Assembly: GCF_033097365.1 (NCBI RefSeq)
Contig: NZ_AP028461.1
Location: 7,812,001-7,876,000, forward strand
Length of the DNA: 64,000 bases
Reading direction: 5' to 3'
From: Actinoplanes sichuanensis
GTDB taxonomy: Bacteria; Actinomycetota; Actinomycetes; Mycobacteriales; Micromonosporaceae
Position numbers and translations under genes: made by a program. Position 1 is the first letter of the stretch. Each line of letters opens with the position of its first letter. Shown piece after piece: positions 1 through 64,000 of this stretch. The notes under the pieces were generated by a model, which was not told where the DNA came from, searched no databases, and was given only the letters and a program-made list of their open reading frames with translations.

Positions 1-1528
1 CCGGCTGACGTCTGTCGATCCGCAGGATCGTGGGGTCGCCGGTCAGCTCCAGGCGGGCGCTCACCCCGACCGGGGCGCCGGTCTCGTCGTACACGGCCGC
101 CGGCAGGGGATGCGCCAACACCACCGCGGGCGCCGGGCGCGGCATCCGGCCCGGCCACGGTGGCAGCGGTGCCGGCCTCGCTCGGACGCGCCGCTTCTTC
201 CGCCCCACCTCGATCATGGTGAAACCGGGTGTCGTCTCCACGGGTACGGCGCTCTGGTCGAGCAGCGGGACCGTGTCGATTCCCGGGATCGGCTCGGTCT
301 GCTCCGCGGCCGGCCGCTCCGGCTCCCGCTCGTCACCCCACGGCACCAGCCGCACCTGATCGTCGGACGACCGCCCGCCACCGAGCACCGCGGTCAGCAC
401 CGAACCCGGCCCGAGCAGCCCCTGCACCCGGCTGAACGCCCGGTGCGCCCGCTCCCGGCCCGCCCCGGTCTCACCCCACAGGCCCGGTTGCAGCCCGACA
501 TGCGCGAGCACCCCGTCCGGCACCAGTCGTAGCCGTACCAGCCCCGAAGTGGGTTTCGGGGTCTGCCCGCGTCGGGCCCCGGTCAGCCAACCGTCCAGCT
601 GCCAGCGCACCCGTTCGGCGATGGCCGCGGACGTCAGCATCCCGTCGTGCCGCCACACCCGGACCAGTTCCTGACCGTCCGCGGTGACCGCCTCGATCCC
701 CAGCCGGGTGCACGCCAGCCCGTGCGCGGCGAGCCGCTCGTGCAGTCGTTCGGCCAGCACCCGCCCGGCGAACGCGGCCACATCCACCCGATCCAGCGTC
801 TCGTCGTAGGTCTCCTCGACCGCCAGATCAGGCGGCGGCTTACGCACCGCGAGCGGCCGGACATCCGCACCCGACGCGAGCCGGTGCGCCAACGCCCCCT
901 CGAACCCGAACCGGGTCAGCACATCCCCCGGCGGCAACGCCGCGAAATCCCCGAGGGTCACCACCCCGAGACGCTTCAGCAGGTCGGTGAGCTGAGGTTC
1001 TTCCAGAGCAGCAATGGGTACGGGTGACAGGAACGCCCGGCTCTCCCCCGCCTCCACGACTCGCCCGGTACGAGCCGCGATCCCGGCCGCGAACACTCCG
1101 TCCGCGATCCCGATCTGACTCTCCACCGCACAGGCCTGCGCCACCTGCTCGACGACCCGTTCGGCGGCGGCCTCCTCCCCACCGAAATACCGGGCCGGCC
1201 CCCGGACCGCCGCCGCGCACACGCCGGGCCGAAGCACCTCGACACCCGCCACCACCTCTTCGACGGCCGCCACCACCGGTTCGAACGCCCGGGCATCTCG
1301 CCCCGGATCGTGCTCGACCACGACGAGCTGCGGACAGCGCCCCTGAGCGTCGCGCCGCCGCAGCCCTCGCCGCACTCCTTCCCGCCGGGCCGCCTCAGAA
1401 CAGGCCAGAACCCGATTCCCGGCGAACACCGCCACCGGCTCCGACGCCACCACTCCCGCCACGATCTCCGCGGCGACCACAGGCCAGTCCGGACACCAGA
1501 CCAGCAACGTACGAACCCCCGCCTCCAC
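1..1528 (-). CDS. imuB: ImuB-like Y-family DNA polymerase homologue, 3' end cut by the window
   Basis: This is a DNA polymerase Y-family protein of the ImuB type, the non-catalytic subunit that with ImuA and DnaE2 makes the SOS-induced mutagenic translesion complex. The frame runs from a GTG at 1526-1528 (reads VEAGVRTLLVWCPDWPVVAA) to the left edge, about 509 codons, so the C-terminus is missing. The N-terminus has the ImuB-type CPDWPV stretch in place of the catalytic DxD of active Y polymerases, followed by a helix-hairpin-helix-like stretch around residues 170-200 (LTDLLKRLGVVTLGDFAALP). The start lies 1 nt after the imuA stop, so the two are probably translationally coupled. A dnaE2 gene would be expected beyond the left edge but cannot be seen. 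Confidence 0.85.
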   Translation of the reverse strand, partial: MEAGVRTLLVWCPDWPVVAAEIVAGVVASEPVAVFAGNRVLACSEAARREGVRRGLRRRDAQGRCPQLVVVEHDPGRDARAFEPVVAAVEEVVAGVEVLRPGVCAAAVRGPARYFGGEEAAAERVVEQVAQACAVESQIGIADGVFAAGIAARTGRVVEAGESRAFLSPVPIAALEEPQLTDLLKRLGVVTLGDFAALPPGDVLTRFGFEGALAHRLASGADVRPLAVRKPPPDLAVEETYDETLDRVDVAAFAGRVLAERLHERLAAHGLACTRLGIEAVTADGQELVRVWRHDGMLTSAAIAERVRWQLDGWLTGARRGQTPKPTSGLVRLRLVPDGVLAHVGLQPGLWGETGAGRERAHRAFSRVQGLLGPGSVLTAVLGGGRSSDDQVRLVPWGDEREPERPAAEQTEPIPGIDTVPLLDQSAVPVETTPGFTMIEVGRKKRRVRARPAPLPPWPGRMPRPAPAVVLAHPLPAAVYDETGAPVGVSARLELTGDPTILRIDRRQP

Positions 1529-1529
1529 C

Positions 1530-3065
1530 TCAGCCCCACCCCCGGCCGGTCGTGGACGCCGTCTCCGGGCCGGGTCCCTCACCACCGCGGGTCGCCGTCT
1601 CGGCGGCCATCGATGCATCGGCTGCGGATCGCGGGCCGACCGACGCGGATGCGCCTTCGGCCGACCGTTTCCCCGGCGGCTCCGCATCCTCGTCGGCTCG
1701 CGGCGGCGCAACGACGGAGCGAACCGCGACACCCGGCATCCACATGGTGATCTGCCGAGGGCGGGCCGCCGCCCCCCGTCCCTGGGCCACCACGGTGACC
1801 TCACGACGACGCAGCCGCCCCCGCCCGAACCCGAGCCCGTCCCAGTGCCCCTCACCGACACGCAGGTGCACATCCGCACCGGCCCAGTCACCGAACGGCA
1901 CGAGCAGGCTCCCCCGCTGCCGAGCCCGGGCGGCCAGCCGGCCGGCGATGCCCGCCGACACCGGCCCCGGAACGGCCACGACCACGACATCCACACCGTC
2001 GATCAGTGCGGCGACCACAGTGGGCCAGTCCGGCCCGGGTTCCGGAACGAGCGCAAGCCGCTCCAGCACGATGCCACTCTCCGCAGCGGCGACGGCCCCC
2101 AACGCGGGCATCCCGACAACCGCACACCAGGCCCCGCTCCGGGACGCGGCAGAGAGCAGAGCCAGCAGCAGCGAGGTACCGCCACCGGCCGAAATCCCAG
2201 CCCTCAGCCCAGCCTGCCCGTTCACCCCAGCGACCGGCCCAGCCACCTCCTTCACTCCAGAGACCGGCCCAGCCACCTCCTTCATCCCACCGTCCACCAC
2301 CGACAGCCCTCGTCCAGCCGCCGCCTCCCGCGCACCCGAAGGCCCACTCCGACTCCAAGAGCCGTCCCGGCCCGAAAACCCGCCCCCGGCCGAGGAGCCG
2401 GCCCTCCCCGAGACCTCACCCTCCACACCATCAGCCGGACCAGCCGAGTCGCCATCGCCGGGCAGACCAGCACCACCAACCGAACCGGCACCACCAACCG
2501 AACCGGCACCACCAGCCGGATCGACGCCACCAACCGAATCGACGCCACCAGCCGGATCGACGCCACCAGCCGGATCGGCGGCGACGGGACCGACGGCGTC
2601 GGATCGCCCGCCACTGATCAGGTCGGCACGGCCAAACGACGCACCGCCGGGCGACTCCGTGGCGTTGGACAGGCCAGAACCGGATGAACGAAACGCACGA
2701 CCGAGCCTGGTCTCCCGGCCCGCCGCTGGAGTGACGGGGACCGGCCTGCCGAAGCCGGCCGAGACGCCTGCGCCGTCTGACGGGGTCCCACCCGGCTGGA
2801 TGCCACGCCCGGCGGAGACGCCCGACCTGGGTGCCGGGGAACCCGCGCCGGAATCGCCACTCGGCGTAGCCCGCCGCGGTCTGCCCACACCAGACGGCAG
2901 GATCTGCCCGTTGGCGACAGAGACGGTGCTACCCCGGCGCAGCGCACGCCCCGGCAACAACCCACCCAGCTCAGACGCCACCGGCAGCGTCCGATCCACG
3001 TCCGGCTCGCCGGTTCCGGTAGCCGTCCGGACCAGTCCCGCAAGGGCGTTCGCACCACTGATCAT
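1530..3065 (-). CDS. imuA: ImuA-like RecA-fold protein with a large low-complexity insertion
   Basis: This is the SOS mutasome accessory protein that partners ImuB and DnaE2. The N-terminal block (ALAGLVRTATG to LRRGSTVSV) and the C-terminal block (GGGTSLLLALL, WCAVVGMP, VDVVVVAVPGP, ARARQRGSLLVPFGDWAGAD) are family-like. Between the strand GSTVSV and the Walker-A-like GGGTSLL loop lie about 240 residues of Gly/Ala/Pro/Ser/Val-rich sequence, including repeats of DPAGGV/DSVGG and two copies of KEVAGPV. Without the insertion the protein would be about 270 residues, close to the usual size; here it is 511. I chose the ATG at 3063-3065 (MISGANALAG); an in-frame ATG at 3123-3125 would add 20 residues. 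It ends 1 nt before the imuB GTG. Confidence 0.8.
   Translation of the reverse strand: MISGANALAGLVRTATGTGEPDVDRTLPVASELGGLLPGRALRRGSTVSVANGQILPSGVGRPRRATPSGDSGAGSPAPRSGVSAGRGIQPGGTPSDGAGVSAGFGRPVPVTPAAGRETRLGRAFRSSGSGLSNATESPGGASFGRADLISGGRSDAVGPVAADPAGGVDPAGGVDSVGGVDPAGGAGSVGGAGSVGGAGLPGDGDSAGPADGVEGEVSGRAGSSAGGGFSGRDGSWSRSGPSGAREAAAGRGLSVVDGGMKEVAGPVSGVKEVAGPVAGVNGQAGLRAGISAGGGTSLLLALLSAASRSGAWCAVVGMPALGAVAAAESGIVLERLALVPEPGPDWPTVVAALIDGVDVVVVAVPGPVSAGIAGRLAARARQRGSLLVPFGDWAGADVHLRVGEGHWDGLGFGRGRLRRREVTVVAQGRGAAARPRQITMWMPGVAVRSVVAPPRADEDAEPPGKRSAEGASASVGPRSAADASMAAETATRGGEGPGPETASTTGRGWG
2205..2590. repeat. In-frame tandem repeats inside imuA
   Basis: Two repetitive tracts fall in the imuA insertion. 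At 2224-2288 a unit of about 30 bp containing GACCGGCCCAGCCACCTCC occurs twice. At 2466-2580 an 18-bp period built on CACCAACCGAACCGG and CGACGCCACCAGCCGG recurs at least six times. Periods are multiples of three, so the reading frame is kept. Confidence 0.8.
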
Positions 3066-3805
3066 GCGCCCAGCCACGTCATGCCTCGCTCTGTTGCTCC
3101 CCGTCAAGCGCCCCCGGATCGGCAACCCCCGTCACGTGGACAAACTCACCACCAGCACCACCACACGGCCGCCCGCATCCCTCCGAACAGCCACCGGTCA
3201 GGCCCCGGCGAAGACCCAAGCCCTCCGAACGAGAAGTCACTCCACCCAGAGGACAAAAGACACACAAGGCCGAAAACCGGCACGGCTAACGCTCTTGACG
3301 AACCAGAAGCCGGACAACGCCTCTGATCACGCGATCAGACGGACCCCTCGCGCGGGCCACCGGAAAGCGCCCCAGCGATACGGCCACACCGAGGGCGGCG
3401 GACGCGTAGCCGCGAAAAGAGACGAAGAACATGAGCCCCCAGAACGAGGCAAGGGACGCCGAGCCATCGGAAGGGCCGACGAACAGCCGACTCCAGCGCG
3501 AGACAGCGAAAGCAGGACCGCGAGAAGAGGCGAAAAACGCACAGTCCAGGAAAGAGCCGAGGAAGGTGTCGCCACCGAAAAGAACAACAGACGCACAACC
3601 ACCAGGAGAAGCGAACGACCCACGACCAATGGAAAAGCCGGACGACGCACGATCGCCGAGGGAGACGAACGACGCACGACCGAAGCGAGAGACGAGAGGC
3701 GCACGACCATAGGACGGGACCGGGAACGCGGGGCCGCTGGAAGTGGTGAAGGCGGCACGGCCTCGGGGGAAGGCGAAGTGTGCGCGGCCGGAATGCCGCG
3801 GCCGG
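3066..3805. other. 740-bp spacer, lower GC, purine-rich on the plus strand
   Basis: This stretch lies between the HEPN gene and imuA. It is clearly lower in GC than its surroundings, and its plus strand is rich in A and G, with recurring short motifs such as GACGCACGA and GACGAACGACGCACGACC around 3590-3710. A minus-strand open frame of 160 codons (3327-3809) starts by ATGA overlap with the HEPN stop, but it is Arg/Ser/Val-rich, has low GC at third positions and resembles no family I know. I do not call it a gene. If the operon is one transcript, this would be a long untranslated or weakly coding segment within it. Confidence 0.5.
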
Positions 3806-4459
3806 TCATGCGGCCAGTGGGGGCTGGTAGGAGAGGCCCAGGGAGGACTCGGCCACGGCCACGAACTGCTCGGCCGCCCTCAGCAGGTCATCCGCCTCGC
3901 GGGCGCTGACCACATGTGGGATTCCGGCTTCGGCGGCTGCTCGCTTGCTCGCGCCGAGAGCGAAATAGCCGGCCCATTCGCTGAACTCCGGCGCCACCAG
4001 AACCAGCAGTGACCAGGCACTGGTGGCACGAGCCCGGCGCCCGGACGCGGCGGGCCGGGCGCGCGCGGCGATCAGGGCCGCGGCCGCCCGCAGAGCCGCC
4101 AGGTGGGCCGTCGCGTAGCGCAATCCGTCCGGCCCGGTCTTCGCCGCCTCGGTCAGGCCCTCATGGGCGATCGCCAGCAGCTGAACGGGAGTCCGATGAG
4201 GCAGCATGTGAGCCGGAACCGCAGGCGCATCCGCCCGCAACGCCGCACCACCCGCCACCGAACCGATCTGGGCAGGACCGGGCTGGGCCTGAACTGAACG
4301 AGGCTGGGATGGGACGGAGCGGGCTGGGGCGCTGGAGGCCGGGACCGCACGGGCTGTAACCGACTGGGCCGGGACTGCGCAGGCCGGGACGTCGTGCGCC
4401 GGGGCGGGAGCCGCCATGAGGTCCGGGGCCATGATGCTCGGGGCCTTGGTGCTCGCCAT
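3806..4459 (-). CDS. SAV_6107-family HEPN domain protein
   Basis: This 217-residue protein matches the actinobacterial SAV_6107 HEPN family, which sits next to imuA/imuB in related genomes. HEPN domains are all-helical and often bind RNA or nucleotides, but no role has been shown for this family. The N-terminal 75 or so residues are Ala/Pro/Ser/Val-rich and repetitive (APA, VPA, QSV words). The conserved part begins at about residue 90 (LPHRTPVQLLAIAHEGLTEA) and continues to AREADDLLRAAEQFVAVAE near the C-terminus. The ATG at 4457-4459 is preceded by GAGGAG at good spacing; upstream in-frame codons have no such site. It lies downstream of two LexA-box candidates and upstream of imuA, so it is probably SOS-induced. 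Confidence 0.82.
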   Translation of the reverse strand: MASTKAPSIMAPDLMAAPAPAHDVPACAVPAQSVTARAVPASSAPARSVPSQPRSVQAQPGPAQIGSVAGGAALRADAPAVPAHMLPHRTPVQLLAIAHEGLTEAAKTGPDGLRYATAHLAALRAAAALIAARARPAASGRRARATSAWSLLVLVAPEFSEWAGYFALGASKRAAAEAGIPHVVSAREADDLLRAAEQFVAVAESSLGLSYQPPLAA

Positions 4460-4830
4460 CGTCGTTCTCCTCGCTCGTTTCGCATCCGACGTTGGTGGGT
4501 CGAACCGATCGCTGCGGAGGAAGACGCAGCTTGCCGCGACCGGCCGAAGCCGGAAACCGGGGCCCCAACGGGCGGCCGGAGCCCCGGTGGGCGACCGCTC
4601 GGGCCACCCGACGGTTAGCCGGCCAGGCGTGAAGCTTCCCCACACCACACCCGGCCGGCACCGCCGGCGGGTCCGTCGCCCGCCACCGGGGGTCGGGGGC
4701 AGCGAGCGACGGCCTGCCTTGAACGAGGCCCGGACCCGCGAATGCCCGGACCACGTGTGCGGCGCTCCGCGGGCGCCACACCCGGGAGGCGAGCCGCGAA
4801 ACACGCTCCCGGAGCCGAACGAACACCCTT

Positions 4831-4846
4831 TCGAACATCCGTTCTA
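4831..4846. promoter_or_regulatory. LexA (SOS) box candidate 1
   Basis: TCGAACATCCGTTCTA matches the actinobacterial LexA consensus TCGAAC-N4-GTTCGA at 11 of 12 conserved positions. It lies upstream of the HEPN-imuA-imuB operon, whose relatives are LexA-controlled. Confidence 0.75.
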
Positions 4847-4915
4847 ACTACTCCAGAGACTAACACCCCCCTACGACAAAAACGCAACCTCCAGCGCGCC
4901 ACGCCACCAGCTTTT

Positions 4916-4931
4916 TCGAACGGATGATCGA
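4916..4931. promoter_or_regulatory. LexA (SOS) box candidate 2
   Basis: TCGAACGGATGATCGA matches TCGAAC-N4-GTTCGA at 11 of 12 conserved positions. It is 85 bp from the first box and closer to the divergent DUF4396 gene, so it may be a second operator for the SOS operon or a site acting on either side. Confidence 0.5.
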
Positions 4932-4984
4932 TAGAGGTGGCGGCGGGCGTTTCGGGCGGTCGAGCGCGGGACCCCTTCCCCAAT

Positions 4985-5000
4985 ATACCCCCGGGGGTAT
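4985..5000. promoter_or_regulatory. CsoR-like copper operator
   Basis: ATACCCCCGGGGGTAT is a perfect 16-bp palindrome of the kind bound by the copper-sensing repressor CsoR (TATACCCCC-GGGGGTATA type). It lies 28 bp before the chosen DUF4396 start, where it would block the promoter. Confidence 0.7.
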
Positions 5001-5028
5001 GTTGATGACCGAATGGAAGGAGAAGCTG

Positions 5029-5490
5029 ATGACCCACAGCAGGCATGGATCCGCCTCGTGGCGGATGGCGGCACAGGCGACACTGCACTGCCTCACCGGC
5101 TGCGCCATCGGCGAGGTTCTCGGCATGGTGATCGGCACCGCGGCGGGCTGGAGCGCCGGCCCCACCGTGGTCCTCGCGATCGGGCTGGCGTTCGTCTTCG
5201 GATACGCACTGACGATGCGGCCACTACTGCGCTCCGGCATCGGTGTCCGCGACGCGCTGAAGGTCGCCCTCGCCGCCGACACGGTGTCGATCCTCGTCAT
5301 GGAGATCATCGACAACGCGATCATGCTGGTGGTGCCCGGCGCGATGGAGGCCGGCCTGACCGAACCGCTGTTCTGGGCATCACTCGCTTTCGCCCTGGCC
5401 ACGGCGTTCGTACTGACCGTGCCGGTCAACAGGTGGTTGATCACCCGCGGCAAGGGCCACGCGGTCGTTCATCAACACCACAACCATTGA
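5029..5490 (+). CDS. DUF4396 membrane protein
   Basis: This 153-residue integral membrane protein has four predicted helices (about residues 18-40, 45-63, 78-100 and 112-132), an HCxxGCxxGE motif at the start of helix 1 (residues 20-28) and a His-rich tail ending HQHHNH. This matches the DUF4396 family. Cys and His in a membrane protein together with a CsoR-type operator 28 bp upstream suggest a role in copper handling; the reaction is unknown. I chose the ATG at 5029 because GAAGGAG precedes it at ideal spacing. In-frame ATGs at 4999 and 5005 overlap or abut the operator and lack a ribosome-binding site. It is not close-packed with other plus-strand genes; 5491-5722 holds nothing I recognise. 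Confidence 0.8.
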   Translation: MTHSRHGSASWRMAAQATLHCLTGCAIGEVLGMVIGTAAGWSAGPTVVLAIGLAFVFGYALTMRPLLRSGIGVRDALKVALAADTVSILVMEIIDNAIMLVVPGAMEAGLTEPLFWASLAFALATAFVLTVPVNRWLITRGKGHAVVHQHHNH

Positions 5491-5722
5491 CCAGGGTGTA
5501 CGGCCAAAGCCACCCAGAACACCCGAGGCAGCAGCGCGCCCCGGCGGAATCAGACCTCGAACCGAGCCAAAACAGCCAGCGCCCCCGTGCCGGAACCACC
5601 GGCCCGCCGACTCCCGACCGTCCGATGAAGCACCCGCCAGACAGCCGGAAGATCGCCGGCGGCCGATCAACCTATGACTCGCCTGATGTGCCGCTGACGG
5701 AAGGTCTGGTCCCGGAGACCGG

Positions 5723-6415
5723 TCAGAGCATCGCCTTCATGGTGGCGATCTCCGCCTGCTGATCGGTGACGATCTTTGCAGCCAGGGCTTTGGCCTCCGG
5801 GTTGGCGCCGTTGGCGATCTGATCCCGGGCCATCGTCACGGCACCCTCGTGATGGGCGATCATCATGGTCAGGAACCGGTTGTCGAAGGCCTCGCCGGTG
5901 GACTCGACCAGCTTTGCCATGTCGGCGGCGGACATCATGCCCGGCATCGACTCGTGGCCCGTGACGTTGCCGTGGCCGTCGCCGGTTGCCGCGGGCTCGC
6001 GTCCCCAGTCGGAGAGCCAGGCGGCCATGGTGGCGATCTCCGGGGCCTGGGCGGCTTCGATCTCGGCGGCGAGTTTCTTCACCCGGGGGTCGGAGGCTCG
6101 TTCGGTGGCGAGGGCCGACATCACCACGGCCTGCTGATGGTGGACGCTCATGTGTTCGGCGAACGCCGCATCGGCGTCGTTGAACACGGCCCCCGGAGAA
6201 GGCGACGCGGTGGACCCACCCCCGGCATGACCGGACGCGGTAGACCCCGCGTCGGCATGACCGGACGCGGTAGACCCCGCGTCGGCATGACCGGACGCGG
6301 TGGACCCGCCCCCGGGGTGACCGGAGGAATGCCCGCCACCACTACAGGCGGCTACGGCGAGGGTGAGGACCAGAGCGCCGACCGGGAGGGCGCGGCGCAG
6401 CATCGTACGGATCAT
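5723..6415 (-). CDS. DUF305 lipoprotein
   Basis: This 230-residue secreted lipoprotein has an N-terminal signal (LRRALPVGALVLTLAVAAC) with a lipobox Cys at residue 24. A Gly/Ser/His spacer built of GSTASGHADA-type repeats follows, then a DUF305 domain from about residue 80. The domain shows the paired family motifs HMSVHHQQAVVM and MMIAHHEGAVTMA, plus Met/His-rich GHESMPGMM, typical of extracytoplasmic metal-associated ferritin-like folds. DUF305 genes often sit with copper-resistance genes; here the CsoR-like site and DUF4396 are nearby. It is 48 bp downstream of a DUF6153-like gene and probably co-transcribed with it. Confidence 0.88.
   Translation of the reverse strand: MIRTMLRRALPVGALVLTLAVAACSGGGHSSGHPGGGSTASGHADAGSTASGHADAGSTASGHAGGGSTASPSPGAVFNDADAAFAEHMSVHHQQAVVMSALATERASDPRVKKLAAEIEAAQAPEIATMAAWLSDWGREPAATGDGHGNVTGHESMPGMMSAADMAKLVESTGEAFDNRFLTMMIAHHEGAVTMARDQIANGANPEAKALAAKIVTDQQAEIATMKAML
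6197..6316. repeat. 30-bp tandem repeat in the DUF305 gene
   Basis: Four blocks of 30 bp run through the spacer region of the DUF305 lipoprotein. The two central blocks (6227-6256, 6257-6286) are identical and start ATGACCGGACGCGGTAGACC. The outer two differ at several positions. The unit encodes ten residues, so copy-number change keeps the frame. Confidence 0.9.
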
Positions 6416-6463
6416 GGAAGGCCTTTCGAAACGGTGAGAACAGAAGCGGGCGACAAATCCCCG

Positions 6464-6943
6464 CTATATGCGGAGCACCGATATCGCCGCCGACTGAAGA
6501 CCGGCGCCACGCCGGGGCGGACCCCGCGGGTTCACCCGGCCGATGGAGAACGAACGCACGTCCACCAAGCCGCCGGCCAGCCGGCGCAGCAGCCAGAACA
6601 GCAGCAACACCGCCACCGTCGGCCCGGTGAGTACCGCCAGGCAGACACTCCACACCGCACCGTGCCCACCCGACCCATGATCACCCGGATGCGCCCCCAC
6701 CTGGAACTCGGCCGAACGGAAGTCGATCAAGGAAGAAGCCGGAGAAGCGGCGAAGGAAAGCGAGGAGGACGGCAGAAGCGGCAGAACGGCCGACCGCAAA
6801 GAGGGCGCAAAGGGCAACACCGAGAAAGAAGACGAGAACGAGAAGGGAGCCAAGGGCCGAGAGCCGCGCAGGTCGGCAGCAGCCACCAGACCACCCGTCG
6901 CGCCGCCCACCGCCATGATCCACACGCCGACAACGGTACCCAC
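6464..6943 (-). CDS. DUF6153-like small membrane protein
   Basis: This is a 159-residue frame with a hydrophobic N-terminus, a low-complexity Ser/Pro/Leu middle, then HPGDHGSGGHG, one membrane helix (CLAVLTGPTVAVLLLFWLL) and the C-terminus AAISVLRI. The His/Gly patch, single helix and -SVLRI end resemble DUF6153 proteins, which often accompany DUF305 genes. The middle (about residues 30-70) has a purine-rich complement like the spacer at 3.1-3.8 kb. Start is uncertain: GTG at 6943 or ATG at 6916. It is just upstream of the DUF305 gene in the same direction. Function is unknown; a metal-related envelope role is an inference. Confidence 0.55.
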   Translation of the reverse strand: MGTVVGVWIMAVGGATGGLVAAADLRGSRPLAPFSFSSSFSVLPFAPSLRSAVLPLLPSSSLSFAASPASSLIDFRSAEFQVGAHPGDHGSGGHGAVWSVCLAVLTGPTVAVLLLFWLLRRLAGGLVDVRSFSIGRVNPRGPPRRGAGLQSAAISVLRI

Positions 6944-6984
6944 GACCGGGCGCGGATCCGCACGATCGTGAATACGATGGCGGG

Positions 6985-7776
6985 ATGGCGACGATCGTGG
7001 TCACCGGCGGCAGCTCCGGTGTGGGGCTGGCCGCCGCGAAGCAGTTCGCCGCACGCGGCGACGAGGTGGTCCTGGTGGGCCGTGACCCGCGACGTCTCGC
7101 CGACGCGGTGGCCCAGGTCGATCCGGTGGCACATTTCCGCGCCGACTTCGAGAGCCTCGACGAGGTCCGCGCGCTCGCGAGCGAGTTGCTGGCCGGTTTC
7201 CCGAGGATCGACGTGCTGGCGAACAACGCCGGCGGCATGGTCGACGATTTCCGGCGGACCGCGGACGAGTTCGAGGCGACGTTCCAGGGCAACCATCTGG
7301 CCCCGTTCCTACTGACGAATCTGTTGCGGGAGCGGCTGCGCGGCGCCCGGGTGGTGAACACGGCGTCCCGCGCGCACATGCGGGGCCGCCCCGATCCGGG
7401 GCGCCCGGAGGGTGATCCGGCGGCTTACAACCGCTGGCAGGCGTATGGCGCGGGCAAGTCGGCGAACATCCTGTTCGCGGCGGAGGCGGCGCGCCGCTGG
7501 CCGGATGTGTTCAGCGTGTCGTTCCACCCGGGTGTGGTGCGGACGAATTTCGGCGCCGGCCGGACCGTCCGCCTGTTCTACAAGTACGCGCCGTTCCTGG
7601 TCACCCCGGAGAAGGCCGGTGAGCTGCTGGTGTGGCTGGCCACGGCACCGGAGGCGGAGCTGGTGAACGGCGGCTACTACGTGGGGCACACGCTGACCAC
7701 CCCGGCGGCATGGGCCCGTGACCCCGAGTTGGCCGGCCGGTTGTGGGAGGCCAGCGCCGAGGCGGTAAACAAGTAA
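6985..7776 (+). CDS. SDR-family oxidoreductase
   Basis: This is a 263-residue short-chain dehydrogenase/reductase. The nucleotide-binding motif TGGSSGVG is at residues 8-15, NNAGG is near 79, and the catalytic YGAGK (YxxxK) is near 153. It resembles the retinol-dehydrogenase/WW-domain oxidoreductase branch (NTASRAHMRGR and SFHPGVVRTNF around the active site and substrate loop). The substrate is not predictable. It is the first gene of a tightly spaced plus-strand run, with YbaK starting 2 nt after its stop, that continues into the carotenoid genes, so an oxidation step on a lipid or carotenoid substrate is possible but unproven. Confidence 0.85.
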   Translation: MATIVVTGGSSGVGLAAAKQFAARGDEVVLVGRDPRRLADAVAQVDPVAHFRADFESLDEVRALASELLAGFPRIDVLANNAGGMVDDFRRTADEFEATFQGNHLAPFLLTNLLRERLRGARVVNTASRAHMRGRPDPGRPEGDPAAYNRWQAYGAGKSANILFAAEAARRWPDVFSVSFHPGVVRTNFGAGRTVRLFYKYAPFLVTPEKAGELLVWLATAPEAELVNGGYYVGHTLTTPAAWARDPELAGRLWEASAEAVNK

Positions 7777-7778
7777 GA

Positions 7779-8252
7779 ATGCACAACCATCCGAATGTGA
7801 TCGCGGTACGCGATGCCCTGACGGCGGCCGGTGCGGCCGACACCGAGATCGTCATCCTGGACGAGGCGGTGCACACCGCCGCGCTGGCGGCCGCCGCCCT
7901 GGAGATCGAGGTCGGCCAGATCGCCAACTCGCTGATCTTCGACGCCGACGGTGAGCCGCTGCTGGTCCTGACGTCCGGGGCGCACCGGGTGGACACCGCG
8001 AAGGTGGCCGCCGACCTCAACATCGGGAAGCTGCGCCGGGCGACACCGGAGTTCGTCCGGCAGCACACCGGGCAGGCGATCGGTGGTGTCGCCCCGGTGG
8101 GTCATCCGAAGCCGGTGCGCACGCTGGTGGACGTCGAGTTGGAACGGTTCCCGGTGGTGTGGGCGGCGGGCGGCGTACCCCACTCGGTCTTCGCCACCAC
8201 CTTTGCGGAGCTGGTCCGCGTCACCGCCGGAACTCCCGCCGAGGTCGCGTGA
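7779..8252 (+). CDS. YbaK/EbsC-type aminoacyl-tRNA deacylase
   Basis: This 157-residue YbaK/ProX-domain protein is of the family that hydrolyses mischarged tRNAs (such as Cys-tRNA-Pro) in trans. Family features include EIEVGQIANSLIF, LVLTSGAHRVDTAKVA, the basic residues around NIGKLRRATPEFV and the glycine loop GGVAPVGHP. The ATG at 7779 follows the SDR stop by 2 nt; its stop overlaps the GTG of the next gene (GTGA). The housekeeping function seems unrelated to the neighbouring carotenoid genes, so this may be simple operon packing. Confidence 0.88.
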   Translation: MHNHPNVIAVRDALTAAGAADTEIVILDEAVHTAALAAAALEIEVGQIANSLIFDADGEPLLVLTSGAHRVDTAKVAADLNIGKLRRATPEFVRQHTGQAIGGVAPVGHPKPVRTLVDVELERFPVVWAAGGVPHSVFATTFAELVRVTAGTPAEVA

Positions 8253-8926
8253 TCGACGAGGACCACGTCAGCCTGCATGTCTGGCGGGTCCCGCGCCGTG
8301 CGATCGGCGCCGCCATGTTACGCATGGCTTTCGCCGGAAAAGACCTTGAAAACGTCAAATTCGGCAAATTCCTGGGTACGGGCACCGGCGCCACCTTCGG
8401 CCCGGGCGACACGGATTGGACCCGCTGGGCAGCGATAACCGTGAGTGACATCCCGGTGCGTTTCCCGAAGTGGGACGCGATAGCCGATAGGCATGCCCGG
8501 ATCGACCTGGAACCGCTGGTCAGCCGGGGCGAGTGGTCGGGCCGCAGCCCGTTCCGCCCGACCGGTCGTAAACCGGACGGTCCGGTGGTGGCGCTGACCC
8601 GGGCCCGGCTGCGGCCGACCCGGGCGCTGCGGTTCTGGCGGGCGATCCCGGCGGTGGCGCGGGAGGTGGCGGACGCACCGGGTCTGCTGGCCCGGTTCGG
8701 GGTGGGTGAGGCGCCGATCGGCTGGCAGGGCACGGTCAGCGTGTGGCGCAGCACGGCGGATCTCACCGCGTTCGCGTACCGTCAGCCGGAGCACCGCGCG
8801 GTGATCGCCCGTACCCCCGCCGACGGCTGGTACGCGGAGGAGCTTTTCGCCCGTTTCGCGGTGCGTGACCTAACCGGCGACCGCACGGTGCTGGGCTGGA
8901 TCGACGAGGAGCTGACAGAGCGATGA
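8249..8926 (+). CDS. CrtA-like spheroidene monooxygenase family protein
   Basis: This 225-residue protein resembles the CrtA (spheroidene monooxygenase) family, which introduces 2-keto groups on acyclic carotenoid ends. Typical stretches are LHVWRVPRRAIGAAM, FGKFLGTGTG, the W-rich WTRWAAITV, LTRARLRPTRALRFWRAIP and GWYAEELFARFAV. The start is the GTG at 8249, overlapping the preceding stop by 4 nt; the 3' end overlaps the next gene by ATGA. Linkage to a CruF-like hydratase, a glycosyltransferase and a CrtI-like desaturase supports a role in carotenoid end-group oxidation. Substrate assignment is an inference. Confidence 0.75.
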   Translation: MIDEDHVSLHVWRVPRRAIGAAMLRMAFAGKDLENVKFGKFLGTGTGATFGPGDTDWTRWAAITVSDIPVRFPKWDAIADRHARIDLEPLVSRGEWSGRSPFRPTGRKPDGPVVALTRARLRPTRALRFWRAIPAVAREVADAPGLLARFGVGEAPIGWQGTVSVWRSTADLTAFAYRQPEHRAVIARTPADGWYAEELFARFAVRDLTGDRTVLGWIDEELTER

Positions 8927-9477
8927 GGCTCGTAGCTTGGCAGCCGGATGACCTGCTGCGCCGGCTCGATGACGTGGTGGCCGTCTACGGCGAGGCGATG
9001 GGCTACCGCAAGGAGCTGCTGCAGACCCGCCGCGGCTACATCGGCTCGCACGTGCGCCGGCCGGGGTTCCGGGCGGTGGCGACGCTGACCGCGGAGGGGC
9101 GGCTCGCCGGTTTCGGGTACGGCTACACGTCCGCCGCCGGCCAGTGGTGGCACGACCAGGTGCGGGCGTCGCTGGACGAGCCGTCCCGCAGGTACTGGCT
9201 GTCGGACTGCTTCGAGGTCGTCGAGCTGCACGTGCGCCCGGTGGCGCAGGGTCACGGGGTGGGTGCCCGGCAGTTGCGGGCGCTGCTGGCGATGGCCGAG
9301 GGCAAGCGGGTGCTGCTGTCCACTCCGGAGGCCGACGAGCAGGCGTCCCGGGCGTGGCGGCTGTACCGGCGGTTCGGGTTCTCCGACGTGCTGCGGGACT
9401 TCCTGTTCCCGGGTGACGAGCGGGCGTTCGCGATCCTCGGCCGGGAACTTCCGGTTGAGGGAATGGTCGGCGGCTGA
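8923..9477 (+). CDS. GNAT-family N-acetyltransferase
   Basis: This is a 184-residue GNAT-fold protein. The acetyl-CoA binding region is around residues 100-125 (VVELHVRPVAQGHGVGARQL, fitting R/QxxGxG/A as QGHGVG), followed by SRAWRLYRRFGFSDVLRDF typical of the last strand and helix. The substrate is unknown. It is translationally coupled to the CrtA-like gene by ATGA overlap and followed 5 nt later by the CruF-like gene. Its location inside the carotenoid operon hints at acylation of a pathway product or a self-protection role, without direct evidence. Confidence 0.82.
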   Translation: MRLVAWQPDDLLRRLDDVVAVYGEAMGYRKELLQTRRGYIGSHVRRPGFRAVATLTAEGRLAGFGYGYTSAAGQWWHDQVRASLDEPSRRYWLSDCFEVVELHVRPVAQGHGVGARQLRALLAMAEGKRVLLSTPEADEQASRAWRLYRRFGFSDVLRDFLFPGDERAFAILGRELPVEGMVGG

Positions 9478-9482
9478 CCACA

Positions 9483-10223
9483 TTGCGTGCGGTTCCCTGG
9501 GCTCTGCTGAGCGGCCTGGTCCTGGCCCAGATCTGTTATCCGCTGACCCACGGCGGGACTCGGGCCGGACTGACCGTGGCGACGGTGCTGATCGGTGTGG
9601 TGCTGTCGGTGTCGCACGCGTGGCTGTTCCGTGGCGGCCGGGCGGCACTGGCGCTGGTCGGGACGGCGATGCTCGGCGGGTTCGCGGTCGAGGCGATCGG
9701 GGTGGCCACCGGCTTCCCGTTCGGGACGTACGACTACTCCGGTCAGCTCGGACCGAAACTGCTCGGTGTGCCGCTGATCATCCCGTTGGCCTGGACGTGG
9801 ATGGCGTGGCCGGCGTGGCTCGCCGCGCTGCGGGTGGCCCGGGGTCGGGTGGCCCGGATCGCGGTGGCCGCCTGCGGGTTGGCGGCGTGGGACCTCTTCC
9901 TCGATCCGCAGATGGTGGCCGAGGGGTACTGGCGCTGGCACGATCCGGTTCCGGCGCTACCCGGGGTGCCGGGGATCCCGGTCGGCAACTATCTGGGCTG
10001 GCTCGGGTTCGCGATCCTGCTGATGACGCTGCTGTCGGCAGCGGCGCGCACGGTGTCGTCGCCGTCGCCCGGAGACATGCCGATGCTGGTGCTGTGGCTG
10101 TGGACGTACTTCTCCTCGGTCCTCGCCCACGCCGTCTTCCTGGACCTGTCCGCCTCGGCAGTCTGGGGTGGTGTCCTGATGGGCGCCGCCGTCCTGCCGC
10201 TGATACCGCGGATCCGGGCATGA
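9483..10223 (+). CDS. CruF-like carotenoid 1',2'-hydratase family membrane protein
   Basis: This 246-residue polytopic membrane protein of the carotenoid biosynthesis (CruF/bisanhydrobacterioruberin hydratase-like) family has about seven hydrophobic helices. Family signature stretches include VEAIGVATGFPFGTYDYS near residue 75, LGVPLIIPLAWTWMAWPAW, and AWDLFLDPQMVAEGYWRW near 140. CruF proteins hydrate the psi-end double bond, giving a tertiary hydroxyl that is then glycosylated. The next gene is a glycosyltransferase, the same pairing as CruF/CruG. The start appears to be TTG at 9483, 5 nt after the GNAT stop; the 3' end overlaps the glycosyltransferase ATG by 4 nt. Confidence 0.82.
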   Translation: MRAVPWALLSGLVLAQICYPLTHGGTRAGLTVATVLIGVVLSVSHAWLFRGGRAALALVGTAMLGGFAVEAIGVATGFPFGTYDYSGQLGPKLLGVPLIIPLAWTWMAWPAWLAALRVARGRVARIAVAACGLAAWDLFLDPQMVAEGYWRWHDPVPALPGVPGIPVGNYLGWLGFAILLMTLLSAAARTVSSPSPGDMPMLVLWLWTYFSSVLAHAVFLDLSASAVWGGVLMGAAVLPLIPRIRA

Positions 10224-11314
10224 CCGTGGCCTGGCTCCTGCTCGTGCCGTTGCTGCTGATCACCGTGCACACGGCGGTGAACGCGCTGTTGCTGCGCCGG
10301 CCTCGCCGCGACGCCACGACGATCGAGCGGGTGGCCGTCCTGTTGCCGCTGCGCGACGAGGCCGATCGGGTCAGGCCCTGCCTGGAGTCGCTGCTCACCC
10401 AACGTGGTGTGCCGAACCTCGACATCCACGTCCTCGACGACGGGTCCACCGACGGGACGGCCGACGTGGTCCGGGCAGTCGCCGGTGACCGGGTGCGGCT
10501 GCTCACCGGTGGGCCGCTGCCGGATGGCTGGCTGGGCAAACCGAACGCCTGCCGGCAGCTGGCCGACGACGCCGCCGATGCGGACGTGCTGGTCTTCGTG
10601 GACGCCGACGTGGTCCTGGCGCCCGACGCGATCGCCGGGGCGGTCGGCCTACTCCGGGAGACCGGGGTGACGCTGCTCTCGCCGTACCCCCGGATCGTCG
10701 GTGCCGGACGGCTGGTCCAGCCGATCCTGCAATGGTCCTGGCTCACCTTCCTGCCGTTGCGTCTGATGGAACGCTCGCCGCGCCCGTCGCTCGCCGCCGC
10801 CGGCGGCCAATGGCTGGTCGCCGACCGGGCCGGTTACCGCGAGGCCGGCGGCCACGCCGCCGTCCGCGACGACATCCTGGAGGACATCGGCCTGGCCCGC
10901 GCGGTGAAGCGCTCCGGCGGGCGGATCGCCCTCGCCGACGGCTCCCGCCTGGCCACCTGCCACATGTATTCGTCCTGGTCCGAGTTGGCGAACGGCTACG
11001 GCAAATCGCTGTGGGCGTCTTTCGGGTCGGCGTCCGGTGCGGCCGCCGTCGTGGTCCTTCTTCTTTTCCTGTACGCCGTACCGCCGCTGTTCCTACCCGT
11101 TGCCGGGCCGGCCGTCGCGTTCGCATACGCGCTCGGCGTCACCGGCCGCCTGATCAGCGCCGCCGCCACCGGGGGCCGCCTGCTCGACGCGTTCGCCCAC
11201 CCGCTCTCGGTGGTCCTGTTCGCCTGGCTGGTGGCCCGCTCGTTCCACATGCGACGAACCGGCCGCCTCTCCTGGCGTGGCCGGACGGTAGCCGTACCAA
11301 CGAAAAAGGGGTAA
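10220..11314 (+). CDS. CruG-like GT2 glycosyltransferase, carotenoid operon
   Basis: This 364-residue family 2 glycosyltransferase has an N-terminal membrane helix, a catalytic domain with LPLRDEADRVRPCLESL, the nucleotide-sugar motif VLDDGSTDGTAD (about residue 75) and FVDADVVL (DxD, about 130), then AVRDDILEDIGLARAVKRSGG in place of the Q/RxxRW region. Three C-terminal hydrophobic helices follow. By position after the CruF-like hydratase it is a good candidate for a carotenoid O-glycosyltransferase acting at the membrane. The sugar donor cannot be read from the sequence. ATGA overlap precedes it and the next gene begins 2 nt later. Confidence 0.83.
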   Translation: MTVAWLLLVPLLLITVHTAVNALLLRRPRRDATTIERVAVLLPLRDEADRVRPCLESLLTQRGVPNLDIHVLDDGSTDGTADVVRAVAGDRVRLLTGGPLPDGWLGKPNACRQLADDAADADVLVFVDADVVLAPDAIAGAVGLLRETGVTLLSPYPRIVGAGRLVQPILQWSWLTFLPLRLMERSPRPSLAAAGGQWLVADRAGYREAGGHAAVRDDILEDIGLARAVKRSGGRIALADGSRLATCHMYSSWSELANGYGKSLWASFGSASGAAAVVVLLLFLYAVPPLFLPVAGPAVAFAYALGVTGRLISAAATGGRLLDAFAHPLSVVLFAWLVARSFHMRRTGRLSWRGRTVAVPTKKG

Positions 11315-11316
11315 CC

Positions 11317-12750
11317 GTGAGTGACGTCGTCGTGGTGGGAGCCGGAGTCGGCGGCCTCGCCGCCGCGGTGCGGCTGGCGACGGCCGGGCATCGGGTGACC
11401 GTGCACGAGCGGGCCGCCGAGGCGGGCGGGAAGCTGGCCGTGTACGAGCGGGACGGCTACCGCTTCGACACCGGCCCGAGCCTGCTCACGTTGCCGCAGG
11501 TCTTCGACGATCTGGGGCTGGGGTTGCGGCCGGAGCCGCTGGACCCGGTGGTGCGGCACGTCTTCCCGGACCGGGTGGTGCTCGACTCGTCCCCCGATCA
11601 CGAGGTGTTCCTGGAGCGGATCACGGCGGCCCTCGGTGCCGACGCGGCGCGGGACTGGGACCGGTTCTGGCGGCGGGCGGCCCGGATCTGGCGGGCCTCG
11701 TGGGAGTCGGTGCTGCAACAGCCGGTGTCGGCGGCGTCGCTGGCGCGGCTCTCCTGGCGGGTCGGTGATCTCGCGGCGATCGCGCCGGGCCGGTCGTTGC
11801 GCGGTCTGGGGCGGCGCTATCTGCGGGATCGGCGGCTGCGGATGCTGCTGGATCGGTACGCGACGTACACCGGGACCGATCCGCGGCGGGCGCCCGCGGC
11901 GCTCGCCGCGATCCCCTACGCCGAACTGACGCACGGTGGCTGGTATCTGCCGGGCGGGTTGGGCACGCTGGCCGCGGCGCTGCGCGCGCGGTGTGCCGAT
12001 CTGGGGGTACGCCTGGAGTTCGGTTCCGAGGTGGCCACGATCGAGGCCGACGCCGCGGTACGCGGGGTGACCCTGCGATCCGGCCGGTTCGTGCGCGCCG
12101 ACGTGGTGGTGTCGAATGTGGACGCGATCTCCCTGTACCGGGATCTGCTGCCGGCCCCGGCCCGGCTGACCGGGCTCGCGGACCGCAGCCTGGGCGGGTT
12201 CGTGCTGCTGCTGGGAGTGCGCGGGGACACCCCGGAACTGGCCCACCACACGGTCTTCTTCCCGCGCCGTTACGACGCGGAGTTCGACGCGATCTTCCCG
12301 GGGCCGGGGCGGCGGGCCCGGCCGGTCGACGATCCGGCGGTGTTCGTCACCCGGGCCGTGGATCCGGCGGTGCGGCCGGCCGGGCGGGAGGCGTGGTTCG
12401 TGCTGGTCAACACGCCCCGGCACGGGACCGACGCGTCCGCTGTGGACTGGCGGCGGCCGGGGCTGGCGGACGCGTACGCCGATCACGTCCTGAACGTGCT
12501 GGCCCAGCGCGGCCTGGACGTCCGGGATCGGCTGGAGTTCGTGGAGACCCGTACCCCGGCGGATCTGGCCGAGGCGGCGGGCGCGCCGGGCGGGGCGATC
12601 TACGGCACCGCGGGCGGCCTGCTGCGCCCCGGCAACCGTGGCCCGGTGGACGGATTGTTCCTGGTCGGCGGGTCGGTGCATCCGGGCGGAGGGCTACCGA
12701 TGGTCACCCTCTCGGCCCGGATCGTGGCCGACATGATCGGCCCGGCCTGA
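11317..12750 (+). CDS. CrtI/CrtD-type phytoene desaturase family protein
   Basis: This 477-residue FAD-dependent carotenoid desaturase has the Rossmann motif VVVGAGVGGLAAAVRL at residues 5-20, RFDTGPSLLTLP near 50, and the C-terminal FAD signature LVGGSVHPGGGLPMVTLSA near 450. The start is GTG at 11317, preceded by AAAGGGG. The family includes phytoene desaturases (CrtI) and 3,4-desaturases (CrtD). Because the operon otherwise encodes only end-group tailoring enzymes and no phytoene synthase, a CrtD-like role or a separately encoded upstream pathway is plausible. It is the last gene of the operon, with a repeat array immediately downstream. Confidence 0.87.
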   Translation: MSDVVVVGAGVGGLAAAVRLATAGHRVTVHERAAEAGGKLAVYERDGYRFDTGPSLLTLPQVFDDLGLGLRPEPLDPVVRHVFPDRVVLDSSPDHEVFLERITAALGADAARDWDRFWRRAARIWRASWESVLQQPVSAASLARLSWRVGDLAAIAPGRSLRGLGRRYLRDRRLRMLLDRYATYTGTDPRRAPAALAAIPYAELTHGGWYLPGGLGTLAAALRARCADLGVRLEFGSEVATIEADAAVRGVTLRSGRFVRADVVVSNVDAISLYRDLLPAPARLTGLADRSLGGFVLLLGVRGDTPELAHHTVFFPRRYDAEFDAIFPGPGRRARPVDDPAVFVTRAVDPAVRPAGREAWFVLVNTPRHGTDASAVDWRRPGLADAYADHVLNVLAQRGLDVRDRLEFVETRTPADLAEAAGAPGGAIYGTAGGLLRPGNRGPVDGLFLVGGSVHPGGGLPMVTLSARIVADMIGPA

Positions 12751-12770
12751 CCGTCTGGTCCGCCTACCAG

Positions 12771-12885
12771 GTGGCGCTTTCCACGAGGACCGGGTGGCGC
12801 TTTCCACGAGGACCGGGTGGCGCTTTCCACGAGGACCGGGTGGCGCTTTCCACGAGGACCGGGTGGCGCTTTCTACGAGGACCGG
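12771..12885. repeat. Five-copy 23-bp tandem repeat between convergent genes
   Basis: Five head-to-tail copies of a 23-bp unit (begins GTGGCGCTTTCCACGAGGAC) start at 12771, 12794, 12817, 12840 and 12863. The first four are identical; the last has TCTACG instead of TCCACG. Each unit can fold GTGG-loop-CCAC. The fifth copy overlaps the end of the minus-strand VWA gene, and its single base change creates that gene's TAG stop. Confidence 0.97.
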
Positions 12886-14585
12886 GTGGCCAGGAACGCC
12901 TTGGCCATCGCGGAGGCGAGGTCGGCCGGGTTGCGGGCCCCGATCGCCTGGCCGCCGGTCGCCTTCGCCATCTCCCCCAGTGACTTCAGGTCGGCGCCCG
13001 GCCCGTACCCGACCGCGAAGATCTGCACCGGCCGGGCCGGGTCGCGGCCGGCGTTGAGCCGCTTCAGGAACTCCTGCTGGGTCATCGCGAACCGGGTGCC
13101 GCCGTCGTCGCCGTCGGTGAGCACCACGACCACCGACGGACGGCCGGGCTGCGCCTGCGCGCGCATGGCTTCGACGCCGTCGAGAACGCTCTGGTAGAGC
13201 GGTGTGCCGGCGCCCGCCTGCGGCCGGTACGAGCCGATCGCCTCGCCGAGCGCCTGCCGTCGGGGTTTACCGTCGACGGCCGCGGTGATCGGTCCGAACG
13301 GGACCACCTCGGTGTGCGCGGCGTCGGCCGCACCGGCCGCACCGAAATACCACATACCGATCGTGGTCTGTTCGTTGAACAGTTCAGCCGCACTGATCCC
13401 GGACTGGCGTAACAGCGACGCCTTGGTCTCCGGCCCGGCGCCGATCTTCTCGTTCATCGAGCCGGAGTTGTCGATCAGCAGCAGCACCTGGAACGCCACG
13501 GTCTGGAACCCGGCCCACTGCTTGGCCGGAGTGAGCATCGCCGCCGCCGTCTCGGGCAGGCGGGCGGTACCGGCCGTGGGCTCGGTGCGGAACCCGGCCT
13601 CGGCCAGGTCCGGCTTGCTGATCGCCGCGCGCAGCTGCTCGACCAGGCGGGTCTTGACACCCTTGCGGACCGCGAACGGGTAGTCGGCCTCGACCTGCCC
13701 GTCGACCGGCACCGCGGGTGTCAGCCCGACCTTGTGCCCGGCCTTCTGGTAGGCGGCGACCTGCTGCTCGACCACCGGGAAGACACCGACGCCGAACGCG
13801 GCCGAACCGGCGTCCTCCTCCCGGGCCATCTGGGTGATCAGGGCGGTGGGGTCGGCGTTCGCCTTGGTGAGCCGGCTGCGCAGGGTGAGGGCGCGCAGCT
13901 GGGCGATGCCGGGGTCCTTCGTGGTCAGTGCGGTGGCGGCGTGCACGCCGTGGACGCTGAGCAGGCCGGTCGTGGTGAGCAGCGGGTCGGGCATGGTGAC
14001 GACCGGCACCCGCTCCTCGGTGACCGCCTTGATCAGCGTGGTCCAGGCGGTCTTGCTGTCCTGGGCGTACTGGTCGGCGAGCGCGGGCGGGGCGGCCAGC
14101 ACGATCGGCGACCAGGCGAGGGTGGCACCGGAGGTCTGGAAGTTGCGGTTGCGGTCGGCGGCGATCCGCAGCCAGACGCTCGACGACGGCACCCAGACGT
14201 CGGGCTGGTCCTTGGCGTCGACGGTGACACCCGGTTCCTCGGCGCGGACCACGATCGGCGCGCAGCGCTGCCCGGCCGGTTTGAGGTCGGCCGCGACCTT
14301 CTCGATCACCGGCGCGATCTCCGGCGCGGCGGCCACGGTGAGCTCGGGGTCCGGGCAGGGGGTGACGGTGGGCGAGGAGACCGACGGGACCGGCGCGGCG
14401 CTGGACTGCGCGGCGGGTGTGGACGTCCCGTTGCTCATCAGCCGCCAGGCGACGCCACCGGCGACCAGCAGGACCGTGATCACCAGGACGGCGGCGAGCA
14501 GGAGACGGCCGCGGCTGTGCGGCGCCTCGCTCCAGTCGCCGTGGTCCGGCGGGGGTAACTGCCTTGGCCACTCGTTGTCGGACAT
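12873..14585 (-). CDS. Membrane-anchored VWA-domain protein with a solute-binding-like region
   Basis: This is a 570-residue protein. A short cytoplasmic Pro-rich N-terminus is followed by one membrane helix (residues 28-48) and a Ser/Thr/Pro linker. The extracytoplasmic region resembles periplasmic substrate-binding proteins (VTPCPDPELTVAAAPEIAPV, then QPDVWVPSSSVWL, WSPIVLAAPP). From about residue 365 a von Willebrand A domain begins with an intact MIDAS motif, LLLIDNSGSMNEK (DxSxS), then AGAGTPLYQSVLDGV and VVLTDGDDGGT. The combination is a common actinomycete architecture; VWA domains bind ligands through a divalent metal. The function is unknown. The TAG stop lies within the fifth copy of the 23-bp repeat. 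Confidence 0.88.
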   Translation of the reverse strand: MSDNEWPRQLPPPDHGDWSEAPHSRGRLLLAAVLVITVLLVAGGVAWRLMSNGTSTPAAQSSAAPVPSVSSPTVTPCPDPELTVAAAPEIAPVIEKVAADLKPAGQRCAPIVVRAEEPGVTVDAKDQPDVWVPSSSVWLRIAADRNRNFQTSGATLAWSPIVLAAPPALADQYAQDSKTAWTTLIKAVTEERVPVVTMPDPLLTTTGLLSVHGVHAATALTTKDPGIAQLRALTLRSRLTKANADPTALITQMAREEDAGSAAFGVGVFPVVEQQVAAYQKAGHKVGLTPAVPVDGQVEADYPFAVRKGVKTRLVEQLRAAISKPDLAEAGFRTEPTAGTARLPETAAAMLTPAKQWAGFQTVAFQVLLLIDNSGSMNEKIGAGPETKASLLRQSGISAAELFNEQTTIGMWYFGAAGAADAAHTEVVPFGPITAAVDGKPRRQALGEAIGSYRPQAGAGTPLYQSVLDGVEAMRAQAQPGRPSVVVVLTDGDDGGTRFAMTQQEFLKRLNAGRDPARPVQIFAVGYGPGADLKSLGEMAKATGGQAIGARNPADLASAMAKAFLATRSS

Positions 14586-14680
14586 GCCACCTAGCCCCGT
14601 CGTTGAGGTCGGTACCGATGCCTGCCGGATAGTAGTCCGGTATTCATGTCCTGCAATGGTTCAGTAAGTAACGCGGCACA

Positions 14681-15439
14681 TCAGGGCAATATCCGAGGCT
14701 CAGCGATCGCGATCACTATCAGTTCGCCGTCCTCGCTGAGGCCGACGGGCTCCCGGCTCCATCCACCGTAGAGCTGGTCGACCCGGAAGCCGGCAGCACG
14801 CAGCGAGTCACGCAGCGTGGTTTCGTCGCGGAATCGGTGGACCGCGGTGCTGGTCAGCTCCAATCCGTCCGGGAACAGATAGTGATGGACCACGGACACG
14901 GTGCGCTCGTCGGCGGCCGGGACACTCTCCGTCCACGCGATCACCGACGAGCCGTCGGAGAGCACGATGGGCCGCTCGGTGCCGGCCCGGTCCCATCCCC
15001 GCCACGGACGGGCGGCCGGGTCGCGGCCGTCCAGGATCAGTCGCCCGTCGACGGTCAGGGAGTCGCGCAGAGCGTGCAGGGCGCCGGACCACTCCTCGTC
15101 GGTCACCAGCAGCTCGGTGACGTGACCGGTCAGGAAGGCGGCGTCGAACGAGCGCGGCGGCAGCGTCTCGAAGGAGCCCTCGATCCAGCGGACCCGGGCC
15201 GCGCCGGGCCGGCGGCGGGCGGCGTCGAGGCTGGCCCGGGCCGGGTCGACCGCGGTCACCTCGTGCCCGGCCTCGGCCATCGCGATCGCCAGGCGGCCGG
15301 TGCCGCAGCCGAGATCGAGGACCCGGGGCGTCATGCGGTCGGCGAGGACCCGCATGAAGAAGTCGTCCTCCCAGCCCCAGGGGTGTTCGGCGTCGTAGAC
15401 CTCGACCAGTCGGGGATCCCGGTACTCGCCATGCCACAC
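14681..15439 (-). CDS. Class I SAM-dependent methyltransferase
   Basis: This 252-residue methyltransferase has the SAM-binding motif VLDLGCGTGRLAIAMA at about residues 40-55, VTAVDPARASLDAAR (motif II, acidic Asp for the ribose) and FDAAFLTGHVTELLVTD (motif post-II). The C-terminal half carries a beta-rich region (LTSTAVHRFRDETTLRDSLRAAGF) common in small-molecule methyltransferases. The substrate is unknown. It stands between the VWA gene (95 bp downstream) and a LysR gene (32 bp upstream, same strand), possibly co-transcribed with the latter. Confidence 0.88.
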   Translation of the reverse strand: MWHGEYRDPRLVEVYDAEHPWGWEDDFFMRVLADRMTPRVLDLGCGTGRLAIAMAEAGHEVTAVDPARASLDAARRRPGAARVRWIEGSFETLPPRSFDAAFLTGHVTELLVTDEEWSGALHALRDSLTVDGRLILDGRDPAARPWRGWDRAGTERPIVLSDGSSVIAWTESVPAADERTVSVVHHYLFPDGLELTSTAVHRFRDETTLRDSLRAAGFRVDQLYGGWSREPVGLSEDGELIVIAIAEPRILP

Positions 15440-15471
15440 ACCAGCAGCCTAAACGCGGCGCACCCGCTTGA

Positions 15472-16374
15472 CTACCCGATGTGGACGGTGGCCGCGCAGT
15501 GCTCGATGACGACCTCGCGGAGCGCGGCGGCGGCATGCGACATGATCGCTCCGCGACGCTGGGCCAGGGCGATGGTGCGGCGCATGCCCGGCGGGGCGAG
15601 CGGGGTGGCCCGCAACAGTGGACGGTTGGCCAGCACCATGCTCGGCACCAGCGCGACACCGAGACCCGCCTCGACGAAGGCGAGCACCGCGTCCATCTCG
15701 CCGCCCTCGACGGCGAACTTGGGGGTGAAACCGGCCCGCTCACAGGCCTGCAGGGTGACGTCGCGGATGTCGTAGCCGTCGCGGAACATCACCATCGGGG
15801 TGTGCCGCAGCTCGATCAGGTCGAGCTGGCGGGCCACGGTGGGCGGTGGGCCACTCGCGACCGAGGCGACCACGAGGCTCTCCCGGAGCAGCTCGGCGGT
15901 CTCCAGAGCCGAGTCGACGCCGTGCTCGGGCTGCACGATCAGGGCCAGGTCGAGGGTGTGTGCGAGCAGGTCGGCGATCATGTCCTGCGAGCTGCCCTCG
16001 GTCACGTGCAGCCGGATGCCGGGGTGGTCGGCCCGGTACGCCCGGAGCACCGCCGGGACCAGTGAGGAGCAGAGACTGGGGGTGGCGCCGAGGCGGATCT
16101 CGCCCCGTCGGAGCCCCACGATGTCGGCGACCGCGTCCCGTGCCGCATCCGCGTCGGCGATCATCCGCTGTGCCAGCGGGAGCAGGGTTTCTCCGGCTAC
16201 CGTGAGGGTCACGCCCCCACGGATGCGCTCGAAGAGTGGCGCGCCGAGTGACATCTCAAGGGTGTGAATCTGCTTACTCAGCGTGGGTTGGGAGACGCCC
16301 AATTCATCCGCCGCTTGGGTGAAATGTCGCGTCTCTGCCACCGCTACGAAGTACCTGAGTTGTTGCAGCTGCAC
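15472..16374 (-). CDS. LysR-family transcriptional regulator divergent from sdhCAB
   Basis: This is a 300-residue LysR regulator. The N-terminal winged helix-turn-helix is RHFTQAADELGVSQPTLSKQIHTLE (about residues 16-40, here split over two words), and a substrate-binding domain starts near residue 90 (GEIRLGATPSLCSSLVPAVL) and ends with VEAGLGVALVPSMVL. The GTG start at 16374 lies 5 bp from a 15-bp palindrome and 77 bp from sdhC, which runs the other way. Divergent placement makes sdhCAB its likely target. The inducer is unknown. Confidence 0.88.
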   Translation of the reverse strand: MQLQQLRYFVAVAETRHFTQAADELGVSQPTLSKQIHTLEMSLGAPLFERIRGGVTLTVAGETLLPLAQRMIADADAARDAVADIVGLRRGEIRLGATPSLCSSLVPAVLRAYRADHPGIRLHVTEGSSQDMIADLLAHTLDLALIVQPEHGVDSALETAELLRESLVVASVASGPPPTVARQLDLIELRHTPMVMFRDGYDIRDVTLQACERAGFTPKFAVEGGEMDAVLAFVEAGLGVALVPSMVLANRPLLRATPLAPPGMRRTIALAQRRGAIMSHAAAALREVVIEHCAATVHIG

Positions 16375-16378
16375 CTTA

Positions 16379-16393
16379 ATAGCTTACGGCTAT
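16379..16393. promoter_or_regulatory. LysR-type operator candidate
   Basis: ATAGCTTACGGCTAT is an inverted repeat (ATAGC, 5-nt spacer, GCTAT) that also fits the LysR T-N11-A rule. It sits in the 77-bp gap between the LysR gene and sdhC, nearly touching the LysR start, as expected for autoregulation plus control of the divergent operon. Confidence 0.6.
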
Positions 16394-16451
16394 GGAGAGC
16401 AGCACCTGCATGCATTAGACGAATCGATCGGGACTTTCTACCGTCCAAGTT

Positions 16452-17192
16452 GTGGCGGTAGACACTCCTATTCCCAAGACGACCAAGGCTGCGGGTGCGA
16501 CGGCACGCCCCACGCCGCCGAAGTCGGTCCGGCCCTCGTCGGTCGTACTCAAATTGATCATGGCGGCCAGCGGTGCGCTGCTGGTCTTCTTCCTCTTCGC
16601 GCACGCGGCCGGCAACCTCAAGATCTTCGTGGGCGAGTCGGACTTCAATCACTACGCGGAGTGGCTGCGGGAGCTCGGCACCCCCCTGCTGCCGCACGCC
16701 TGGTTCCTCTGGATCCAGCGCGTCGGTCTGCTGGTCGCGATCGGCCTGCACATCTGGGCGGCGGCCGCGCTGACCATCCGCGCCAAGAAGGCCCGGCCGG
16801 TCAAGTACGCCCACCGGCCGAAGGTGCAGGGCAGCTACGCCGCACGCACCATGCGCTGGGGCGGCGTGATCATCGTGCTGTTCGTGATCTGGCACATCCT
16901 CGACCTGACCCTGGGCAAGGTGAACCCGGCCGGTGGCGACTCCGCCCCGTCCGAGCGGGTGGTCGAGGGCTTCGCCCCCGATCGCTGGTACGTGACCCTC
17001 TTCTACGTCCTCGCGGTCGTGGCCGTCGGTTTCCACCTGCGGCACGGCATCTGGAGCGCGGCCCGCACGATGGGGCAGCAGACGATCAAGGGTGAGCGCC
17101 GGGCCAAGGCGATCGCCCTGACGCTCTCGGTGATCCTGGTCGCGATGTACCTCTCGGTGCCGATCGCGGTCCTGACCGGATTGGTGGGTTGA
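16452..17192 (+). CDS. sdhC: Succinate dehydrogenase/fumarate reductase cytochrome b subunit
   Basis: This 246-residue membrane anchor of the single-polypeptide (type B-like) succinate:quinone oxidoreductase has five hydrophobic helices and helix-embedded histidines for haem b, including [11 protein letters not shown] (about residue 52), [12 protein letters not shown] (about 100), VIWHILDLT (about 155) and [10 protein letters not shown] (about 195). GTG start at 16452. The flavoprotein gene starts 2 nt after its stop, so sdhCAB is one operon. Confidence 0.92.
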
Positions 17193-17194
17193 TC

Positions 17195-19143
<1,949 letters not shown>

Positions 19144-19144
<1 letters not shown>

Positions 19145-19887
19145 TGGACATCAAGGTCAGGGTGTGGCGTCAAGCCGGCCCCTCGGCTGCCGGGAAGATG
19201 GTCACCTACGACGTGAAGGGCATCTCCCCCGACGCGTCGTTCCTCGAGATGATCGACGTCCTCAACGAGACGCTGATCCTCGGCGGTGACGACCCGATCG
19301 CGTTCGACCACGACTGCCGTGAGGGCATCTGCGGCGCCTGCAGCATGGTCATCAACGGTGTGGCGCACGGCCCGGAGAAGGCCACCACCACCTGCCAGCT
19401 GCACATGCGGAAGTTCTCCGACGGCGACGTGATCGACGTCGAGCCGTGGCGTGCCGCCGCCTTCCCGGTGATCAAGGACCTGGTCGTCGACCGGTCCGCG
19501 TTCGACAAGATCATCCAGGCCGGTGGCTACATCACCGCGCCGACCGGCACCGCACCCGACGCCCACGCCACCCCGGTGCCCAAGAAGGACGCCGACGCGG
19601 CCTTCGAAGCGGCCACCTGCATCGGCTGCGGCGCCTGCGTGGCGGCCTGCCCGAACGGCTCGTCGATGCTGTTCACCGCCGCGAAGATCGCCCACCTCGG
19701 CCTGATGCCGCAGGGCCAGCCGGAACGCGACAGCCGCGTCATCGACATGCTTCAGGCGCAGGACGACGCCGGCTTCGGCGGCTGCACCAACGCCGGCGAG
19801 TGCACCACGGTCTGCCCCAAGGGCATCCCGCTGAGCCTCATCGGCCGCCTGAACAGCGACTACCGCAAGGCGATCACCACGCGCTGA
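19144..19887 (+). CDS. sdhB: Succinate dehydrogenase/fumarate reductase iron-sulfur subunit
   Basis: This 247-residue electron-transfer subunit has an N-terminal [2Fe-2S] ferredoxin domain with [11 protein letters not shown] near residue 59 and a later CQLH. The C-terminal domain has two cluster motifs, [12 protein letters not shown] near 160 and [15 protein letters not shown] near 215. It completes sdhCAB. Two stable hairpins follow, consistent with transcription ending here. Confidence 0.95.
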
Positions 19888-19946
19888 TCGCGCACGACTC
19901 CAGGTACCGGGCACAACGGCGTGTCCGGTACCCGGCTTCTTCGGAT

Positions 19947-19980
19947 GCCCGGCACGACGATGTGCCGGGCTTCCGCTTTT
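19947..19980 (+). terminator. Rho-independent terminator after sdhB
   Basis: A GCCCGGCAC/GTGCCGGGC stem with a 6-nt loop is followed by TTCCGCTTTT. A second inverted repeat (GGTACCGGGCAC / GTGTCCGGTACC) lies just upstream at about 19913-19934. Confidence 0.75.
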
Positions 19981-20096
19981 CCGGTGGTACGCCGTCGGCC
20001 GCCCCCACCCGCGGACCACCCCTCCCGTGGCGGCCCCGCGCGGTCCGCGGCGCTTCCGGCCGAAACGCGACCGCCGGGCTGAATGCGGTGGTCTCC

Positions 20097-20675
20097 CTAC
20101 CCGCCGACGCCGCGGTGCAGGAACGTGGTGAGGGCCTCGATCGTCTCGTCCTCGCCGGCGGCCGGGCTCGGATCGGCGAACCACGCGGTGACGGCCGCCG
20201 ACAGCGCCGAGGTGAAGAACGCCGCCGCCACCAGCGGACCGCCGGGCGGGCTCAGCCCGGCGAGGTGGCCGGCCAGGTGGTGCAGATCGGGTTCGAGCAT
20301 CTCGCGGCTGCGGCGCGCGAATTCCTCGTCGACCGTCGAGGCCTGCTGGAGCGCGGACATGATCGCGCGGTGCTCGCGATAGAAGTCCCAGTAGACGGCG
20401 ACATGCCAGCGAACCGCCGCCCGGTCACGGAAGTCGTCCAGGTGACCGGCCAGCCCGGCGCTGGCGTCGCCCTCGGCGAGCAGATCGGCCAGCAGCGCCT
20501 CCAGCAGCTTCTCCTTGCTCGGGAAGTGCTTGTAGAAGGAGCCGGTGGCCCGCCCGGCCTCGGCCGTGATGTCGGTGATCTTGGTGTTCAGGTAGCCCAC
20601 TCGGGCGAACACCCGGATCGCGGCCTTCTTCAACTCGACCTCGGTCTGCGCAGCCTGCTGTGCGCGCGTGCCCAT
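20097..20675 (-). CDS. TetR-family repressor
   Basis: This 192-residue TetR regulator has its N-terminal helix-turn-helix in ITDITAEAGRATGSFYKHFPSKEKLLEALL (split here: ITDITAEAGRATGSF and YKHFPSKEKLLEALL), preceded by KKAAIRVFARVGYLNT. The C-terminal ligand domain is unlike any with known effector. I chose the ATG at 20675; two in-frame GTGs lie just upstream. It diverges from an FAD monooxygenase gene over a 41-bp gap holding a palindromic operator candidate, so it probably represses that gene and itself. Confidence 0.87.
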   Translation of the reverse strand: MGTRAQQAAQTEVELKKAAIRVFARVGYLNTKITDITAEAGRATGSFYKHFPSKEKLLEALLADLLAEGDASAGLAGHLDDFRDRAAVRWHVAVYWDFYREHRAIMSALQQASTVDEEFARRSREMLEPDLHHLAGHLAGLSPPGGPLVAAAFFTSALSAAVTAWFADPSPAAGEDETIEALTTFLHRGVGG

Positions 20676-20708
20676 CACCACTTGACGGAGGCTACCAGCG
20701 CCCTTACG

Positions 20709-20724
20709 GTGAATCTATGTTCAC
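20709..20724. promoter_or_regulatory. TetR operator candidate over the monooxygenase start
   Basis: GTGAATCTATGTTCAC is an inverted repeat (GTGAA, 6-nt spacer, TTCAC) that spans the ATG at 20717; another TTCAC occurs at 20735-20739. Its place between the divergent TetR and FAD-monooxygenase genes suggests an operator. Confidence 0.5.
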
Positions 20725-22096
20725 TGAATCTCAATTCACTGTAATCGTCGGGGCCGGGCCGACCGGGCTCACCCTGGCCCGCCAGCTCGACCGGCACGGC
20801 GTGCCGTACCGGATCGTGGAGAAGTCGGCGAAGCCGTTCGACGGCTCGCGCGGCAAGGGCCTGCAACCGCGCACCCTCGAGGTCCTGGACGATCTCGGAC
20901 TGATCGAGCGGTTCCTGGCCGCCGGTGGCGACTATCCGGAGCTGCTGGCCCACCTGCCGAACGGCGGCACCCACCGGTTCCGCCTCGACGAACAGCACGC
21001 ACCGACCCCCTCGGTCCCCTGGCCGAACATGCTGATGCTCCCCCAGTGGCGCACCTCCGAGCTGCTCGCCGACGGCATCCCGGTGGAGTTCGGAGTCGGA
21101 CTCACCGGCTTCACCCCGATCGACGGCGGCGTGCGGGTCACCCTGGACTCCGGCGAAATCGTGGACGCCCGCTGGCTGGTCGGCGCGGACGGCGGCCGCA
21201 GCACCGTCCGCAAGCTGGCCGGCATCGGCTTCGAGGGCGAGACCCACGAACAGGAGCGGTTGTTCATCGCCGACGTCCGGCTCACCGGTCTCGACCGCGA
21301 CCACTGGCACGTCTGGCCGGGCGAGGGACGGGCGTTCCGGCTCGGGCTGTGCCCGCTGCCCGGGGACGGCTGGTTCCAGCTCACCGCGCCACCGTCGGAC
21401 CTCTCACCGGCGGAGCTCGTGGCCGCCGTCGACCCGTCGATCACGGTCACCGAGGTGGGCTGGACGTCCGAGTTCCGGGCCAACATGCGAATGGCCTCCC
21501 GGTTCCGGGACGGGCACGTGTTCCTCGCCGGAGACGCCGCCCATGTGCACTCACCGGCCGGTGGACAGGGACTCAACACCGGCGTTCAGGACGCGTACAA
21601 CCTGGGCTGGAAGATCGCCACCGGCGACTCCGCGGTGCTGGACACCTACCAGGAGGAGCGGCTGCCGGTCGCCGCGTCGGTTCTCGGGATCAGCACCCGC
21701 CTGCACCGGCGGCATGCCGAGGGAGCCGACGACGCGATGCGCCGGGACGACCCGGTACTGCGGCAGTTGTCGCTCCACTATCGGGGCGCCACCCTCTCCG
21801 CGGAGCACCGGCCGCGGCCCGGCGGGGTACGTGCCGGGGACCGGGCGCCCGACGCCCCACTCCGGGACGGGCGGATCTTCGATCGGCTGCGCGGGCCGCA
21901 CGCCACCCTGCTGGCCTTCGACTGGTCCACGCCGCTGCCCGAACTGACCGTTCCGGTCCATCACGTCACCGAGGCGGCGCCGATCTACGGCGTCGACCGG
22001 CCCACACTGCTCCTCGTCCGGCCGGACAACCACGTCGGCTGCGCCACCCACGACGCGGCGGACGTGGTCGCCTATCTGCGGCGGTTCAGGCTCTGA
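20717..22096 (+). CDS. FAD-dependent aromatic-type monooxygenase
   Basis: This 459-residue flavoprotein belongs to the PHBH/UbiH-like class A monooxygenases. It has the Rossmann GxGxxG motif IVGAGPTGLTLARQL (residues 11-25), the DG motif LVGADGGRSTVRK (about 155) and the FAD-binding GDAAHVHSPAGGQGLNTGVQ (about 275). A truncated C-terminal thioredoxin-like region follows. Such enzymes hydroxylate phenols, polyketides or drugs such as rifampicin. The divergent TetR repressor suggests induction by a xenobiotic or a secondary metabolite. Its 3' end overlaps the convergent HTH gene by 25 bp. Confidence 0.88.
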   Translation: MFTESQFTVIVGAGPTGLTLARQLDRHGVPYRIVEKSAKPFDGSRGKGLQPRTLEVLDDLGLIERFLAAGGDYPELLAHLPNGGTHRFRLDEQHAPTPSVPWPNMLMLPQWRTSELLADGIPVEFGVGLTGFTPIDGGVRVTLDSGEIVDARWLVGADGGRSTVRKLAGIGFEGETHEQERLFIADVRLTGLDRDHWHVWPGEGRAFRLGLCPLPGDGWFQLTAPPSDLSPAELVAAVDPSITVTEVGWTSEFRANMRMASRFRDGHVFLAGDAAHVHSPAGGQGLNTGVQDAYNLGWKIATGDSAVLDTYQEERLPVAASVLGISTRLHRRHAEGADDAMRRDDPVLRQLSLHYRGATLSAEHRPRPGGVRAGDRAPDAPLRDGRIFDRLRGPHATLLAFDWSTPLPELTVPVHHVTEAAPIYGVDRPTLLLVRPDNHVGCATHDAADVVAYLRRFRL

Positions 22097-22563
22097 GACT
22101 CGGCGCGGAGGCACTCCACCGAGGCTCTCAGCGGTGTCGGCAGCAGTCGGCCCTCCAGATCGCCGAGAGCCGCGGCCACCAGGTCGTAGAGGGCGCCGGC
22201 CGGGGCGTCGGGTGCGGCCGAGAGGGTCTCCCGGACCAGGGCGGCACGGGTGAAACGGGCGTCCCAGCGGCGGTCGGCACCGATTCGCCGGTACAGGTCG
22301 ACCGCCTGCCTCCGCAGCCGGGTGGCGCCGTCGCCGTACCCCTGATCGAGTTCCTGCCGACCCGGCGACGAATCGCGCTCGGCGGCCCTGGCCAGGTTGC
22401 GCCGGCGCTGCTCGGCGGCCTGCCGGCTACCCAGACCGAGCGCGGCGGCGATGGCCGGCCAGGTCACGCCGGAACGCCGGGCCCGGTCGATCAGCTCCAA
22501 CTCCTCGGCGTCGAGCCGGGCCCGCCGCTCGCGGATCTCCCGCAGCCCGTCCAGCTCCGCCAT
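22072..22563 (-). CDS. Hypothetical protein with a homeodomain-like HTH
   Basis: This 163-residue protein starts MAELDGLREIRERRARL, a charged helix, followed by a probable helix-turn-helix (GVTWPAIAAALGLGSRQAAEQRRR, split: GVTWPAIAAALGLG and SRQAAEQRRR, about residues 30-55). A helical C-terminal domain (AVDLYRRIGADRRWDARF, ALYDLVAAALGDLEGR) follows. I do not recognise a named family beyond the HTH; similar short proteins are common in Micromonosporaceae. The upstream in-frame extension is repetitive (RMRRRP repeats), which supports the ATG at 22563. It overlaps the monooxygenase 3' end. Confidence 0.72.
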   Translation of the reverse strand: MAELDGLREIRERRARLDAEELELIDRARRSGVTWPAIAAALGLGSRQAAEQRRRNLARAAERDSSPGRQELDQGYGDGATRLRRQAVDLYRRIGADRRWDARFTRAALVRETLSAAPDAPAGALYDLVAAALGDLEGRLLPTPLRASVECLRAESQSLNRRR

Positions 22564-22580
22564 CGGTTCCGCCTCCCCCG

Positions 22581-22662
22581 CCGTCCGCCGCATTCTGGGC
22601 CGCCGCCGCATTCTCGGCTTCGGCCTCCGCAGCATTCTCGGCCTCCGCCGCATTCTCGCCGA
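22581..22662. repeat. Short degenerate tandem repeat
   Basis: Several copies of CCGCCGCATTCTCGG-like words (with CTGGG and CAGCATTCTCGG variants) lie just upstream of the HTH gene start, between it and the HNH gene. Confidence 0.75.
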
Positions 22663-22736
22663 CGAAAGGGGCGGCCGGCGAGTCCCCGTGTAAACTCGCC
22701 GGCCGCCCGAATGAGGAAAGTCGATAATCGGAAGGA

Positions 22737-23174
22737 TCAGAGGTGCGCGGCCCAGACCGGCGCGAACGGCGTGATGCGCAGCGGCATCCGGGCCTCGGCC
22801 GGGGTCCGGTCGCCCTTGCGGTTGTTGCAGCGCCCGCACGCCGCGACGGTGTTCAGCCATTCGTTGCGGCCACCCCGCGAGCGCGGCAGCACGTGGTCGA
22901 TGGTCGACGCGGCGTCGCCGCAGTAGGCGCACCTCCGCCCGTCCCGCACCAGCACACCGGCCCGCGACCAGCCCGGACCGCGGCCGCGACGCCACCGAGT
23001 CACCACATAGGACACCAGCCGTACCACGGTCGGCACCGGGTAGACACCCATCCGCGTGTCCGGCTGTGCCTCGTGAACCACGGCGACCTGACGGAACAGC
23101 ATCCGGATCGCGTGCCGGAGGCTGACCCGGTGCAGCGGCCCGCAGTCAGCGTTCAGAACCAGAACCGCACTCAT
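22737..23174 (-). CDS. HNH endonuclease family protein
   Basis: This 145-residue actinobacterial HNH protein has CAYCG and CGRCNNRKGDRTPAEA as Cys pairs of a structural zinc site, and IDHVLPRSRGGRNEW carrying the HNH catalytic His and Asn. N-terminal VLVLNADCGPLHRVSLRHAI is the conserved leader of this widespread chromosomal family. The exact role is unknown; members are stand-alone single-copy genes rather than intron or phage nucleases. The region 23175-23311 holds no recognisable gene. Confidence 0.87.
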   Translation of the reverse strand: MSAVLVLNADCGPLHRVSLRHAIRMLFRQVAVVHEAQPDTRMGVYPVPTVVRLVSYVVTRWRRGRGPGWSRAGVLVRDGRRCAYCGDAASTIDHVLPRSRGGRNEWLNTVAACGRCNNRKGDRTPAEARMPLRITPFAPVWAAHL

Positions 23175-23311
23175 TTCGTCACCCCCCGGAAAATCGTTTG
23201 CGCGATAGCGAAATCACAGTTCAGAGGCGTTCCACCCGCCCCGGATCCGCTGAAGAAAAAATAGGCCCGACATCGATCACCGACAACCGAATAAACGCGC
23301 GGGCGACGGGG

Positions 23312-24064
23312 TCAGCGCAGAGCGCGATGGACCGCCGCGGTCAGCTGAGCCAGGCCGATGACCTGCAGGAGCAGCCAGATCGCCGCGGCGACGGTCAGCG
23401 CCGGAGCCGTCCAGGCCGGGGCGACGAGAGCCGCGATCGGGGCCAGGAGCAGCCCGGTCACAGCCACCGCGACGCGGGTCGGGCGCTCGCCCACGGTCAC
23501 CGTGCCGATCTCGGTCATCCCGGCCGTGGTGGCCCGGGCCCGCAGATATTCGTGCAGCCAGCTGCCCGCACCGGCCGCCACCGCCAGCCAGGCGGGGGCC
23601 CCGGCCAGCCAGAACGCGGTCAGCCAGGCGGCCTCCCCGAGACGGTCGGCGACCGAGTCGTACACGTGCCCGGCCCGAGTCACCCGCCCGGACACCACCG
23701 CCACCGCACCGTCCAGCCCGTCGGCGAAGGCGGCCAGCAGCACCAGCAGCGCGCCGACGGCCAGGCCGGCCGGACCGGCCAGGCCGATCACCACCGGCAC
23801 GGCGAGACAGAGCAGCAGACCGGCGAGGGTCACCGTGAGCGGCGCGATCCGCTGACGACCGAGAAGAGAGCCGATCCGGTACGCGCAGAGCACCCACCCA
23901 CGAACGACGGGCGAGGCGCGTCGCGGATCGAACCCGCCGTGCAGCCCCGACCAGGCCGTCACATAGTCGTCCCAGCTCAGGACGCCGCCGCCCGCGGAAG
24001 GGCGGGAGGAGGCCGCCGAGCGCCCGGTGGAATCCGGTGGTGGCTGTGGGACGGACCGGGGCAC
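23312..24064 (-). CDS. CDP-alcohol phosphatidyltransferase family protein with altered motif
   Basis: This 250-residue membrane protein has about six hydrophobic helices. The family motif D-G-x2-A-R-x8-G-x3-D-x3-D appears at residues 118-140 as DGAVAVVSGRVTRAGHVYDS followed by VAD. The three Asp and both Gly are kept but the Arg is Val (residue 123). Members transfer a phospho-alcohol from CDP-diacylglycerol to another alcohol in phospholipid synthesis. The start is GTG at 24064, 1 nt after the MTHFR stop, so the two are coupled. The altered motif leaves catalytic competence in doubt. Confidence 0.82.
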   Translation of the reverse strand: MPRSVPQPPPDSTGRSAASSRPSAGGGVLSWDDYVTAWSGLHGGFDPRRASPVVRGWVLCAYRIGSLLGRQRIAPLTVTLAGLLLCLAVPVVIGLAGPAGLAVGALLVLLAAFADGLDGAVAVVSGRVTRAGHVYDSVADRLGEAAWLTAFWLAGAPAWLAVAAGAGSWLHEYLRARATTAGMTEIGTVTVGERPTRVAVAVTGLLLAPIAALVAPAWTAPALTVAAAIWLLLQVIGLAQLTAAVHRALR

Positions 24065-24065
24065 G

Positions 24066-24992
24066 TCAGGCGGCGGCTGCGGCGACCTCGGAGGGGGCCA
24101 GGAGCTGCCAGACCTCGCGGGTCGCGGTGGAGCGGTTCAGGGTGATGAAGTGGATGCCCGGCACGCCCTCGTCCAGCAGCCTGGCGCACATCTCGGCGCA
24201 CATCTCGATGCCCAGCGCCCGGACCGCCTCCGGATCGTCGGCAAGACGCTCGAAGCGGGGCAGCAGCGCCGCCGGGAACGGGGCGCCGGAGAGCATCGAG
24301 GCCTTCTCGATCGTGGCCATCTGGGTGACCGGCATCAGGCCGGGCAGGATCGGCGTGTCGCAGCCCTCGGCGGCGACCCGGTCGCGCAGCCGCAGATAGT
24401 CGTCGGCGTCGAAGAACATCTGGGTGATCGCGAAGTCGGCACCGGCCCGGCACTTGCGCACGAAGGCCCGGGTGTCGCTCTCCACGTCGGCCGAGCGGGG
24501 GTGTTTGTAGGGGAACGCCGCCACCCCGACGCTGAAGTCACCCGACTCGCGGATCAGGCGCACCAGGTCCTCGGCGTAGAGCACGCCCTCCGGATGCCGG
24601 ACCCACTCGCCGGTCGGGTCGCCGGGCGGGTCACCGCGGACGGCCAGGATGTTGCTGATGCCGGCGCCGGCCAGCCGGCCGATCACGTTGCGCAGCTCGG
24701 CGACCGAGTGGTCGACCGCGGTGAGGTGCGCCATCGGCAGCAGGGTGGTCTCGGTGGCGACCCGCTCGGTGACGGCGACCGTGGTGTCCCGGGTGGTGCC
24801 GCCGGACCCGTAGGTGATCGACACGAAGCTGGGCCGCAGCGACTCCAGCTCCCGGATCGCCTGCCAGAGCCGCTCCTCGCCGACAGGTGTCTTCGGCGGG
24901 AAGAACTCGAACGAGAACGTCGGCGTCGAGCCCCGGACCAGATCACCGACGGACGGCGTACCGGGTAGCCGGGAGGGAAGTCCGAGAGCCAT
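24066..24992 (-). CDS. metF: 5,10-methylenetetrahydrofolate reductase
   Basis: This 308-residue flavoprotein TIM barrel reduces 5,10-methylene-THF to 5-methyl-THF for methionine synthesis. Family stretches are [17 protein letters not shown] (catalytic Glu near residue 29), [36 protein letters not shown] and [11 protein letters not shown]. The length is normal for bacterial MetF. It is divergent from the polyprenyl synthase gene with an 88-bp gap. No riboswitch-like structure was recognised upstream. Confidence 0.93.
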
Positions 24993-25080
24993 ACCGGAAC
25001 TCTACCGGCCGCCCCGGCGACACCGGTCGGGTGCTCACCCGCTGAACAGGGGCGGAGGGCACCAGATAGCGTCTGGAAGG

Positions 25081-26151
25081 GTGACGAACTCTCCGCTCGA
25101 GCGGGCCGGCCTGCGGCCCCGTGTCGACAAGGCCCTCGCCGGTTTCCTCGCGACCCAGCGGGCGCATCTGCTGGAGATCGACCCGGCGCTGGCCGAGGTG
25201 GCCGACGCGGTGTCGGCGTTCGTGCTGGGCGGCGGCAAGCGGCTGCGGCCCGCGTTCGCCTACTGGGGGTTCCGGGGTGCCGGCGGCATCGACTCGGACG
25301 AGGCGGTGGCCGCCGTGTCGGCGCTGGAGCTGGTGCAGGCGAGCGCGCTGATCCACGACGACCTGATGGACCGGTCGGACACGCGGCGTGGGGAGCCGTC
25401 GGTGCATCGGCGGTTCGAGCTGCTGCACCGGCGCGCGGGCTGGCGCAGTGACGCGGCCGGGTTCGGCGACTCGGCGGCGGTGCTCCTCGGTGACCTGGCC
25501 CTGGTCTGGTCGGACGACCTGTTGCACACCTCCGGGATGGGCCTGGCCGAGCTGGCCCGGGCGCGGCCGGTGTTCGACCTGATGCGGACCGAGGTGACCG
25601 TCGGGCAGTACCTGGACGTGCTCACCCAGGCGACCGCCGACACGTCGCTGGAGCGGGCCGGCAAGGTGGCCCGGTTCAAGTCGGCGAAGTACACGGTGGA
25701 ACGGCCGCTACTGCTGGGCGCGGCACTGGCCGGGGCGGGCCCGGAGGTCCTCGCGGCGTATTCGGCGTTCGGCCTGCCGCTGGGTGAGGCGTTCCAGATG
25801 CGCGACGACGTGCTCGGGGTGTTCGGCGATCCGGCGCAGACCGGTAAGCCGGCCGGTGACGACCTGCGCGAGGGCAAGCGGACCTACCTGGTGGCGTCGG
25901 CACTGGCGGCGCTCGACGACGCCGGTCGGGTCGAGCTGGACGAGGCGCTGGGTGATCCGGCGCTCGACGACGCGGGCGTGGAGCGGCTCCGGGCGGTCAT
26001 CCGGGCGTCCGCGGCGCTGGACGCCACCGAGGCACGGATCGACGCGCTCAGCCGGGAGGCACTGACGGCTCTCGACGAGGCGCCGATCGAGGAGGAGGCG
26101 CGCGAGGTGCTGCTGGCGCTGGCCGACGCGGCGACCCGCCGCTCGGTCTGA
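25081..26151 (+). CDS. Polyprenyl (geranylgeranyl-type) diphosphate synthase
   Basis: This is a 356-residue trans-prenyltransferase. The first Asp-rich motif is in ALIHDDLMDRSDTRRG (DDxxD, about residue 97), GGGKRLRP precedes it, and the second motif region is FQMRDDVLGVFGDP near 240. It condenses IPP with allylic diphosphates; by position it is the IdsA2 (Rv2173) counterpart. It could supply GGPP for the carotenoid operon 13 kb away, but chain length cannot be read with confidence. GTG start at 25081. Confidence 0.88.
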   Translation: MTNSPLERAGLRPRVDKALAGFLATQRAHLLEIDPALAEVADAVSAFVLGGGKRLRPAFAYWGFRGAGGIDSDEAVAAVSALELVQASALIHDDLMDRSDTRRGEPSVHRRFELLHRRAGWRSDAAGFGDSAAVLLGDLALVWSDDLLHTSGMGLAELARARPVFDLMRTEVTVGQYLDVLTQATADTSLERAGKVARFKSAKYTVERPLLLGAALAGAGPEVLAAYSAFGLPLGEAFQMRDDVLGVFGDPAQTGKPAGDDLREGKRTYLVASALAALDDAGRVELDEALGDPALDDAGVERLRAVIRASAALDATEARIDALSREALTALDEAPIEEEAREVLLALADAATRRSV

Positions 26152-26207
26152 CACCTGCCGGTCGACGCGCCCCCACCCTGGTGGCGTAGATCACATAGAG
26201 GTGCCGG

Positions 26208-26558
26208 TCAGAAGCCCAGTGCCTGGGCGCGCCGTTTCGCCTCGCGGGCGCGATCGCCGCCGAGTGCCAGCGCCGCGTTGCCGCCGAGGCTCTCATCCGG
26301 CTCGTAGAGCCACCCGAGGGCCTCTTCGTCGTTGTACCCGGCGTCATGGAGCAGGGTCAGGACACCGGGCAGGTGCTTGAGCACCGTGGCGTTCGCCACC
26401 AGCTCGGCGGGCACCACCCGGATGCCGTCCCGGCGGACCGCGAGCAGCGACCCCTCGCGGATCAGCTGGTGCACCTTGCTGATCGTCACACCGAGCTTTT
26501 CGGACACATCCGGCAGAGGGATCCAGCCGGCGGGGCCGGAGGTTACGGGTTCGGTCAC
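26208..26558 (-). CDS. Rv2175c-family DNA-binding protein
   Basis: This 116-residue protein has a winged helix-turn-helix (PLPDVSEKLGVTISKVHQLI, about residues 15-34, then REGSLLAVRRDGIRVVPAEL) and a C-terminal domain ending EAKRRAQALGF. It matches Rv2175c, a DNA-binding protein phosphorylated by the kinase PknL in mycobacteria. A PknL-like kinase lies 0.9 kb away here too. An N-terminal Thr (MTEPVTSGP) could be the phosphoacceptor, by analogy only. Confidence 0.9.
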   Translation of the reverse strand: MTEPVTSGPAGWIPLPDVSEKLGVTISKVHQLIREGSLLAVRRDGIRVVPAELVANATVLKHLPGVLTLLHDAGYNDEEALGWLYEPDESLGGNAALALGGDRAREAKRRAQALGF

Positions 26559-26594
26559 CTGTACAGCGTGCCAGACCAGATCGGAGAACTGTTG

Positions 26595-27296
26595 ATGAGC
26601 CTGTGGCGCAACATCCGTGCGGAGATGGCCGGGGCCTGGCGGTCCCTTCGTTACGACCTGGGGCGGCGCCCGGCGGGCCGCGGGCCGGCGGAGCCGGACG
26701 TCACCTCGACCGGGATGAACACGTTCCCGGGATCACTCGTCTTCCTCCCCGCCGAACCGGCCGCGGACGAGGAGCGGCCACCACGGCGATTCGTCGCGGT
26801 TGCCGTCTTCTGTGCGCTGGCGGTGTGCGGAGCGGTCGGCGCCTACCTCGTCGCGACGACCGCGTTCGCCGGACGGATGACCGACCCCCCGGCGGCCGCG
26901 CCGGAGGTCGCCCCGCCGCCACCCAGGCCGCCCACCTTCGAGGCCGCACCCGGACCGCGTCCGGGCGGCCACGCCGGGATGGGCCGCACCCCGCGGCGCC
27001 CGCACGCCGTCTCGCCCACTCCGGCCGCCGTCCTGACGACCACCACCCGGGTCGTCGTGACACCTCCTCCGGCCAGGGAGAACACCCGGCCCGCGACCCC
27101 CGTCACGGAACCACCGGAGTGCGACTGCGACACACCCCCGGTGCCGACGCCGACCGTCCCGGACCCCACCGCGTCGACCTCCGCCTCGCCCAGTGGATCG
27201 ACCGGCCCGGATCCCGACTTTCCGGGCACACCGAGCCCCGCCGGCAGCGCCTGGACCGCTCCCAGTGACAGCCATCACCATCGCCTTCCATGGTGA
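26595..27296 (+). CDS. Single-pass membrane protein with a Pro/Thr-rich outer region
   Basis: This 233-residue frame starts MSLWRNIRAEMAGAWRSLRYDLGRR (first 15 residues shown are amphipathic and basic), with one membrane helix at about residues 68-93 (FVAVAVFCALAVCGAVGAYL). The rest is a Pro/Thr/Ser-rich extracytoplasmic stretch with a CDCD motif and a His-rich end. I know no family for it. It lies between the Rv2175c gene (divergent, 36 bp) and pknL, in the slot where mycobacteria have the mannosyltransferase gene mptA, but it is not related to that enzyme. It may act in the envelope with the kinase; that is speculation. Confidence 0.65.
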   Translation: MSLWRNIRAEMAGAWRSLRYDLGRRPAGRGPAEPDVTSTGMNTFPGSLVFLPAEPAADEERPPRRFVAVAVFCALAVCGAVGAYLVATTAFAGRMTDPPAAAPEVAPPPPRPPTFEAAPGPRPGGHAGMGRTPRRPHAVSPTPAAVLTTTTRVVVTPPPARENTRPATPVTEPPECDCDTPPVPTPTVPDPTASTSASPSGSTGPDPDFPGTPSPAGSAWTAPSDSHHHRLPW

Positions 27297-27297
27297 T
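27274..27297. other. Hairpin at the end of the membrane-protein gene
   Basis: ATCACCAT and ATGGTGAT form an 8-bp stem around an 8-nt loop, overlapping the stop codon region and followed by AAATCCC. It could attenuate transcription before pknL; the T-run is poor. Confidence 0.4.
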
Positions 27298-27431
27298 AAA
27301 TCCCTAATTTCGTCTGATGTGAAGGGCTTCCACATCAATCAGCCCAGGTCATCGGCGCTTGGGTACCCGTTTGGACTCAGCTGTGACATCCTGGGCCACC
27401 CCCACTGGAAAGACACATACACTTCACGCCG

Positions 27432-29435
27432 ATGGACACCACAGTCGCCGATACGTTGATCGGCACAACGATTGACGGGCGCTACCGGATCACCGGTCGC
27501 GTCGCCCGTGGTGGCATGGCGACCGTCTACCGGGCCACCGACGAGCGGCTTGAGCGCACCGTCGCGCTGAAGATCATCCACCCGTCGCAGGCCACCAACG
27601 TCCACTTCGTCGACCGTTTCACCGACGAGGCCAAGACGATCGCCCGCCTGACGCATCCGAATGTCGTGGCGGTCTACGACCAGGGGCGCCACCAGGGCCT
27701 GCCCTATCTGGTGATGGAGTTCGTGCAGGGCCGCACCCTGCGTGACCTGCTGAGCCAGCGCACCCGGCTGAACCCGGTGGAGGCCCTCGCGATCCTCGAG
27801 CAGATGCTCGCCGCGATCGCCGCCGCACACCGCGCGGGCCTGGTGCACCGTGACGTCAAGCCGGAGAACGTGCTGGTCGCCGAGGCGCCCAGTGGCGGCG
27901 CGTCGGACCTGGTGGACGCCGTGGTCAAGGTGGCCGACTTCGGTCTGGCCCGGGCCATCGAGGCGAGCACCGTCGACGACTCCGGCCAGCTCATGGCCAC
28001 GGTGGCCTATGTCGCTCCGGAGCTCGTGCAGAACGGGCACGCCGACGCGCGTACCGATGTGTATTCGGCGGGCATCGTGCTCTTCGAGATGCTGACCGGC
28101 CGGGTGCCGTACGACGGTAAGGAACCGATCGAGGTGGCCTGGCAGCACGTCGACAACGACGTGCCGGCGCCCTCGTCGATCATCCGCGGCCTGCCGGCGG
28201 TGCTGGACCGACTCGTCGCCCGGGCCACCCGACGCGACGCCGGCGCGCGCCCGACCGACGCCGGTGCGTTCCTCTCCGAGGTGCAGGCCACCCGCGACGG
28301 TCTCGGCGTGCAGCACGTCGACACCGCGCTGATGCGCCAGGTTCCGGGCGCCCCGGGCACCTCCGACGCGACCCGGATCGTCCCGGCCATCCCGTCGGCC
28401 GACGCCACCGCGATGGTGCCGCCGGTTCCGGCCGGCACCGCCTACCAGGCCTCCCACCGCCCGTCCTGGGCCCGGCTGCCGGAGCAGGGTGGTGGCGTCC
28501 GTAACACCGGGCCGCACCGCCGGGCCGCAGCACCGGCCGGCGGGCTGGCCGGCTTCTTCGAGGACCGGCGGCGGGTCGTGATGACCGCGCTGGTCGCCGT
28601 GATGGCCCTGGTCGTGCTGGGCAGCACCTGGTGGGTGACGCTCGGGCGCTACGCCGAGACGCCACGGCTGCTGACCATGAGCCAGGACCAGGCCACCGCG
28701 TACGCCAAGCAGGAGGGTTTCACGATCATCCTGGGCGACGGCAAGTACAGCGAGACGGTGGCGAAGGGCTCGGTCCTGGAGCAGAATCCGGGCCCACAGG
28801 ACAAGATCGTGCAGGGCGACAGCATCACCGTCATCCTGTCGCTCGGCCCCGAGGTGCACCCGGTTCCCGAGCTGGAGGGCCAGGAGCTGGCCTTCGCCAA
28901 GGCCCAGCTGGAAGCGATCAAGCTGAAGGTGAAGCAGGGCAAGGGGCAGTACAGCGACACCGCCCCGGAGGGTGTGGTGCTGTCCACCAACCCGAAGGCG
29001 GGCACCGAGCTCAAACCGGGCGAGACCGTCGAGGTGGTGCTGAGTAAGGGCAAGGCGCCGATCACCATCCCGAACCTGGTCGGCCAGAACATCAACGAGG
29101 CCCGCCGGCAGTTGAACGAGCGGGGTCTGCAGGTCGTCGAGCAGTCCGTGGAGAGCGACAAGCCGACCGACGAGGTGCTCAGCCAGTCACCCAAGGCGGG
29201 CACCGGCGTGGAGAAGAACGCGCAGGTCACCCTTCAGATCAGCAAGGGCCCGGCACTGATCGTGCTGCAGGACGTGACAAACCAGCCGTGCCAGCAGGCG
29301 GCCGCGGCGCTCCAGGCACAGAATGTCCAGGTGCAGATGAACGGCGACCCGAACGCGACGGCCCGGCAGATGAACCCGGGCCCGGGTACTCCGGTCGCGC
29401 CGCAGAGCGTCGTCCAGCTGGTGTGCTTCCTGTGA
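27432..29435 (+). CDS. pknL: PASTA-domain Ser/Thr protein kinase, PknL-like
   Basis: This 667-residue receptor-like kinase has a cytoplasmic kinase domain (residues about 17-280) with Gly loop GRVARGGMATVY, VAIII-type Lys in VALKII (about 47), catalytic HRDVKPEN (139-146), DFG (about 169) and APE region VAYVAPEL. A juxtamembrane linker rich in Pro/Ala/Thr follows, then one membrane helix at about 381-403 and four extracellular PASTA repeats (each ending in QSPKAGT- or NPGP-like turns). PASTA repeats bind peptidoglycan fragments. The neighbouring Rv2175c-type gene supports the PknL assignment. The DNA repair gene nfo overlaps its stop by 4 nt (GTGA). Confidence 0.92.
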   Translation: MDTTVADTLIGTTIDGRYRITGRVARGGMATVYRATDERLERTVALKIIHPSQATNVHFVDRFTDEAKTIARLTHPNVVAVYDQGRHQGLPYLVMEFVQGRTLRDLLSQRTRLNPVEALAILEQMLAAIAAAHRAGLVHRDVKPENVLVAEAPSGGASDLVDAVVKVADFGLARAIEASTVDDSGQLMATVAYVAPELVQNGHADARTDVYSAGIVLFEMLTGRVPYDGKEPIEVAWQHVDNDVPAPSSIIRGLPAVLDRLVARATRRDAGARPTDAGAFLSEVQATRDGLGVQHVDTALMRQVPGAPGTSDATRIVPAIPSADATAMVPPVPAGTAYQASHRPSWARLPEQGGGVRNTGPHRRAAAPAGGLAGFFEDRRRVVMTALVAVMALVVLGSTWWVTLGRYAETPRLLTMSQDQATAYAKQEGFTIILGDGKYSETVAKGSVLEQNPGPQDKIVQGDSITVILSLGPEVHPVPELEGQELAFAKAQLEAIKLKVKQGKGQYSDTAPEGVVLSTNPKAGTELKPGETVEVVLSKGKAPITIPNLVGQNINEARRQLNERGLQVVEQSVESDKPTDEVLSQSPKAGTGVEKNAQVTLQISKGPALIVLQDVTNQPCQQAAAALQAQNVQVQMNGDPNATARQMNPGPGTPVAPQSVVQLVCFL

Positions 29436-30301
29436 CCCTGCGCCGGATCGGATCACACACCAAGACGTCGGGAGGGCTGGCCAAGGCGGCCCTCCCCTAC
29501 GTCGACGCCGCGGGTTCGGAGACCCTTCAGGTGTACGTCTCCAACTCCCGTGGCTGGGCGCTGCCGCCCGGCGACCCGAAGCAGGACGTGCTGTTCCGCG
29601 ACGGCATCGGCGAGCGCGGGCTGCCCGCCTACATTCACGCGTCGCTGCTGGTCAACCTCGGCTCACCGACCGAGCTGACGGTGGAGCGCTCGATCGCCAC
29701 GCTGGAGCACGCGCTGCTGCGGGGTAAGGCGATCGGCGCGACGGCTGTCGTCTACCACGCGGGCAGCTCGGTCGACGAGGCGCACGCCGAGAAGGCCATG
29801 CACCAGCTGCACGAGCAGCTGCTGCCGTTGCTCGACCGGGCGGCCGCCGAGGACCTACCGAAGCTGCTGGTCGAGCCGAGCGCGGGCGGCGGGCGGAGCC
29901 TGGCGTCGAAGGTGCAGGATCTGACCGCCTACCTGGCGGCCGTGGAGCGGCATCCGTGGCTGGGGGTCTGCTTCGACACCTGCCACGCCTGGGCGGCCGG
30001 GCACGACCTGGCCACCCCGGGCGGTATGACGGCGACGCTCGACGCGCTGGTCGAGGCGGCCGGGCCGGGCCGTCTCCAGCTGATCCACGCCAACGACTCG
30101 AAGGACGAGTGCGGGTCGACGCGGGACCGCCACGAGACGATCGGCAAGGGCCGGATCGGCACCGAGCCGTTCGCCGAGCTCTTCGCCCACCCGGCGACCG
30201 CGGGCATCCCGATCATCGTGGAGACGCCGACGGTCGAGCACGAGGGGCACGCCGCGGACATCGCGGTGCTCAAGGGATTGCGTTCGTCAGAAGCGCGCTG
30301 A
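29432..30301 (+). CDS. nfo: Deoxyribonuclease IV (AP endonuclease family 2)
   Basis: This 289-residue TIM-barrel endonuclease IV-type enzyme incises DNA at abasic sites in base-excision repair. Metal-ligand regions visible are VVYHAGSS, LLVEPSAGGG (Glu), VCFDTCHAWAAGHDL (Asp and His), LIHANDSKDECGSTRDRHE and IIVETPT. GTG start at 29432 overlapping the pknL stop, so it is probably expressed with the kinase. The last 32 bp overlap the convergent LysR gene. Confidence 0.9.
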   Translation: MTLRRIGSHTKTSGGLAKAALPYVDAAGSETLQVYVSNSRGWALPPGDPKQDVLFRDGIGERGLPAYIHASLLVNLGSPTELTVERSIATLEHALLRGKAIGATAVVYHAGSSVDEAHAEKAMHQLHEQLLPLLDRAAAEDLPKLLVEPSAGGGRSLASKVQDLTAYLAAVERHPWLGVCFDTCHAWAAGHDLATPGGMTATLDALVEAAGPGRLQLIHANDSKDECGSTRDRHETIGKGRIGTEPFAELFAHPATAGIPIIVETPTVEHEGHAADIAVLKGLRSSEAR

Positions 30302-31109
30302 GCCGGGCCGCGGGTGCGCCCGCGCCGGGTGTGGTCAGCAGCTCCACCCGGTGCACCATCCGCGGCAGCGGGACGCCGTCGGCCACACTCGCGGGCAGGA
30401 CGGTGAGCCCGTGGCCCGCCTCGACCAGCCCGATCAGCACCGCGACGTCGGCGCCCTCGTAGCGCAACCCGGCACGCGGGCCGTCCACCGGCAGGTTCGT
30501 CAGGGGCGAGACCACCGGAGCGTCTATCCAGTACGCCTCCGTGAGGTCGGCCAGCTCGACGGTCCGGCGGGCCGTCAGCGGATGATCCCGCGGAACCGCC
30601 ACCACGGCCGTGTCCTCGGCCACCCCGATCGCCCCGGCCAGCGGCAGCGGCAGCGGGTCGTTGGGCGCGGTGAACCCGTCCACCAGGGCGATGTCGATCT
30701 CCCCGGTGGCGGCCGCGTCGACGATCCGGGCCCGGTCGCCGACCAGCACCCGGCTGTCCAGGCGGGCCGACTCGGCGCGGATCGCGGCCAGCGCCGTGGA
30801 GATCCGCCGGGACCAGGCGAGCGGGGTCAGTCCGATGATCAGGCGGCCGGGTGGCGCCACCGCCCGGGTCACGTCCGCGCGGGCCGCGGCCAGCCTGGTC
30901 AGCAGGAGCGTGGCGTGCCGTTGCAGGCGCTCGCCGGCCGGTGTGAGAGCGACCGGCCGGCGGGTCAGCAGTGGGGTGCCCAGGTCGGCTTCGAGGAGCG
31001 CGATCTGCTGCGAGACGGCCGACTGGGTGTAGCTGAGGCGCTGTGCGGCGACCGAGAACGAGCCGGTCTCGGCGACGGCCACGAACGTGCGCAGCAGGTG
31101 CGGATCCAC
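30270..31109 (-). CDS. LysR-family transcriptional regulator
   Basis: This 279-residue LysR protein has its winged HTH in GSFSVAAQRLSYTQSAVSQQ (about residues 17-36) and a substrate-binding domain from GRLIIGLTPLAWSRRISTAL onward. The start is taken as the GTG at 31109 (VDPHLLRTFVAVAE, the usual LysR N-terminus); the ATG-led frame further upstream lacks family similarity. It is divergent, 71 bp away, from a glutamine-amidotransferase-like gene, its likely target. Confidence 0.87.
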   Translation of the reverse strand: MDPHLLRTFVAVAETGSFSVAAQRLSYTQSAVSQQIALLEADLGTPLLTRRPVALTPAGERLQRHATLLLTRLAAARADVTRAVAPPGRLIIGLTPLAWSRRISTALAAIRAESARLDSRVLVGDRARIVDAAATGEIDIALVDGFTAPNDPLPLPLAGAIGVAEDTAVVAVPRDHPLTARRTVELADLTEAYWIDAPVVSPLTNLPVDGPRAGLRYEGADVAVLIGLVEAGHGLTVLPASVADGVPLPRMVHRVELLTTPGAGAPAARLSALLTNAIP

Positions 31110-31869
31110 ATGAGCGATGCTAATGCCGAGTGCAGCAACGATCGTTGGACCTGATCTCGCGTCGGGGCGAGAGTGGACCCATGAAGAGAATCGCCCTGGT
31201 CGGCGATCGGTCACCGGCCGTTCGCGCCCATAACCGGATTCCCGATCTACTCGACGTCCTCCGCGACGAGGAGGACCTCGACGTCTACTGGGTCCCGACG
31301 CCCGATGCCGAGGACCCGACGACCCTGCGCGGCTTCGACGGGATCTGGCTGGTGCCGGGCAGTCCCTACCGAAGCCCCGAGGGCGGCATCACCGCGGCCC
31401 AGGTGGCCCGTCTCGGCGGCATCCCGTTCCTGGGCACGTGCGGCGGCTTCCAGCACGCCATGCTGGAGTTCGCGCGCAACGAGTGCGGTTTCCTCGCCGC
31501 GAGCCACTCGGAGTATGCGGAGGGCGAGGAGGAGGGCACCGACTCGCTGATCGTCGAGCTGGCCTGTTCCCTGGCCGGGCACGAGGCGGCGGTCGAGGTG
31601 GCCGCCGGGTCACTGATCGAGCGGCTGCTCGGCGCGTCCCGCACGGTCGAGCGCTATCACTGTTCGTATGGGCTCGCCGCCGCCCACCTCGACCTGCTGA
31701 CCGAGCACGGGATGCGTTTCACCGGCCGCGACGAGAGCGGGGCGGTCCGGGCCGCCGAGCTCACGGACCATCCGTTCTATCTGCTCACGCTCTTCCAGCC
31801 GGAGTTGGCCGGAGACGGGACCGACCCGCACCCGATCATCCGTGGCTTCGTCGCGGCTGCGGGGGCCGC

Positions 31870-35827
<3,958 letters not shown>

Positions 35828-35849
35828 GGGATGTCTCCTCAAACAGTTA

Positions 35850-35860
35850 GGAAACTTTCC
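35850..35860. promoter_or_regulatory. Palindrome upstream of the chitinase
   Basis: GGAAACTTTCC, embedded in GTTAGGAAACTTTCCAAAG, resembles the TTAGGAAA-TTTCCTAA type of inverted repeat found before secreted polysaccharidase genes of actinomycetes. It sits in the 5' leader, and would suit a LacI-type or other operator. Confidence 0.5.
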
Positions 35861-35998
35861 AAAGAGAGGGATGAAGAGACCGTAGTCACATCGATTAACA
35901 ACAGTCAAGCCAGGTGAACAGCATTTAAGGTTCTTTAACACAGCCGGACGCGTCACGACGGCGTGCAATCAGGCGGACACGGCCGGTAGTCTTCCGTC

Positions 35999-36469
35999 AT
36001 GACCATCTTCGACGTCAAAATTGGCGCCCTCACCGGTGGCGCGACCGAATTGGACCGTTACCGCGGCAAGGTCGTGCTGGTGGTCAACGTGGCCTCGCGA
36101 TGCGGACTGACCCCGCAGTACGCGAAGCTACAGAACCTCTGGGAGACCCATCGCGACCGCGGCCTGGTGCTGGTCGGCGTGCCCTGCGACCAGTTCGGCG
36201 GTCAGGAGCCCGGCACCGCCGAGCAGATCGACGAGTTCTGCCGGGTCAACTACGGCGTGACCTTCCCGGTGACCGAGAAGGTGGAGGTCAACGGACCGGG
36301 CCGGCACCCCCTCTACACCGAGCTCGTCGGCGACGGCGCGGACATCTCGTGGAACTTCGAGAAGTTCGTGGTCGCCCCGGACGGGACCGTCGCGGCCCGG
36401 TTCGAACCGGGCACCCAGCCGGACGACGCGGAGCTCGTCGCGACGATCGAGAAGCTGCTGCCGCACTGA
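35999..36469 (+). CDS. Glutathione peroxidase-family (thioredoxin-type) peroxidase
   Basis: This 156-residue Cys-type GPx has catalytic Cys35 in NVASRCGLTPQY, Gln in CDQFGGQEPG (about residue 70) and Trp/Asn in WNFEKFVV (about 120), the full catalytic tetrad. A second Cys at VPCDQF may allow a thioredoxin-linked mechanism as in other bacterial GPx. It reduces hydroperoxides in the cytoplasm. Its stop overlaps the start of the DUF429 gene (ATGA). Confidence 0.93.
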   Translation: MTIFDVKIGALTGGATELDRYRGKVVLVVNVASRCGLTPQYAKLQNLWETHRDRGLVLVGVPCDQFGGQEPGTAEQIDEFCRVNYGVTFPVTEKVEVNGPGRHPLYTELVGDGADISWNFEKFVVAPDGTVAARFEPGTQPDDAELVATIEKLLPH

Positions 36470-37146
36470 TGAGCATCCACGTGATCGGCGTCGACGCGTA
36501 CGCGCTCGGATGGGTCGGCGTCGAACTGCGCGACGGGGCCTTCGGGCGCGCCGTCCTGGCCGCCACCCTCTACGAGATCGTCGCCGGCAGCTCCGGCGCC
36601 GCGGTGATCGGCGTGGACATCCCGCTCGGCATGCTCCCCGACCGCTGGCGGGCCGCCGACACCCTGGCCGCCGACCAGCTCGGCCCGCGCCGCGGCAGCG
36701 TCTTCCGGGTGCCGCCCCGGGCGGTCTGGCAGGAGCCCGACTTCGCCTCGGCCAACCGGCTCTGCCGGGAGCTGACCGGCGCCGGGCTCAGCCGGCAGTC
36801 CTGGGCGCTGCGGCCCAAGCTGCTGGAGGCGAACGCGATCTGGGAACGGCACCCGGGTCTGCTCTTCGAGGCCCATCCGGAGGTGTCCTTCCGGACCATG
36901 GCCGGCGAGCCGTTGCCGCACGCCAAGAAGACCTGGAGCGGGCAGGCACGCCGCCGTGAGCTGCTGGCCCGCAACGGCATCGTGCTGCCGGACAAGCTCG
37001 GCCCGGCCGGGCAGGCCCCGCCCGACGACATCCTGGACGCGGCCGCCGTCGCCTGGACCGCCCACCGGGTCGCCACCGGGGCGGCGCTCAGCCACCCCAG
37101 CCCACCCGAGGAGGAGAACGGCAGTCGGATCGCGATCTACTACTGA
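36469..37146 (+). CDS. DUF429 domain protein
   Basis: This 225-residue DUF429 protein has an RNase H/actin-like fold predicted for the family. Visible acidic and core motifs include VIGVDAYALGWVGVEL at the N-terminus, AAVIGVDIPLGMLP (about residue 45), the RGSVFRVPPRAVWQE loop, FEAHPEVSFRTMAG (about 140) and DDILDAAAVAWTA near the end. Activity is unknown. It is translationally coupled to the peroxidase by ATGA. A GC-rich hairpin follows its stop. Confidence 0.87.
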   Translation: MSIHVIGVDAYALGWVGVELRDGAFGRAVLAATLYEIVAGSSGAAVIGVDIPLGMLPDRWRAADTLAADQLGPRRGSVFRVPPRAVWQEPDFASANRLCRELTGAGLSRQSWALRPKLLEANAIWERHPGLLFEAHPEVSFRTMAGEPLPHAKKTWSGQARRRELLARNGIVLPDKLGPAGQAPPDDILDAAAVAWTAHRVATGAALSHPSPPEEENGSRIAIYY

Positions 37147-37187
37147 CATCGAGAAGCGCGGATAATAAGCGTCATCGCTACATCGCC

Positions 37188-37218
37188 CCCGGCGTCTGCT
37201 TTGTATACTGACGCCGGG
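37188..37218. terminator. Hairpin before the SCO2524-type gene
   Basis: CCCGGCGTC pairs with GACGCCGGG around a 13-nt loop that contains TATACT; TTTCGCC follows. It may end the peroxidase-DUF429 transcript, and the TATACT could serve as a -10 element for the downstream cassette. Confidence 0.5.
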
Positions 37219-37248
37219 TTTCGCCACGGGAGTAGCAGGTGACCGCGC

Positions 37249-39102
37249 ATGAAGGTTGATCCCCGGCAGCAGCTTCTGGAGATCTGGCGGGCGGTGATCG
37301 AGCACTCGTACCGTGACGGCGAGTGGCATTGGGGCGGTCGCGACGGCCGCAACTCGATCAGCGACGCGGAGCAGTTGCTCTGCATCCTCGGGCCGGCCAC
37401 CGCGATCGACACGTTCGGTCTGGACTCGCCCGGCCGGATCAGCGAGGACCTGCTGGACGTCCTGAAACCACTCGGCGGCGTGATGGACGGCCCGCTCGCC
37501 CTGCTCGAAGCGGTGGAGGCTTACCTCACGGCCTACACGGACGAGAACAACACCCCGATCTTCGCCGCGGAGAGCTACTTCCGAAACCCGGTCGGCGCGG
37601 ACCCGGCCGAGCTGAGCCCGGAGCAACTGGCCCAGCCGGTCGTCGACTCGTTCGCCATCTCGATGGCGCTGTCGCTGGCCACCATCGGGTTCGCCCGGGA
37701 GTTCCGCAAGAACCTGAAACGGCGCAGCTCCCGCGCGGACATCGACCGCCTGGTGGAGATGGCGAGCAGGCGTCTCTCGGCTGCCATGGTGGGCCTGCTG
37801 CGCAGTTTCACCGTCAACATCTTCGACGTGGACTCCCGCGACGGCCGCGCCCTCATCCGGACGGTGAACCAGCGCGGGCTCTCCACCCGGCGCATCGTCC
37901 CGATGATCCAGCAGTCTCTGGAGGACGTGCGGAACAGCCTGCGCACCATCACGATCGGCTCCGGCGCCAACCTGGCCGATGACCTCGACCATCCGGATCG
38001 CCTGTTCGAGTGCGGCTGGAGTTGGGGCGTCGTCCGGGACGCGCCGGTGATCGAGACCAGTGAGCAGATCGGCCGGCAGCTGTCCGGCCGGGCCGAGCCC
38101 GCGCCGTACATCTACTTCACGACCGTGGCCCTGGACGCCATCGAGGCACTGTCCGCTCCGCGCACCCAGCGGCTCGGCCTGCTCAACGAGGAGCAGCAAC
38201 GACTCGCTCAGGGCCTCCGGCTGCGCTGGGACCTGACCCAGTCGTACTGGTCGGCCATCGCCGTGCCGGCCGGCAGCGGACTCCGGTGGCCACTCGAGGA
38301 CATCCCCTGGCAGCGCACCACCGAGAAGGAGTCGGAGTACTTCTCCCTGCACGTCTCCTCGATCGTGGTGCAGGACCTGGTCCGTAAACGGGCCGGCAAC
38401 GTCGACCTCAACCGGGTCGGCCGGGTGCTGCAGAGCCTGGCCGACCGGGCCCGGATCACCAGCCGGGTCTACGCCGGCGACAAGAGTTACCGGCTGCACG
38501 CCCCCGGCTTCCCGATCAACCTGGGTGGCAGCGGCGATCTCGACGAGGCCCGGCTCACCTGGGTGATGTCGGACTTCGCGCCGTTGCTGCTCAAACGGAC
38601 GATCAGCCTGGCCGAGTTGCTCGGCGCCTCGACGATGCGTAACGAGATGATCGATCTCGCCGACGACATCTGGGACCATCTGGACGCCCGGCGGCTGACG
38701 AAGACCCGGCACGGCCTCTGGGATCAACCTCGCCGGGTCTTCGAGGACTTCGAGGACACGTTCGAGGATCCGTCGTGGTACCACACGAAGCGGATCACCG
38801 ACTGCCTGATCACCGCGGCCGAGGTCATCCGCAAACCGCCGCCGCGCAGCGAGCCGGTCGCCGCCCTCGCCAACGACCTGCTCAGCGAGGCCGAGCACCT
38901 GTACGACCAGGAGCTGCTCCAGGGCTCCCCGAACAGCGGCCACGCGATGCAGGCGGAGATGCAGGCGCTGGCGGCCAAGCTCGAACGCGGGCGCTCGGTC
39001 CTCGACAAGCAGCCGGGGACGGCCTATGCCCTCGCCAATTTCGTACTGGTGGCGCTGGACCAGTTCGCGGCGGCCCGTAGCGACCTCGACAGCGAGTCCT
39101 GA
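37249..39102 (+). CDS. SCO2524-family protein (cassette gene 1)
   Basis: This 617-residue, mostly alpha-helical soluble protein matches the actinobacterial SCO2524 family, whose function is unknown. No membrane helix or nucleotide-binding motif is visible. It contains charged segments such as FRKNLKRRSSRADIDRLVEM and ends in ANFVLVALDQFAAARSDL. It begins at the ATG at 37249 after a GC-rich hairpin, and the P-loop partner starts 2 nt after its stop. Constant linkage with the next gene suggests that the two proteins work together. Codon use is normal for the chromosome, with no sign of recent transfer. Confidence 0.82.
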   Translation: MKVDPRQQLLEIWRAVIEHSYRDGEWHWGGRDGRNSISDAEQLLCILGPATAIDTFGLDSPGRISEDLLDVLKPLGGVMDGPLALLEAVEAYLTAYTDENNTPIFAAESYFRNPVGADPAELSPEQLAQPVVDSFAISMALSLATIGFAREFRKNLKRRSSRADIDRLVEMASRRLSAAMVGLLRSFTVNIFDVDSRDGRALIRTVNQRGLSTRRIVPMIQQSLEDVRNSLRTITIGSGANLADDLDHPDRLFECGWSWGVVRDAPVIETSEQIGRQLSGRAEPAPYIYFTTVALDAIEALSAPRTQRLGLLNEEQQRLAQGLRLRWDLTQSYWSAIAVPAGSGLRWPLEDIPWQRTTEKESEYFSLHVSSIVVQDLVRKRAGNVDLNRVGRVLQSLADRARITSRVYAGDKSYRLHAPGFPINLGGSGDLDEARLTWVMSDFAPLLLKRTISLAELLGASTMRNEMIDLADDIWDHLDARRLTKTRHGLWDQPRRVFEDFEDTFEDPSWYHTKRITDCLITAAEVIRKPPPRSEPVAALANDLLSEAEHLYDQELLQGSPNSGHAMQAEMQALAAKLERGRSVLDKQPGTAYALANFVLVALDQFAAARSDLDSES

Positions 39103-39104
39103 CC

Positions 39105-40007
39105 ATGCTGGTCTTCGCGACCTCGGACAAGGGCGGCACCGGGCGGTCGGTGACCACCAGCAACGTGGCCTATCAGAGCGCGCTCGCCGGCTACGACGTC
39201 TGCTATCTCGACTTCGACTTCGGCTCGCCGACCGCCGGTTCGGTCTTCGACATCGACGCGGGCCGGCTCGGCGTGCTGCACGGCGGGCTGCACTCGTACC
39301 TGCTGGGCGAGGTGACCGAGCCACACCGGATCGACGTCTTCGCCGAGACCGAGCGGGAGAGCGTCAAGGTCCGGGACCGCCACGCCGGCAAGTTGTTCCT
39401 GCTCCCCGGCGACCTCGGCATCGGTGAGTTCCCGAGCAGCGACGGCGTGGTCAGCCGCTGCACGGAGATACTGGAGTTGCTGGTCAGTCAGTTCCACATG
39501 TGTTTCGTCGACCTCAGCGCCGGGCGGTCCTACGCCCTGCAGATGGCGCTGGAGGCCGCGCGCCGGCTGCCTGACGTTCGGACCCGGTGGCTGGTCTATC
39601 ACCGGTGGACCAAGCAGCACGTCATCGCGGCCGCCTCGCTGGTGCACGGCCGGCACGGCATCCTGGAGGCCGGCGAGGACCTCGGCTACAACCGGGACGA
39701 GTTGCTGGCGTCGTTGCGCTTCGTGCGGACCGCCCTGGTCGACCCGGCTCGGCCCGGCCTGACCTCGCAGCAGTCCGTCTGGATCGCCGAGTGGGACAGC
39801 CGCCTCCAGGCCATCGCCGAGAGTGCGAACGCCGGACCGCCCTGGATGCTGCACACCGTCCCGCTCGACCCGGTCCTGCAGTGGCGCGAGCAGCTGATCA
39901 CCGCCCATGACGTGACGACGATCGGTATCGCCAACGAGCGGACCGCCGAGGCGTTCCAGCAACTGGCCCGGCTGCTGCACAACGACAAGGCGTGGGAGGT
40001 GCGGTGA
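39105..40007 (+). CDS. SCO2523-family variant P-loop (ParA/MinD-like) protein
   Basis: This 300-residue member of the SIMIBI/MinD-ParA superfamily shows ATSDKGGTGRSVTTSN at residues 5-20. The signature Lys9 is present but the invariant P-loop Lys (KGGxGK-T/S) is Arg14. Switch-like LDFDFGSPTAG (about residue 36) and the Walker-B-like CFVDLSAGRS (about 140) follow. Such ATPases usually dimerise and position partners on membranes or DNA. With Arg for Lys, ATP hydrolysis or binding may differ. Genes sit 2 nt after the SCO2524-type gene and overlap the SCO2522-type gene by 4 nt, so this is the cassette's core. Confidence 0.87.
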   Translation: MLVFATSDKGGTGRSVTTSNVAYQSALAGYDVCYLDFDFGSPTAGSVFDIDAGRLGVLHGGLHSYLLGEVTEPHRIDVFAETERESVKVRDRHAGKLFLLPGDLGIGEFPSSDGVVSRCTEILELLVSQFHMCFVDLSAGRSYALQMALEAARRLPDVRTRWLVYHRWTKQHVIAAASLVHGRHGILEAGEDLGYNRDELLASLRFVRTALVDPARPGLTSQQSVWIAEWDSRLQAIAESANAGPPWMLHTVPLDPVLQWREQLITAHDVTTIGIANERTAEAFQQLARLLHNDKAWEVR

Positions 40008-40984
40008 CCGGGCCGCACACGACGTTCCAGGAGTGGTCGGCCCAGCCACGTATCGAGCGGGTGCCCCTGTCACACGTCTCGATCGAGCTGGGGCACCTCT
40101 ACCGGGAGGACTTCGCGGGCGGCATCGAGCTGCTGCGCCGGCATTTCCGGGAGATCAAGCCGTGGGTCGCCGCCGCCCGCGACCGGGCCGCCGCGCTGGC
40201 CGGGCCGGGCAGACGCCCGCGGATCAGCACGTGCTTCCTGATCGACGACTACTTCAGCGCGTTCAGCACTCCCGACGAGGTGATCGGCCGGCTGGTCGAG
40301 GCGGCCGGCGACAACGGGCTCACCATCGACTACGTGGCCCGGGAGGCCGGCTGCGCCGAGGCCGGCCCGGTCCGGCCCGCCGAGCTCGTGCTCGACCGGC
40401 TGGTCAACGAGCCGCCACCGGGCACCGACGGTCTCAAGCCACCGGCGGCGGCGAGCGGCTGGGTCACCAACGGCGACCGGCCGCCCGGCTCTTCCGCGCA
40501 GCCGGCGATGGCCCGTCGCCCGGCCTGGCAGCCCCCGACGGAGAACGCCAAGAGCCTGCACTCGATCTACCTGGCGGTGGAGATCTTCTCGCGGAAGCCG
40601 GAGGGCCGGCAGTGGTCGTGCCCGTTCCTGGCCGCGGTCTGGCAGTTGCTGCGGCTCGGCATGTTGCGGGACAACGGACGGCCGGTGGCGGCCCCGCAGC
40701 CGGCCGGCGAGCGGCTGCCGGCCACGTGGGAGTCGATGCCGGCGGTCCTGCGGCTCAACCCGGACGCCCAGCCGTTCAGCGCGTACCGGACGCTGTCGGT
40801 ACTGGCCCGGCAATTCCAGAACATCGAGGCGGCGGTCGGGGTGGTGCTGGGCCAGGTCGCCGTCGACGAGGAGGTCCACCAGCAGGTCCGGATCCGGGCC
40901 GAGGAGGAGGGCGTCGTGCTGCCCGAGGGCCTGGTGCAACGGATCTCGTACGTCTTCGACGGCGACAGCAACCGGGTGCCCTGA
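40004..40984 (+). CDS. SCO2522-family protein (cassette gene 3)
   Basis: This 326-residue protein of the uncharacterised SCO2522 family has a GTG start overlapping the P-loop gene stop (GTGA). The N-terminal region (LSHVSIELGHLYREDFAGGI, then PRISTCFLIDDYFSAF) looks like a folded alpha/beta domain. A Pro/Gly-rich stretch spans residues 135-180, followed by a helical C-terminal domain (SIYLAVEIFSRKPEGRQWSC, SAYRTLSVLARQFQNIEAAV). The IDDY acidic motif could bind a metal, but I know no such activity. It ends 2 bp from the convergent membrane gene. Confidence 0.83.
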   Translation: MTGPHTTFQEWSAQPRIERVPLSHVSIELGHLYREDFAGGIELLRRHFREIKPWVAAARDRAAALAGPGRRPRISTCFLIDDYFSAFSTPDEVIGRLVEAAGDNGLTIDYVAREAGCAEAGPVRPAELVLDRLVNEPPPGTDGLKPPAAASGWVTNGDRPPGSSAQPAMARRPAWQPPTENAKSLHSIYLAVEIFSRKPEGRQWSCPFLAAVWQLLRLGMLRDNGRPVAAPQPAGERLPATWESMPAVLRLNPDAQPFSAYRTLSVLARQFQNIEAAVGVVLGQVAVDEEVHQQVRIRAEEEGVVLPEGLVQRISYVFDGDSNRVP

Positions 40985-40986
40985 GA

Positions 40987-41934
40987 TCAGCGGGGCTGCG
41001 CCGCCTCCCACAGCTCCCGGAAACGTTCACTGTGGTCGGTAACGCTGTTGGTCCGCAGCAGCAGTCTGGTGTTGACGACGATCGGCGGGATGTTGCCCGG
41101 CCGGGCCATCAGCTCGTAACTGATCACGTCGTCGAAAAGGATGAAGTCGAACAATGAGGTACGACGAAGCTCCGCGGCCGTGGCGCCGTGCAGCACCCGG
41201 ACCTCGACGCCGATGTCGGCGTGCCGCCGGCAGATCTTCTCCAGCGCGCTCTCGCTGCCGGGGCCGGGCTGGTCCTCGATGAAGATCCGGCGGATCCGCA
41301 CGCCGCGCTGCACCGCGTACCGCTGGGCGTCGAGGTAGCGCTGGCCCAGGTCGGTGTTCCACAGGCCACCACCGTCCACCGTGGTCAGGCTGGTCGCGTC
41401 GATCGACTTCTCCGCCGAGTGGGTGAGGCTGAGCAGCCAGTCCCGGTCCTCGCCCTCGTAGATCGTCTCGACCCCGTCGCCGAGCCCCTTGAGGAACTCC
41501 GACATCCGGTCGAGCTCCCGCTGGGCGAGCCGGTGCACGAGCTCCGGCAGGTGCGTGGTGATCTTCGTGGAGTGCCGGACCAGCCGGGCCAGCGACTCGG
41601 TCTCCACGGCGCATTCCTCGATCAGGTGGAACAGCTCGGTGGCCTCGCTGATCGCCCGGAACCGTTCGTCGACACAGGCCTTTATCTGCCGGGACTGCTC
41701 CTCCTGGCTGAGCTGGACCTCGCGCAGCCGGCCCTCGAACGAGACCAGGAACTGCACCACCAGGGCCGAGCCACCGACCAGCACCGACAGCGTTATCGAC
41801 AGCAGCGGATCCTTGTCGGCCAGGTTCGTCAGGACGAAGGCCACCCCGCCGGTGACCAGGGCGATGACGACCTTACGCATCACTTTGGACAGCCGGCGCA
41901 CCGACTCGTCGGCCGGCACGGTCAGCCCGCTCAT
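40987..41934 (-). CDS. Two-helix membrane protein with degenerate PLD-like C-domain
   Basis: This 315-residue protein has two adjacent membrane helices (about residues 20-40 and 47-67), a charged coiled segment (FEGRLREVQLSQEEQSRQIK), then a soluble domain from about residue 150. It runs SLTHSAEKSIDATSL, RYLDAQRYAVQRGVRIRRIF, DIGVEVRVL and FDFILFDDVISYELM, an order resembling phospholipase D-like domains but with no HKD motif. It overlaps the SCO2521-type gene by 4 nt (ATGA), so it belongs to the cassette. A membrane tether for the P-loop protein is a reasonable hypothesis only. Confidence 0.7.
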   Translation of the reverse strand: MSGLTVPADESVRRLSKVMRKVVIALVTGGVAFVLTNLADKDPLLSITLSVLVGGSALVVQFLVSFEGRLREVQLSQEEQSRQIKACVDERFRAISEATELFHLIEECAVETESLARLVRHSTKITTHLPELVHRLAQRELDRMSEFLKGLGDGVETIYEGEDRDWLLSLTHSAEKSIDATSLTTVDGGGLWNTDLGQRYLDAQRYAVQRGVRIRRIFIEDQPGPGSESALEKICRRHADIGVEVRVLHGATAAELRRTSLFDFILFDDVISYELMARPGNIPPIVVNTRLLLRTNSVTDHSERFRELWEAAQPR

Positions 41935-42860
41935 CGGGGCACCCCTGGTCTGTCCCGCTCGCGGAGCGTACTGACGGCCATGTGGTCACGGATACGGTTC
42001 ACCGAGGTGTGCCACTGGTGGTCGAAGCCGGCGAGCCGGTCGAGCCGGTCCCAGAGGTCCCGGGCGCCCCGGCTCAGACGAAAACCGGGCGTCCACAGGT
42101 GCAGCAGGTGGTCGACGGCGGGCTGGATCCGGTCCACCACGGCACCCTCCGACGGCCCGGTCAGCGGCGCGCGGCTGAGGATCGCCTCCAGTGTGGTGAG
42201 CAGCCAGTCGTGCAACGCCAGGCTTTCGCAGAGGGTCACCACGTCGGCGAGGTCGCAGGCGCTCGTGGCGATTCGCACGGTCCGGTGCAGCGGGGAGTCG
42301 ACGCGGAAGTGCAGCTCCTCCTCGCCGGCGCCGAGCAGGGCGGCCCAGCGCAGAGTGATCCGGTCACTCGGGACCGCGACCTTCCGGGCGAGCTGCACCC
42401 CGGACCGGGCCCGGATGGCGGTGCGCTCGGCGATCGGGGTGAGATCGAGCCCGGACGGCTTCGGGGCGCCGGCCAGGAAGGCCGCGGCCATCGCCTCTTC
42501 CTGATACCTACCGATGATCTGGAGTGTGCCCGGGCGGGCCAGGTAGTGGGACCAGAGCACCCGGCGCGAGTACCGGCTCCGCTCGGCCACCGTGCGGGCC
42601 GACGCCTGGAACGCGTGACCGCCGGTGAGCACGGCCCGGGTGGCGACCGTGCCGATCCCCCGCACGCCACGGTCGAGAGCGGCCGGGACCTGACAGTCCA
42701 CACCCTCCAGTCGCTCGGGCGAGACGACGTAGGAGATCGGACGGTCGGAGCGGATCACCGGCGCCCCGGCGGTGAGGCCGAGCATGCGCTGCGCGGCATC
42801 GGCGGGCACCGCTGCGGAGGTAGGCAGGAGGGACGTGAGCACCTCACCCAGAACCAACAT
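41931..42860 (-). CDS. SCO2521-family protein (cassette gene 5)
   Basis: This 309-residue protein of the uncharacterised SCO2521 family starts MLVLGEVLTSLLPTSAAVPA, a family-like N-terminus; a GTG one codon upstream at 42863 and GGAG 12 nt before make the exact start uncertain. The longer frame back to 42962 has no family similarity. The protein is soluble, with a helical centre (RYSRRVLWSHYLARPGTLQI) and C-terminus (RGARDLWDRLDRLAGFDHQW). No catalytic motif is recognised. It is divergent from the D-amino acid oxidase gene and is the first gene of a two-gene minus-strand operon within the cassette. Confidence 0.82.
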   Translation of the reverse strand: MLVLGEVLTSLLPTSAAVPADAAQRMLGLTAGAPVIRSDRPISYVVSPERLEGVDCQVPAALDRGVRGIGTVATRAVLTGGHAFQASARTVAERSRYSRRVLWSHYLARPGTLQIIGRYQEEAMAAAFLAGAPKPSGLDLTPIAERTAIRARSGVQLARKVAVPSDRITLRWAALLGAGEEELHFRVDSPLHRTVRIATSACDLADVVTLCESLALHDWLLTTLEAILSRAPLTGPSEGAVVDRIQPAVDHLLHLWTPGFRLSRGARDLWDRLDRLAGFDHQWHTSVNRIRDHMAVSTLRERDRPGVPR

Positions 42861-43013
42861 CACCCCGTGCCCGCTCCTGTCCGGCGAATCGTTCCAAGGC
42901 TCGATTGGACCGCACCGTTCTAAATAACGCAACGCTCCAGAGCTGTCACCATACGTGTTCACGGCAAGTTAACGAGAGTCGATGGGGTGGTCCGGTTCGC
43001 CTAAAATGTATGC

Positions 43014-43994
43014 ATGATCGTCAACGCGGACGTGGTCGTTCTGGGCGCCGGCGTCTCCGGGCTCACCTGTGCGATCCGCCTCGCCGAGGCGGGCTTCCGG
43101 GTCACTGTGCACAGTGCCGATCCGCCGGCCCGCATCACGTCCTACGCGGCCGGCGCCATCTGGGGCTGTTACCTCGTGGCGCACGACCGCGGTGTGGACT
43201 GGTCGCTGCGCTCGCTGGAGATCTTCCGTGACCTGGCCCGCGAACCGGCCGTCACCGGGGTCCGGATGACCTCGGGCGTGGTGGCGAGCCGGGGTGATCT
43301 GAAAGCCGACCATCCGGGGCCGGGCGCCGAGGATGTGCAGCCGGTGACGAGCACGGCGACGCTGCCGCCCGGGTTCACCAACGGCTGGTGGTATCGGGTC
43401 CCGCTGATCGACATGGTCGTCTACCTGGCCTATCTGACCGCCCGGCTCGACGACTGCGGGGTGCGGGTGCAGGTCGGCGGCCGGGTCACCCCGGAGCAAC
43501 TGCCGCGGCTCGGCACGACCGTGGTCAACTGCACCGGTGTGGACGCCGGTGACGTGGTGCCCGGCGATCCGGTGCGCCCGATCCGCGGTGATCTGCTGGT
43601 GGTCGGCAACCCGGGGATCGACACGTTCTTCGTGGAGCACGACGACGACCGCGACGGGCTGACCACCTATGTGCTGCCGCACGGCGACCGGGTGATGCTG
43701 GGCGGCAGCCGGACCGACGGCGACTGGTCACGGCAGCCCGATCCCGAGCGGGCCGAGCAGATCCTCCAGCGCTGTGTGGAAGCCGAGCCGCTGCTGGCCG
43801 GGGCGCGGGTGCTGGACCACCGGGTCGGCCTGCGCCCGGCGCGTAAGAGATTGCGGGTCGAGGCGGACGGCCGCCATCCACACGTCATCCACAACTACGG
43901 GCACGGCGGCGCGGGCGTGACCCTCTCCTGGGGGTGCGCCGACGAGGTGCTGGCGCTCACAGGCGCCGCAGCACGTACCACCCGTCGTTGTTGA
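43014..43994 (+). CDS. FAD-dependent D-amino acid oxidase-type enzyme
   Basis: This 326-residue DAO-family flavoenzyme has the Rossmann motif VVVLGAGVSGLTCAIRLAEAG at the N-terminus (shown as VVVLGAGVSGLTCAIRL), SYAAGAIWGCYL, GWWYRVPLIDM (Tyr/Arg of the substrate pocket), VNCTGVDAG, and the C-terminal RVGLRPARKRLRVE and HNYGHGGAGVTLSWG typical of D-amino acid oxidases. It oxidatively deaminates D-amino acids, releasing hydrogen peroxide. Its last 38 bp overlap the convergent GNAT-like gene. Confidence 0.92.
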   Translation: MIVNADVVVLGAGVSGLTCAIRLAEAGFRVTVHSADPPARITSYAAGAIWGCYLVAHDRGVDWSLRSLEIFRDLAREPAVTGVRMTSGVVASRGDLKADHPGPGAEDVQPVTSTATLPPGFTNGWWYRVPLIDMVVYLAYLTARLDDCGVRVQVGGRVTPEQLPRLGTTVVNCTGVDAGDVVPGDPVRPIRGDLLVVGNPGIDTFFVEHDDDRDGLTTYVLPHGDRVMLGGSRTDGDWSRQPDPERAEQILQRCVEAEPLLAGARVLDHRVGLRPARKRLRVEADGRHPHVIHNYGHGGAGVTLSWGCADEVLALTGAAARTTRRC

Positions 43995-44736
43995 AGCCCG
44001 TCACCACGAACCCGGCGGCATCGGCCTCGGCGAAACCGGCACGGACGCCGAGCCGCCAGGCATGCGCACGGGCCGGGTCGTCCAGTCGGAGACGCTCGAT
44101 GTCCACCGGGGTGGGCACCAGCCGGTGGAGCCCGTCACCGCAGTCGAGCACCGCGGCGGGCCGCTCGGCGAAATCCCACCTGTCGGCGACCACCGGAAAG
44201 GTGACCGGCGCTGGGCCGACAGCGCCGGGCACGGCGTGGACGTCCCAGTCGACCACCAGCCGGTCGGTCTCGTCGTTGTCGTTGAGGCCGTCGTTGAGCT
44301 CGCCGTAGTAGCTCTTCTCATAACCCAGCACTCGGCCGCCCAGTTTGGCCAGGTTGAAGTGCGCGTTGCGGCGTACCAGCGGGTCGTAGGTCCACCGGAT
44401 CCGGGCGAAGCCCTCCTTCGCCGCCCACTCGGCCTGGTGCCGTTTCAGCTGGTAGCCGAGTCCCAGGCCCTGGCTTTTGGGGTGCACGCCGGCGATGTGC
44501 GAGTGCAGGTGACCACCGTGCGGCCCGCGCAACGCGACGGCGCCGCCGACCATCACACCCTCCAGGTACATCCCGACCACGTAACACCTGGCGTCCACCA
44601 TGGCCCGCAGCGTGGACGGGTTGATCAGGTCGAGGTGGGTGTCGGCGTTCCAGATCTGGCAGAACACATCGACCAGTCGCTCGAGCTCGTCGATGCTGGT
44701 GAGTTCACGGAACTCCACTGCCTGCTCAGAAGCCAT
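43957..44736 (-). CDS. Predicted GNAT-superfamily acetyltransferase (COG3375-like)
   Basis: This 259-residue protein has a GNAT fold core: ELTSIDELERLVDVFCQIWN, GGAVALRGPHGGHLHSHIAGVHP (strand 4 region, here GHLHSHIAGVHP), SQGLGLGYQLKRHQAEWA (acetyl-CoA loop GLGLGYQLK) and the actinobacterial family feature RWTYDPLVRRNAHFNLAKLG. The substrate is unknown. It is in tail-to-tail overlap with the D-amino acid oxidase gene and 55 bp from proC in the same direction. Confidence 0.85.
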   Translation of the reverse strand: MASEQAVEFRELTSIDELERLVDVFCQIWNADTHLDLINPSTLRAMVDARCYVVGMYLEGVMVGGAVALRGPHGGHLHSHIAGVHPKSQGLGLGYQLKRHQAEWAAKEGFARIRWTYDPLVRRNAHFNLAKLGGRVLGYEKSYYGELNDGLNDNDETDRLVVDWDVHAVPGAVGPAPVTFPVVADRWDFAERPAAVLDCGDGLHRLVPTPVDIERLRLDDPARAHAWRLGVRAGFAEADAAGFVVTGFNNDGWYVLRRL

Positions 44737-44791
44737 GACGGATCACCCAGTCACTCAGACGCACGGTGGTTTCTACTGTCAACCTACGCGG

Positions 44792-45604
44792 TCAACCGGC
44801 CGCTTCGGCGATCTGACGGGCTCGGTCGCGCGCCGCTTCGGCCGCGGTGAGCAGCGCCGATCGTACGCCGTGCCGCTCCAGCTCACGCAGGGCGGCGGCG
44901 GTCGTCCCGGCCGGGGAGGTGACCGCCTCGCGGAGCTTCACCGGGTGCTCGCCGGAATCACGGAGCATCATCGCCGAGCCGACCGCGGTCTGCACCACCA
45001 GTTCGTGAGCGACCGTGCGCGGCAGCCCCAGCTGGACGCCCGCGTCGATCAGGGCCTCGACCATCAGGTAGAAGTAGGCCGGCCCGGATCCGGACAGCGC
45101 CGTGACGGCGTCCTGCTGGTACTCGGGCACCCGGACCGTGGAGCCGAGTGGCTTGAACATCTCCTCGGCGATGCTCAGATGGTCGTCGGTGGCGTGCGGG
45201 CCGGCCGAGATCGCGGTCATCCCCTGGTCGACGGTGGCCGGGGTGTTGGTCATCACCCGGATCACCGGGGTGCCCTCGGCCAGCCGGGACGCGAAGAAAC
45301 CGGTGGGCAGCCCGGCACAGAGTGACACCACCAGGGTGTCGGCGGAGATCCGGCCGCCGATCTCGTCGAGGAGCGCCGCGGCGTCCTGCGGTTTGACCGC
45401 GATCGCCAGCACTCCGGCCCGCTCGACGGCGGTGGCGTTGTCGACGACGGGCACGCCGTACCGCTCGGTCAGCTCCGCGCCGCGCTCCGGGCGACGGGCG
45501 GTGACCAGCAGGTTCTCCGCGGGCCGACCGGAGCGGAGCAGACCGGCGACGACGAGTTCACCGATCTTGCCGGCCCCGAGGACCGCGACGGTGTGCTTGG
45601 GCAA
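44792..45604 (-). CDS. proC: Pyrroline-5-carboxylate reductase
   Basis: This 270-residue enzyme reduces pyrroline-5-carboxylate to proline with NAD(P)H. It has the N-terminal nucleotide-binding motif VAVLGAGKIGELVVAGL (GxGxIG) and the C-terminal dimer/active-site signature in ALSGSGPAYFYLMVEALIDAG and REAVTSPAGTTAAALREL. Its length is normal. The start at 45604 is preceded by AAGGAG. A large perfect hairpin lies in the gap to pfk. Confidence 0.94.
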   Translation of the reverse strand: MPKHTVAVLGAGKIGELVVAGLLRSGRPAENLLVTARRPERGAELTERYGVPVVDNATAVERAGVLAIAVKPQDAAALLDEIGGRISADTLVVSLCAGLPTGFFASRLAEGTPVIRVMTNTPATVDQGMTAISAGPHATDDHLSIAEEMFKPLGSTVRVPEYQQDAVTALSGSGPAYFYLMVEALIDAGVQLGLPRTVAHELVVQTAVGSAMMLRDSGEHPVKLREAVTSPAGTTAAALRELERHGVRSALLTAAEAARDRARQIAEAAG

Positions 45605-45633
45605 AGCGGGCTCCTTACGAGACGACCAGAAAC

Positions 45634-45686
45634 GGCTGGTTCTCTGTGCTGTCTCCGGCCCGCGGAGACAGCACAGAGAACCAGCC
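45634..45686 (-). terminator. 24-bp perfect inverted repeat between pfk and proC
   Basis: The arms at 45634-45657 (begins GGCTGGTTCTCTGTGCTGTC) and 45663-45686 are exact reverse complements around a 5-nt loop. Placed 54 nt past the pfk stop on the minus strand, it is the likely pfk terminator, although no strong T-run follows. Confidence 0.8.
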
Positions 45687-45739
45687 GAAGAAGAGCCGGA
45701 TGCCAGGAGCGGACCGCCCCCGGCATCACGACGGGTGGA

Positions 45740-46768
45740 TCAGCTGCCGAAGAAGACCTCGGCCTCTTCGTAGCGCTCCAGCGGAACGGTCTTCAGCTCG
45801 CCGGTGCCCTCGATCAGCGGGATCCGGACGACGTCGGTGCCCTGCAGCGCGACCATCTTGCCGAAGTCGCCCTCGTGGACGGCGTCGATCGCCTGGAGAC
45901 CGAAGCGGGTGGACAGCACCCGGTCGAACGCGGTCGGGGTGCCACCGCGCTGGATGTGACCGAGGACGACCGTGCGGGCCTCCTTGCCGGTCTTCTCCTC
46001 CAGCTGCTCGGCGAGCCACTGGCCGATGCCGCCGAGGCGGACGTGGCCGAAGCTGTCGAGCTCCTGGTTGTGCAGCACCATCTGGCCGTCGAGCGGCTGG
46101 GCGCCCTCGGCGACGACGACGATCGGCGCGTACTCCACCTGGAAGCGCTTGGTCACGTAGGTCGCGACCTGCTCGACGTCGAACTGGCGCTCGGGCAGCA
46201 GGATGACGTTGGCGCCACCGGCCAGGCCGGCGTGCAGCGCGATCCAGCCGGCGTGGCGGCCCATGACCTCGACGACGAGGGTGCGGTGGTGCGACTCGGC
46301 GGTGGTGTGCAGCCGGTCGATGGCCTCCATCGCGATGTTGACCGCGGTGTCGAAGCCGAAGGTGTAGTCGGTGCCGTTCAGGTCGTTGTCGATCGTCTTC
46401 GGCACGCCGACGACGTTGACGCCCAGCTCGGAGAGCTTGGTGGCGACGCCGAGGGTGTCCTCGCCGCCGATCGCCACGAGCGCGTCGACACCCTGCTCGG
46501 CCAGGTTCGCCTTGATCCGCTCGACACCGTTCTCGATCTTGAACGGGTTGGTGCGGGACGAGCCCAGGATGGTGCCGCCGCGCGGCAGGATGCCACGGAC
46601 CTCCGCGATACCCAGCGGCTTCGTCAGACCCTCCAGCGGGCCCTTCCAACCGTCGCGGAACCCGACGAACTCGTGGCCGTAAGCGGTGACGCCCTTACGG
46701 ACGACGGCCCGGATGACCGCGTTGAGACCGGGGCAGTCGCCGCCACCGGTGAGCACGCCGATACGCAT
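45740..46768 (-). CDS. pfkA: 6-phosphofructokinase, PPi-type signature
   Basis: This is a 342-residue phosphofructokinase. GGGDCPGLNAVIR (residues 8-20) binds phosphate, PKTIDNDLNGTDYTFGFDTA (123-142) carries the catalytic Asp of TIDND, and MGRHAGWIA follows. The phosphodonor loop is GGEDT (101-105): the residue equal to Gly104 of ATP-dependent E. coli PFK is Asp, and PKTIDND has Lys where E. coli has Gly. Asp plus Lys at these two sites is the established mark of pyrophosphate-dependent PFK. It acts in glycolysis, possibly reversibly. A 193-bp gap without recognisable features separates it from the ROK gene. Confidence 0.9.
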   Translation of the reverse strand: MRIGVLTGGGDCPGLNAVIRAVVRKGVTAYGHEFVGFRDGWKGPLEGLTKPLGIAEVRGILPRGGTILGSSRTNPFKIENGVERIKANLAEQGVDALVAIGGEDTLGVATKLSELGVNVVGVPKTIDNDLNGTDYTFGFDTAVNIAMEAIDRLHTTAESHHRTLVVEVMGRHAGWIALHAGLAGGANVILLPERQFDVEQVATYVTKRFQVEYAPIVVVAEGAQPLDGQMVLHNQELDSFGHVRLGGIGQWLAEQLEEKTGKEARTVVLGHIQRGGTPTAFDRVLSTRFGLQAIDAVHEGDFGKMVALQGTDVVRIPLIEGTGELKTVPLERYEEAEVFFGS

Positions 46769-46961
46769 TTTTCTTCCCCCTGGATCGGGTAGCGAGATGC
46801 GGATAGCCCGTCGAGGCCCCAGGGACGATTTCGTCGGCAGCGTTGCCGGCCCGGGGCGGGCCGCACCCGAACTGTAGTCGCCGTACCTGAGCCACCCGAC
46901 GGCGGCCCACTAAAGCCGGACAGTTTCGATGCGGTCACGGCGCCGCGACGGAACGGCAACC

Positions 46962-49226
46962 TCACAACAGCGACTCGATCGCCCCCAGCGCCTCGACATC
47001 CCGGCCGAGAGCTGCGGGAACCACGCTGAGCGCGGCCGCCGTGGCCGGAGGGCAGTGCCGTTGGAGCGCCTCCCGAACCCCGTCGACGACAAAACCGCCG
47101 GGCTCGGTGAACCGGCCGCCGACCACCACGACGGCCGGATCGAAAACCGACACGAGCGGAGCGACGGTACGCCCGATCAGCCGGCCCGCGTCGAGCAGAG
47201 CGCGCTGGGCCGGACGGTCCCCGGCGGCGGCCCGGGCCAGCAGCCGACCCTCGTCCGGCGGCCCGCCGTCGGAGATCGCCGCGAAGTAGCCGGGCGACAG
47301 GAACGCGCTCAGACATCCCCGCTTGCCGCACAGGCAGAGCGGGCCGACCTCGCGGACGTTGAGGTGCCCGACCTCTCCGGCGTACCCGATCGCACCGGGA
47401 TACGGCCGCCCACCGGCCACCAGACCGGCTCCGGTGTACTGGTCGCAGCTCAGGTAGAGCACGTCCCGGGCGCCCCGGGCGGCCCCTCGGCGGCTCTCCG
47501 CCAGCGCCGAGAGCTGGGCGTTGTTGGTGACCAGGGCCGGACCGCCGAGGACCGCGGCGATCTCCTCGGCCGGCGAGAACCCGGCGAACATGGTCAGCAC
47601 ACTGCGCGAGCTCAGATGCCCGGTGACCGGGTGCACCGGGGCCGGCATGCTCACCGCGAACCTGATCCCCGGGCCCCGCCGCTCGCCGTGCGCGTCGAGT
47701 AGCTCGCGCACGAACCCGGCGGTGTCCCGCATGATCGCCCGGCCGTCCATCGACGGCGGCATGTCCCGGTACCCGGTCCACCGGATCTCACCGGTGCCGC
47801 CGGTGGCGATCACCCGGACACCGTCGCCGCCGATCGCCACGCCGACCAGCAGCTCACCCGGCGTGACCAGACGGAAACACGGTGACGGCCGTCCGGCGCG
47901 TGGCCCGTCGGCCGGGCAGCGCTCGACGACACCGTCCCGAACCATCCCGTCCAGCAGGGTGGCCACCGCGGCCCTCGGCAGAAGGGTGCGTTTGACCAGC
48001 TCACTGCGGGTGGCCTGACCGAGCGTCCGGATCGCTTCGACAAGAATGCCTCGGCGCACGACCCGCTCCCGCTCCCCCGACGAGACACCTTTCCCGATCG
48101 GCTCGGCGTCCGCGGTGGTCACGGTGGGTGAGACCCGGGCGAGGGTACGGCTACCACGCGCCGCCGGAGTGGCCCGCAGCCCCGCCCAGAGCGCGCCGAG
48201 CAGCCCGGCCCGGTCGCCGAGTGTCCCGGCCCGGATCGCGGTGCCGGCCGCCACCTCGGGTTGGGCGTAGCGCCGCAGCGACTCGCCGACCGCGGTGACG
48301 ATCGGCCCGTCCGCCTCGATCAGTGGCCCGTCCAGCACGATCAGAGCCGGGTTCACGGTGTTGGCCAGGCCCGCGACGACCCGCCCGATCATCCGGCCGG
48401 CGTCGGCGAGGATCCGCTCGGTGGCCTCGTCGGTGCGGGACGACTCGACCGCGCGGCCGGCGCTGACCGGCTCGCCGAGTGCGGCACCGAGGGCGGCGAG
48501 GATGGCCGGGACTGAGGCGATGGTGTCCAGGCAGCCCCGATTGCCGCAGCGGCAGAGCGGGCCGATCTCGTCCATCTGGACGTGCCCGATCTGCCCGGCC
48601 GCGCCGTGCGCCCCGTGGTGCAGCACGCCGCCGAGCAGCAGACCGCAGGTGATCACCGAGCCGATCCGCAGGTAGCAGACGTCGGAGTGGCCGGCCGCGC
48701 ACCCGTAGCCGACCTCGCCGAGAAGGCTCAGCTCGGCGGTGGTGCGGACGATCACCCGGCGGCCGAGGCGCTGCTGCAGGCCGGCGGCGAGGGCGGGGTC
48801 CTGGCCGGCGCCGAGGCCGAGCACGACCGACCAGGCCGGGCCCTCGATCGTCGTCTCGCACTCGGCGATCAGCAGGGCGAGGCTGTCTAGATCGTTGCGG
48901 GACAGGTGGTGTTCCGCGAGGATGCGTCCGGTGAGGTCGGCGCTCGCCGCCCGTACCCCCTGGGTGGTGACGATCGCGCCCACCACCCCACCCGCAGCCG
49001 GACCGAGAGTGATCGACCGGGCGGGACGCCCGGCGCGGGCCCCGTCCGGGACCGCGGCGTCCTCGGCCAGGAGACCGGCCGTGAGCAGCTCGGCGACCAG
49101 GCCGTCAATGGTCATCCGGGCCATGCCGGTGCGGCGGGCCAGGTCGGAGCGGGTGCTGCGGCCGGCCTCGCGGACGGCGGCCAGGAGCAGGTCCCGGCGG
49201 ACCTGATGCACCCGGCGGCCCGACAT
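46962..49226 (-). CDS. Tandem ROK regulator: two HTH-ROK modules in one protein
   Basis: This 754-residue protein is twice the usual ROK-repressor length. Module 1 has a winged HTH (RSTRSDLARRTGMARMTIDGL, here RSDLARRTGMARMTIDGL, about residues 24-42), a ROK domain and the zinc motif CRCGNRGC near residue 224. Module 2 begins near residue 415 with QATRSELVKRTLLPRAAVAT, then a second ROK domain with CLCGKRGC near 630. Neither module shows an intact DxGxT kinase phosphate loop at the start of its ROK domain, so both are probably sugar-sensing repressors. The ATG at 49226 faces the MFS/GH3 operon across 248 bp, its likely target. Confidence 0.87.
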   Translation of the reverse strand: MSGRRVHQVRRDLLLAAVREAGRSTRSDLARRTGMARMTIDGLVAELLTAGLLAEDAAVPDGARAGRPARSITLGPAAGGVVGAIVTTQGVRAASADLTGRILAEHHLSRNDLDSLALLIAECETTIEGPAWSVVLGLGAGQDPALAAGLQQRLGRRVIVRTTAELSLLGEVGYGCAAGHSDVCYLRIGSVITCGLLLGGVLHHGAHGAAGQIGHVQMDEIGPLCRCGNRGCLDTIASVPAILAALGAALGEPVSAGRAVESSRTDEATERILADAGRMIGRVVAGLANTVNPALIVLDGPLIEADGPIVTAVGESLRRYAQPEVAAGTAIRAGTLGDRAGLLGALWAGLRATPAARGSRTLARVSPTVTTADAEPIGKGVSSGERERVVRRGILVEAIRTLGQATRSELVKRTLLPRAAVATLLDGMVRDGVVERCPADGPRAGRPSPCFRLVTPGELLVGVAIGGDGVRVIATGGTGEIRWTGYRDMPPSMDGRAIMRDTAGFVRELLDAHGERRGPGIRFAVSMPAPVHPVTGHLSSRSVLTMFAGFSPAEEIAAVLGGPALVTNNAQLSALAESRRGAARGARDVLYLSCDQYTGAGLVAGGRPYPGAIGYAGEVGHLNVREVGPLCLCGKRGCLSAFLSPGYFAAISDGGPPDEGRLLARAAAGDRPAQRALLDAGRLIGRTVAPLVSVFDPAVVVVGGRFTEPGGFVVDGVREALQRHCPPATAAALSVVPAALGRDVEALGAIESLL

Positions 49227-49474
49227 GAACCCAGTTTTGCCGAACCTGGACTTAATTATCGGCGGATTGCGACACCGGTCACACCCAGGAGCGGGCAAAC
49301 CGGGCGGCAGTAACGCGAGACACCGGCAAATCACAGCGTTGAGCAGGCCTTTTCGGCTCTGGTTCGGCGCTAATCAACTCGATACGTTCAGCGAACAAGG
49401 CGTTAACACAACACCGGAGCCGGCCCGGTGCCCTTCGCTCTTTCGTTTCCCCCTTTTTCGTTCCGAGGTGTGCG

Positions 49475-50743
49475 ATGACGACTGTCCAGCCCCGCCCGCC
49501 GGCCACCACTGCGACCGTTCCCGACGCGCCGACCAGACTCATCGTCGCGATGGCGCTCGCGCAGCTCGGCGCGTACCTGACGATCCTGACCCCGGTCATC
49601 GTCACGATGTCCATCCGGGTCGCGCAGATCGCCCCCGACGACAAGGCGGCCGCCCTCGGCACCGTGCTGTCCGTCGGCGCCGTCCTCGCGCTGATCGGCA
49701 ACCCGTTCTTCGGCGCCCTCTCCGACCGCACCACCTCCCGCTTCGGCCGCCGCCGCCCGTGGCTGCTCGGCGGCATGGTCGTCGGCTTCGCCGGCCTGCT
49801 CGTCGTCGCGCTCGGCAGCAGCATCGGCGTCCTGACCGCCGGGTGGGCGCTCGCCCAGCTCGGCGTCAACGCCACCCTCGCCACCCTGACCGCGCTGCTG
49901 CCCGACCAGATCCCGGCCCAGCAGCGCGGCAGGGTCAGCGGCATCCTCGGCCTGATGACGTCGGTCGCGATCCTGGCCGGAAGCGCGCTCGCCGCCGCCC
50001 TGGCCGGCAGCGCCCTGCTGATGTTCGCCGTCCCGTCCGCGATCGGCGTCGCCACCGTGGCGCTGCTCGTCGTCGTCCTCAAGGACCGCCCGGCCGAGAA
50101 GGGGCACTTCGCGCCCTACCGGTTCAGGGAGTTCCTGCACACCTTCTACGTCAGCCCGCGACGGCACCCCGACTTCGTCTGGAACATCGTCAGCCGCTTC
50201 CTGATCTGGATGGGCCTGGCGTCGGTCACCACCTACCAGGCCTACCTGCTGATCGACCGGTTCGGGTACACCACCGACAACGTGGCCACCGGCATCCTGC
50301 TCTCCACCCTGGTCAGCACCGGCGGCCTGGTCGTCGGCTCCGCGGTCGGCGGCACCCTCTCCGACCGGCTCGGCCGCCGCAAGCCGTTCGTGCTCGGCGC
50401 CGGCCTCGTGGTCACCGCCGCGCTCGTGGTCATCGCGTTCGCCGGCAGCTTCGCCGTCTTCCTCGCCGCGTCCCTGATCTTCGGGCTCGGCCAGGGTGTC
50501 TACCTCGCGGTCGACCTGGCGCTCGCCACCGACGTGCTGCCCGACCCGGACGACGCCGCCAAGGACATGGGTGTGCTCAACATCGCCAACGCGCTGCCCC
50601 AGTCGCTCGTGCCGATCCTGGCCGCGCCGATCCTCGCCGTCGGCAGCGGCGACGGCGCCAACTACAGCCTGCTCTTCCTGTGCGGCGCGGCCGTCGCCAT
50701 CACCGGATCCCTGCTGGTCCGCATGGTCCGCGGCGCCCGCTAG
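49475..50743 (+). CDS. MFS transporter, probable sugar uptake
   Basis: This 422-residue transporter has 12 predicted helices. Signature MFS loops between helices 2-3 and 8-9 are present as GALSDRTTSRFGRRRPWLLGG (shown as DRTTSRFGRRRPW) and GTLSDRLGRRKPFVLG. The pattern fits the sucrose/glycoside-type MFS (SLC45/GPH-like). It is 17 nt upstream of a GH3 gene, so it is likely to import the glycoside or its products. It is divergent from the tandem-ROK gene. Confidence 0.85.
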   Translation: MTTVQPRPPATTATVPDAPTRLIVAMALAQLGAYLTILTPVIVTMSIRVAQIAPDDKAAALGTVLSVGAVLALIGNPFFGALSDRTTSRFGRRRPWLLGGMVVGFAGLLVVALGSSIGVLTAGWALAQLGVNATLATLTALLPDQIPAQQRGRVSGILGLMTSVAILAGSALAAALAGSALLMFAVPSAIGVATVALLVVVLKDRPAEKGHFAPYRFREFLHTFYVSPRRHPDFVWNIVSRFLIWMGLASVTTYQAYLLIDRFGYTTDNVATGILLSTLVSTGGLVVGSAVGGTLSDRLGRRKPFVLGAGLVVTAALVVIAFAGSFAVFLAASLIFGLGQGVYLAVDLALATDVLPDPDDAAKDMGVLNIANALPQSLVPILAAPILAVGSGDGANYSLLFLCGAAVAITGSLLVRMVRGAR

Positions 50744-50760
50744 CCCTTTTGGAGAACCTG

Positions 50761-52545
50761 ATGCACCCCTACCAGAACGCCGCGCTGCCCGTCGAGGACC
50801 GGATCACCGACCTGCTCGGCCGCCTCACGCTGGCGGAGAAGGCGGGCCTGATGTTCCACACGATGATCGCGGTCGACCCGGACGGCACGATCGCCGACGG
50901 CAACGAGATGATCCCGTCCGCGTCCGCCCTGCTCGAAGGCAAGCTGATCAACCACGTCAACATCCTGACCTTCGCGCCGGTCCCGCCGGAACGGCTAGCG
51001 CAATGGCACAACCGGATCCAGGAGATGGCGGCGGGCATCGGCCACGGCATCCCCGTGACCGTCTCCACCGACCCCCGGCACGGCGTCATCGACAACCCCG
51101 CGGCGTCCGCGGCGGCCGGCGGCTTCTCCGCGTGGCCGGAGCCCATCGGGCTCGGCGCGACCAAAGACCCTTCGCTGGTACGGGAGTTCGCCGACACCGT
51201 CCGGCAGGAGTACCTGGCCACCGGCATCCGCGTCGCGCTGCACCCGATGGCCGACCTCGCCACCGAGCCGCGCTGGGCACGCACCAACGGCACCCTCGGC
51301 TCGGACGCCGACATGGTGTCCACGCTGATCCGCGAATACGTGCTCGGCCTGCAGGGCGACACGCTCGGCCCGTCCTCGGTGGCCGCGATGGTCAAGCACT
51401 TCCCCGGCGCCGGGCCGCAGAAGGACGGCGAGGACGCGCACTTCCACTACGGGCGGGAACAGGTCTACCCGGGCGGCATGTGGGACCACCATCTGAAGCC
51501 GTTCGAGGCCGCGTTCGAGGCGGGGGCGGCGCAGGTCATGCCCTACTACGGGATGCCGGTCGGTACGTCGTACGAGGAGGTCGGGTTCAGCTTCAGCCAG
51601 GGCATCATCGACGGGCTGCTCCGGCAGCGGTACGGCTTCGACGGCGTGGTCTGCACCGACTGGGGGCTGGTCACCGACGCGGTGATCATGGGCTCCGACA
51701 TGCCGGCCCGCGCCTGGGGTGTGGAACACCTGGACCGGCACGCCCGCGTCCTGCGCATCCTGACCGCCGGCGCTGACCAACTCGGTGGCGAGCACTGTCC
51801 GGAACTGATCGTCGACCTCGTGACCGCCGGCCGTCTCCCGGAGGCCCGGATCGACGTCTCGGCCCGCCGGCTCCTCCGCGACAAGTTCCGGCTCGGCCTC
51901 TTCGACGACCGACGCTACGTGGACCCGGCGGCCGCCGCCCGCATCGCCGGCCGGCCGTCCTTCCGTGCCGCGGGGCTGGCGGCCCAGCGCCGCTCGATAG
52001 TCCTCCTCACCAACCACCCCGCCTCCCCTTCTGCCGGCTCGGGCTCTCCGGCGGCGACGCTTCCGTTGGCGGAGGGCGTCCCGGTGTATCTGGACGGCGT
52101 CGACCCGGGCGTGGCCGCGGGGTACGCGAAAGTCGTCGACGATCCGGCCCTGGCCGATGTCGCGATCGTCCGGCGGGCGGCGCCCTACGACCCGCGCGGC
52201 GGCGGGTTCGAGGCGTTCTTCCACGCCGGGCGCCTGGAGTGGACCCCGGACGAGCTCGCCCCGCTACTCGAACTGGCCGCCACTCTCCCGACCGTCGTCG
52301 ACGTCCGGCTGGACCGCCCCGCCGTCCTCACCCCGCTGGCCACCACCGCGGCCGCCCTGACCGGCAGCTTCGGCTCATCGGACGAGGCCCTGCTGGACGT
52401 GCTGTTCGGCCGCTCACCCGCCACCGGGACGCTGCCGTTCGAGCTTCCGTCCTCGATGGCCGAGGTGGAGGCGTCCCGCGAGGACGTCCCCAACGACACC
52501 GCCGACCCGCTGTTCCCCGACAACCACGGTCTCCGGCTGCCCTGA
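50761..52545 (+). CDS. Glycoside hydrolase family 3 protein
   Basis: This 594-residue GH3 enzyme hydrolyses beta-linked glycosides. The N-terminal barrel has STDPRHGVIDNP, ALHPMADLATEPRW, VAAMVKHFPGAGPQKDGEDA (the KHFPG block) and the nucleophile Asp in FDGVVCTDWG (about residue 300). The C-terminal alpha/beta sandwich is shorter than usual and ends with FGRSPATGTLPFELP. No signal peptide is visible, so it is likely cytoplasmic and acts on imported substrate. ATG at 50761, GGAG 9 nt upstream. Operon with the MFS gene and probable control by the tandem-ROK protein. Confidence 0.9.
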   Translation: MHPYQNAALPVEDRITDLLGRLTLAEKAGLMFHTMIAVDPDGTIADGNEMIPSASALLEGKLINHVNILTFAPVPPERLAQWHNRIQEMAAGIGHGIPVTVSTDPRHGVIDNPAASAAAGGFSAWPEPIGLGATKDPSLVREFADTVRQEYLATGIRVALHPMADLATEPRWARTNGTLGSDADMVSTLIREYVLGLQGDTLGPSSVAAMVKHFPGAGPQKDGEDAHFHYGREQVYPGGMWDHHLKPFEAAFEAGAAQVMPYYGMPVGTSYEEVGFSFSQGIIDGLLRQRYGFDGVVCTDWGLVTDAVIMGSDMPARAWGVEHLDRHARVLRILTAGADQLGGEHCPELIVDLVTAGRLPEARIDVSARRLLRDKFRLGLFDDRRYVDPAAAARIAGRPSFRAAGLAAQRRSIVLLTNHPASPSAGSGSPAATLPLAEGVPVYLDGVDPGVAAGYAKVVDDPALADVAIVRRAAPYDPRGGGFEAFFHAGRLEWTPDELAPLLELAATLPTVVDVRLDRPAVLTPLATTAAALTGSFGSSDEALLDVLFGRSPATGTLPFELPSSMAEVEASREDVPNDTADPLFPDNHGLRLP

Positions 52546-52557
52546 CCCTCCGCCACA

Positions 52558-52593
52558 CGAACGCCGGCCACCCCACGGGATGGCCGGCGTTCG
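52558..52593 (+). terminator. Hairpin after the GH3 gene
   Basis: CGAACGCCGGCCA pairs with TGGCCGGCGTTCG across a 10-nt loop, 13 bp past the GH3 stop. No clear T-run follows, but the stem is strong and ends the operon. Confidence 0.75.
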
Positions 52594-52763
52594 CCGTCGC
52601 CCGGCCGGCCCGCGACAGCGCCGGAACCGGCCGGGCGACGGGGTGACGGTGAGGGCCGCATTCAGCCCGGCGGTCGCCGGGCGGTCCGGACCACCGCCTG
52701 CATCGCGCGGTAGGTGGGGACGGGTGGTTGCGGTCGGGGGCCGGGCACGGCGTACCGGAAAAG

Positions 52764-52802
52764 GACGATGCGCCCCGCCGGCCCGCAGCGGAGCGCATCG
52801 TC
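52764..52802 (-). terminator. Hairpin after the EmrB/QacA-type MFS gene
   Basis: GACGATGCGC and GCGCATCGTC pair around a 19-nt loop, just past the MFS stop at 52810. On the minus strand it is followed by CTTTTCC, a weak T-run. Confidence 0.65.
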
Positions 52803-52809
52803 GTGGTTC

Positions 52810-54288
52810 TCAGTGGGCCATCGCGGGCGGGGCGTCGGGGTCGACGTCCAGGGGGCCGGTGCGGAAGAGGACCGCGGCGACCACGGCGGCGAGCACGAAG
52901 AAACCGGCCGACCACCAGAAGACCGTGTGGTAGCTCTCGATGGCGGCCTGCGCCTGGAGCAGCTGGGACGGCTCCTTGCCGGACACGTAGTCCTCGGCGG
53001 CGCTGGCCGCGAAGGAGCTGAGCAGGGCGGTTCCGATGGAGCCGCCGATCTGCTGGACCGTGTTGATCATCGCGGAGGCCACACCCGCGTCGCGGTGCTC
53101 GACGCCGGAGGTGGCGGCGTTCTGGGTGGGCGCGAAGACCAGGCCCAGGCCCAGGCCGATGATGATCAGGCCGGGGAGGACGTCCGCGGCGTACGTGGAG
53201 TCGAGGTCCAGGCGGGTGAGCAGGAGCATGCCGGCCGCGGCGACCAGGGCGCCGACCGGCACCAGCGGGCGCGGGCCGATCTTCGGGGCCAGCATCGAGC
53301 CGGCGGCGGTGGCGGTGAGCATCACGGAGCCGAGCATCGGCAGGAAGGCGAGACCGGTCTTGATCGGAGTGAAGCCGAGGATGCCGGCGAGGAAGTAGGT
53401 GAGGAAGAGGAAGATGCCGAACATGCCGGCGCCGGCGATCGCGATCGAGGCGTAGGAGCCGCCGCGGTTGCGGTCGAGGACGACGCGCAGCGGCAGCAGC
53501 GGGTGCTCGACCTTGCGCTCGATGACGACGAACGCGATGAGCAGGGCCACGCCGGCGGCGATCGGGCCGAGGGTGAGCGCGTCGGTCCAGCCGTCGGTCT
53601 CCGCGTTGCCGAGGCCGTAGACCAGGGCGACCAGGCCGGCGACGGCGGTGACGGTGCCGGGGACGTCGATCCGGCCGTGCGCGGGGGTGGGCTCGTCACG
53701 CAGCTTCAGGAACGCGCCGGCCACCGCGATCGCGGCGATCACCAGGTTGACGTAGAGGCACCAGCGCCAGGACACGTACTCGGTGAGGACACCACCGAGC
53801 AGCAGGCCCATGCCGCCGCCGGCGCCGGAGATGGCGCCGAAGATGCCGAACGCCTTGCCGCGCTCGGCGGGCTCGGTGAACGTGGTGGAGAGCAGCGACA
53901 GGGCGGCCGGGGCGAGGGCCGCGCCGAAGGCGCCCTGCAGCGCACGGGCGAAGATCAGCAGCTCGAGGTTCTGAGCGGCGCCGCCGAGCGCGGAGGCCAG
54001 GGCGAAGCCGATCAGGCCGATGACGAACATCCGCTTGCGGCCGAAGAAGTCGGAGAGCCGGCCGCCGAGCAGCAGCAGGCTGCCGAAGGCGAGCGCGTAG
54101 CCGGTGACCACCCACTGCCGGCCGAAGTCGTCGAAGCCGAGGTCGGCCTGTGCGGTGGGCAGCGCGATGTTCACGATCGTGGCGTCCAGCACCACCATCA
54201 GCTGGGCCAGGGCCAGCACCACCAGGGCCCACCAGCGCCCTGTCTCACGTTGTGCCGGCTGTGGCCGATCAATAACGGTGCTGCTCAT
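52810..54288 (-). CDS. DHA2 (EmrB/QacA)-type MFS drug exporter
   Basis: This 492-residue transporter has about 14 helices. Family motifs are LDATIVNIALPTAQADL (motif D1, about residue 34), GRLSDFFGRKRMFVIGL (motif A, about 76) and ALQGAFGAALAPAALSLL (motif C-like). It exports drugs by proton antiport. It is divergent from a TetR gene with two identical-spaced operators in the 101-bp gap; repression by that TetR is likely. Confidence 0.92.
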   Translation of the reverse strand: MSSTVIDRPQPAQRETGRWWALVVLALAQLMVVLDATIVNIALPTAQADLGFDDFGRQWVVTGYALAFGSLLLLGGRLSDFFGRKRMFVIGLIGFALASALGGAAQNLELLIFARALQGAFGAALAPAALSLLSTTFTEPAERGKAFGIFGAISGAGGGMGLLLGGVLTEYVSWRWCLYVNLVIAAIAVAGAFLKLRDEPTPAHGRIDVPGTVTAVAGLVALVYGLGNAETDGWTDALTLGPIAAGVALLIAFVVIERKVEHPLLPLRVVLDRNRGGSYASIAIAGAGMFGIFLFLTYFLAGILGFTPIKTGLAFLPMLGSVMLTATAAGSMLAPKIGPRPLVPVGALVAAAGMLLLTRLDLDSTYAADVLPGLIIIGLGLGLVFAPTQNAATSGVEHRDAGVASAMINTVQQIGGSIGTALLSSFAASAAEDYVSGKEPSQLLQAQAAIESYHTVFWWSAGFFVLAAVVAAVLFRTGPLDVDPDAPPAMAH

Positions 54289-54308
54289 GCGCGGAGCCTT
54301 CCGAAGCT

Positions 54309-54331
54309 AAGTTGAGGTATGTCCTCCACTT
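54309..54331. promoter_or_regulatory. TetR operator 1
   Basis: AAGTTGAGG and CCTCCACTT arms surround a 5-nt spacer (imperfect palindrome, 23 bp). It lies 21 bp upstream of the MFS start. Confidence 0.8.
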
Positions 54332-54348
54332 CGGCAGGCTAGCAGGAG

Positions 54349-54371
54349 AAGTTGAGGAGTTACCTCCACTT
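54349..54371. promoter_or_regulatory. TetR operator 2
   Basis: This is a second copy with identical arms (AAGTTGAGG, CCTCCACTT) and another 5-nt spacer. It starts exactly 40 bp after operator 1 and lies 19 bp before the TetR start. Confidence 0.8.
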
Positions 54372-54389
54372 AGTTGTAGGCTTGGCCAC

Positions 54390-55031
54390 ATGCCACTTCG
54401 CCGCGACGCGCAGCGCAATCGGGAGCGGATCGTCGAGGCCGCCGGCGAGGTCTTCGCCACCAGGGGGTTCGCCGCCACCCTCGACGACGTGGCCCATCAC
54501 GCCGGGGTCGGGGTGGGCACGGTCTACCGGCGGTTCCCCACCAAGGAGGAGCTGATCGACGCGGTCTTCACCGACCGCCTGGAGGACCTCGTCACGCTGG
54601 CCGAGGAGGCCCTCGCCGCCGAGTCGGCGTGGGAGGGGCTGACCGGGTTCCTGCGCACGTCGGCGCGGTGGCACGCGGCCGACCGCGGGCTGCGCGACGC
54701 CGCGCTGAGCATGGGCGAGCAGCATTTCAAGCAGGCCGGCGAGCAGATCGTGCCGCTCCTGGAGCAACTGATGGAGCGGGCGCACGCCGAGGGCACGCTA
54801 CGGATCGACGCCGGCTTCCACGACTTCCCGATCATCATGGCCATGGTGACCGAAATGGCCCAGCACAGCGAGGGATGCCGGCCGGGCCTCTACGAGCGCT
54901 ATCTGGAGATGGTGATCGACGGCCTGCGAGCCCGGCCGGGCAACGGCGCGCTCGGCGCCGCGCCGACCGAGACCGACGTCCAGGCCGTCATGCGGGGCTG
55001 TGTCCCCCCGATGAGGTCTTCGCGGTCATAG
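54390..55031 (+). CDS. TetR-family regulator of the MFS exporter
   Basis: This 213-residue TetR protein has RERIVEAAGEVFATRGFAAT then the HTH TLDDVAHHAGVGVGTVYRRF (about residues 31-50) and a C-terminal ligand domain. I chose the ATG at 54390 (MPLRRDAQRNRERI); an earlier in-frame start at 54312 would read through operator 2 and lacks similarity. The twin operators in the intergenic region suggest that it represses both itself and the MFS gene. Its 3' end overlaps the exoribonuclease gene by 44 bp. Confidence 0.9.
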   Translation: MPLRRDAQRNRERIVEAAGEVFATRGFAATLDDVAHHAGVGVGTVYRRFPTKEELIDAVFTDRLEDLVTLAEEALAAESAWEGLTGFLRTSARWHAADRGLRDAALSMGEQHFKQAGEQIVPLLEQLMERAHAEGTLRIDAGFHDFPIIMAMVTEMAQHSEGCRPGLYERYLEMVIDGLRARPGNGALGAAPTETDVQAVMRGCVPPMRSSRS

Positions 55032-55506
55032 CGTTCCACCGGGCCAGGTTGTGCTTGGCGTCGACCAGGGCGTCGTGCCGGCCGGCCATCTCCGGCAGGT
55101 GCGGGCGGCCCAGATCGTCCCAGCGCTGGCGCAGGTCCTTGGTGAAACGGGGGATCTCCCGCGGCAGGGCCGGCATCGCGCCCCACAGCTGGGCGAGCGC
55201 CACGTGGTCGTACGCCGCATACCACGCCCAGAGCTCCATCTGCTCGCCCCGGCCGCGGATCGGCTCGGTCAGGAACTCGTAGAGGTCCGCACGGATGCGC
55301 TCGCGGCTGCGCCACGCCTTGTCCGACGGGGAGGGGAGCTTGTCGAGGACGTTGCGGCGCACCCAGGGCACGGCTCGGGTGTCGTCGAACTCGGTGCTGA
55401 CCGCGTAGAACTCGCGGCCGAACTCGTCGACGACACCGATCGAGACGAGGTCGACGATCCGGCCGTCCTCGATGAACTCGCAGTCGTAGAAATAGCGATA
55501 TGACAT
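54988..55506 (-). CDS. Rv2179c-type 3'-5' exoribonuclease (DEDD fold)
   Basis: This 172-residue protein matches mycobacterial Rv2179c, a metal-dependent 3'-5' exoribonuclease of the RNase T/DEDD group. Conserved acidic residues are in YFYDCEFIEDG (Asp, Glu), ELWAWYAAYDHVALAQLWG (Asp) and GRHDALVDAKHNL (His, Asp). ATG at 55506 (MSYRYFYDC); an ATG three codons upstream at 55515 is an alternative. In M. tuberculosis this gene neighbours the DAHP synthase gene; here about 20 kb of other genes separate them. Confidence 0.9.
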   Translation of the reverse strand: MSYRYFYDCEFIEDGRIVDLVSIGVVDEFGREFYAVSTEFDDTRAVPWVRRNVLDKLPSPSDKAWRSRERIRADLYEFLTEPIRGRGEQMELWAWYAAYDHVALAQLWGAMPALPREIPRFTKDLRQRWDDLGRPHLPEMAGRHDALVDAKHNLARWNAMTAKTSSGGHSPA

Positions 55507-55540
55507 CCCGAGCATCCTCGCCCATAGCCGTACGGTCATG

Positions 55541-56395
55541 TCATCCGGGCATGGCCTCCAGCGCCTCCCTGGCCTTACCCAGACCGTGCGGGCAGTCGTG
55601 GCGGGCGGCCAGGTCGGCCTGGAGCGCCCAGCGCAGCCGCAGGAGCACCGGCAGGGCGGCCTCCATCTCGTCGGCGCCGACCGGCCCCGACGCGAGGTAT
55701 CCGTCGAGGAACTCGCCGGCGTGCTCGGCGCCGCCGGCGTAAGCAACCGCGGCGGCCACGTCGTGCACCAGCGGCCCGGTCCCGCCGGCCCCGCAGTACA
55801 GCAGGCCGGACCGGCCGGTCGCCGGGTCGAGCACGAACATCTCCGGCGCCGGGTCGCCGTGCAGCACCCCGGAGGTGAGGTGATCGGTCACGGTGAGCCG
55901 GGTGGCCGCGGTGATCGCGGCGGTCACCGTCTTGCGCAGCCAGGGCTCCGCGTCGAGATGCGAGCCGTCCAGGTCGAGAGGCTGCCAGGGCCGCAGGCCC
56001 GGATGGCGAAAACCCTGGAGAGCCCGGTGTACGGCACCCAGGCGCTCGCCCCACCACTGCTGGTCGACCGGGTCCCGCCCGTCGAGCCGCCGGCCCGGGA
56101 TGCGGCGCAGGACGGCGAGCGCGCCGTGCGGGGTGGCCACGGTGAGGGCGCCGCCGAGGGTGCGGACCGGCTCCCCCGCGTCTATCCGGTGGCCGCGCAG
56201 GTGCATCGCCACGGCCAGCCCGGCCTCCATCCGGTGCCGCGCGCTCGCCTCGACCAGGCGTGCCACGTAGGTCACGGCGCCCGCGACGAACTCCCAGCCG
56301 CGCGACAGCATGGTCAGCGGAAGCTCGATCATCTCGGACGGGAGGAGGTGCCACTGGTCGCGCAGGGTCGATCGAAGAAAGTCATCATCCGGCAC
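55541..56395 (-). CDS. Aminoglycoside phosphotransferase-like protein with degenerate active site
   Basis: This 284-residue APH/choline-kinase-fold protein has the catalytic loop SGVLHGDPAPEMFVLD (near residue 180). The HGD Asp is present but the metal-binding Asn is Met (HGDxxxxN expected), and the usual second Asp of the D-F/Y-E/D motif appears as LLYCGAGG, with no Asp. The N-lobe Lys region is also weak. It may be a pseudokinase or a divergent kinase. It lies alone between the exoribonuclease and the Crp-type gene. Confidence 0.7.
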   Translation of the reverse strand: MPDDDFLRSTLRDQWHLLPSEMIELPLTMLSRGWEFVAGAVTYVARLVEASARHRMEAGLAVAMHLRGHRIDAGEPVRTLGGALTVATPHGALAVLRRIPGRRLDGRDPVDQQWWGERLGAVHRALQGFRHPGLRPWQPLDLDGSHLDAEPWLRKTVTAAITAATRLTVTDHLTSGVLHGDPAPEMFVLDPATGRSGLLYCGAGGTGPLVHDVAAAVAYAGGAEHAGEFLDGYLASGPVGADEMEAALPVLLRLRWALQADLAARHDCPHGLGKAREALEAMPG

Positions 56396-56541
56396 CGCGG
56401 GATTATCTCGACACTTGGCACCAATGCGACGGACAGACAGGGCGACAGTAACTCAGAGAGATTGACGGTTTACAGAAAGCAACCGAAGGGACATGATCGT
56501 ACGAGGCGAGCTTCAATGTCCGTTTTGAAAATGGCGTTCGG

Positions 56542-56556
56542 AGCACGCTTCGTGCT
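56542..56556. promoter_or_regulatory. Palindrome upstream of the Crp-type gene
   Basis: AGCACGCTTCGTGCT is a 15-bp inverted repeat (6-bp arms, 3-nt centre) in the 236-bp AT-richer gap before the Crp/Fnr gene. It may be an operator or short hairpin. The rest of the gap holds no recognised gene. Confidence 0.45.
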
Positions 56557-56631
56557 AAGAGTGATCGTTCGCGTCGTGGGGCCGGCGCCGTCGGCCGTCG
56601 GCGTGTCCTCACCGGGGGAGGGGATAGCGCC

Positions 56632-57321
56632 GTGGACCATCGCATGCCGGATCCCGGCGACGCGCTCACCGGAGTCGACATGTTCGCCGGTCTCGAGCCG
56701 GAGGTGCGCCAGCGCGTCATCGCCGCCGCCGTCCCACGCCACTACCGCAAGGGGCAGATCCTCTTCGTCGAGCACGACCCCGGCGACTCGCTGATCATCA
56801 TGAAGCGGGGCGCCGTCGCCGTCTTCCGGACCGCCCCCACCGGCGAGCGGGCCGTCCTGACCGTGGTCCGACCACCCGACGTGCTGGGCGAGGTGTCCCT
56901 GCTGGACGCCTCCACCCGCAGCGCCTCGGCCGAGGCCATCGAGGACTCGCAGGCGCTGTCGCTGTCCCGGGTGGCCTTCATGGAGCTGGTGCACTCCAAC
57001 CCGCGCATCCTGGACGCGGTGATGCGTTCGGTCGGCGGCCTGATCCGCCGGCTCACCGAGCAGAACGCGGATCACGTCTTCCTCGACCTGCCCGGCCGGG
57101 TGGCCAAGACCCTGGTCCGGCTCTCCGGCGAGAGCCAGGCGCCGATGATCACCATCGAGCTCAACCAGAGTCAGCTCGCCGAGATGGCCGGCGGCTCCCG
57201 GCAGAGCGTCAACCAGGCGATCGGCTCCTTCGCCAGCCGGGGATGGCTGCGCACCGAGGGCCGGCGCATCGTCGTCACCGATGTGCAGGCCCTGCGCCGC
57301 CGCGCCGGGATGACCGGCTAG
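56632..57321 (+). CDS. Crp/Fnr-family transcriptional regulator
   Basis: This 229-residue regulator has an N-terminal cyclic-nucleotide-binding-like domain (PRHYRKGQILFVEHDPGDSL, VLGEVSLLDASTRSASAEAI) and a C-terminal winged HTH (LNQSQLAEMAGGSRQSVNQA, about residues 175-195). The phosphate-binding cassette GEVSLLDASTRSASA has GE and RSASA, so cAMP binding is possible but not certain. No Fnr-type Cys cluster is visible. GTG start at 56632 with GGGGGAG upstream. The stop overlaps the acyltransferase stop by 4 nt (convergent). Confidence 0.9.
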   Translation: MDHRMPDPGDALTGVDMFAGLEPEVRQRVIAAAVPRHYRKGQILFVEHDPGDSLIIMKRGAVAVFRTAPTGERAVLTVVRPPDVLGEVSLLDASTRSASAEAIEDSQALSLSRVAFMELVHSNPRILDAVMRSVGGLIRRLTEQNADHVFLDLPGRVAKTLVRLSGESQAPMITIELNQSQLAEMAGGSRQSVNQAIGSFASRGWLRTEGRRIVVTDVQALRRRAGMTG

Positions 57322-57992
57322 GCGGCCGCCTTCAGCGTGGACGCGTAGACGTCGACGTACTCACGGCCGGAGAGGGCCATCAGCTCGTACATGATCTCGT
57401 CGGTGATCGCGCGCTCGACGAAGCGGTCGCCGCGCTGGTCGGCGTAGCGGGAGAAGTCGAGCGGCTGACCGATTCTGATCCGGACCCGCTTGACCGCCGG
57501 GATCAGCGTGCCGGTCGGCTGGATCTCGTCGGTGTTCAGCAGGGCCACCGGGACGACCGGGGCGCCGCTCTCCAGGGCCAGCCGGGCCACGCCGGTCTTC
57601 CCGCGGTACAGACGCCCGTCCGGCGAGCGGGTGCCCTCCGGGTAGATGCCGGCGATGTTGCCCTCCTTCAGCACCCGCAGCAGCGTGTCCAGAGCCGCCT
57701 GGGCCGCCTCGCCACCCGATCGGTCCACCGGGATCGTCCCCGCGCCGGTGAAGAACATCCGCGAGAACCAGCCCTTGATCCCCTTGCCGGTGAAGTATTC
57801 GGCCTTGGCGACGAAGGTCACTTTCCGCCGCATGATCAGCGGGGTGAAGATCGAGTCAGAGAACGAGAGGTGGTTGCAGGCGAGAATGACCGGACCGGAT
57901 CGGGGCACGTTCTGCAGGCCCTCCACCTTGGGGCGGAAGACGAGTCTCAGGACCGGCCCGAGGAGCACCAACTTCAGCAGCCAGTAGAACAC
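57318..57992 (-). CDS. 1-acyl-sn-glycerol-3-phosphate acyltransferase
   Basis: This 224-residue PlsC-family acyltransferase has the catalytic HX4D motif ILACNHLSFSD (about residue 44), FTGAGTIPVDR (acyl-acceptor block), GNIAGIYPEGTRSPDG (EGT motif, about 112) and a C-terminal helix. It acylates lysophosphatidate to phosphatidate at the membrane. GTG at 57992 (VFYWLLKL) has AAAGGAC upstream. It is the counterpart of Rv2182c in the mycobacterial neighbourhood. Confidence 0.9.
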   Translation of the reverse strand: MFYWLLKLVLLGPVLRLVFRPKVEGLQNVPRSGPVILACNHLSFSDSIFTPLIMRRKVTFVAKAEYFTGKGIKGWFSRMFFTGAGTIPVDRSGGEAAQAALDTLLRVLKEGNIAGIYPEGTRSPDGRLYRGKTGVARLALESGAPVVPVALLNTDEIQPTGTLIPAVKRVRIRIGQPLDFSRYADQRGDRFVERAITDEIMYELMALSGREYVDVYASTLKAAA

Positions 57993-58134
57993 TGACGTCC
58001 TTTCGACGGATGCCACCGTGCGTTTGGGGCGACAGGAAGCGTACGAAGCGGGAGCGGCGCGCCACAACGCACTCCCGCAACAGGTGCCTGCCGTGTCACC
58101 ATTCAAGGCACGGTCGGCAAGGGGGTGTGCATCG

Positions 58135-58932
58135 GTGACAGCGGGTGGCGCCCGTCGCGGGCGGCGCGACAACGGGCTCGACGCCGCCGACTTCGCGGCG
58201 GCGGGAGATGTCGATCCACGTATCGGCGAGCATCTGCTCGACGTGCTCGCGGCCGGCGGCATAGCGGCTTACCTACAACCGACGGCCGATCTCAATCCGG
58301 TTCTACGGGCGACGACACTGCCCGCGCGGCCGGTCGATCGGCTGTTCGTGGACCGTACTCATCTGGAGACCGCCAAGGAGCACCTGCAGAAGGTGACCGG
58401 CGGAGTCCCGCCCACCCCGCCGGCGCCGCCGGCACCCACCCCGAAGCCGCAGGCCGAGGTGGACGAGGAGTGGGCCAAGATCATCGCGGGGTTCCACACC
58501 ACCGTCGACGCCGAGACGACGCCGTGGCCGGCGGCCGAGGACGACCCGGGCCCGCCGCCTCCGCCGATCCGCTCGATCACCGAGGAGGGCACGCCGCACA
58601 ACCGGCGGCGCACCGACCCGAAGGACGAGCCGTCGATCCTCTACGGACTCGACACGTTCGGCACCGACCTGCCCGCTGAGGACGACGAGGAGGAGCGGTA
58701 CGTCCCGCCCCCTCCCCCACCCCTGCCGCGCATCTCGAAATACGCGGTGGCGGCTCTTCTGGGCATCACGATCGGCTTCGTGCTGTTCCTCTTCCCCCGG
58801 CTGCTCCCGATCGACTCCAACCTGGTCCAGGTCCTCGGGTTCGCCGCGATCATCGGCGGGGCGGCCACGCTGGTCTGGCGGCTGCGGTCCGGCGATGACG
58901 ACGACGAATTCGACGACGGCGCCGTCGTATAG
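58135..58932 (+). CDS. DUF308-like actinobacterial membrane protein
   Basis: This 265-residue protein has an N-terminal helical domain (LDAADFAAAGDVDPRIGEHL, then LDVLAAGGIAAYL), a Pro-rich acidic linker (residues 85-175) with several PPPPPP tracts, two C-terminal membrane helices (YAVAALLGITIGFVLFLFP and VLGFAAIIGGAATLVW, about 203-221 and 231-247) and an acidic tail. It is related to widespread actinobacterial proteins annotated DUF308. GTG at 58135 follows AAGGGGG. The function is unknown; it is 34 bp upstream of otsA. Confidence 0.75.
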   Translation: MTAGGARRGRRDNGLDAADFAAAGDVDPRIGEHLLDVLAAGGIAAYLQPTADLNPVLRATTLPARPVDRLFVDRTHLETAKEHLQKVTGGVPPTPPAPPAPTPKPQAEVDEEWAKIIAGFHTTVDAETTPWPAAEDDPGPPPPPIRSITEEGTPHNRRRTDPKDEPSILYGLDTFGTDLPAEDDEEERYVPPPPPPLPRISKYAVAALLGITIGFVLFLFPRLLPIDSNLVQVLGFAAIIGGAATLVWRLRSGDDDDEFDDGAVV

Positions 58933-58966
58933 ACAGATATTGGTGTCTGAGCAGTAACCTACGGTG

Positions 58967-60394
58967 ATGCGTCAGAGTTCGCTCGTCGTCATCGCCAACC
59001 GTCTGCCCCTGGATGACAGCGCCGCGCCGGACGGCGCCTGCGAGTGGCGCCGCAGCCCAGGTGGCCTGGCCAGCGCCCTGCACGCGATCCTCGAGCAGAC
59101 CCCGGCCACCTGGGTGGGCTGGGCCGGCGGGGTCGGCCCGGCACCGGCCCTGCCCGACCTCGGCAGCCTGCGGTTACGGCCCGTGTCACTGACCGAGGAG
59201 GAGTTGCGCGGCTACTACGAGGGGTTCGCCAACTCGACCCTGTGGCCGCTCTACCACGACGCGGTGCAGCAGCCGGTGTTCGATCGGGGCTGGTGGGAGA
59301 CGTACCGGACGGTGAACCAGCGGTTCGCCGAGGCCGCCGCCGAGGTGGCCGAGCCCGGCGCCGCCGTCTGGGTGCAGGACTACCACCTCCAGCTGGTTCC
59401 GGCGATGCTCCGGGAGCTGCGACCCGACCTGCTGATCGGGTTCTTCCTGCACGTGCCGTTCCCGCCACCCGAGCTGTACATGCAGCTGCCCCGCCGGGTC
59501 GAGCTGCTACGCGGGATGCTCGGCGCCGACCTGGTCGGGTTCCAGCGGGAGCAGGCCGCCCACAACGTCGCCCAACTGGCCAAGAAGCTGCTGCAGGTGG
59601 AGGCCACCGACCGCGCCATCACGATCGACGGGCGGACCGTGCGGACCGGGGCGTTCCCGGTCTCCATCGACGTCGCCGAGATGCGGGCGCTGGCCACCCG
59701 GCCGGACGTGGTCACCCAGGCCCGGCAGCTGCGGCACGATCTGGGGCAACCGAAACGGGTGCTGCTCAGCGTCGACCGGCTGGACTGGACCAAGGGCATC
59801 GAGCACCGGCTCACGGCGTACAGCGAACTGCTGCGGGACGGGTTCGTGAAGGTACGGGACACCGTGATGGTCCAGGTGGCGGTGCCCAGCCGGGAGCGGG
59901 TGGAGAGCTACCGCGGCCTGCGTGACCGGATCGAGAGCGAGGTCGGCCGGATCAACGGCGAGTTCGGCCGGGTCGGTGAACCGGCCATCCACTACCTGAA
60001 CCAGCCGTTCGCCCGGGCCGAGCTGGCCGCCCTCTACCAGACCGCCGACGTCATGGTGGTGACCCCGCTGCGGGACGGGATGAACCTGGTGGCCAAGGAG
60101 TTCGTGGCGGCCCGGGAGGACGGCACCGGCGCGCTGGTGCTCAGCGAGTTCGCCGGAGCGGCGGCCGAGCTGGAGCAGGCATTCCTGGTGAACCCGCACG
60201 ACGTGGACGGGCTCAAGCAGACCCTGCTGCGGGCCATGGAGGCGGACCACACCGACCTGACCGCCCGGATGACGGCCATGCGGCGGCATCTGGCCCACCA
60301 CGACATCATGGCGTGGGCCCGCGACTACCTGACCGCGCTGGACCACACCGGCCGGCTCGCCGACCGGCTGCCGCCGCTAGCCCGCCGGCGGTAG
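58967..60394 (+). CDS. otsA: Trehalose-6-phosphate synthase (GT20)
   Basis: This 475-residue OtsA-type enzyme transfers glucose from a nucleotide-glucose donor to glucose-6-phosphate, the first step of trehalose synthesis. Conserved motifs are VIANRLPLD, SPGGLASAL, WVQDYHLQLVP (about residue 135), FFLHVPFPP, SVDRLDWTKGIEHRL (about 265) and DGMNLVAKEFVAAR (about 368). GTG 58964 and ATG 58967 are adjacent start choices. The 3' end overlaps the convergent hydrolase gene by 18 bp; no otsB phosphatase gene is seen nearby. Confidence 0.94.
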   Translation: MRQSSLVVIANRLPLDDSAAPDGACEWRRSPGGLASALHAILEQTPATWVGWAGGVGPAPALPDLGSLRLRPVSLTEEELRGYYEGFANSTLWPLYHDAVQQPVFDRGWWETYRTVNQRFAEAAAEVAEPGAAVWVQDYHLQLVPAMLRELRPDLLIGFFLHVPFPPPELYMQLPRRVELLRGMLGADLVGFQREQAAHNVAQLAKKLLQVEATDRAITIDGRTVRTGAFPVSIDVAEMRALATRPDVVTQARQLRHDLGQPKRVLLSVDRLDWTKGIEHRLTAYSELLRDGFVKVRDTVMVQVAVPSRERVESYRGLRDRIESEVGRINGEFGRVGEPAIHYLNQPFARAELAALYQTADVMVVTPLRDGMNLVAKEFVAAREDGTGALVLSEFAGAAAELEQAFLVNPHDVDGLKQTLLRAMEADHTDLTARMTAMRRHLAHHDIMAWARDYLTALDHTGRLADRLPPLARRR

Positions 60395-61153
60395 CTCCTT
60401 CTCCAGCCAGTCCAGGATCGCGTCGATCGGCTCGGCCCACTTCGTCTCGAGCATCAGGTAGTGGCCCATGCCCGGGAAGAGCAGCGGAGCGCCGCCGTAC
60501 CGGGCCGCCGCCCGGTCCAGAGCCGGTCGTGGCACCACCCGATCGTCCGGGCTGCCCACCACCAGCATGGGCGGCCCGCCGACCGGCTCGGGCAGGCCGT
60601 CCCGGGCGAACAGCTCGGCCCGCGGGCGGGCGCCGATCCGCTCCAGGTGGGCCGCCGCCTCCTCGGCCGGCAGGTCCGGCCCGAACAGCTGCCGCCCGGA
60701 GAACTTCAGCCGGCCACCGAACAGGGCCGGCACGGTCCCGGCCGGGTTGCTGCGCAGCGCCGCCGACAGGGCCGCCCAGCCGTCCAGCACCGGCGCGATC
60801 AGGACGGCCGCACGAGCCGGGTAGCGGCCCAGCGCCCGGGCCACCACGCGGCTGCCGGTGCCGTGGCCGATCAGCACGGTCTGGCGCGGCAACGCGGCCG
60901 CCGTCTGGACCACGTCGTGGGCCTGGGCCCGCAGGTCGCCGCCCGGGCGCGGGTTGACCGCGTGGGCCGGGAAACCGCGGCTCGCGGCGTGCCCGATCCA
61001 GTGCTCGGCGAACGCCCAGGCGCCGTGGCCGAGGCCCGGTACGAACAGCAGCGGCGGACGGCCCTGGTCGTCGTCGGGCAGTTGGGACACGACCTCCCGG
61101 TCGGCCGCCGGGACCGGGTCGGACCAGTCCTCGAAACGCAGCAGCGCGCTCAC
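60377..61153 (-). CDS. Alpha/beta hydrolase-fold protein lacking the nucleophile Ser
   Basis: This 258-residue alpha/beta-hydrolase has the oxyanion region LLFVPGLGHGAWAFAEHW (about residue 36) and the nucleophile-elbow region LIGHGTGSRVV (residues 94-104). The canonical GxSxG is GHGTG, so Gly98 replaces Ser. The acid (GSPDDRVVP, about 212) and the His (GMGHYLML, about 236) are present. The fold is kept, but a classic Ser-hydrolase mechanism is doubtful. GTG start at 61153 overlaps the flavin monooxygenase stop by 4 nt, so the two are coupled. Confidence 0.8.
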   Translation of the reverse strand: MSALLRFEDWSDPVPAADREVVSQLPDDDQGRPPLLFVPGLGHGAWAFAEHWIGHAASRGFPAHAVNPRPGGDLRAQAHDVVQTAAALPRQTVLIGHGTGSRVVARALGRYPARAAVLIAPVLDGWAALSAALRSNPAGTVPALFGGRLKFSGRQLFGPDLPAEEAAAHLERIGARPRAELFARDGLPEPVGGPPMLVVGSPDDRVVPRPALDRAAARYGGAPLLFPGMGHYLMLETKWAEPIDAILDWLEKELPPAG

Positions 61154-62469
61154 TTCGCCGTTTCCATCCGAGTCAACAGGCTCTCCACGGCCTTCAGGTA
61201 GTCGACGTGGTCGACCTCGAACCAGTGCCTCGGCGTCGGCACCACCTTGCGGCGTGACCAGGACGCCAGCGGACGCTGCGACTCCTCTTTCTGCACCACG
61301 CCGGCCTTCTCCGGGTCGGTGTCGCGCAGCCGCAGCCAGCGGGCCACCGCGACGCTCTGCCAGTGCGCCAGCGGGAACAGCCCGGCCGACGGCTGGACCA
61401 GGCCGACCACGGCGAGCGTCGGATACTTCCGGGCGAACGCGTGCAGGTGCAGGTCGGGGCGGCCGTCCTCGTCGATGTCGAGCAGCTCCGGGGCGAGGAA
61501 GTCGAACCGCGGGCGGTACCCGGTGGCGGTGATCACCAGCTCCGGCTCGATCCGGCGGCCGTCGGACAACTCGACCGACGCGCCGTCGTAGCGGGTCACG
61601 TCCGGCACCGCCTCGATCCGGCCGTGCCCCAGGTAGTGCGGCAGCAGGCCGTTGACGATCGGGTGGCTCTCCAACGGGGCGTGATCGGGCGCCGGGACAC
61701 CCCAGCGGGTCAGGTCTGCGGCCGACTTCCGGAACCGGCGGTCCCGCAGCCAGGCGGACATCCGGCGGTGGTAGACCTGATCGGCCGGGCGGTTGCCGAG
61801 GTATTTCGGGAAGTACCAGTAGCCGCGCCGGGTCGAGTGCCACACCCGGGTGGCGTGCTGGGCCGCCTCGACCGCGATGTCACAGCCGGTGTTGCCACCG
61901 CCGATCACCAGCACCCGGCGGCCACGCAGCCGGGACGGCTCCTTGTACGCGGCGGCGTGGATCACCTGGCCGGTGAAGTCACCGGGGATCTCCGGGGTGA
62001 CCGGCGCCCAGTTGTGTCCGTTAGCGATCACCACGGCGGCGTACCGCTGCACCCGGGACGAGCCGCCACCCGTCGACTGGATCGTCACGTCCCAGCGGCC
62101 GTCACCGACCGGGACGATGGACTTGACCTCCATGCCGTACCAGATGTGCTCGCCCAGACCGAAGTGCTTCGCGTAGCGCTCCAGGTACTCGAGGACCTGA
62201 CTGTGGTGCGGGTAGTCGGGCCAGGTGTCCGGCATCGGGAAGTCGGGGAACTCGGTGAGCGGCCGGGACGAGATCAGATGGGTGCCGGCATAGACCGGGC
62301 TGCGGTCGTGCCGCCAGTTCCAGGCGCCGCCGACCGAGGTCTCACGCTCGTAGCAGTCGACCGCGAAGCCCAGCTCACGCAGGTTCTTGATGGCGGTCAG
62401 GCCGCTGGCGCCGGCGCCGACGACGCAGACGGCGCCGCCACGGTCTCCGAGGTCCGGGGAGTCTTGCAC
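61150..62469 (-). CDS. Flavin-containing monooxygenase
   Basis: This 439-residue class B monooxygenase has the FAD motif VCVVGAGASGLTAIKNL (GxGxxG), the FMO signature FTGQVIHAAAYKEP (FxGxxxHxxxY, about residue 160), the NADPH motif VLVIGGGNTGCDIAVEA and the C-terminal ITATGYRP. It oxygenates soft nucleophiles such as amines or sulfides, or acts as a ketone monooxygenase; the substrate is unknown. GTG start 62469. It is coupled to the downstream hydrolase-like gene. Confidence 0.9.
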   Translation of the reverse strand: MQDSPDLGDRGGAVCVVGAGASGLTAIKNLRELGFAVDCYERETSVGGAWNWRHDRSPVYAGTHLISSRPLTEFPDFPMPDTWPDYPHHSQVLEYLERYAKHFGLGEHIWYGMEVKSIVPVGDGRWDVTIQSTGGGSSRVQRYAAVVIANGHNWAPVTPEIPGDFTGQVIHAAAYKEPSRLRGRRVLVIGGGNTGCDIAVEAAQHATRVWHSTRRGYWYFPKYLGNRPADQVYHRRMSAWLRDRRFRKSAADLTRWGVPAPDHAPLESHPIVNGLLPHYLGHGRIEAVPDVTRYDGASVELSDGRRIEPELVITATGYRPRFDFLAPELLDIDEDGRPDLHLHAFARKYPTLAVVGLVQPSAGLFPLAHWQSVAVARWLRLRDTDPEKAGVVQKEESQRPLASWSRRKVVPTPRHWFEVDHVDYLKAVESLLTRMETAK

Positions 62470-62494
62470 CCGGCGATCCTCGCAGACGGCGAGC

Positions 62495-63172
62495 CTAGGA
62501 GGAAGGGAGCAAAAGGTCCGCGACGATCGGTAAGTGATCACTCGCGACGCGTGCCTGCTCGGTCGAGATGATCTCGTAACGTTCGATGCTCACACCGGGG
62601 CTGACGAAGAGCCCGTCGATGCGCCGACTGGGCGCCCCTGACGGGAAGGTGGGTTCGTCGGCCGTCGAGCCGAGCAGCCCGTCCTCGACCATCCGCCAGG
62701 CGCCGCCACCCGGCCCCTCGTTGAGGTCGGCGGCCACGATCACCGGGCCGTCCAGCTTGTCCAACTCGGTCTTCCAGTGCTGCGCCTGGGACGGCCGCTC
62801 GTTCGCGTCGGTGGCCAGATGCGAGCCGGAGACGGTGAAGGTGGCGCCGCGCACCGCGCCCTCGGCGAAGACGGCGCCCCGCAGGTGCCGGCCCGGGGTG
62901 AGCGGGTACCGCATGCACCAGGTCCGGCGGATCGCCACCCGCAGGCTGACCAGCAGGAGATTGCCCAGCGACGGCAGGCCACCGGCCGCCACCACCAGGC
63001 CCGTCTCGGAGGCGAGCAGGGCGCATTTCTGCCGCCACCGGAACCGGCGCGGCGCCTCCTGCACGACGAGGACGTCCGGGGCCAGGTCACGGACCAGGCC
63101 GGTCAGCGCGGCCCGATCGTCCCGCAACCCGTGGACGTTGTAGCTGACCACCCGCAGCGGAACCCCGGACAT
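62495..63172 (-). CDS. Endonuclease/exonuclease/phosphatase-fold protein
   Basis: This 225-residue EEP-superfamily protein has VVSYNVHGLRDD (Asn near N-terminus), PDVLVVQEAPRRFRW (Glu), SGSHLATDANERPSQAQHW, VIVAADLNEGPGGGAW (Asp-x-Asn) and VASDHLPIVADLLL (Ser-Asp-His catalytic end). Members cut DNA or phosphodiesters or remove lipid phosphates; the substrate is unknown. It sits 12 bp downstream of the ROK glucokinase. Confidence 0.9.
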   Translation of the reverse strand: MSGVPLRVVSYNVHGLRDDRAALTGLVRDLAPDVLVVQEAPRRFRWRQKCALLASETGLVVAAGGLPSLGNLLLVSLRVAIRRTWCMRYPLTPGRHLRGAVFAEGAVRGATFTVSGSHLATDANERPSQAQHWKTELDKLDGPVIVAADLNEGPGGGAWRMVEDGLLGSTADEPTFPSGAPSRRIDGLFVSPGVSIERYEIISTEQARVASDHLPIVADLLLPSS

Positions 63173-63183
63173 CCCCGTCGTCC

Positions 63184-64000
63184 TCAGCCGCGCCGGGCCA
63201 GGTCGGCCGCGCCCACCACACCGGCGGCGTTACCCATCCGGGCCGCGTGGATCTCGGCGACCGGGAAGCGGTCACGGTTGGCGAGCTGTTCCCGGTAGGT
63301 CCGTTCAAGCGGCCCCATCAGCAGCGGCCCCGCGTCGATCACACCGCCGCCGATCACCATGATCTGCGGGTCCAGGCTCTGGGCGAGGTCGGCCAGCGCC
63401 ACCCCGAGCCAGTAGCCGACCTGGGCGAAGGCGTCCATCGCGACCCCGTCACCGGACCGGGCCGCCTCGGTGATCTGTCGGCCGGTGATCGCCAGGGCGT
63501 CGCCACCGGCGAGTTCGAGCAGCTTGGCGGCGCGCTCCGGCTCCTGTCGCGCGCCGGCCCGGCCGAACCGGACCAGGGCGTTGCCGCTCGCGTACTGCTC
63601 CAGGCAGCCGAGCCGCCCGCAGCCGCACGGATGCCCGTCCGGAACCGACTGGATGTGCCCGAGCTCGGCGGCGATGCCGTTGGCGCCGCGCCACAGGTTG
63701 CCGTTGACCACGATCGCACCGCCGATGCCGGTACCCACCGTGATCATCACCATCGACTCGGCGTGCTTGCCGACGCCGAACCGGAACTCCGCCCAGGCGG
63801 CGACGTTGGCGTCGTTGTCCAGCACCACGGGCAGGCCGGTGGCCTTGCCCACGTAGTCGCGCAGCGGCTCGTCCCGCCAGGCCAGGTTCGGCGCGAACAG
63901 CACCATCGAACCGGTGGCGTCGATCCACGCGGCGGCGCCGATCCCGATCGCGGTCGCCTGCGGGTACTGCTCCACCAGCTCGGCGGCCACCTCGACGATC
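63184..64000 (-). CDS. ROK-family glucokinase, 5' end cut by the window
   Basis: This is the C-terminal part (about 272 residues visible) of a ROK sugar kinase. VLDNDANVAAWAEFRFG carries the catalytic Asp (NDAN), TVGTGIGGAIVVNG binds phosphate, AAELGHIQSV contains the conserved Glu and His, and the zinc motif CGCGRLGCLEQYASG is complete. Together these fit a glucokinase (glucose to glucose-6-phosphate). The N-terminal DIGGTK part lies beyond the right edge. Confidence 0.9.
   Translation of the reverse strand, partial: IVEVAAELVEQYPQATAIGIGAAAWIDATGSMVLFAPNLAWRDEPLRDYVGKATGLPVVLDNDANVAAWAEFRFGVGKHAESMVMITVGTGIGGAIVVNGNLWRGANGIAAELGHIQSVPDGHPCGCGRLGCLEQYASGNALVRFGRAGARQEPERAAKLLELAGGDALAITGRQITEAARSGDGVAMDAFAQVGYWLGVALADLAQSLDPQIMVIGGGVIDAGPLLMGPLERTYREQLANRDRFPVAEIHAARMGNAAGVVGAADLARRG

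Follow-up and report, generated by a model that had tools for sequence, protein, structure and literature searches.

Five adjacent genes of Actinoplanes sichuanensis, four of them belonging to families known by locus tag only (SCO2521 to SCO2524), raise the question of what such a cassette does in the cell. They lie in a stretch of 64,000 nucleotides that was analysed as a whole (hereafter the window; contig NZ_AP028461.1, positions 7,812,001 to 7,876,000). An initial annotation had read them as a conserved cassette around a variant P-loop protein, with a role in positioning, signalling or defence.

A conserved cassette within a larger block

The layout of the five genes is as first described (Table 1). 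All ORF coordinates agree; 2 nt separate genes 1 and 2, the overlaps between the SCO2523 and SCO2522 genes and between the membrane-protein and SCO2521 genes are 4 nt each, and 2 bp (40985-40986) separate the inward-facing stops. Taking a whole-protein score over the curated NCBIfam cut-off as membership, four of the five genes belong to conserved SCO families, with scores far above these cut-offs. No Pfam match over cut-off was obtained for SCO2521, SCO2522 and SCO2524 of the window. Scanning for promoters and terminators found none, and no tRNA gene was found between positions 30000 and 50000.

Table 1 Features of the cassette and the surrounding block (window positions)
Feature	Role	Position	Strand	Length	Evidence
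SCO2524 family protein	core gene 1	37249-39102	+	617 aa	NF040567, 810 bits (cut-off 300)
SCO2523 family variant P-loop protein, MinD/Mrp-like	core gene 2	39105-40007	+	300 aa	NF040564, 412 bits (cut-off 200)
SCO2522 family protein	core gene 3	40004-40984	+	326 aa	NF040566, 460 bits (cut-off 200)
Membrane protein with DUF6879	proposed effector	40987-41934	-	315 aa	
SCO2521 family protein	core gene 4	41931-42860	-	309 aa from ATG at 42860	NF040565, 312 bits (cut-off 150)
DAO-type FAD oxidoreductase	accessory gene in the window's relatives	43014-43994	+		Pfam DAO, 143 bits
GNAT acetyltransferase-like	last gene of the presence/absence block	43957-44736	-		Pfam Acetyltransf_1, 33.1 bits (cut-off 20.7)
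Presence/absence block		37147-44789	no strand	7,643 bp	blastn against empty sites

The families also occur together across genomes. Among 150 Micromonosporaceae genomes, SCO2523 was found in 85, SCO2524 in 84 and SCO2521 in 84, with all three in 83 (genome lists matched by eye), and 126 distinct loci carry SCO2524, SCO2523, SCO2522 and SCO2521 close together. This set was derived from 141 loci by leaving out one duplicate and 14 that lack one of the four genes, several of which had been fetched for that reason; 12 further loci, fetched separately, fall outside it. Such co-occurrence bears out the proposal of a conserved cassette around the variant P-loop protein, and the five genes are a genuine cassette, beyond chance. 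The families were seen in Streptomycetaceae, Streptosporangiaceae and Micromonosporaceae, both in the set of the best 80 of 404 relatives and in a core tree that took in 92 of 101 loci; in the former set, the cassette is found mainly in filamentous families. As a whole it is dispensable, since SCO2524 is absent from 357 of the 394 genomes of a class sample.

The unit in the window extends past 37249-42860 to a DAO-like and a GNAT gene, because these come and go with the cassette. All seven genes are absent from the site in each of the six cassette-less congeners. By blastn of positions 36001-46000 against the empty sites, the block is replaced by 248 bp in locus L206 and by 16 bp in L207, where the ends are slightly shifted. 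The flanking genes are similar among relatives, unlike those of a typical defence island. A DAO-like gene lies within 3 kb of the core in 29 of the 126 loci. Its candidacy as the partner gene of Streptosporangiaceae was rejected, the first clustering having chained two groups: the single gene scanned from these groups (from L097) resembles ThiO (233.8 bits, with the cut-off at 250.8), and among the long Streptosporangiaceae genes only that of L093 matched the window's DAO-like gene directly (26%). The initial annotation had missed the DAO-like and GNAT genes, as well as the SCO2525 methyltransferase and the partner exchange described below.

Features of the core and membrane proteins

MinD and ParA proteins carry a deviant Walker A motif with the P-loop lysine, KGGxGK[ST]. 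In 100 of 101 SCO2523 proteins the P-loop lysine is replaced by arginine (KGGTGR), the start of the remaining one having been called too far downstream. The SCO2523 profile aligned with the Mrp-like PDB entry 3kb1 (E 9.5e-7) over positions 4-70, the N-terminal nucleotide-binding region, and the score against the MinD model (23.2 bits) is far below the cut-off of 212.9. Judged by its sequence, SCO2523 is a MinD-like protein with an altered Walker lysine. The motif KGGVGR had no mention in the literature searched.

The model of SCO2522 (pLDDT 85.9) gave structural matches to class I aminoacyl-tRNA synthetases, with a best Foldseek E value of 0.16, and the protein is predicted to resemble this fold. 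These synthetases are marked by HIGH and KMSKS motifs; HxGH and KMSKS-like motifs were each found in 0 of 100 SCO2522 proteins. A conserved E[LVI]GH (97/100, the other three being late-start gene calls) was considered as a HIGH motif and rejected, because the model places it in the first strand. Alignment by hhalign to an eight-sequence ArgRS profile gave no useful signal for SCO2522, SCO2521 and SCO2524, nor did PDB profile searches with these three and the membrane protein yield anything useful (best E 0.035).

Hydrophobicity of the membrane protein peaks twice, near residues 22 and 46, and Pfam DUF6879 matches residues 199-314 (34.0 bits, cut-off 23.9). The protein has no NCBIfam equivalog, and DUF6879 had no mention in the literature searched. 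Its model consists of two N-terminal membrane helices, a long helix and a domain with the fold of the phospholipase D superfamily. The catalytic HKD motif of phospholipase D, HxKx4D, is absent in 82 of 82 of these membrane proteins, so that the modelled domain is probably a binding domain. Membership in SLATT was rejected (NCBIfam SLATT_2, 15.6 bits against a cut-off of 40).

Exchange of the partner gene

The membrane protein is a true partner rather than a random neighbour, lying within 3 kb of the core in 99 of the 126 distinct loci. Neither of the two conditions that the initial annotation had named as refuting the cassette idea, families that mostly occur apart or a membrane gene adjacent by chance, was borne out. 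Within the same distance, a DUF4062-NACHT-HEAT protein is found in 16 loci and a second, different two-helix membrane protein in four. One partner gene, of three unrelated kinds, is thus present in 119 loci, never two at one locus, and none in seven. Two of these seven carry little information (L102 stops after SCO2521, and gene calling in L219 recovered nothing beyond SCO2524 and a short SCO2523). Loci with the third partner type hold no window-type membrane protein within stretches of about 19 kb. All four DUF4062 partners scanned have the DUF4062-NACHT-HEAT architecture, and a SITELE segment is kept in 14 of 14 aligned DUF4062 proteins; among the five window proteins there is no DUF4062 match. 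The switch to DUF4062 is one event on the core tree, in which two pairs of long branches within the DUF4062 clade may be falsely joined. In four aberrant loci, NB-ARC, nSTAND1, AAA_16-WD40 or caspase-like genes adjoin core genes. A STAND NTPase, found in none of the window's five genes, occurs in the 16 DUF4062 loci (four proteins scanned) and near three aberrant loci.

Exchange occurs at the locus and not always genome-wide, because genomes G233, G289, G255 and G310 still have the membrane gene at another site, together with SCO2525 and the DAO-like gene; strict genome-level replacement was rejected on this account. The membrane gene, SCO2525 and a DAO-like gene likewise form a group apart from the core in L170, L173 and L177.

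The SCO2525 methyltransferase is near the core in 71 of the 126 loci, upstream in many relatives, and belongs to the unit outside the window's clade; within that clade it is missing, with none in the window's own genome. One SCO2525 protein scored barely over Pfam NNMT/PNMT/TEMT (26.3 bits against 25). In the excerpts available, normal growth is said to require SCO2525 (PMC11472566) and the gene is termed morphogenetic, with a developmental phenotype (PMC6344877), both statements going back to Gehring et al. 2004; the former excerpt also places the operon sco2521-sco2526 in the HupS regulon. Of the tags SCO2521 to SCO2524, only SCO2521 was mentioned in the literature searched, where SCO2520 was absent and SCO2525 present.

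A possible conflict module

Partner swapping is suggestive of a switch for self-defence or self-restraint, not of a positioning machine. We give about even chances to the cassette being a conflict-type module (immunity or self-restraint), in which a constant regulatory core would be combined with an interchangeable effector. This reading is supported by the patchy distribution of the cassette, with empty sites, by the excerpted statement that SCO2525 is needed for normal growth though the whole cassette can be dispensed with, and by the STAND-type and caspase-like genes that adjoin the core in aberrant loci. It is further supported by the DUF4062-NACHT-HEAT partner, as DUF4062 proteins are reported, in the available part of PMC13174449, as TIR-like NADases in antiphage abortive infection; the relatives' DUF4062 partner is related to such NAD-destroying enzymes and would act as an NADase. 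The altered Walker lysine of the MinD-like SCO2523 also recalls the inactive MinD/ParA-like domains that Kaur et al. 2020 (PMC7159879, in excerpt) describe in actinobacterial conflict systems with AP-ATPases. The reading is weakened by the PADLOC results, with no convincing match for the five window proteins (best SCO2523 at 20.2 bits, none for the other four) and only weak ones for eight neighbour proteins (17.5-26 bits for three). It is also weakened because the core tree shows one DUF4062 exchange, some exchanged genomes keep the membrane gene at another site, the window's clade lacks SCO2525 and the flanks are unlike a typical defence island. The developmental SCO2525 phenotype and the HupS regulon, as excerpted, weaken it as well.

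These last two points lead to a second reading, possible though on balance unlikely, of a developmental or cell-envelope module of filamentous actinobacteria. Its core would link growth or sporulation to a metabolic signal by way of a membrane receiver and would play no part in immunity. The excerpted accounts of SCO2525 as morphogenetic (PMC6344877) and required for normal growth (PMC11472566), the HupS regulon (PMC11472566) and the occurrence mainly in filamentous families (best 80 of 404 relatives) fit such a module, whereas most sampled genomes, including close congeners, lack the cassette, and the DUF4062-NACHT-HEAT exchange is not predicted for a developmental receiver.

More doubtful is a small-molecule pathway in which the synthetase-like SCO2522, SCO2525 as a small-molecule methyltransferase, the amino-acid-oxidase-like enzyme and the GNAT protein would make or modify an amino-acid-derived compound that the membrane protein senses or exports. 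The predicted synthetase-like fold, the DAO and GNAT domains within the block, the marginal NNMT/PNMT/TEMT score and the off-core grouping in L170, L173 and L177 are consistent with it. However, the enzymes are inconstant (SCO2525 near in 71 and DAO-like in 29 of 126 loci), HIGH and KMSKS are lacking in 100 of 100 SCO2522 proteins, and the DUF4062-NACHT-HEAT partner is left unexplained. Positioning, with SCO2523 as a MinD/ParA-type ATPase placing a complex at the membrane via the membrane protein, is very improbable despite the alignment with Mrp/MinD-type proteins and the long helix past the membrane helices, because arginine takes the place of the P-loop lysine and, in 16 loci, the membrane protein gives way to a STAND protein in which no membrane domain is recognised. 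Of the earlier proposal, the signalling-or-defence part is the one that partner exchange, for DUF4062-NACHT-HEAT or another membrane protein, supports.

In a conflict module, SCO2524, SCO2523, SCO2522 and SCO2521 may assemble into a soluble complex for sensing and gating, with SCO2523 as a nucleotide-binding switch of weak or no ATPase activity and the synthetase-like SCO2522 binding or making a ligand of aminoacyl-like or nucleotide-like type. Either this complex or the ligand would target the effector. For the window, the effector would be the membrane protein: the signal would arrive at its HKD-less phospholipase-D domain, and growth would stop once its two membrane helices had clustered and damaged the membrane. 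Elsewhere, the effector controlled by this core would be a TIR-like NADase on a STAND ATPase or the second two-helix membrane protein, and SCO2525, where present, may help to keep the system off. A more specific immune switch is distinctly improbable as a whole: in it, a ligand of aminoacyl or nucleotide type, made or read by a repurposed SCO2522, would be received by the interchangeable effectors, with SCO2523 setting the timing of the response and SCO2525 methylation restraining the switch.

Partner exchange provides a first testable idea of the role of the four families and ties them to NAD-depleting immunity. The conflict reading would also offer a reason why SCO2525 loss reportedly (in the excerpts cited) harms growth though the cassette is missing from the majority of sampled genomes. 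If true, it would add a core to the actinobacterial conflict systems, one the PADLOC library does not detect.

Four window genes are members of the NCBIfam series SCO2521 to SCO2525 (NF040565, NF040566, NF040564, NF040567 and NF040568), which gives locus-tag names without function and does not cover partner exchange or the DAO-like and GNAT genes. Unlike class I aminoacyl-tRNA synthetases and MshC, SCO2522 lacks HIGH, KMSKS and an ArgRS-profile signal, with a best Foldseek E value of 0.16, and the membrane-protein family lacks the HKD of phospholipase D superfamily members, a superfamily that includes TrmB-type and FAM83 domains. The STAND/AP-ATPase conflict systems, as excerpted from PMC7159879, are likewise actinobacterial, and some cassette relatives have the MinD-like altered-P-loop protein beside STAND proteins; the window cassette differs in having no STAND protein and in its SCO2521, SCO2522 and SCO2524 proteins without Pfam match. 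Swarozyc, the DUF4062 TIR-like NADase antiphage system, has an HTH/winged auxiliary domain C-terminal to DUF4062 (PMC13174449, in the part available), whereas the 16 cassette relatives that also carry a DUF4062 protein add NACHT and HEAT and the four core genes.

A conserved core and its order

The window spans 7,812,001-7,876,000 of a genome of 12.1 Mb on a single contig, whose closest named relatives on the core tree belong to Actinoplanes. The five genes were re-derived as open reading frames, and their positions and spacing were those of the initial annotation. The NCBIfam families SCO2524, SCO2523, SCO2522 and SCO2521 each matched one gene of the window, with scores far over the cut-off, and the sole match of the fifth gene, which codes for a membrane protein, was to DUF6879 in its C-terminal part. 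The proposal that these genes form a cassette was upheld by their co-occurrence: comparison of the three per-family genome lists for SCO2523, SCO2524 and SCO2521 (85, 84 and 84 genomes, respectively) placed all three in 83 of 150 Micromonosporaceae genomes, the exceptions being one genome without SCO2524 (G305) and one without SCO2521 (G237). Across genomes sampled from the class, SCO2524 was present in 37 of 394.

Contigs were also scanned for SCO2522 (404 relatives, the best 80 of the 404 retained). Genes were called in 141 loci including the window, and all four core genes were found in 127, 126 of them distinct. SCO2524, SCO2523 and SCO2522 were co-stranded in all 126; SCO2521 shared their strand in 93 and lay on the opposite one in 33, the inverted arrangement seen in the window. 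The Streptomyces and Streptosporangiaceae loci examined were collinear (SCO2524-2523-2522-2521), followed by the membrane protein where present.

Additional copies were observed in two genomes. G312 carries two full cassettes ~140 kb apart (L083, L084), each with a protein of DUF4062-NACHT-HEAT architecture. The window's own genome has, ~1.9 Mb off, a second SCO2524 gene (L169:9644-12206; 699.8 bits) without other core genes. It ends 1 bp ahead of a GNAT gene resembling the GNAT relatives of the window block, and an ATPase-like gene lies upstream.

Partners and accessory genes

Within 3 kb of the core, the 126 distinct loci carried a window-type membrane protein (99), a DUF4062-NACHT-HEAT protein (16), another two-helix membrane protein (4) or none of these (7), and two partner types were found together in none of the 126. 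Independence would predict 12.6 loci with both the membrane protein and the DUF4062 protein, against 0 observed, a comparison made among related loci. Loci of the DUF4062 type all fall on one side of a single branch of the core tree (13 rows, SH-aLRT 99), hence one exchange, retained through deep divergence; two long-branch pairs inside this group are possibly joined falsely. DUF4062, NACHT and several HEAT_2 stretches were over the cut-off in all four proteins scanned, and a SITELE segment was kept in 14 of 14 aligned. A 2026 preprint describes DUF4062 as a TIR-like NADase and assigns bacterial DUF4062 proteins a role in antiphage abortive infection (PMC13174449).

The third partner type was found at four loci, which carry the family codes f2 and f76. 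Its proteins are 37-49% identical to one another, have no Pfam match and share a C-terminal part in which two hydrophobic stretches flank an invariant NYLNP segment; tblastn found no relative of the window membrane protein in the stretches of these four loci. At L074:11191-11982 (G228), where the membrane gene would be expected, lies the gene of an unrelated protein of 263 aa, hydrophobic in its N-terminal part and without a match in Pfam; it may represent a fourth type.

The SCO2525 methyltransferase lay within 3 kb of the core in 71 of 126 loci. Among the 150 genomes it was over the cut-off in 46, all belonging to the 85 core-bearing genomes (hypergeometric 2.5e-15, kinship of genomes ignored), with weaker matches in nine further genomes, six of them without the core. 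One SCO2525 protein was barely over the cut-off for Pfam NNMT/PNMT/TEMT. The membrane gene, SCO2525 and a DAO-like gene also occur as a trio away from the core, in L170, L173 and L177 and, from match coordinates, in G310, so these three are tied to one another. The core locus was read in two of the four trio-bearing genomes (G233, G289, G255 and G310): that of G233 (L073) includes a DUF4062 protein, and so, we infer, does that of G289 (L121); thus, the DUF4062 protein does not always substitute for the membrane protein genome-wide. Membrane-protein matches above 200 bits were found in 50 genomes, 48 with the core. DAO-like matches above 200 bits also occur in core-less genomes (e.g., G290, G272), so the tie of this gene to the core is looser.

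In four loci with a partial core, picked as exceptions so that their count gives no rate, conflict-type genes adjoin core genes.

Conflict-type genes adjoining partial cores
Locus	Product	Position
L180	NB-ARC-TPR protein	19 bp ahead of SCO2523, at the expected SCO2524 place
L178	nSTAND1-WD40 protein	overlapping a shortened SCO2524
L175	PGAP1/LCAT-type lipase and AAA_16-WD40 protein	AAA_16-WD40 end 315 bp before a called SCO2522
L181	caspase-like protein	overlapping SCO2524
L181	M48 peptidase	one gene past SCO2523

Block boundaries and empty sites

The genes that flank the cassette, DUF429 before it and P5CR-type after it, are neighbours in six of six cassette-less congeners (L206-L211), directly adjacent in four and separated by two other genes in L209 and four in L211. 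None of the seven block genes is at this site in any of the six, and SCO2523, SCO2524, SCO2521 and the membrane protein had no match genome-wide; DAO-like paralogues are present elsewhere. The window block (37147-44789), inside which the DAO-like and GNAT genes fall, stands against 248 bp in L206 and, with slightly different ends, 16 bp in L207. No integrase was seen among its called genes.

Short stretches upstream of SCO2524 (37149-37248, e.g., around GCGTCTGCTTTGTA) and in the gap between SCO2521 and the DAO-like gene (42861-43013) are similar in five Actinoplanes loci; neither interval gave a sigma-70-type match. At one site with similar neighbours in related genomes, L188 holds a full cassette and L172 and L176 the membrane gene alone, which looks like loss of the remaining genes at that site. 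The Sphaerisporangium contig of L093 is annotated as a plasmid, and the cassette may therefore also travel on plasmids.

Weighing the readings

Our combined findings are best fitted by a candidate conflict-type module, a reading that we would accept and doubt in about equal measure. In its favour, partners are exchanged and one of them is STAND/TIR-like, the P-loop of the MinD-like component is altered, the cassette is patchily distributed and leaves empty sites, and published reports ascribe harm to loss of one component, SCO2525, although the whole is dispensable. We rate it no higher because every supporting point can be explained otherwise: the exchanges are few events, and the effect of losing SCO2525 may reflect ordinary physiology.

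A developmental module is possible but rather unlikely. In the literature, sco2521-sco2526 is listed as an operon of the HupS regulon and SCO2525 as a methyltransferase required for normal growth (PMC11472566), SCO2525 is termed morphogenetic (PMC6344877), and its mutagenesis is mentioned with citation of Gehring et al. 2004 (PMC3017869). A small-molecule pathway seems improbable, and a positioning system, for all the MinD-like part, very improbable.
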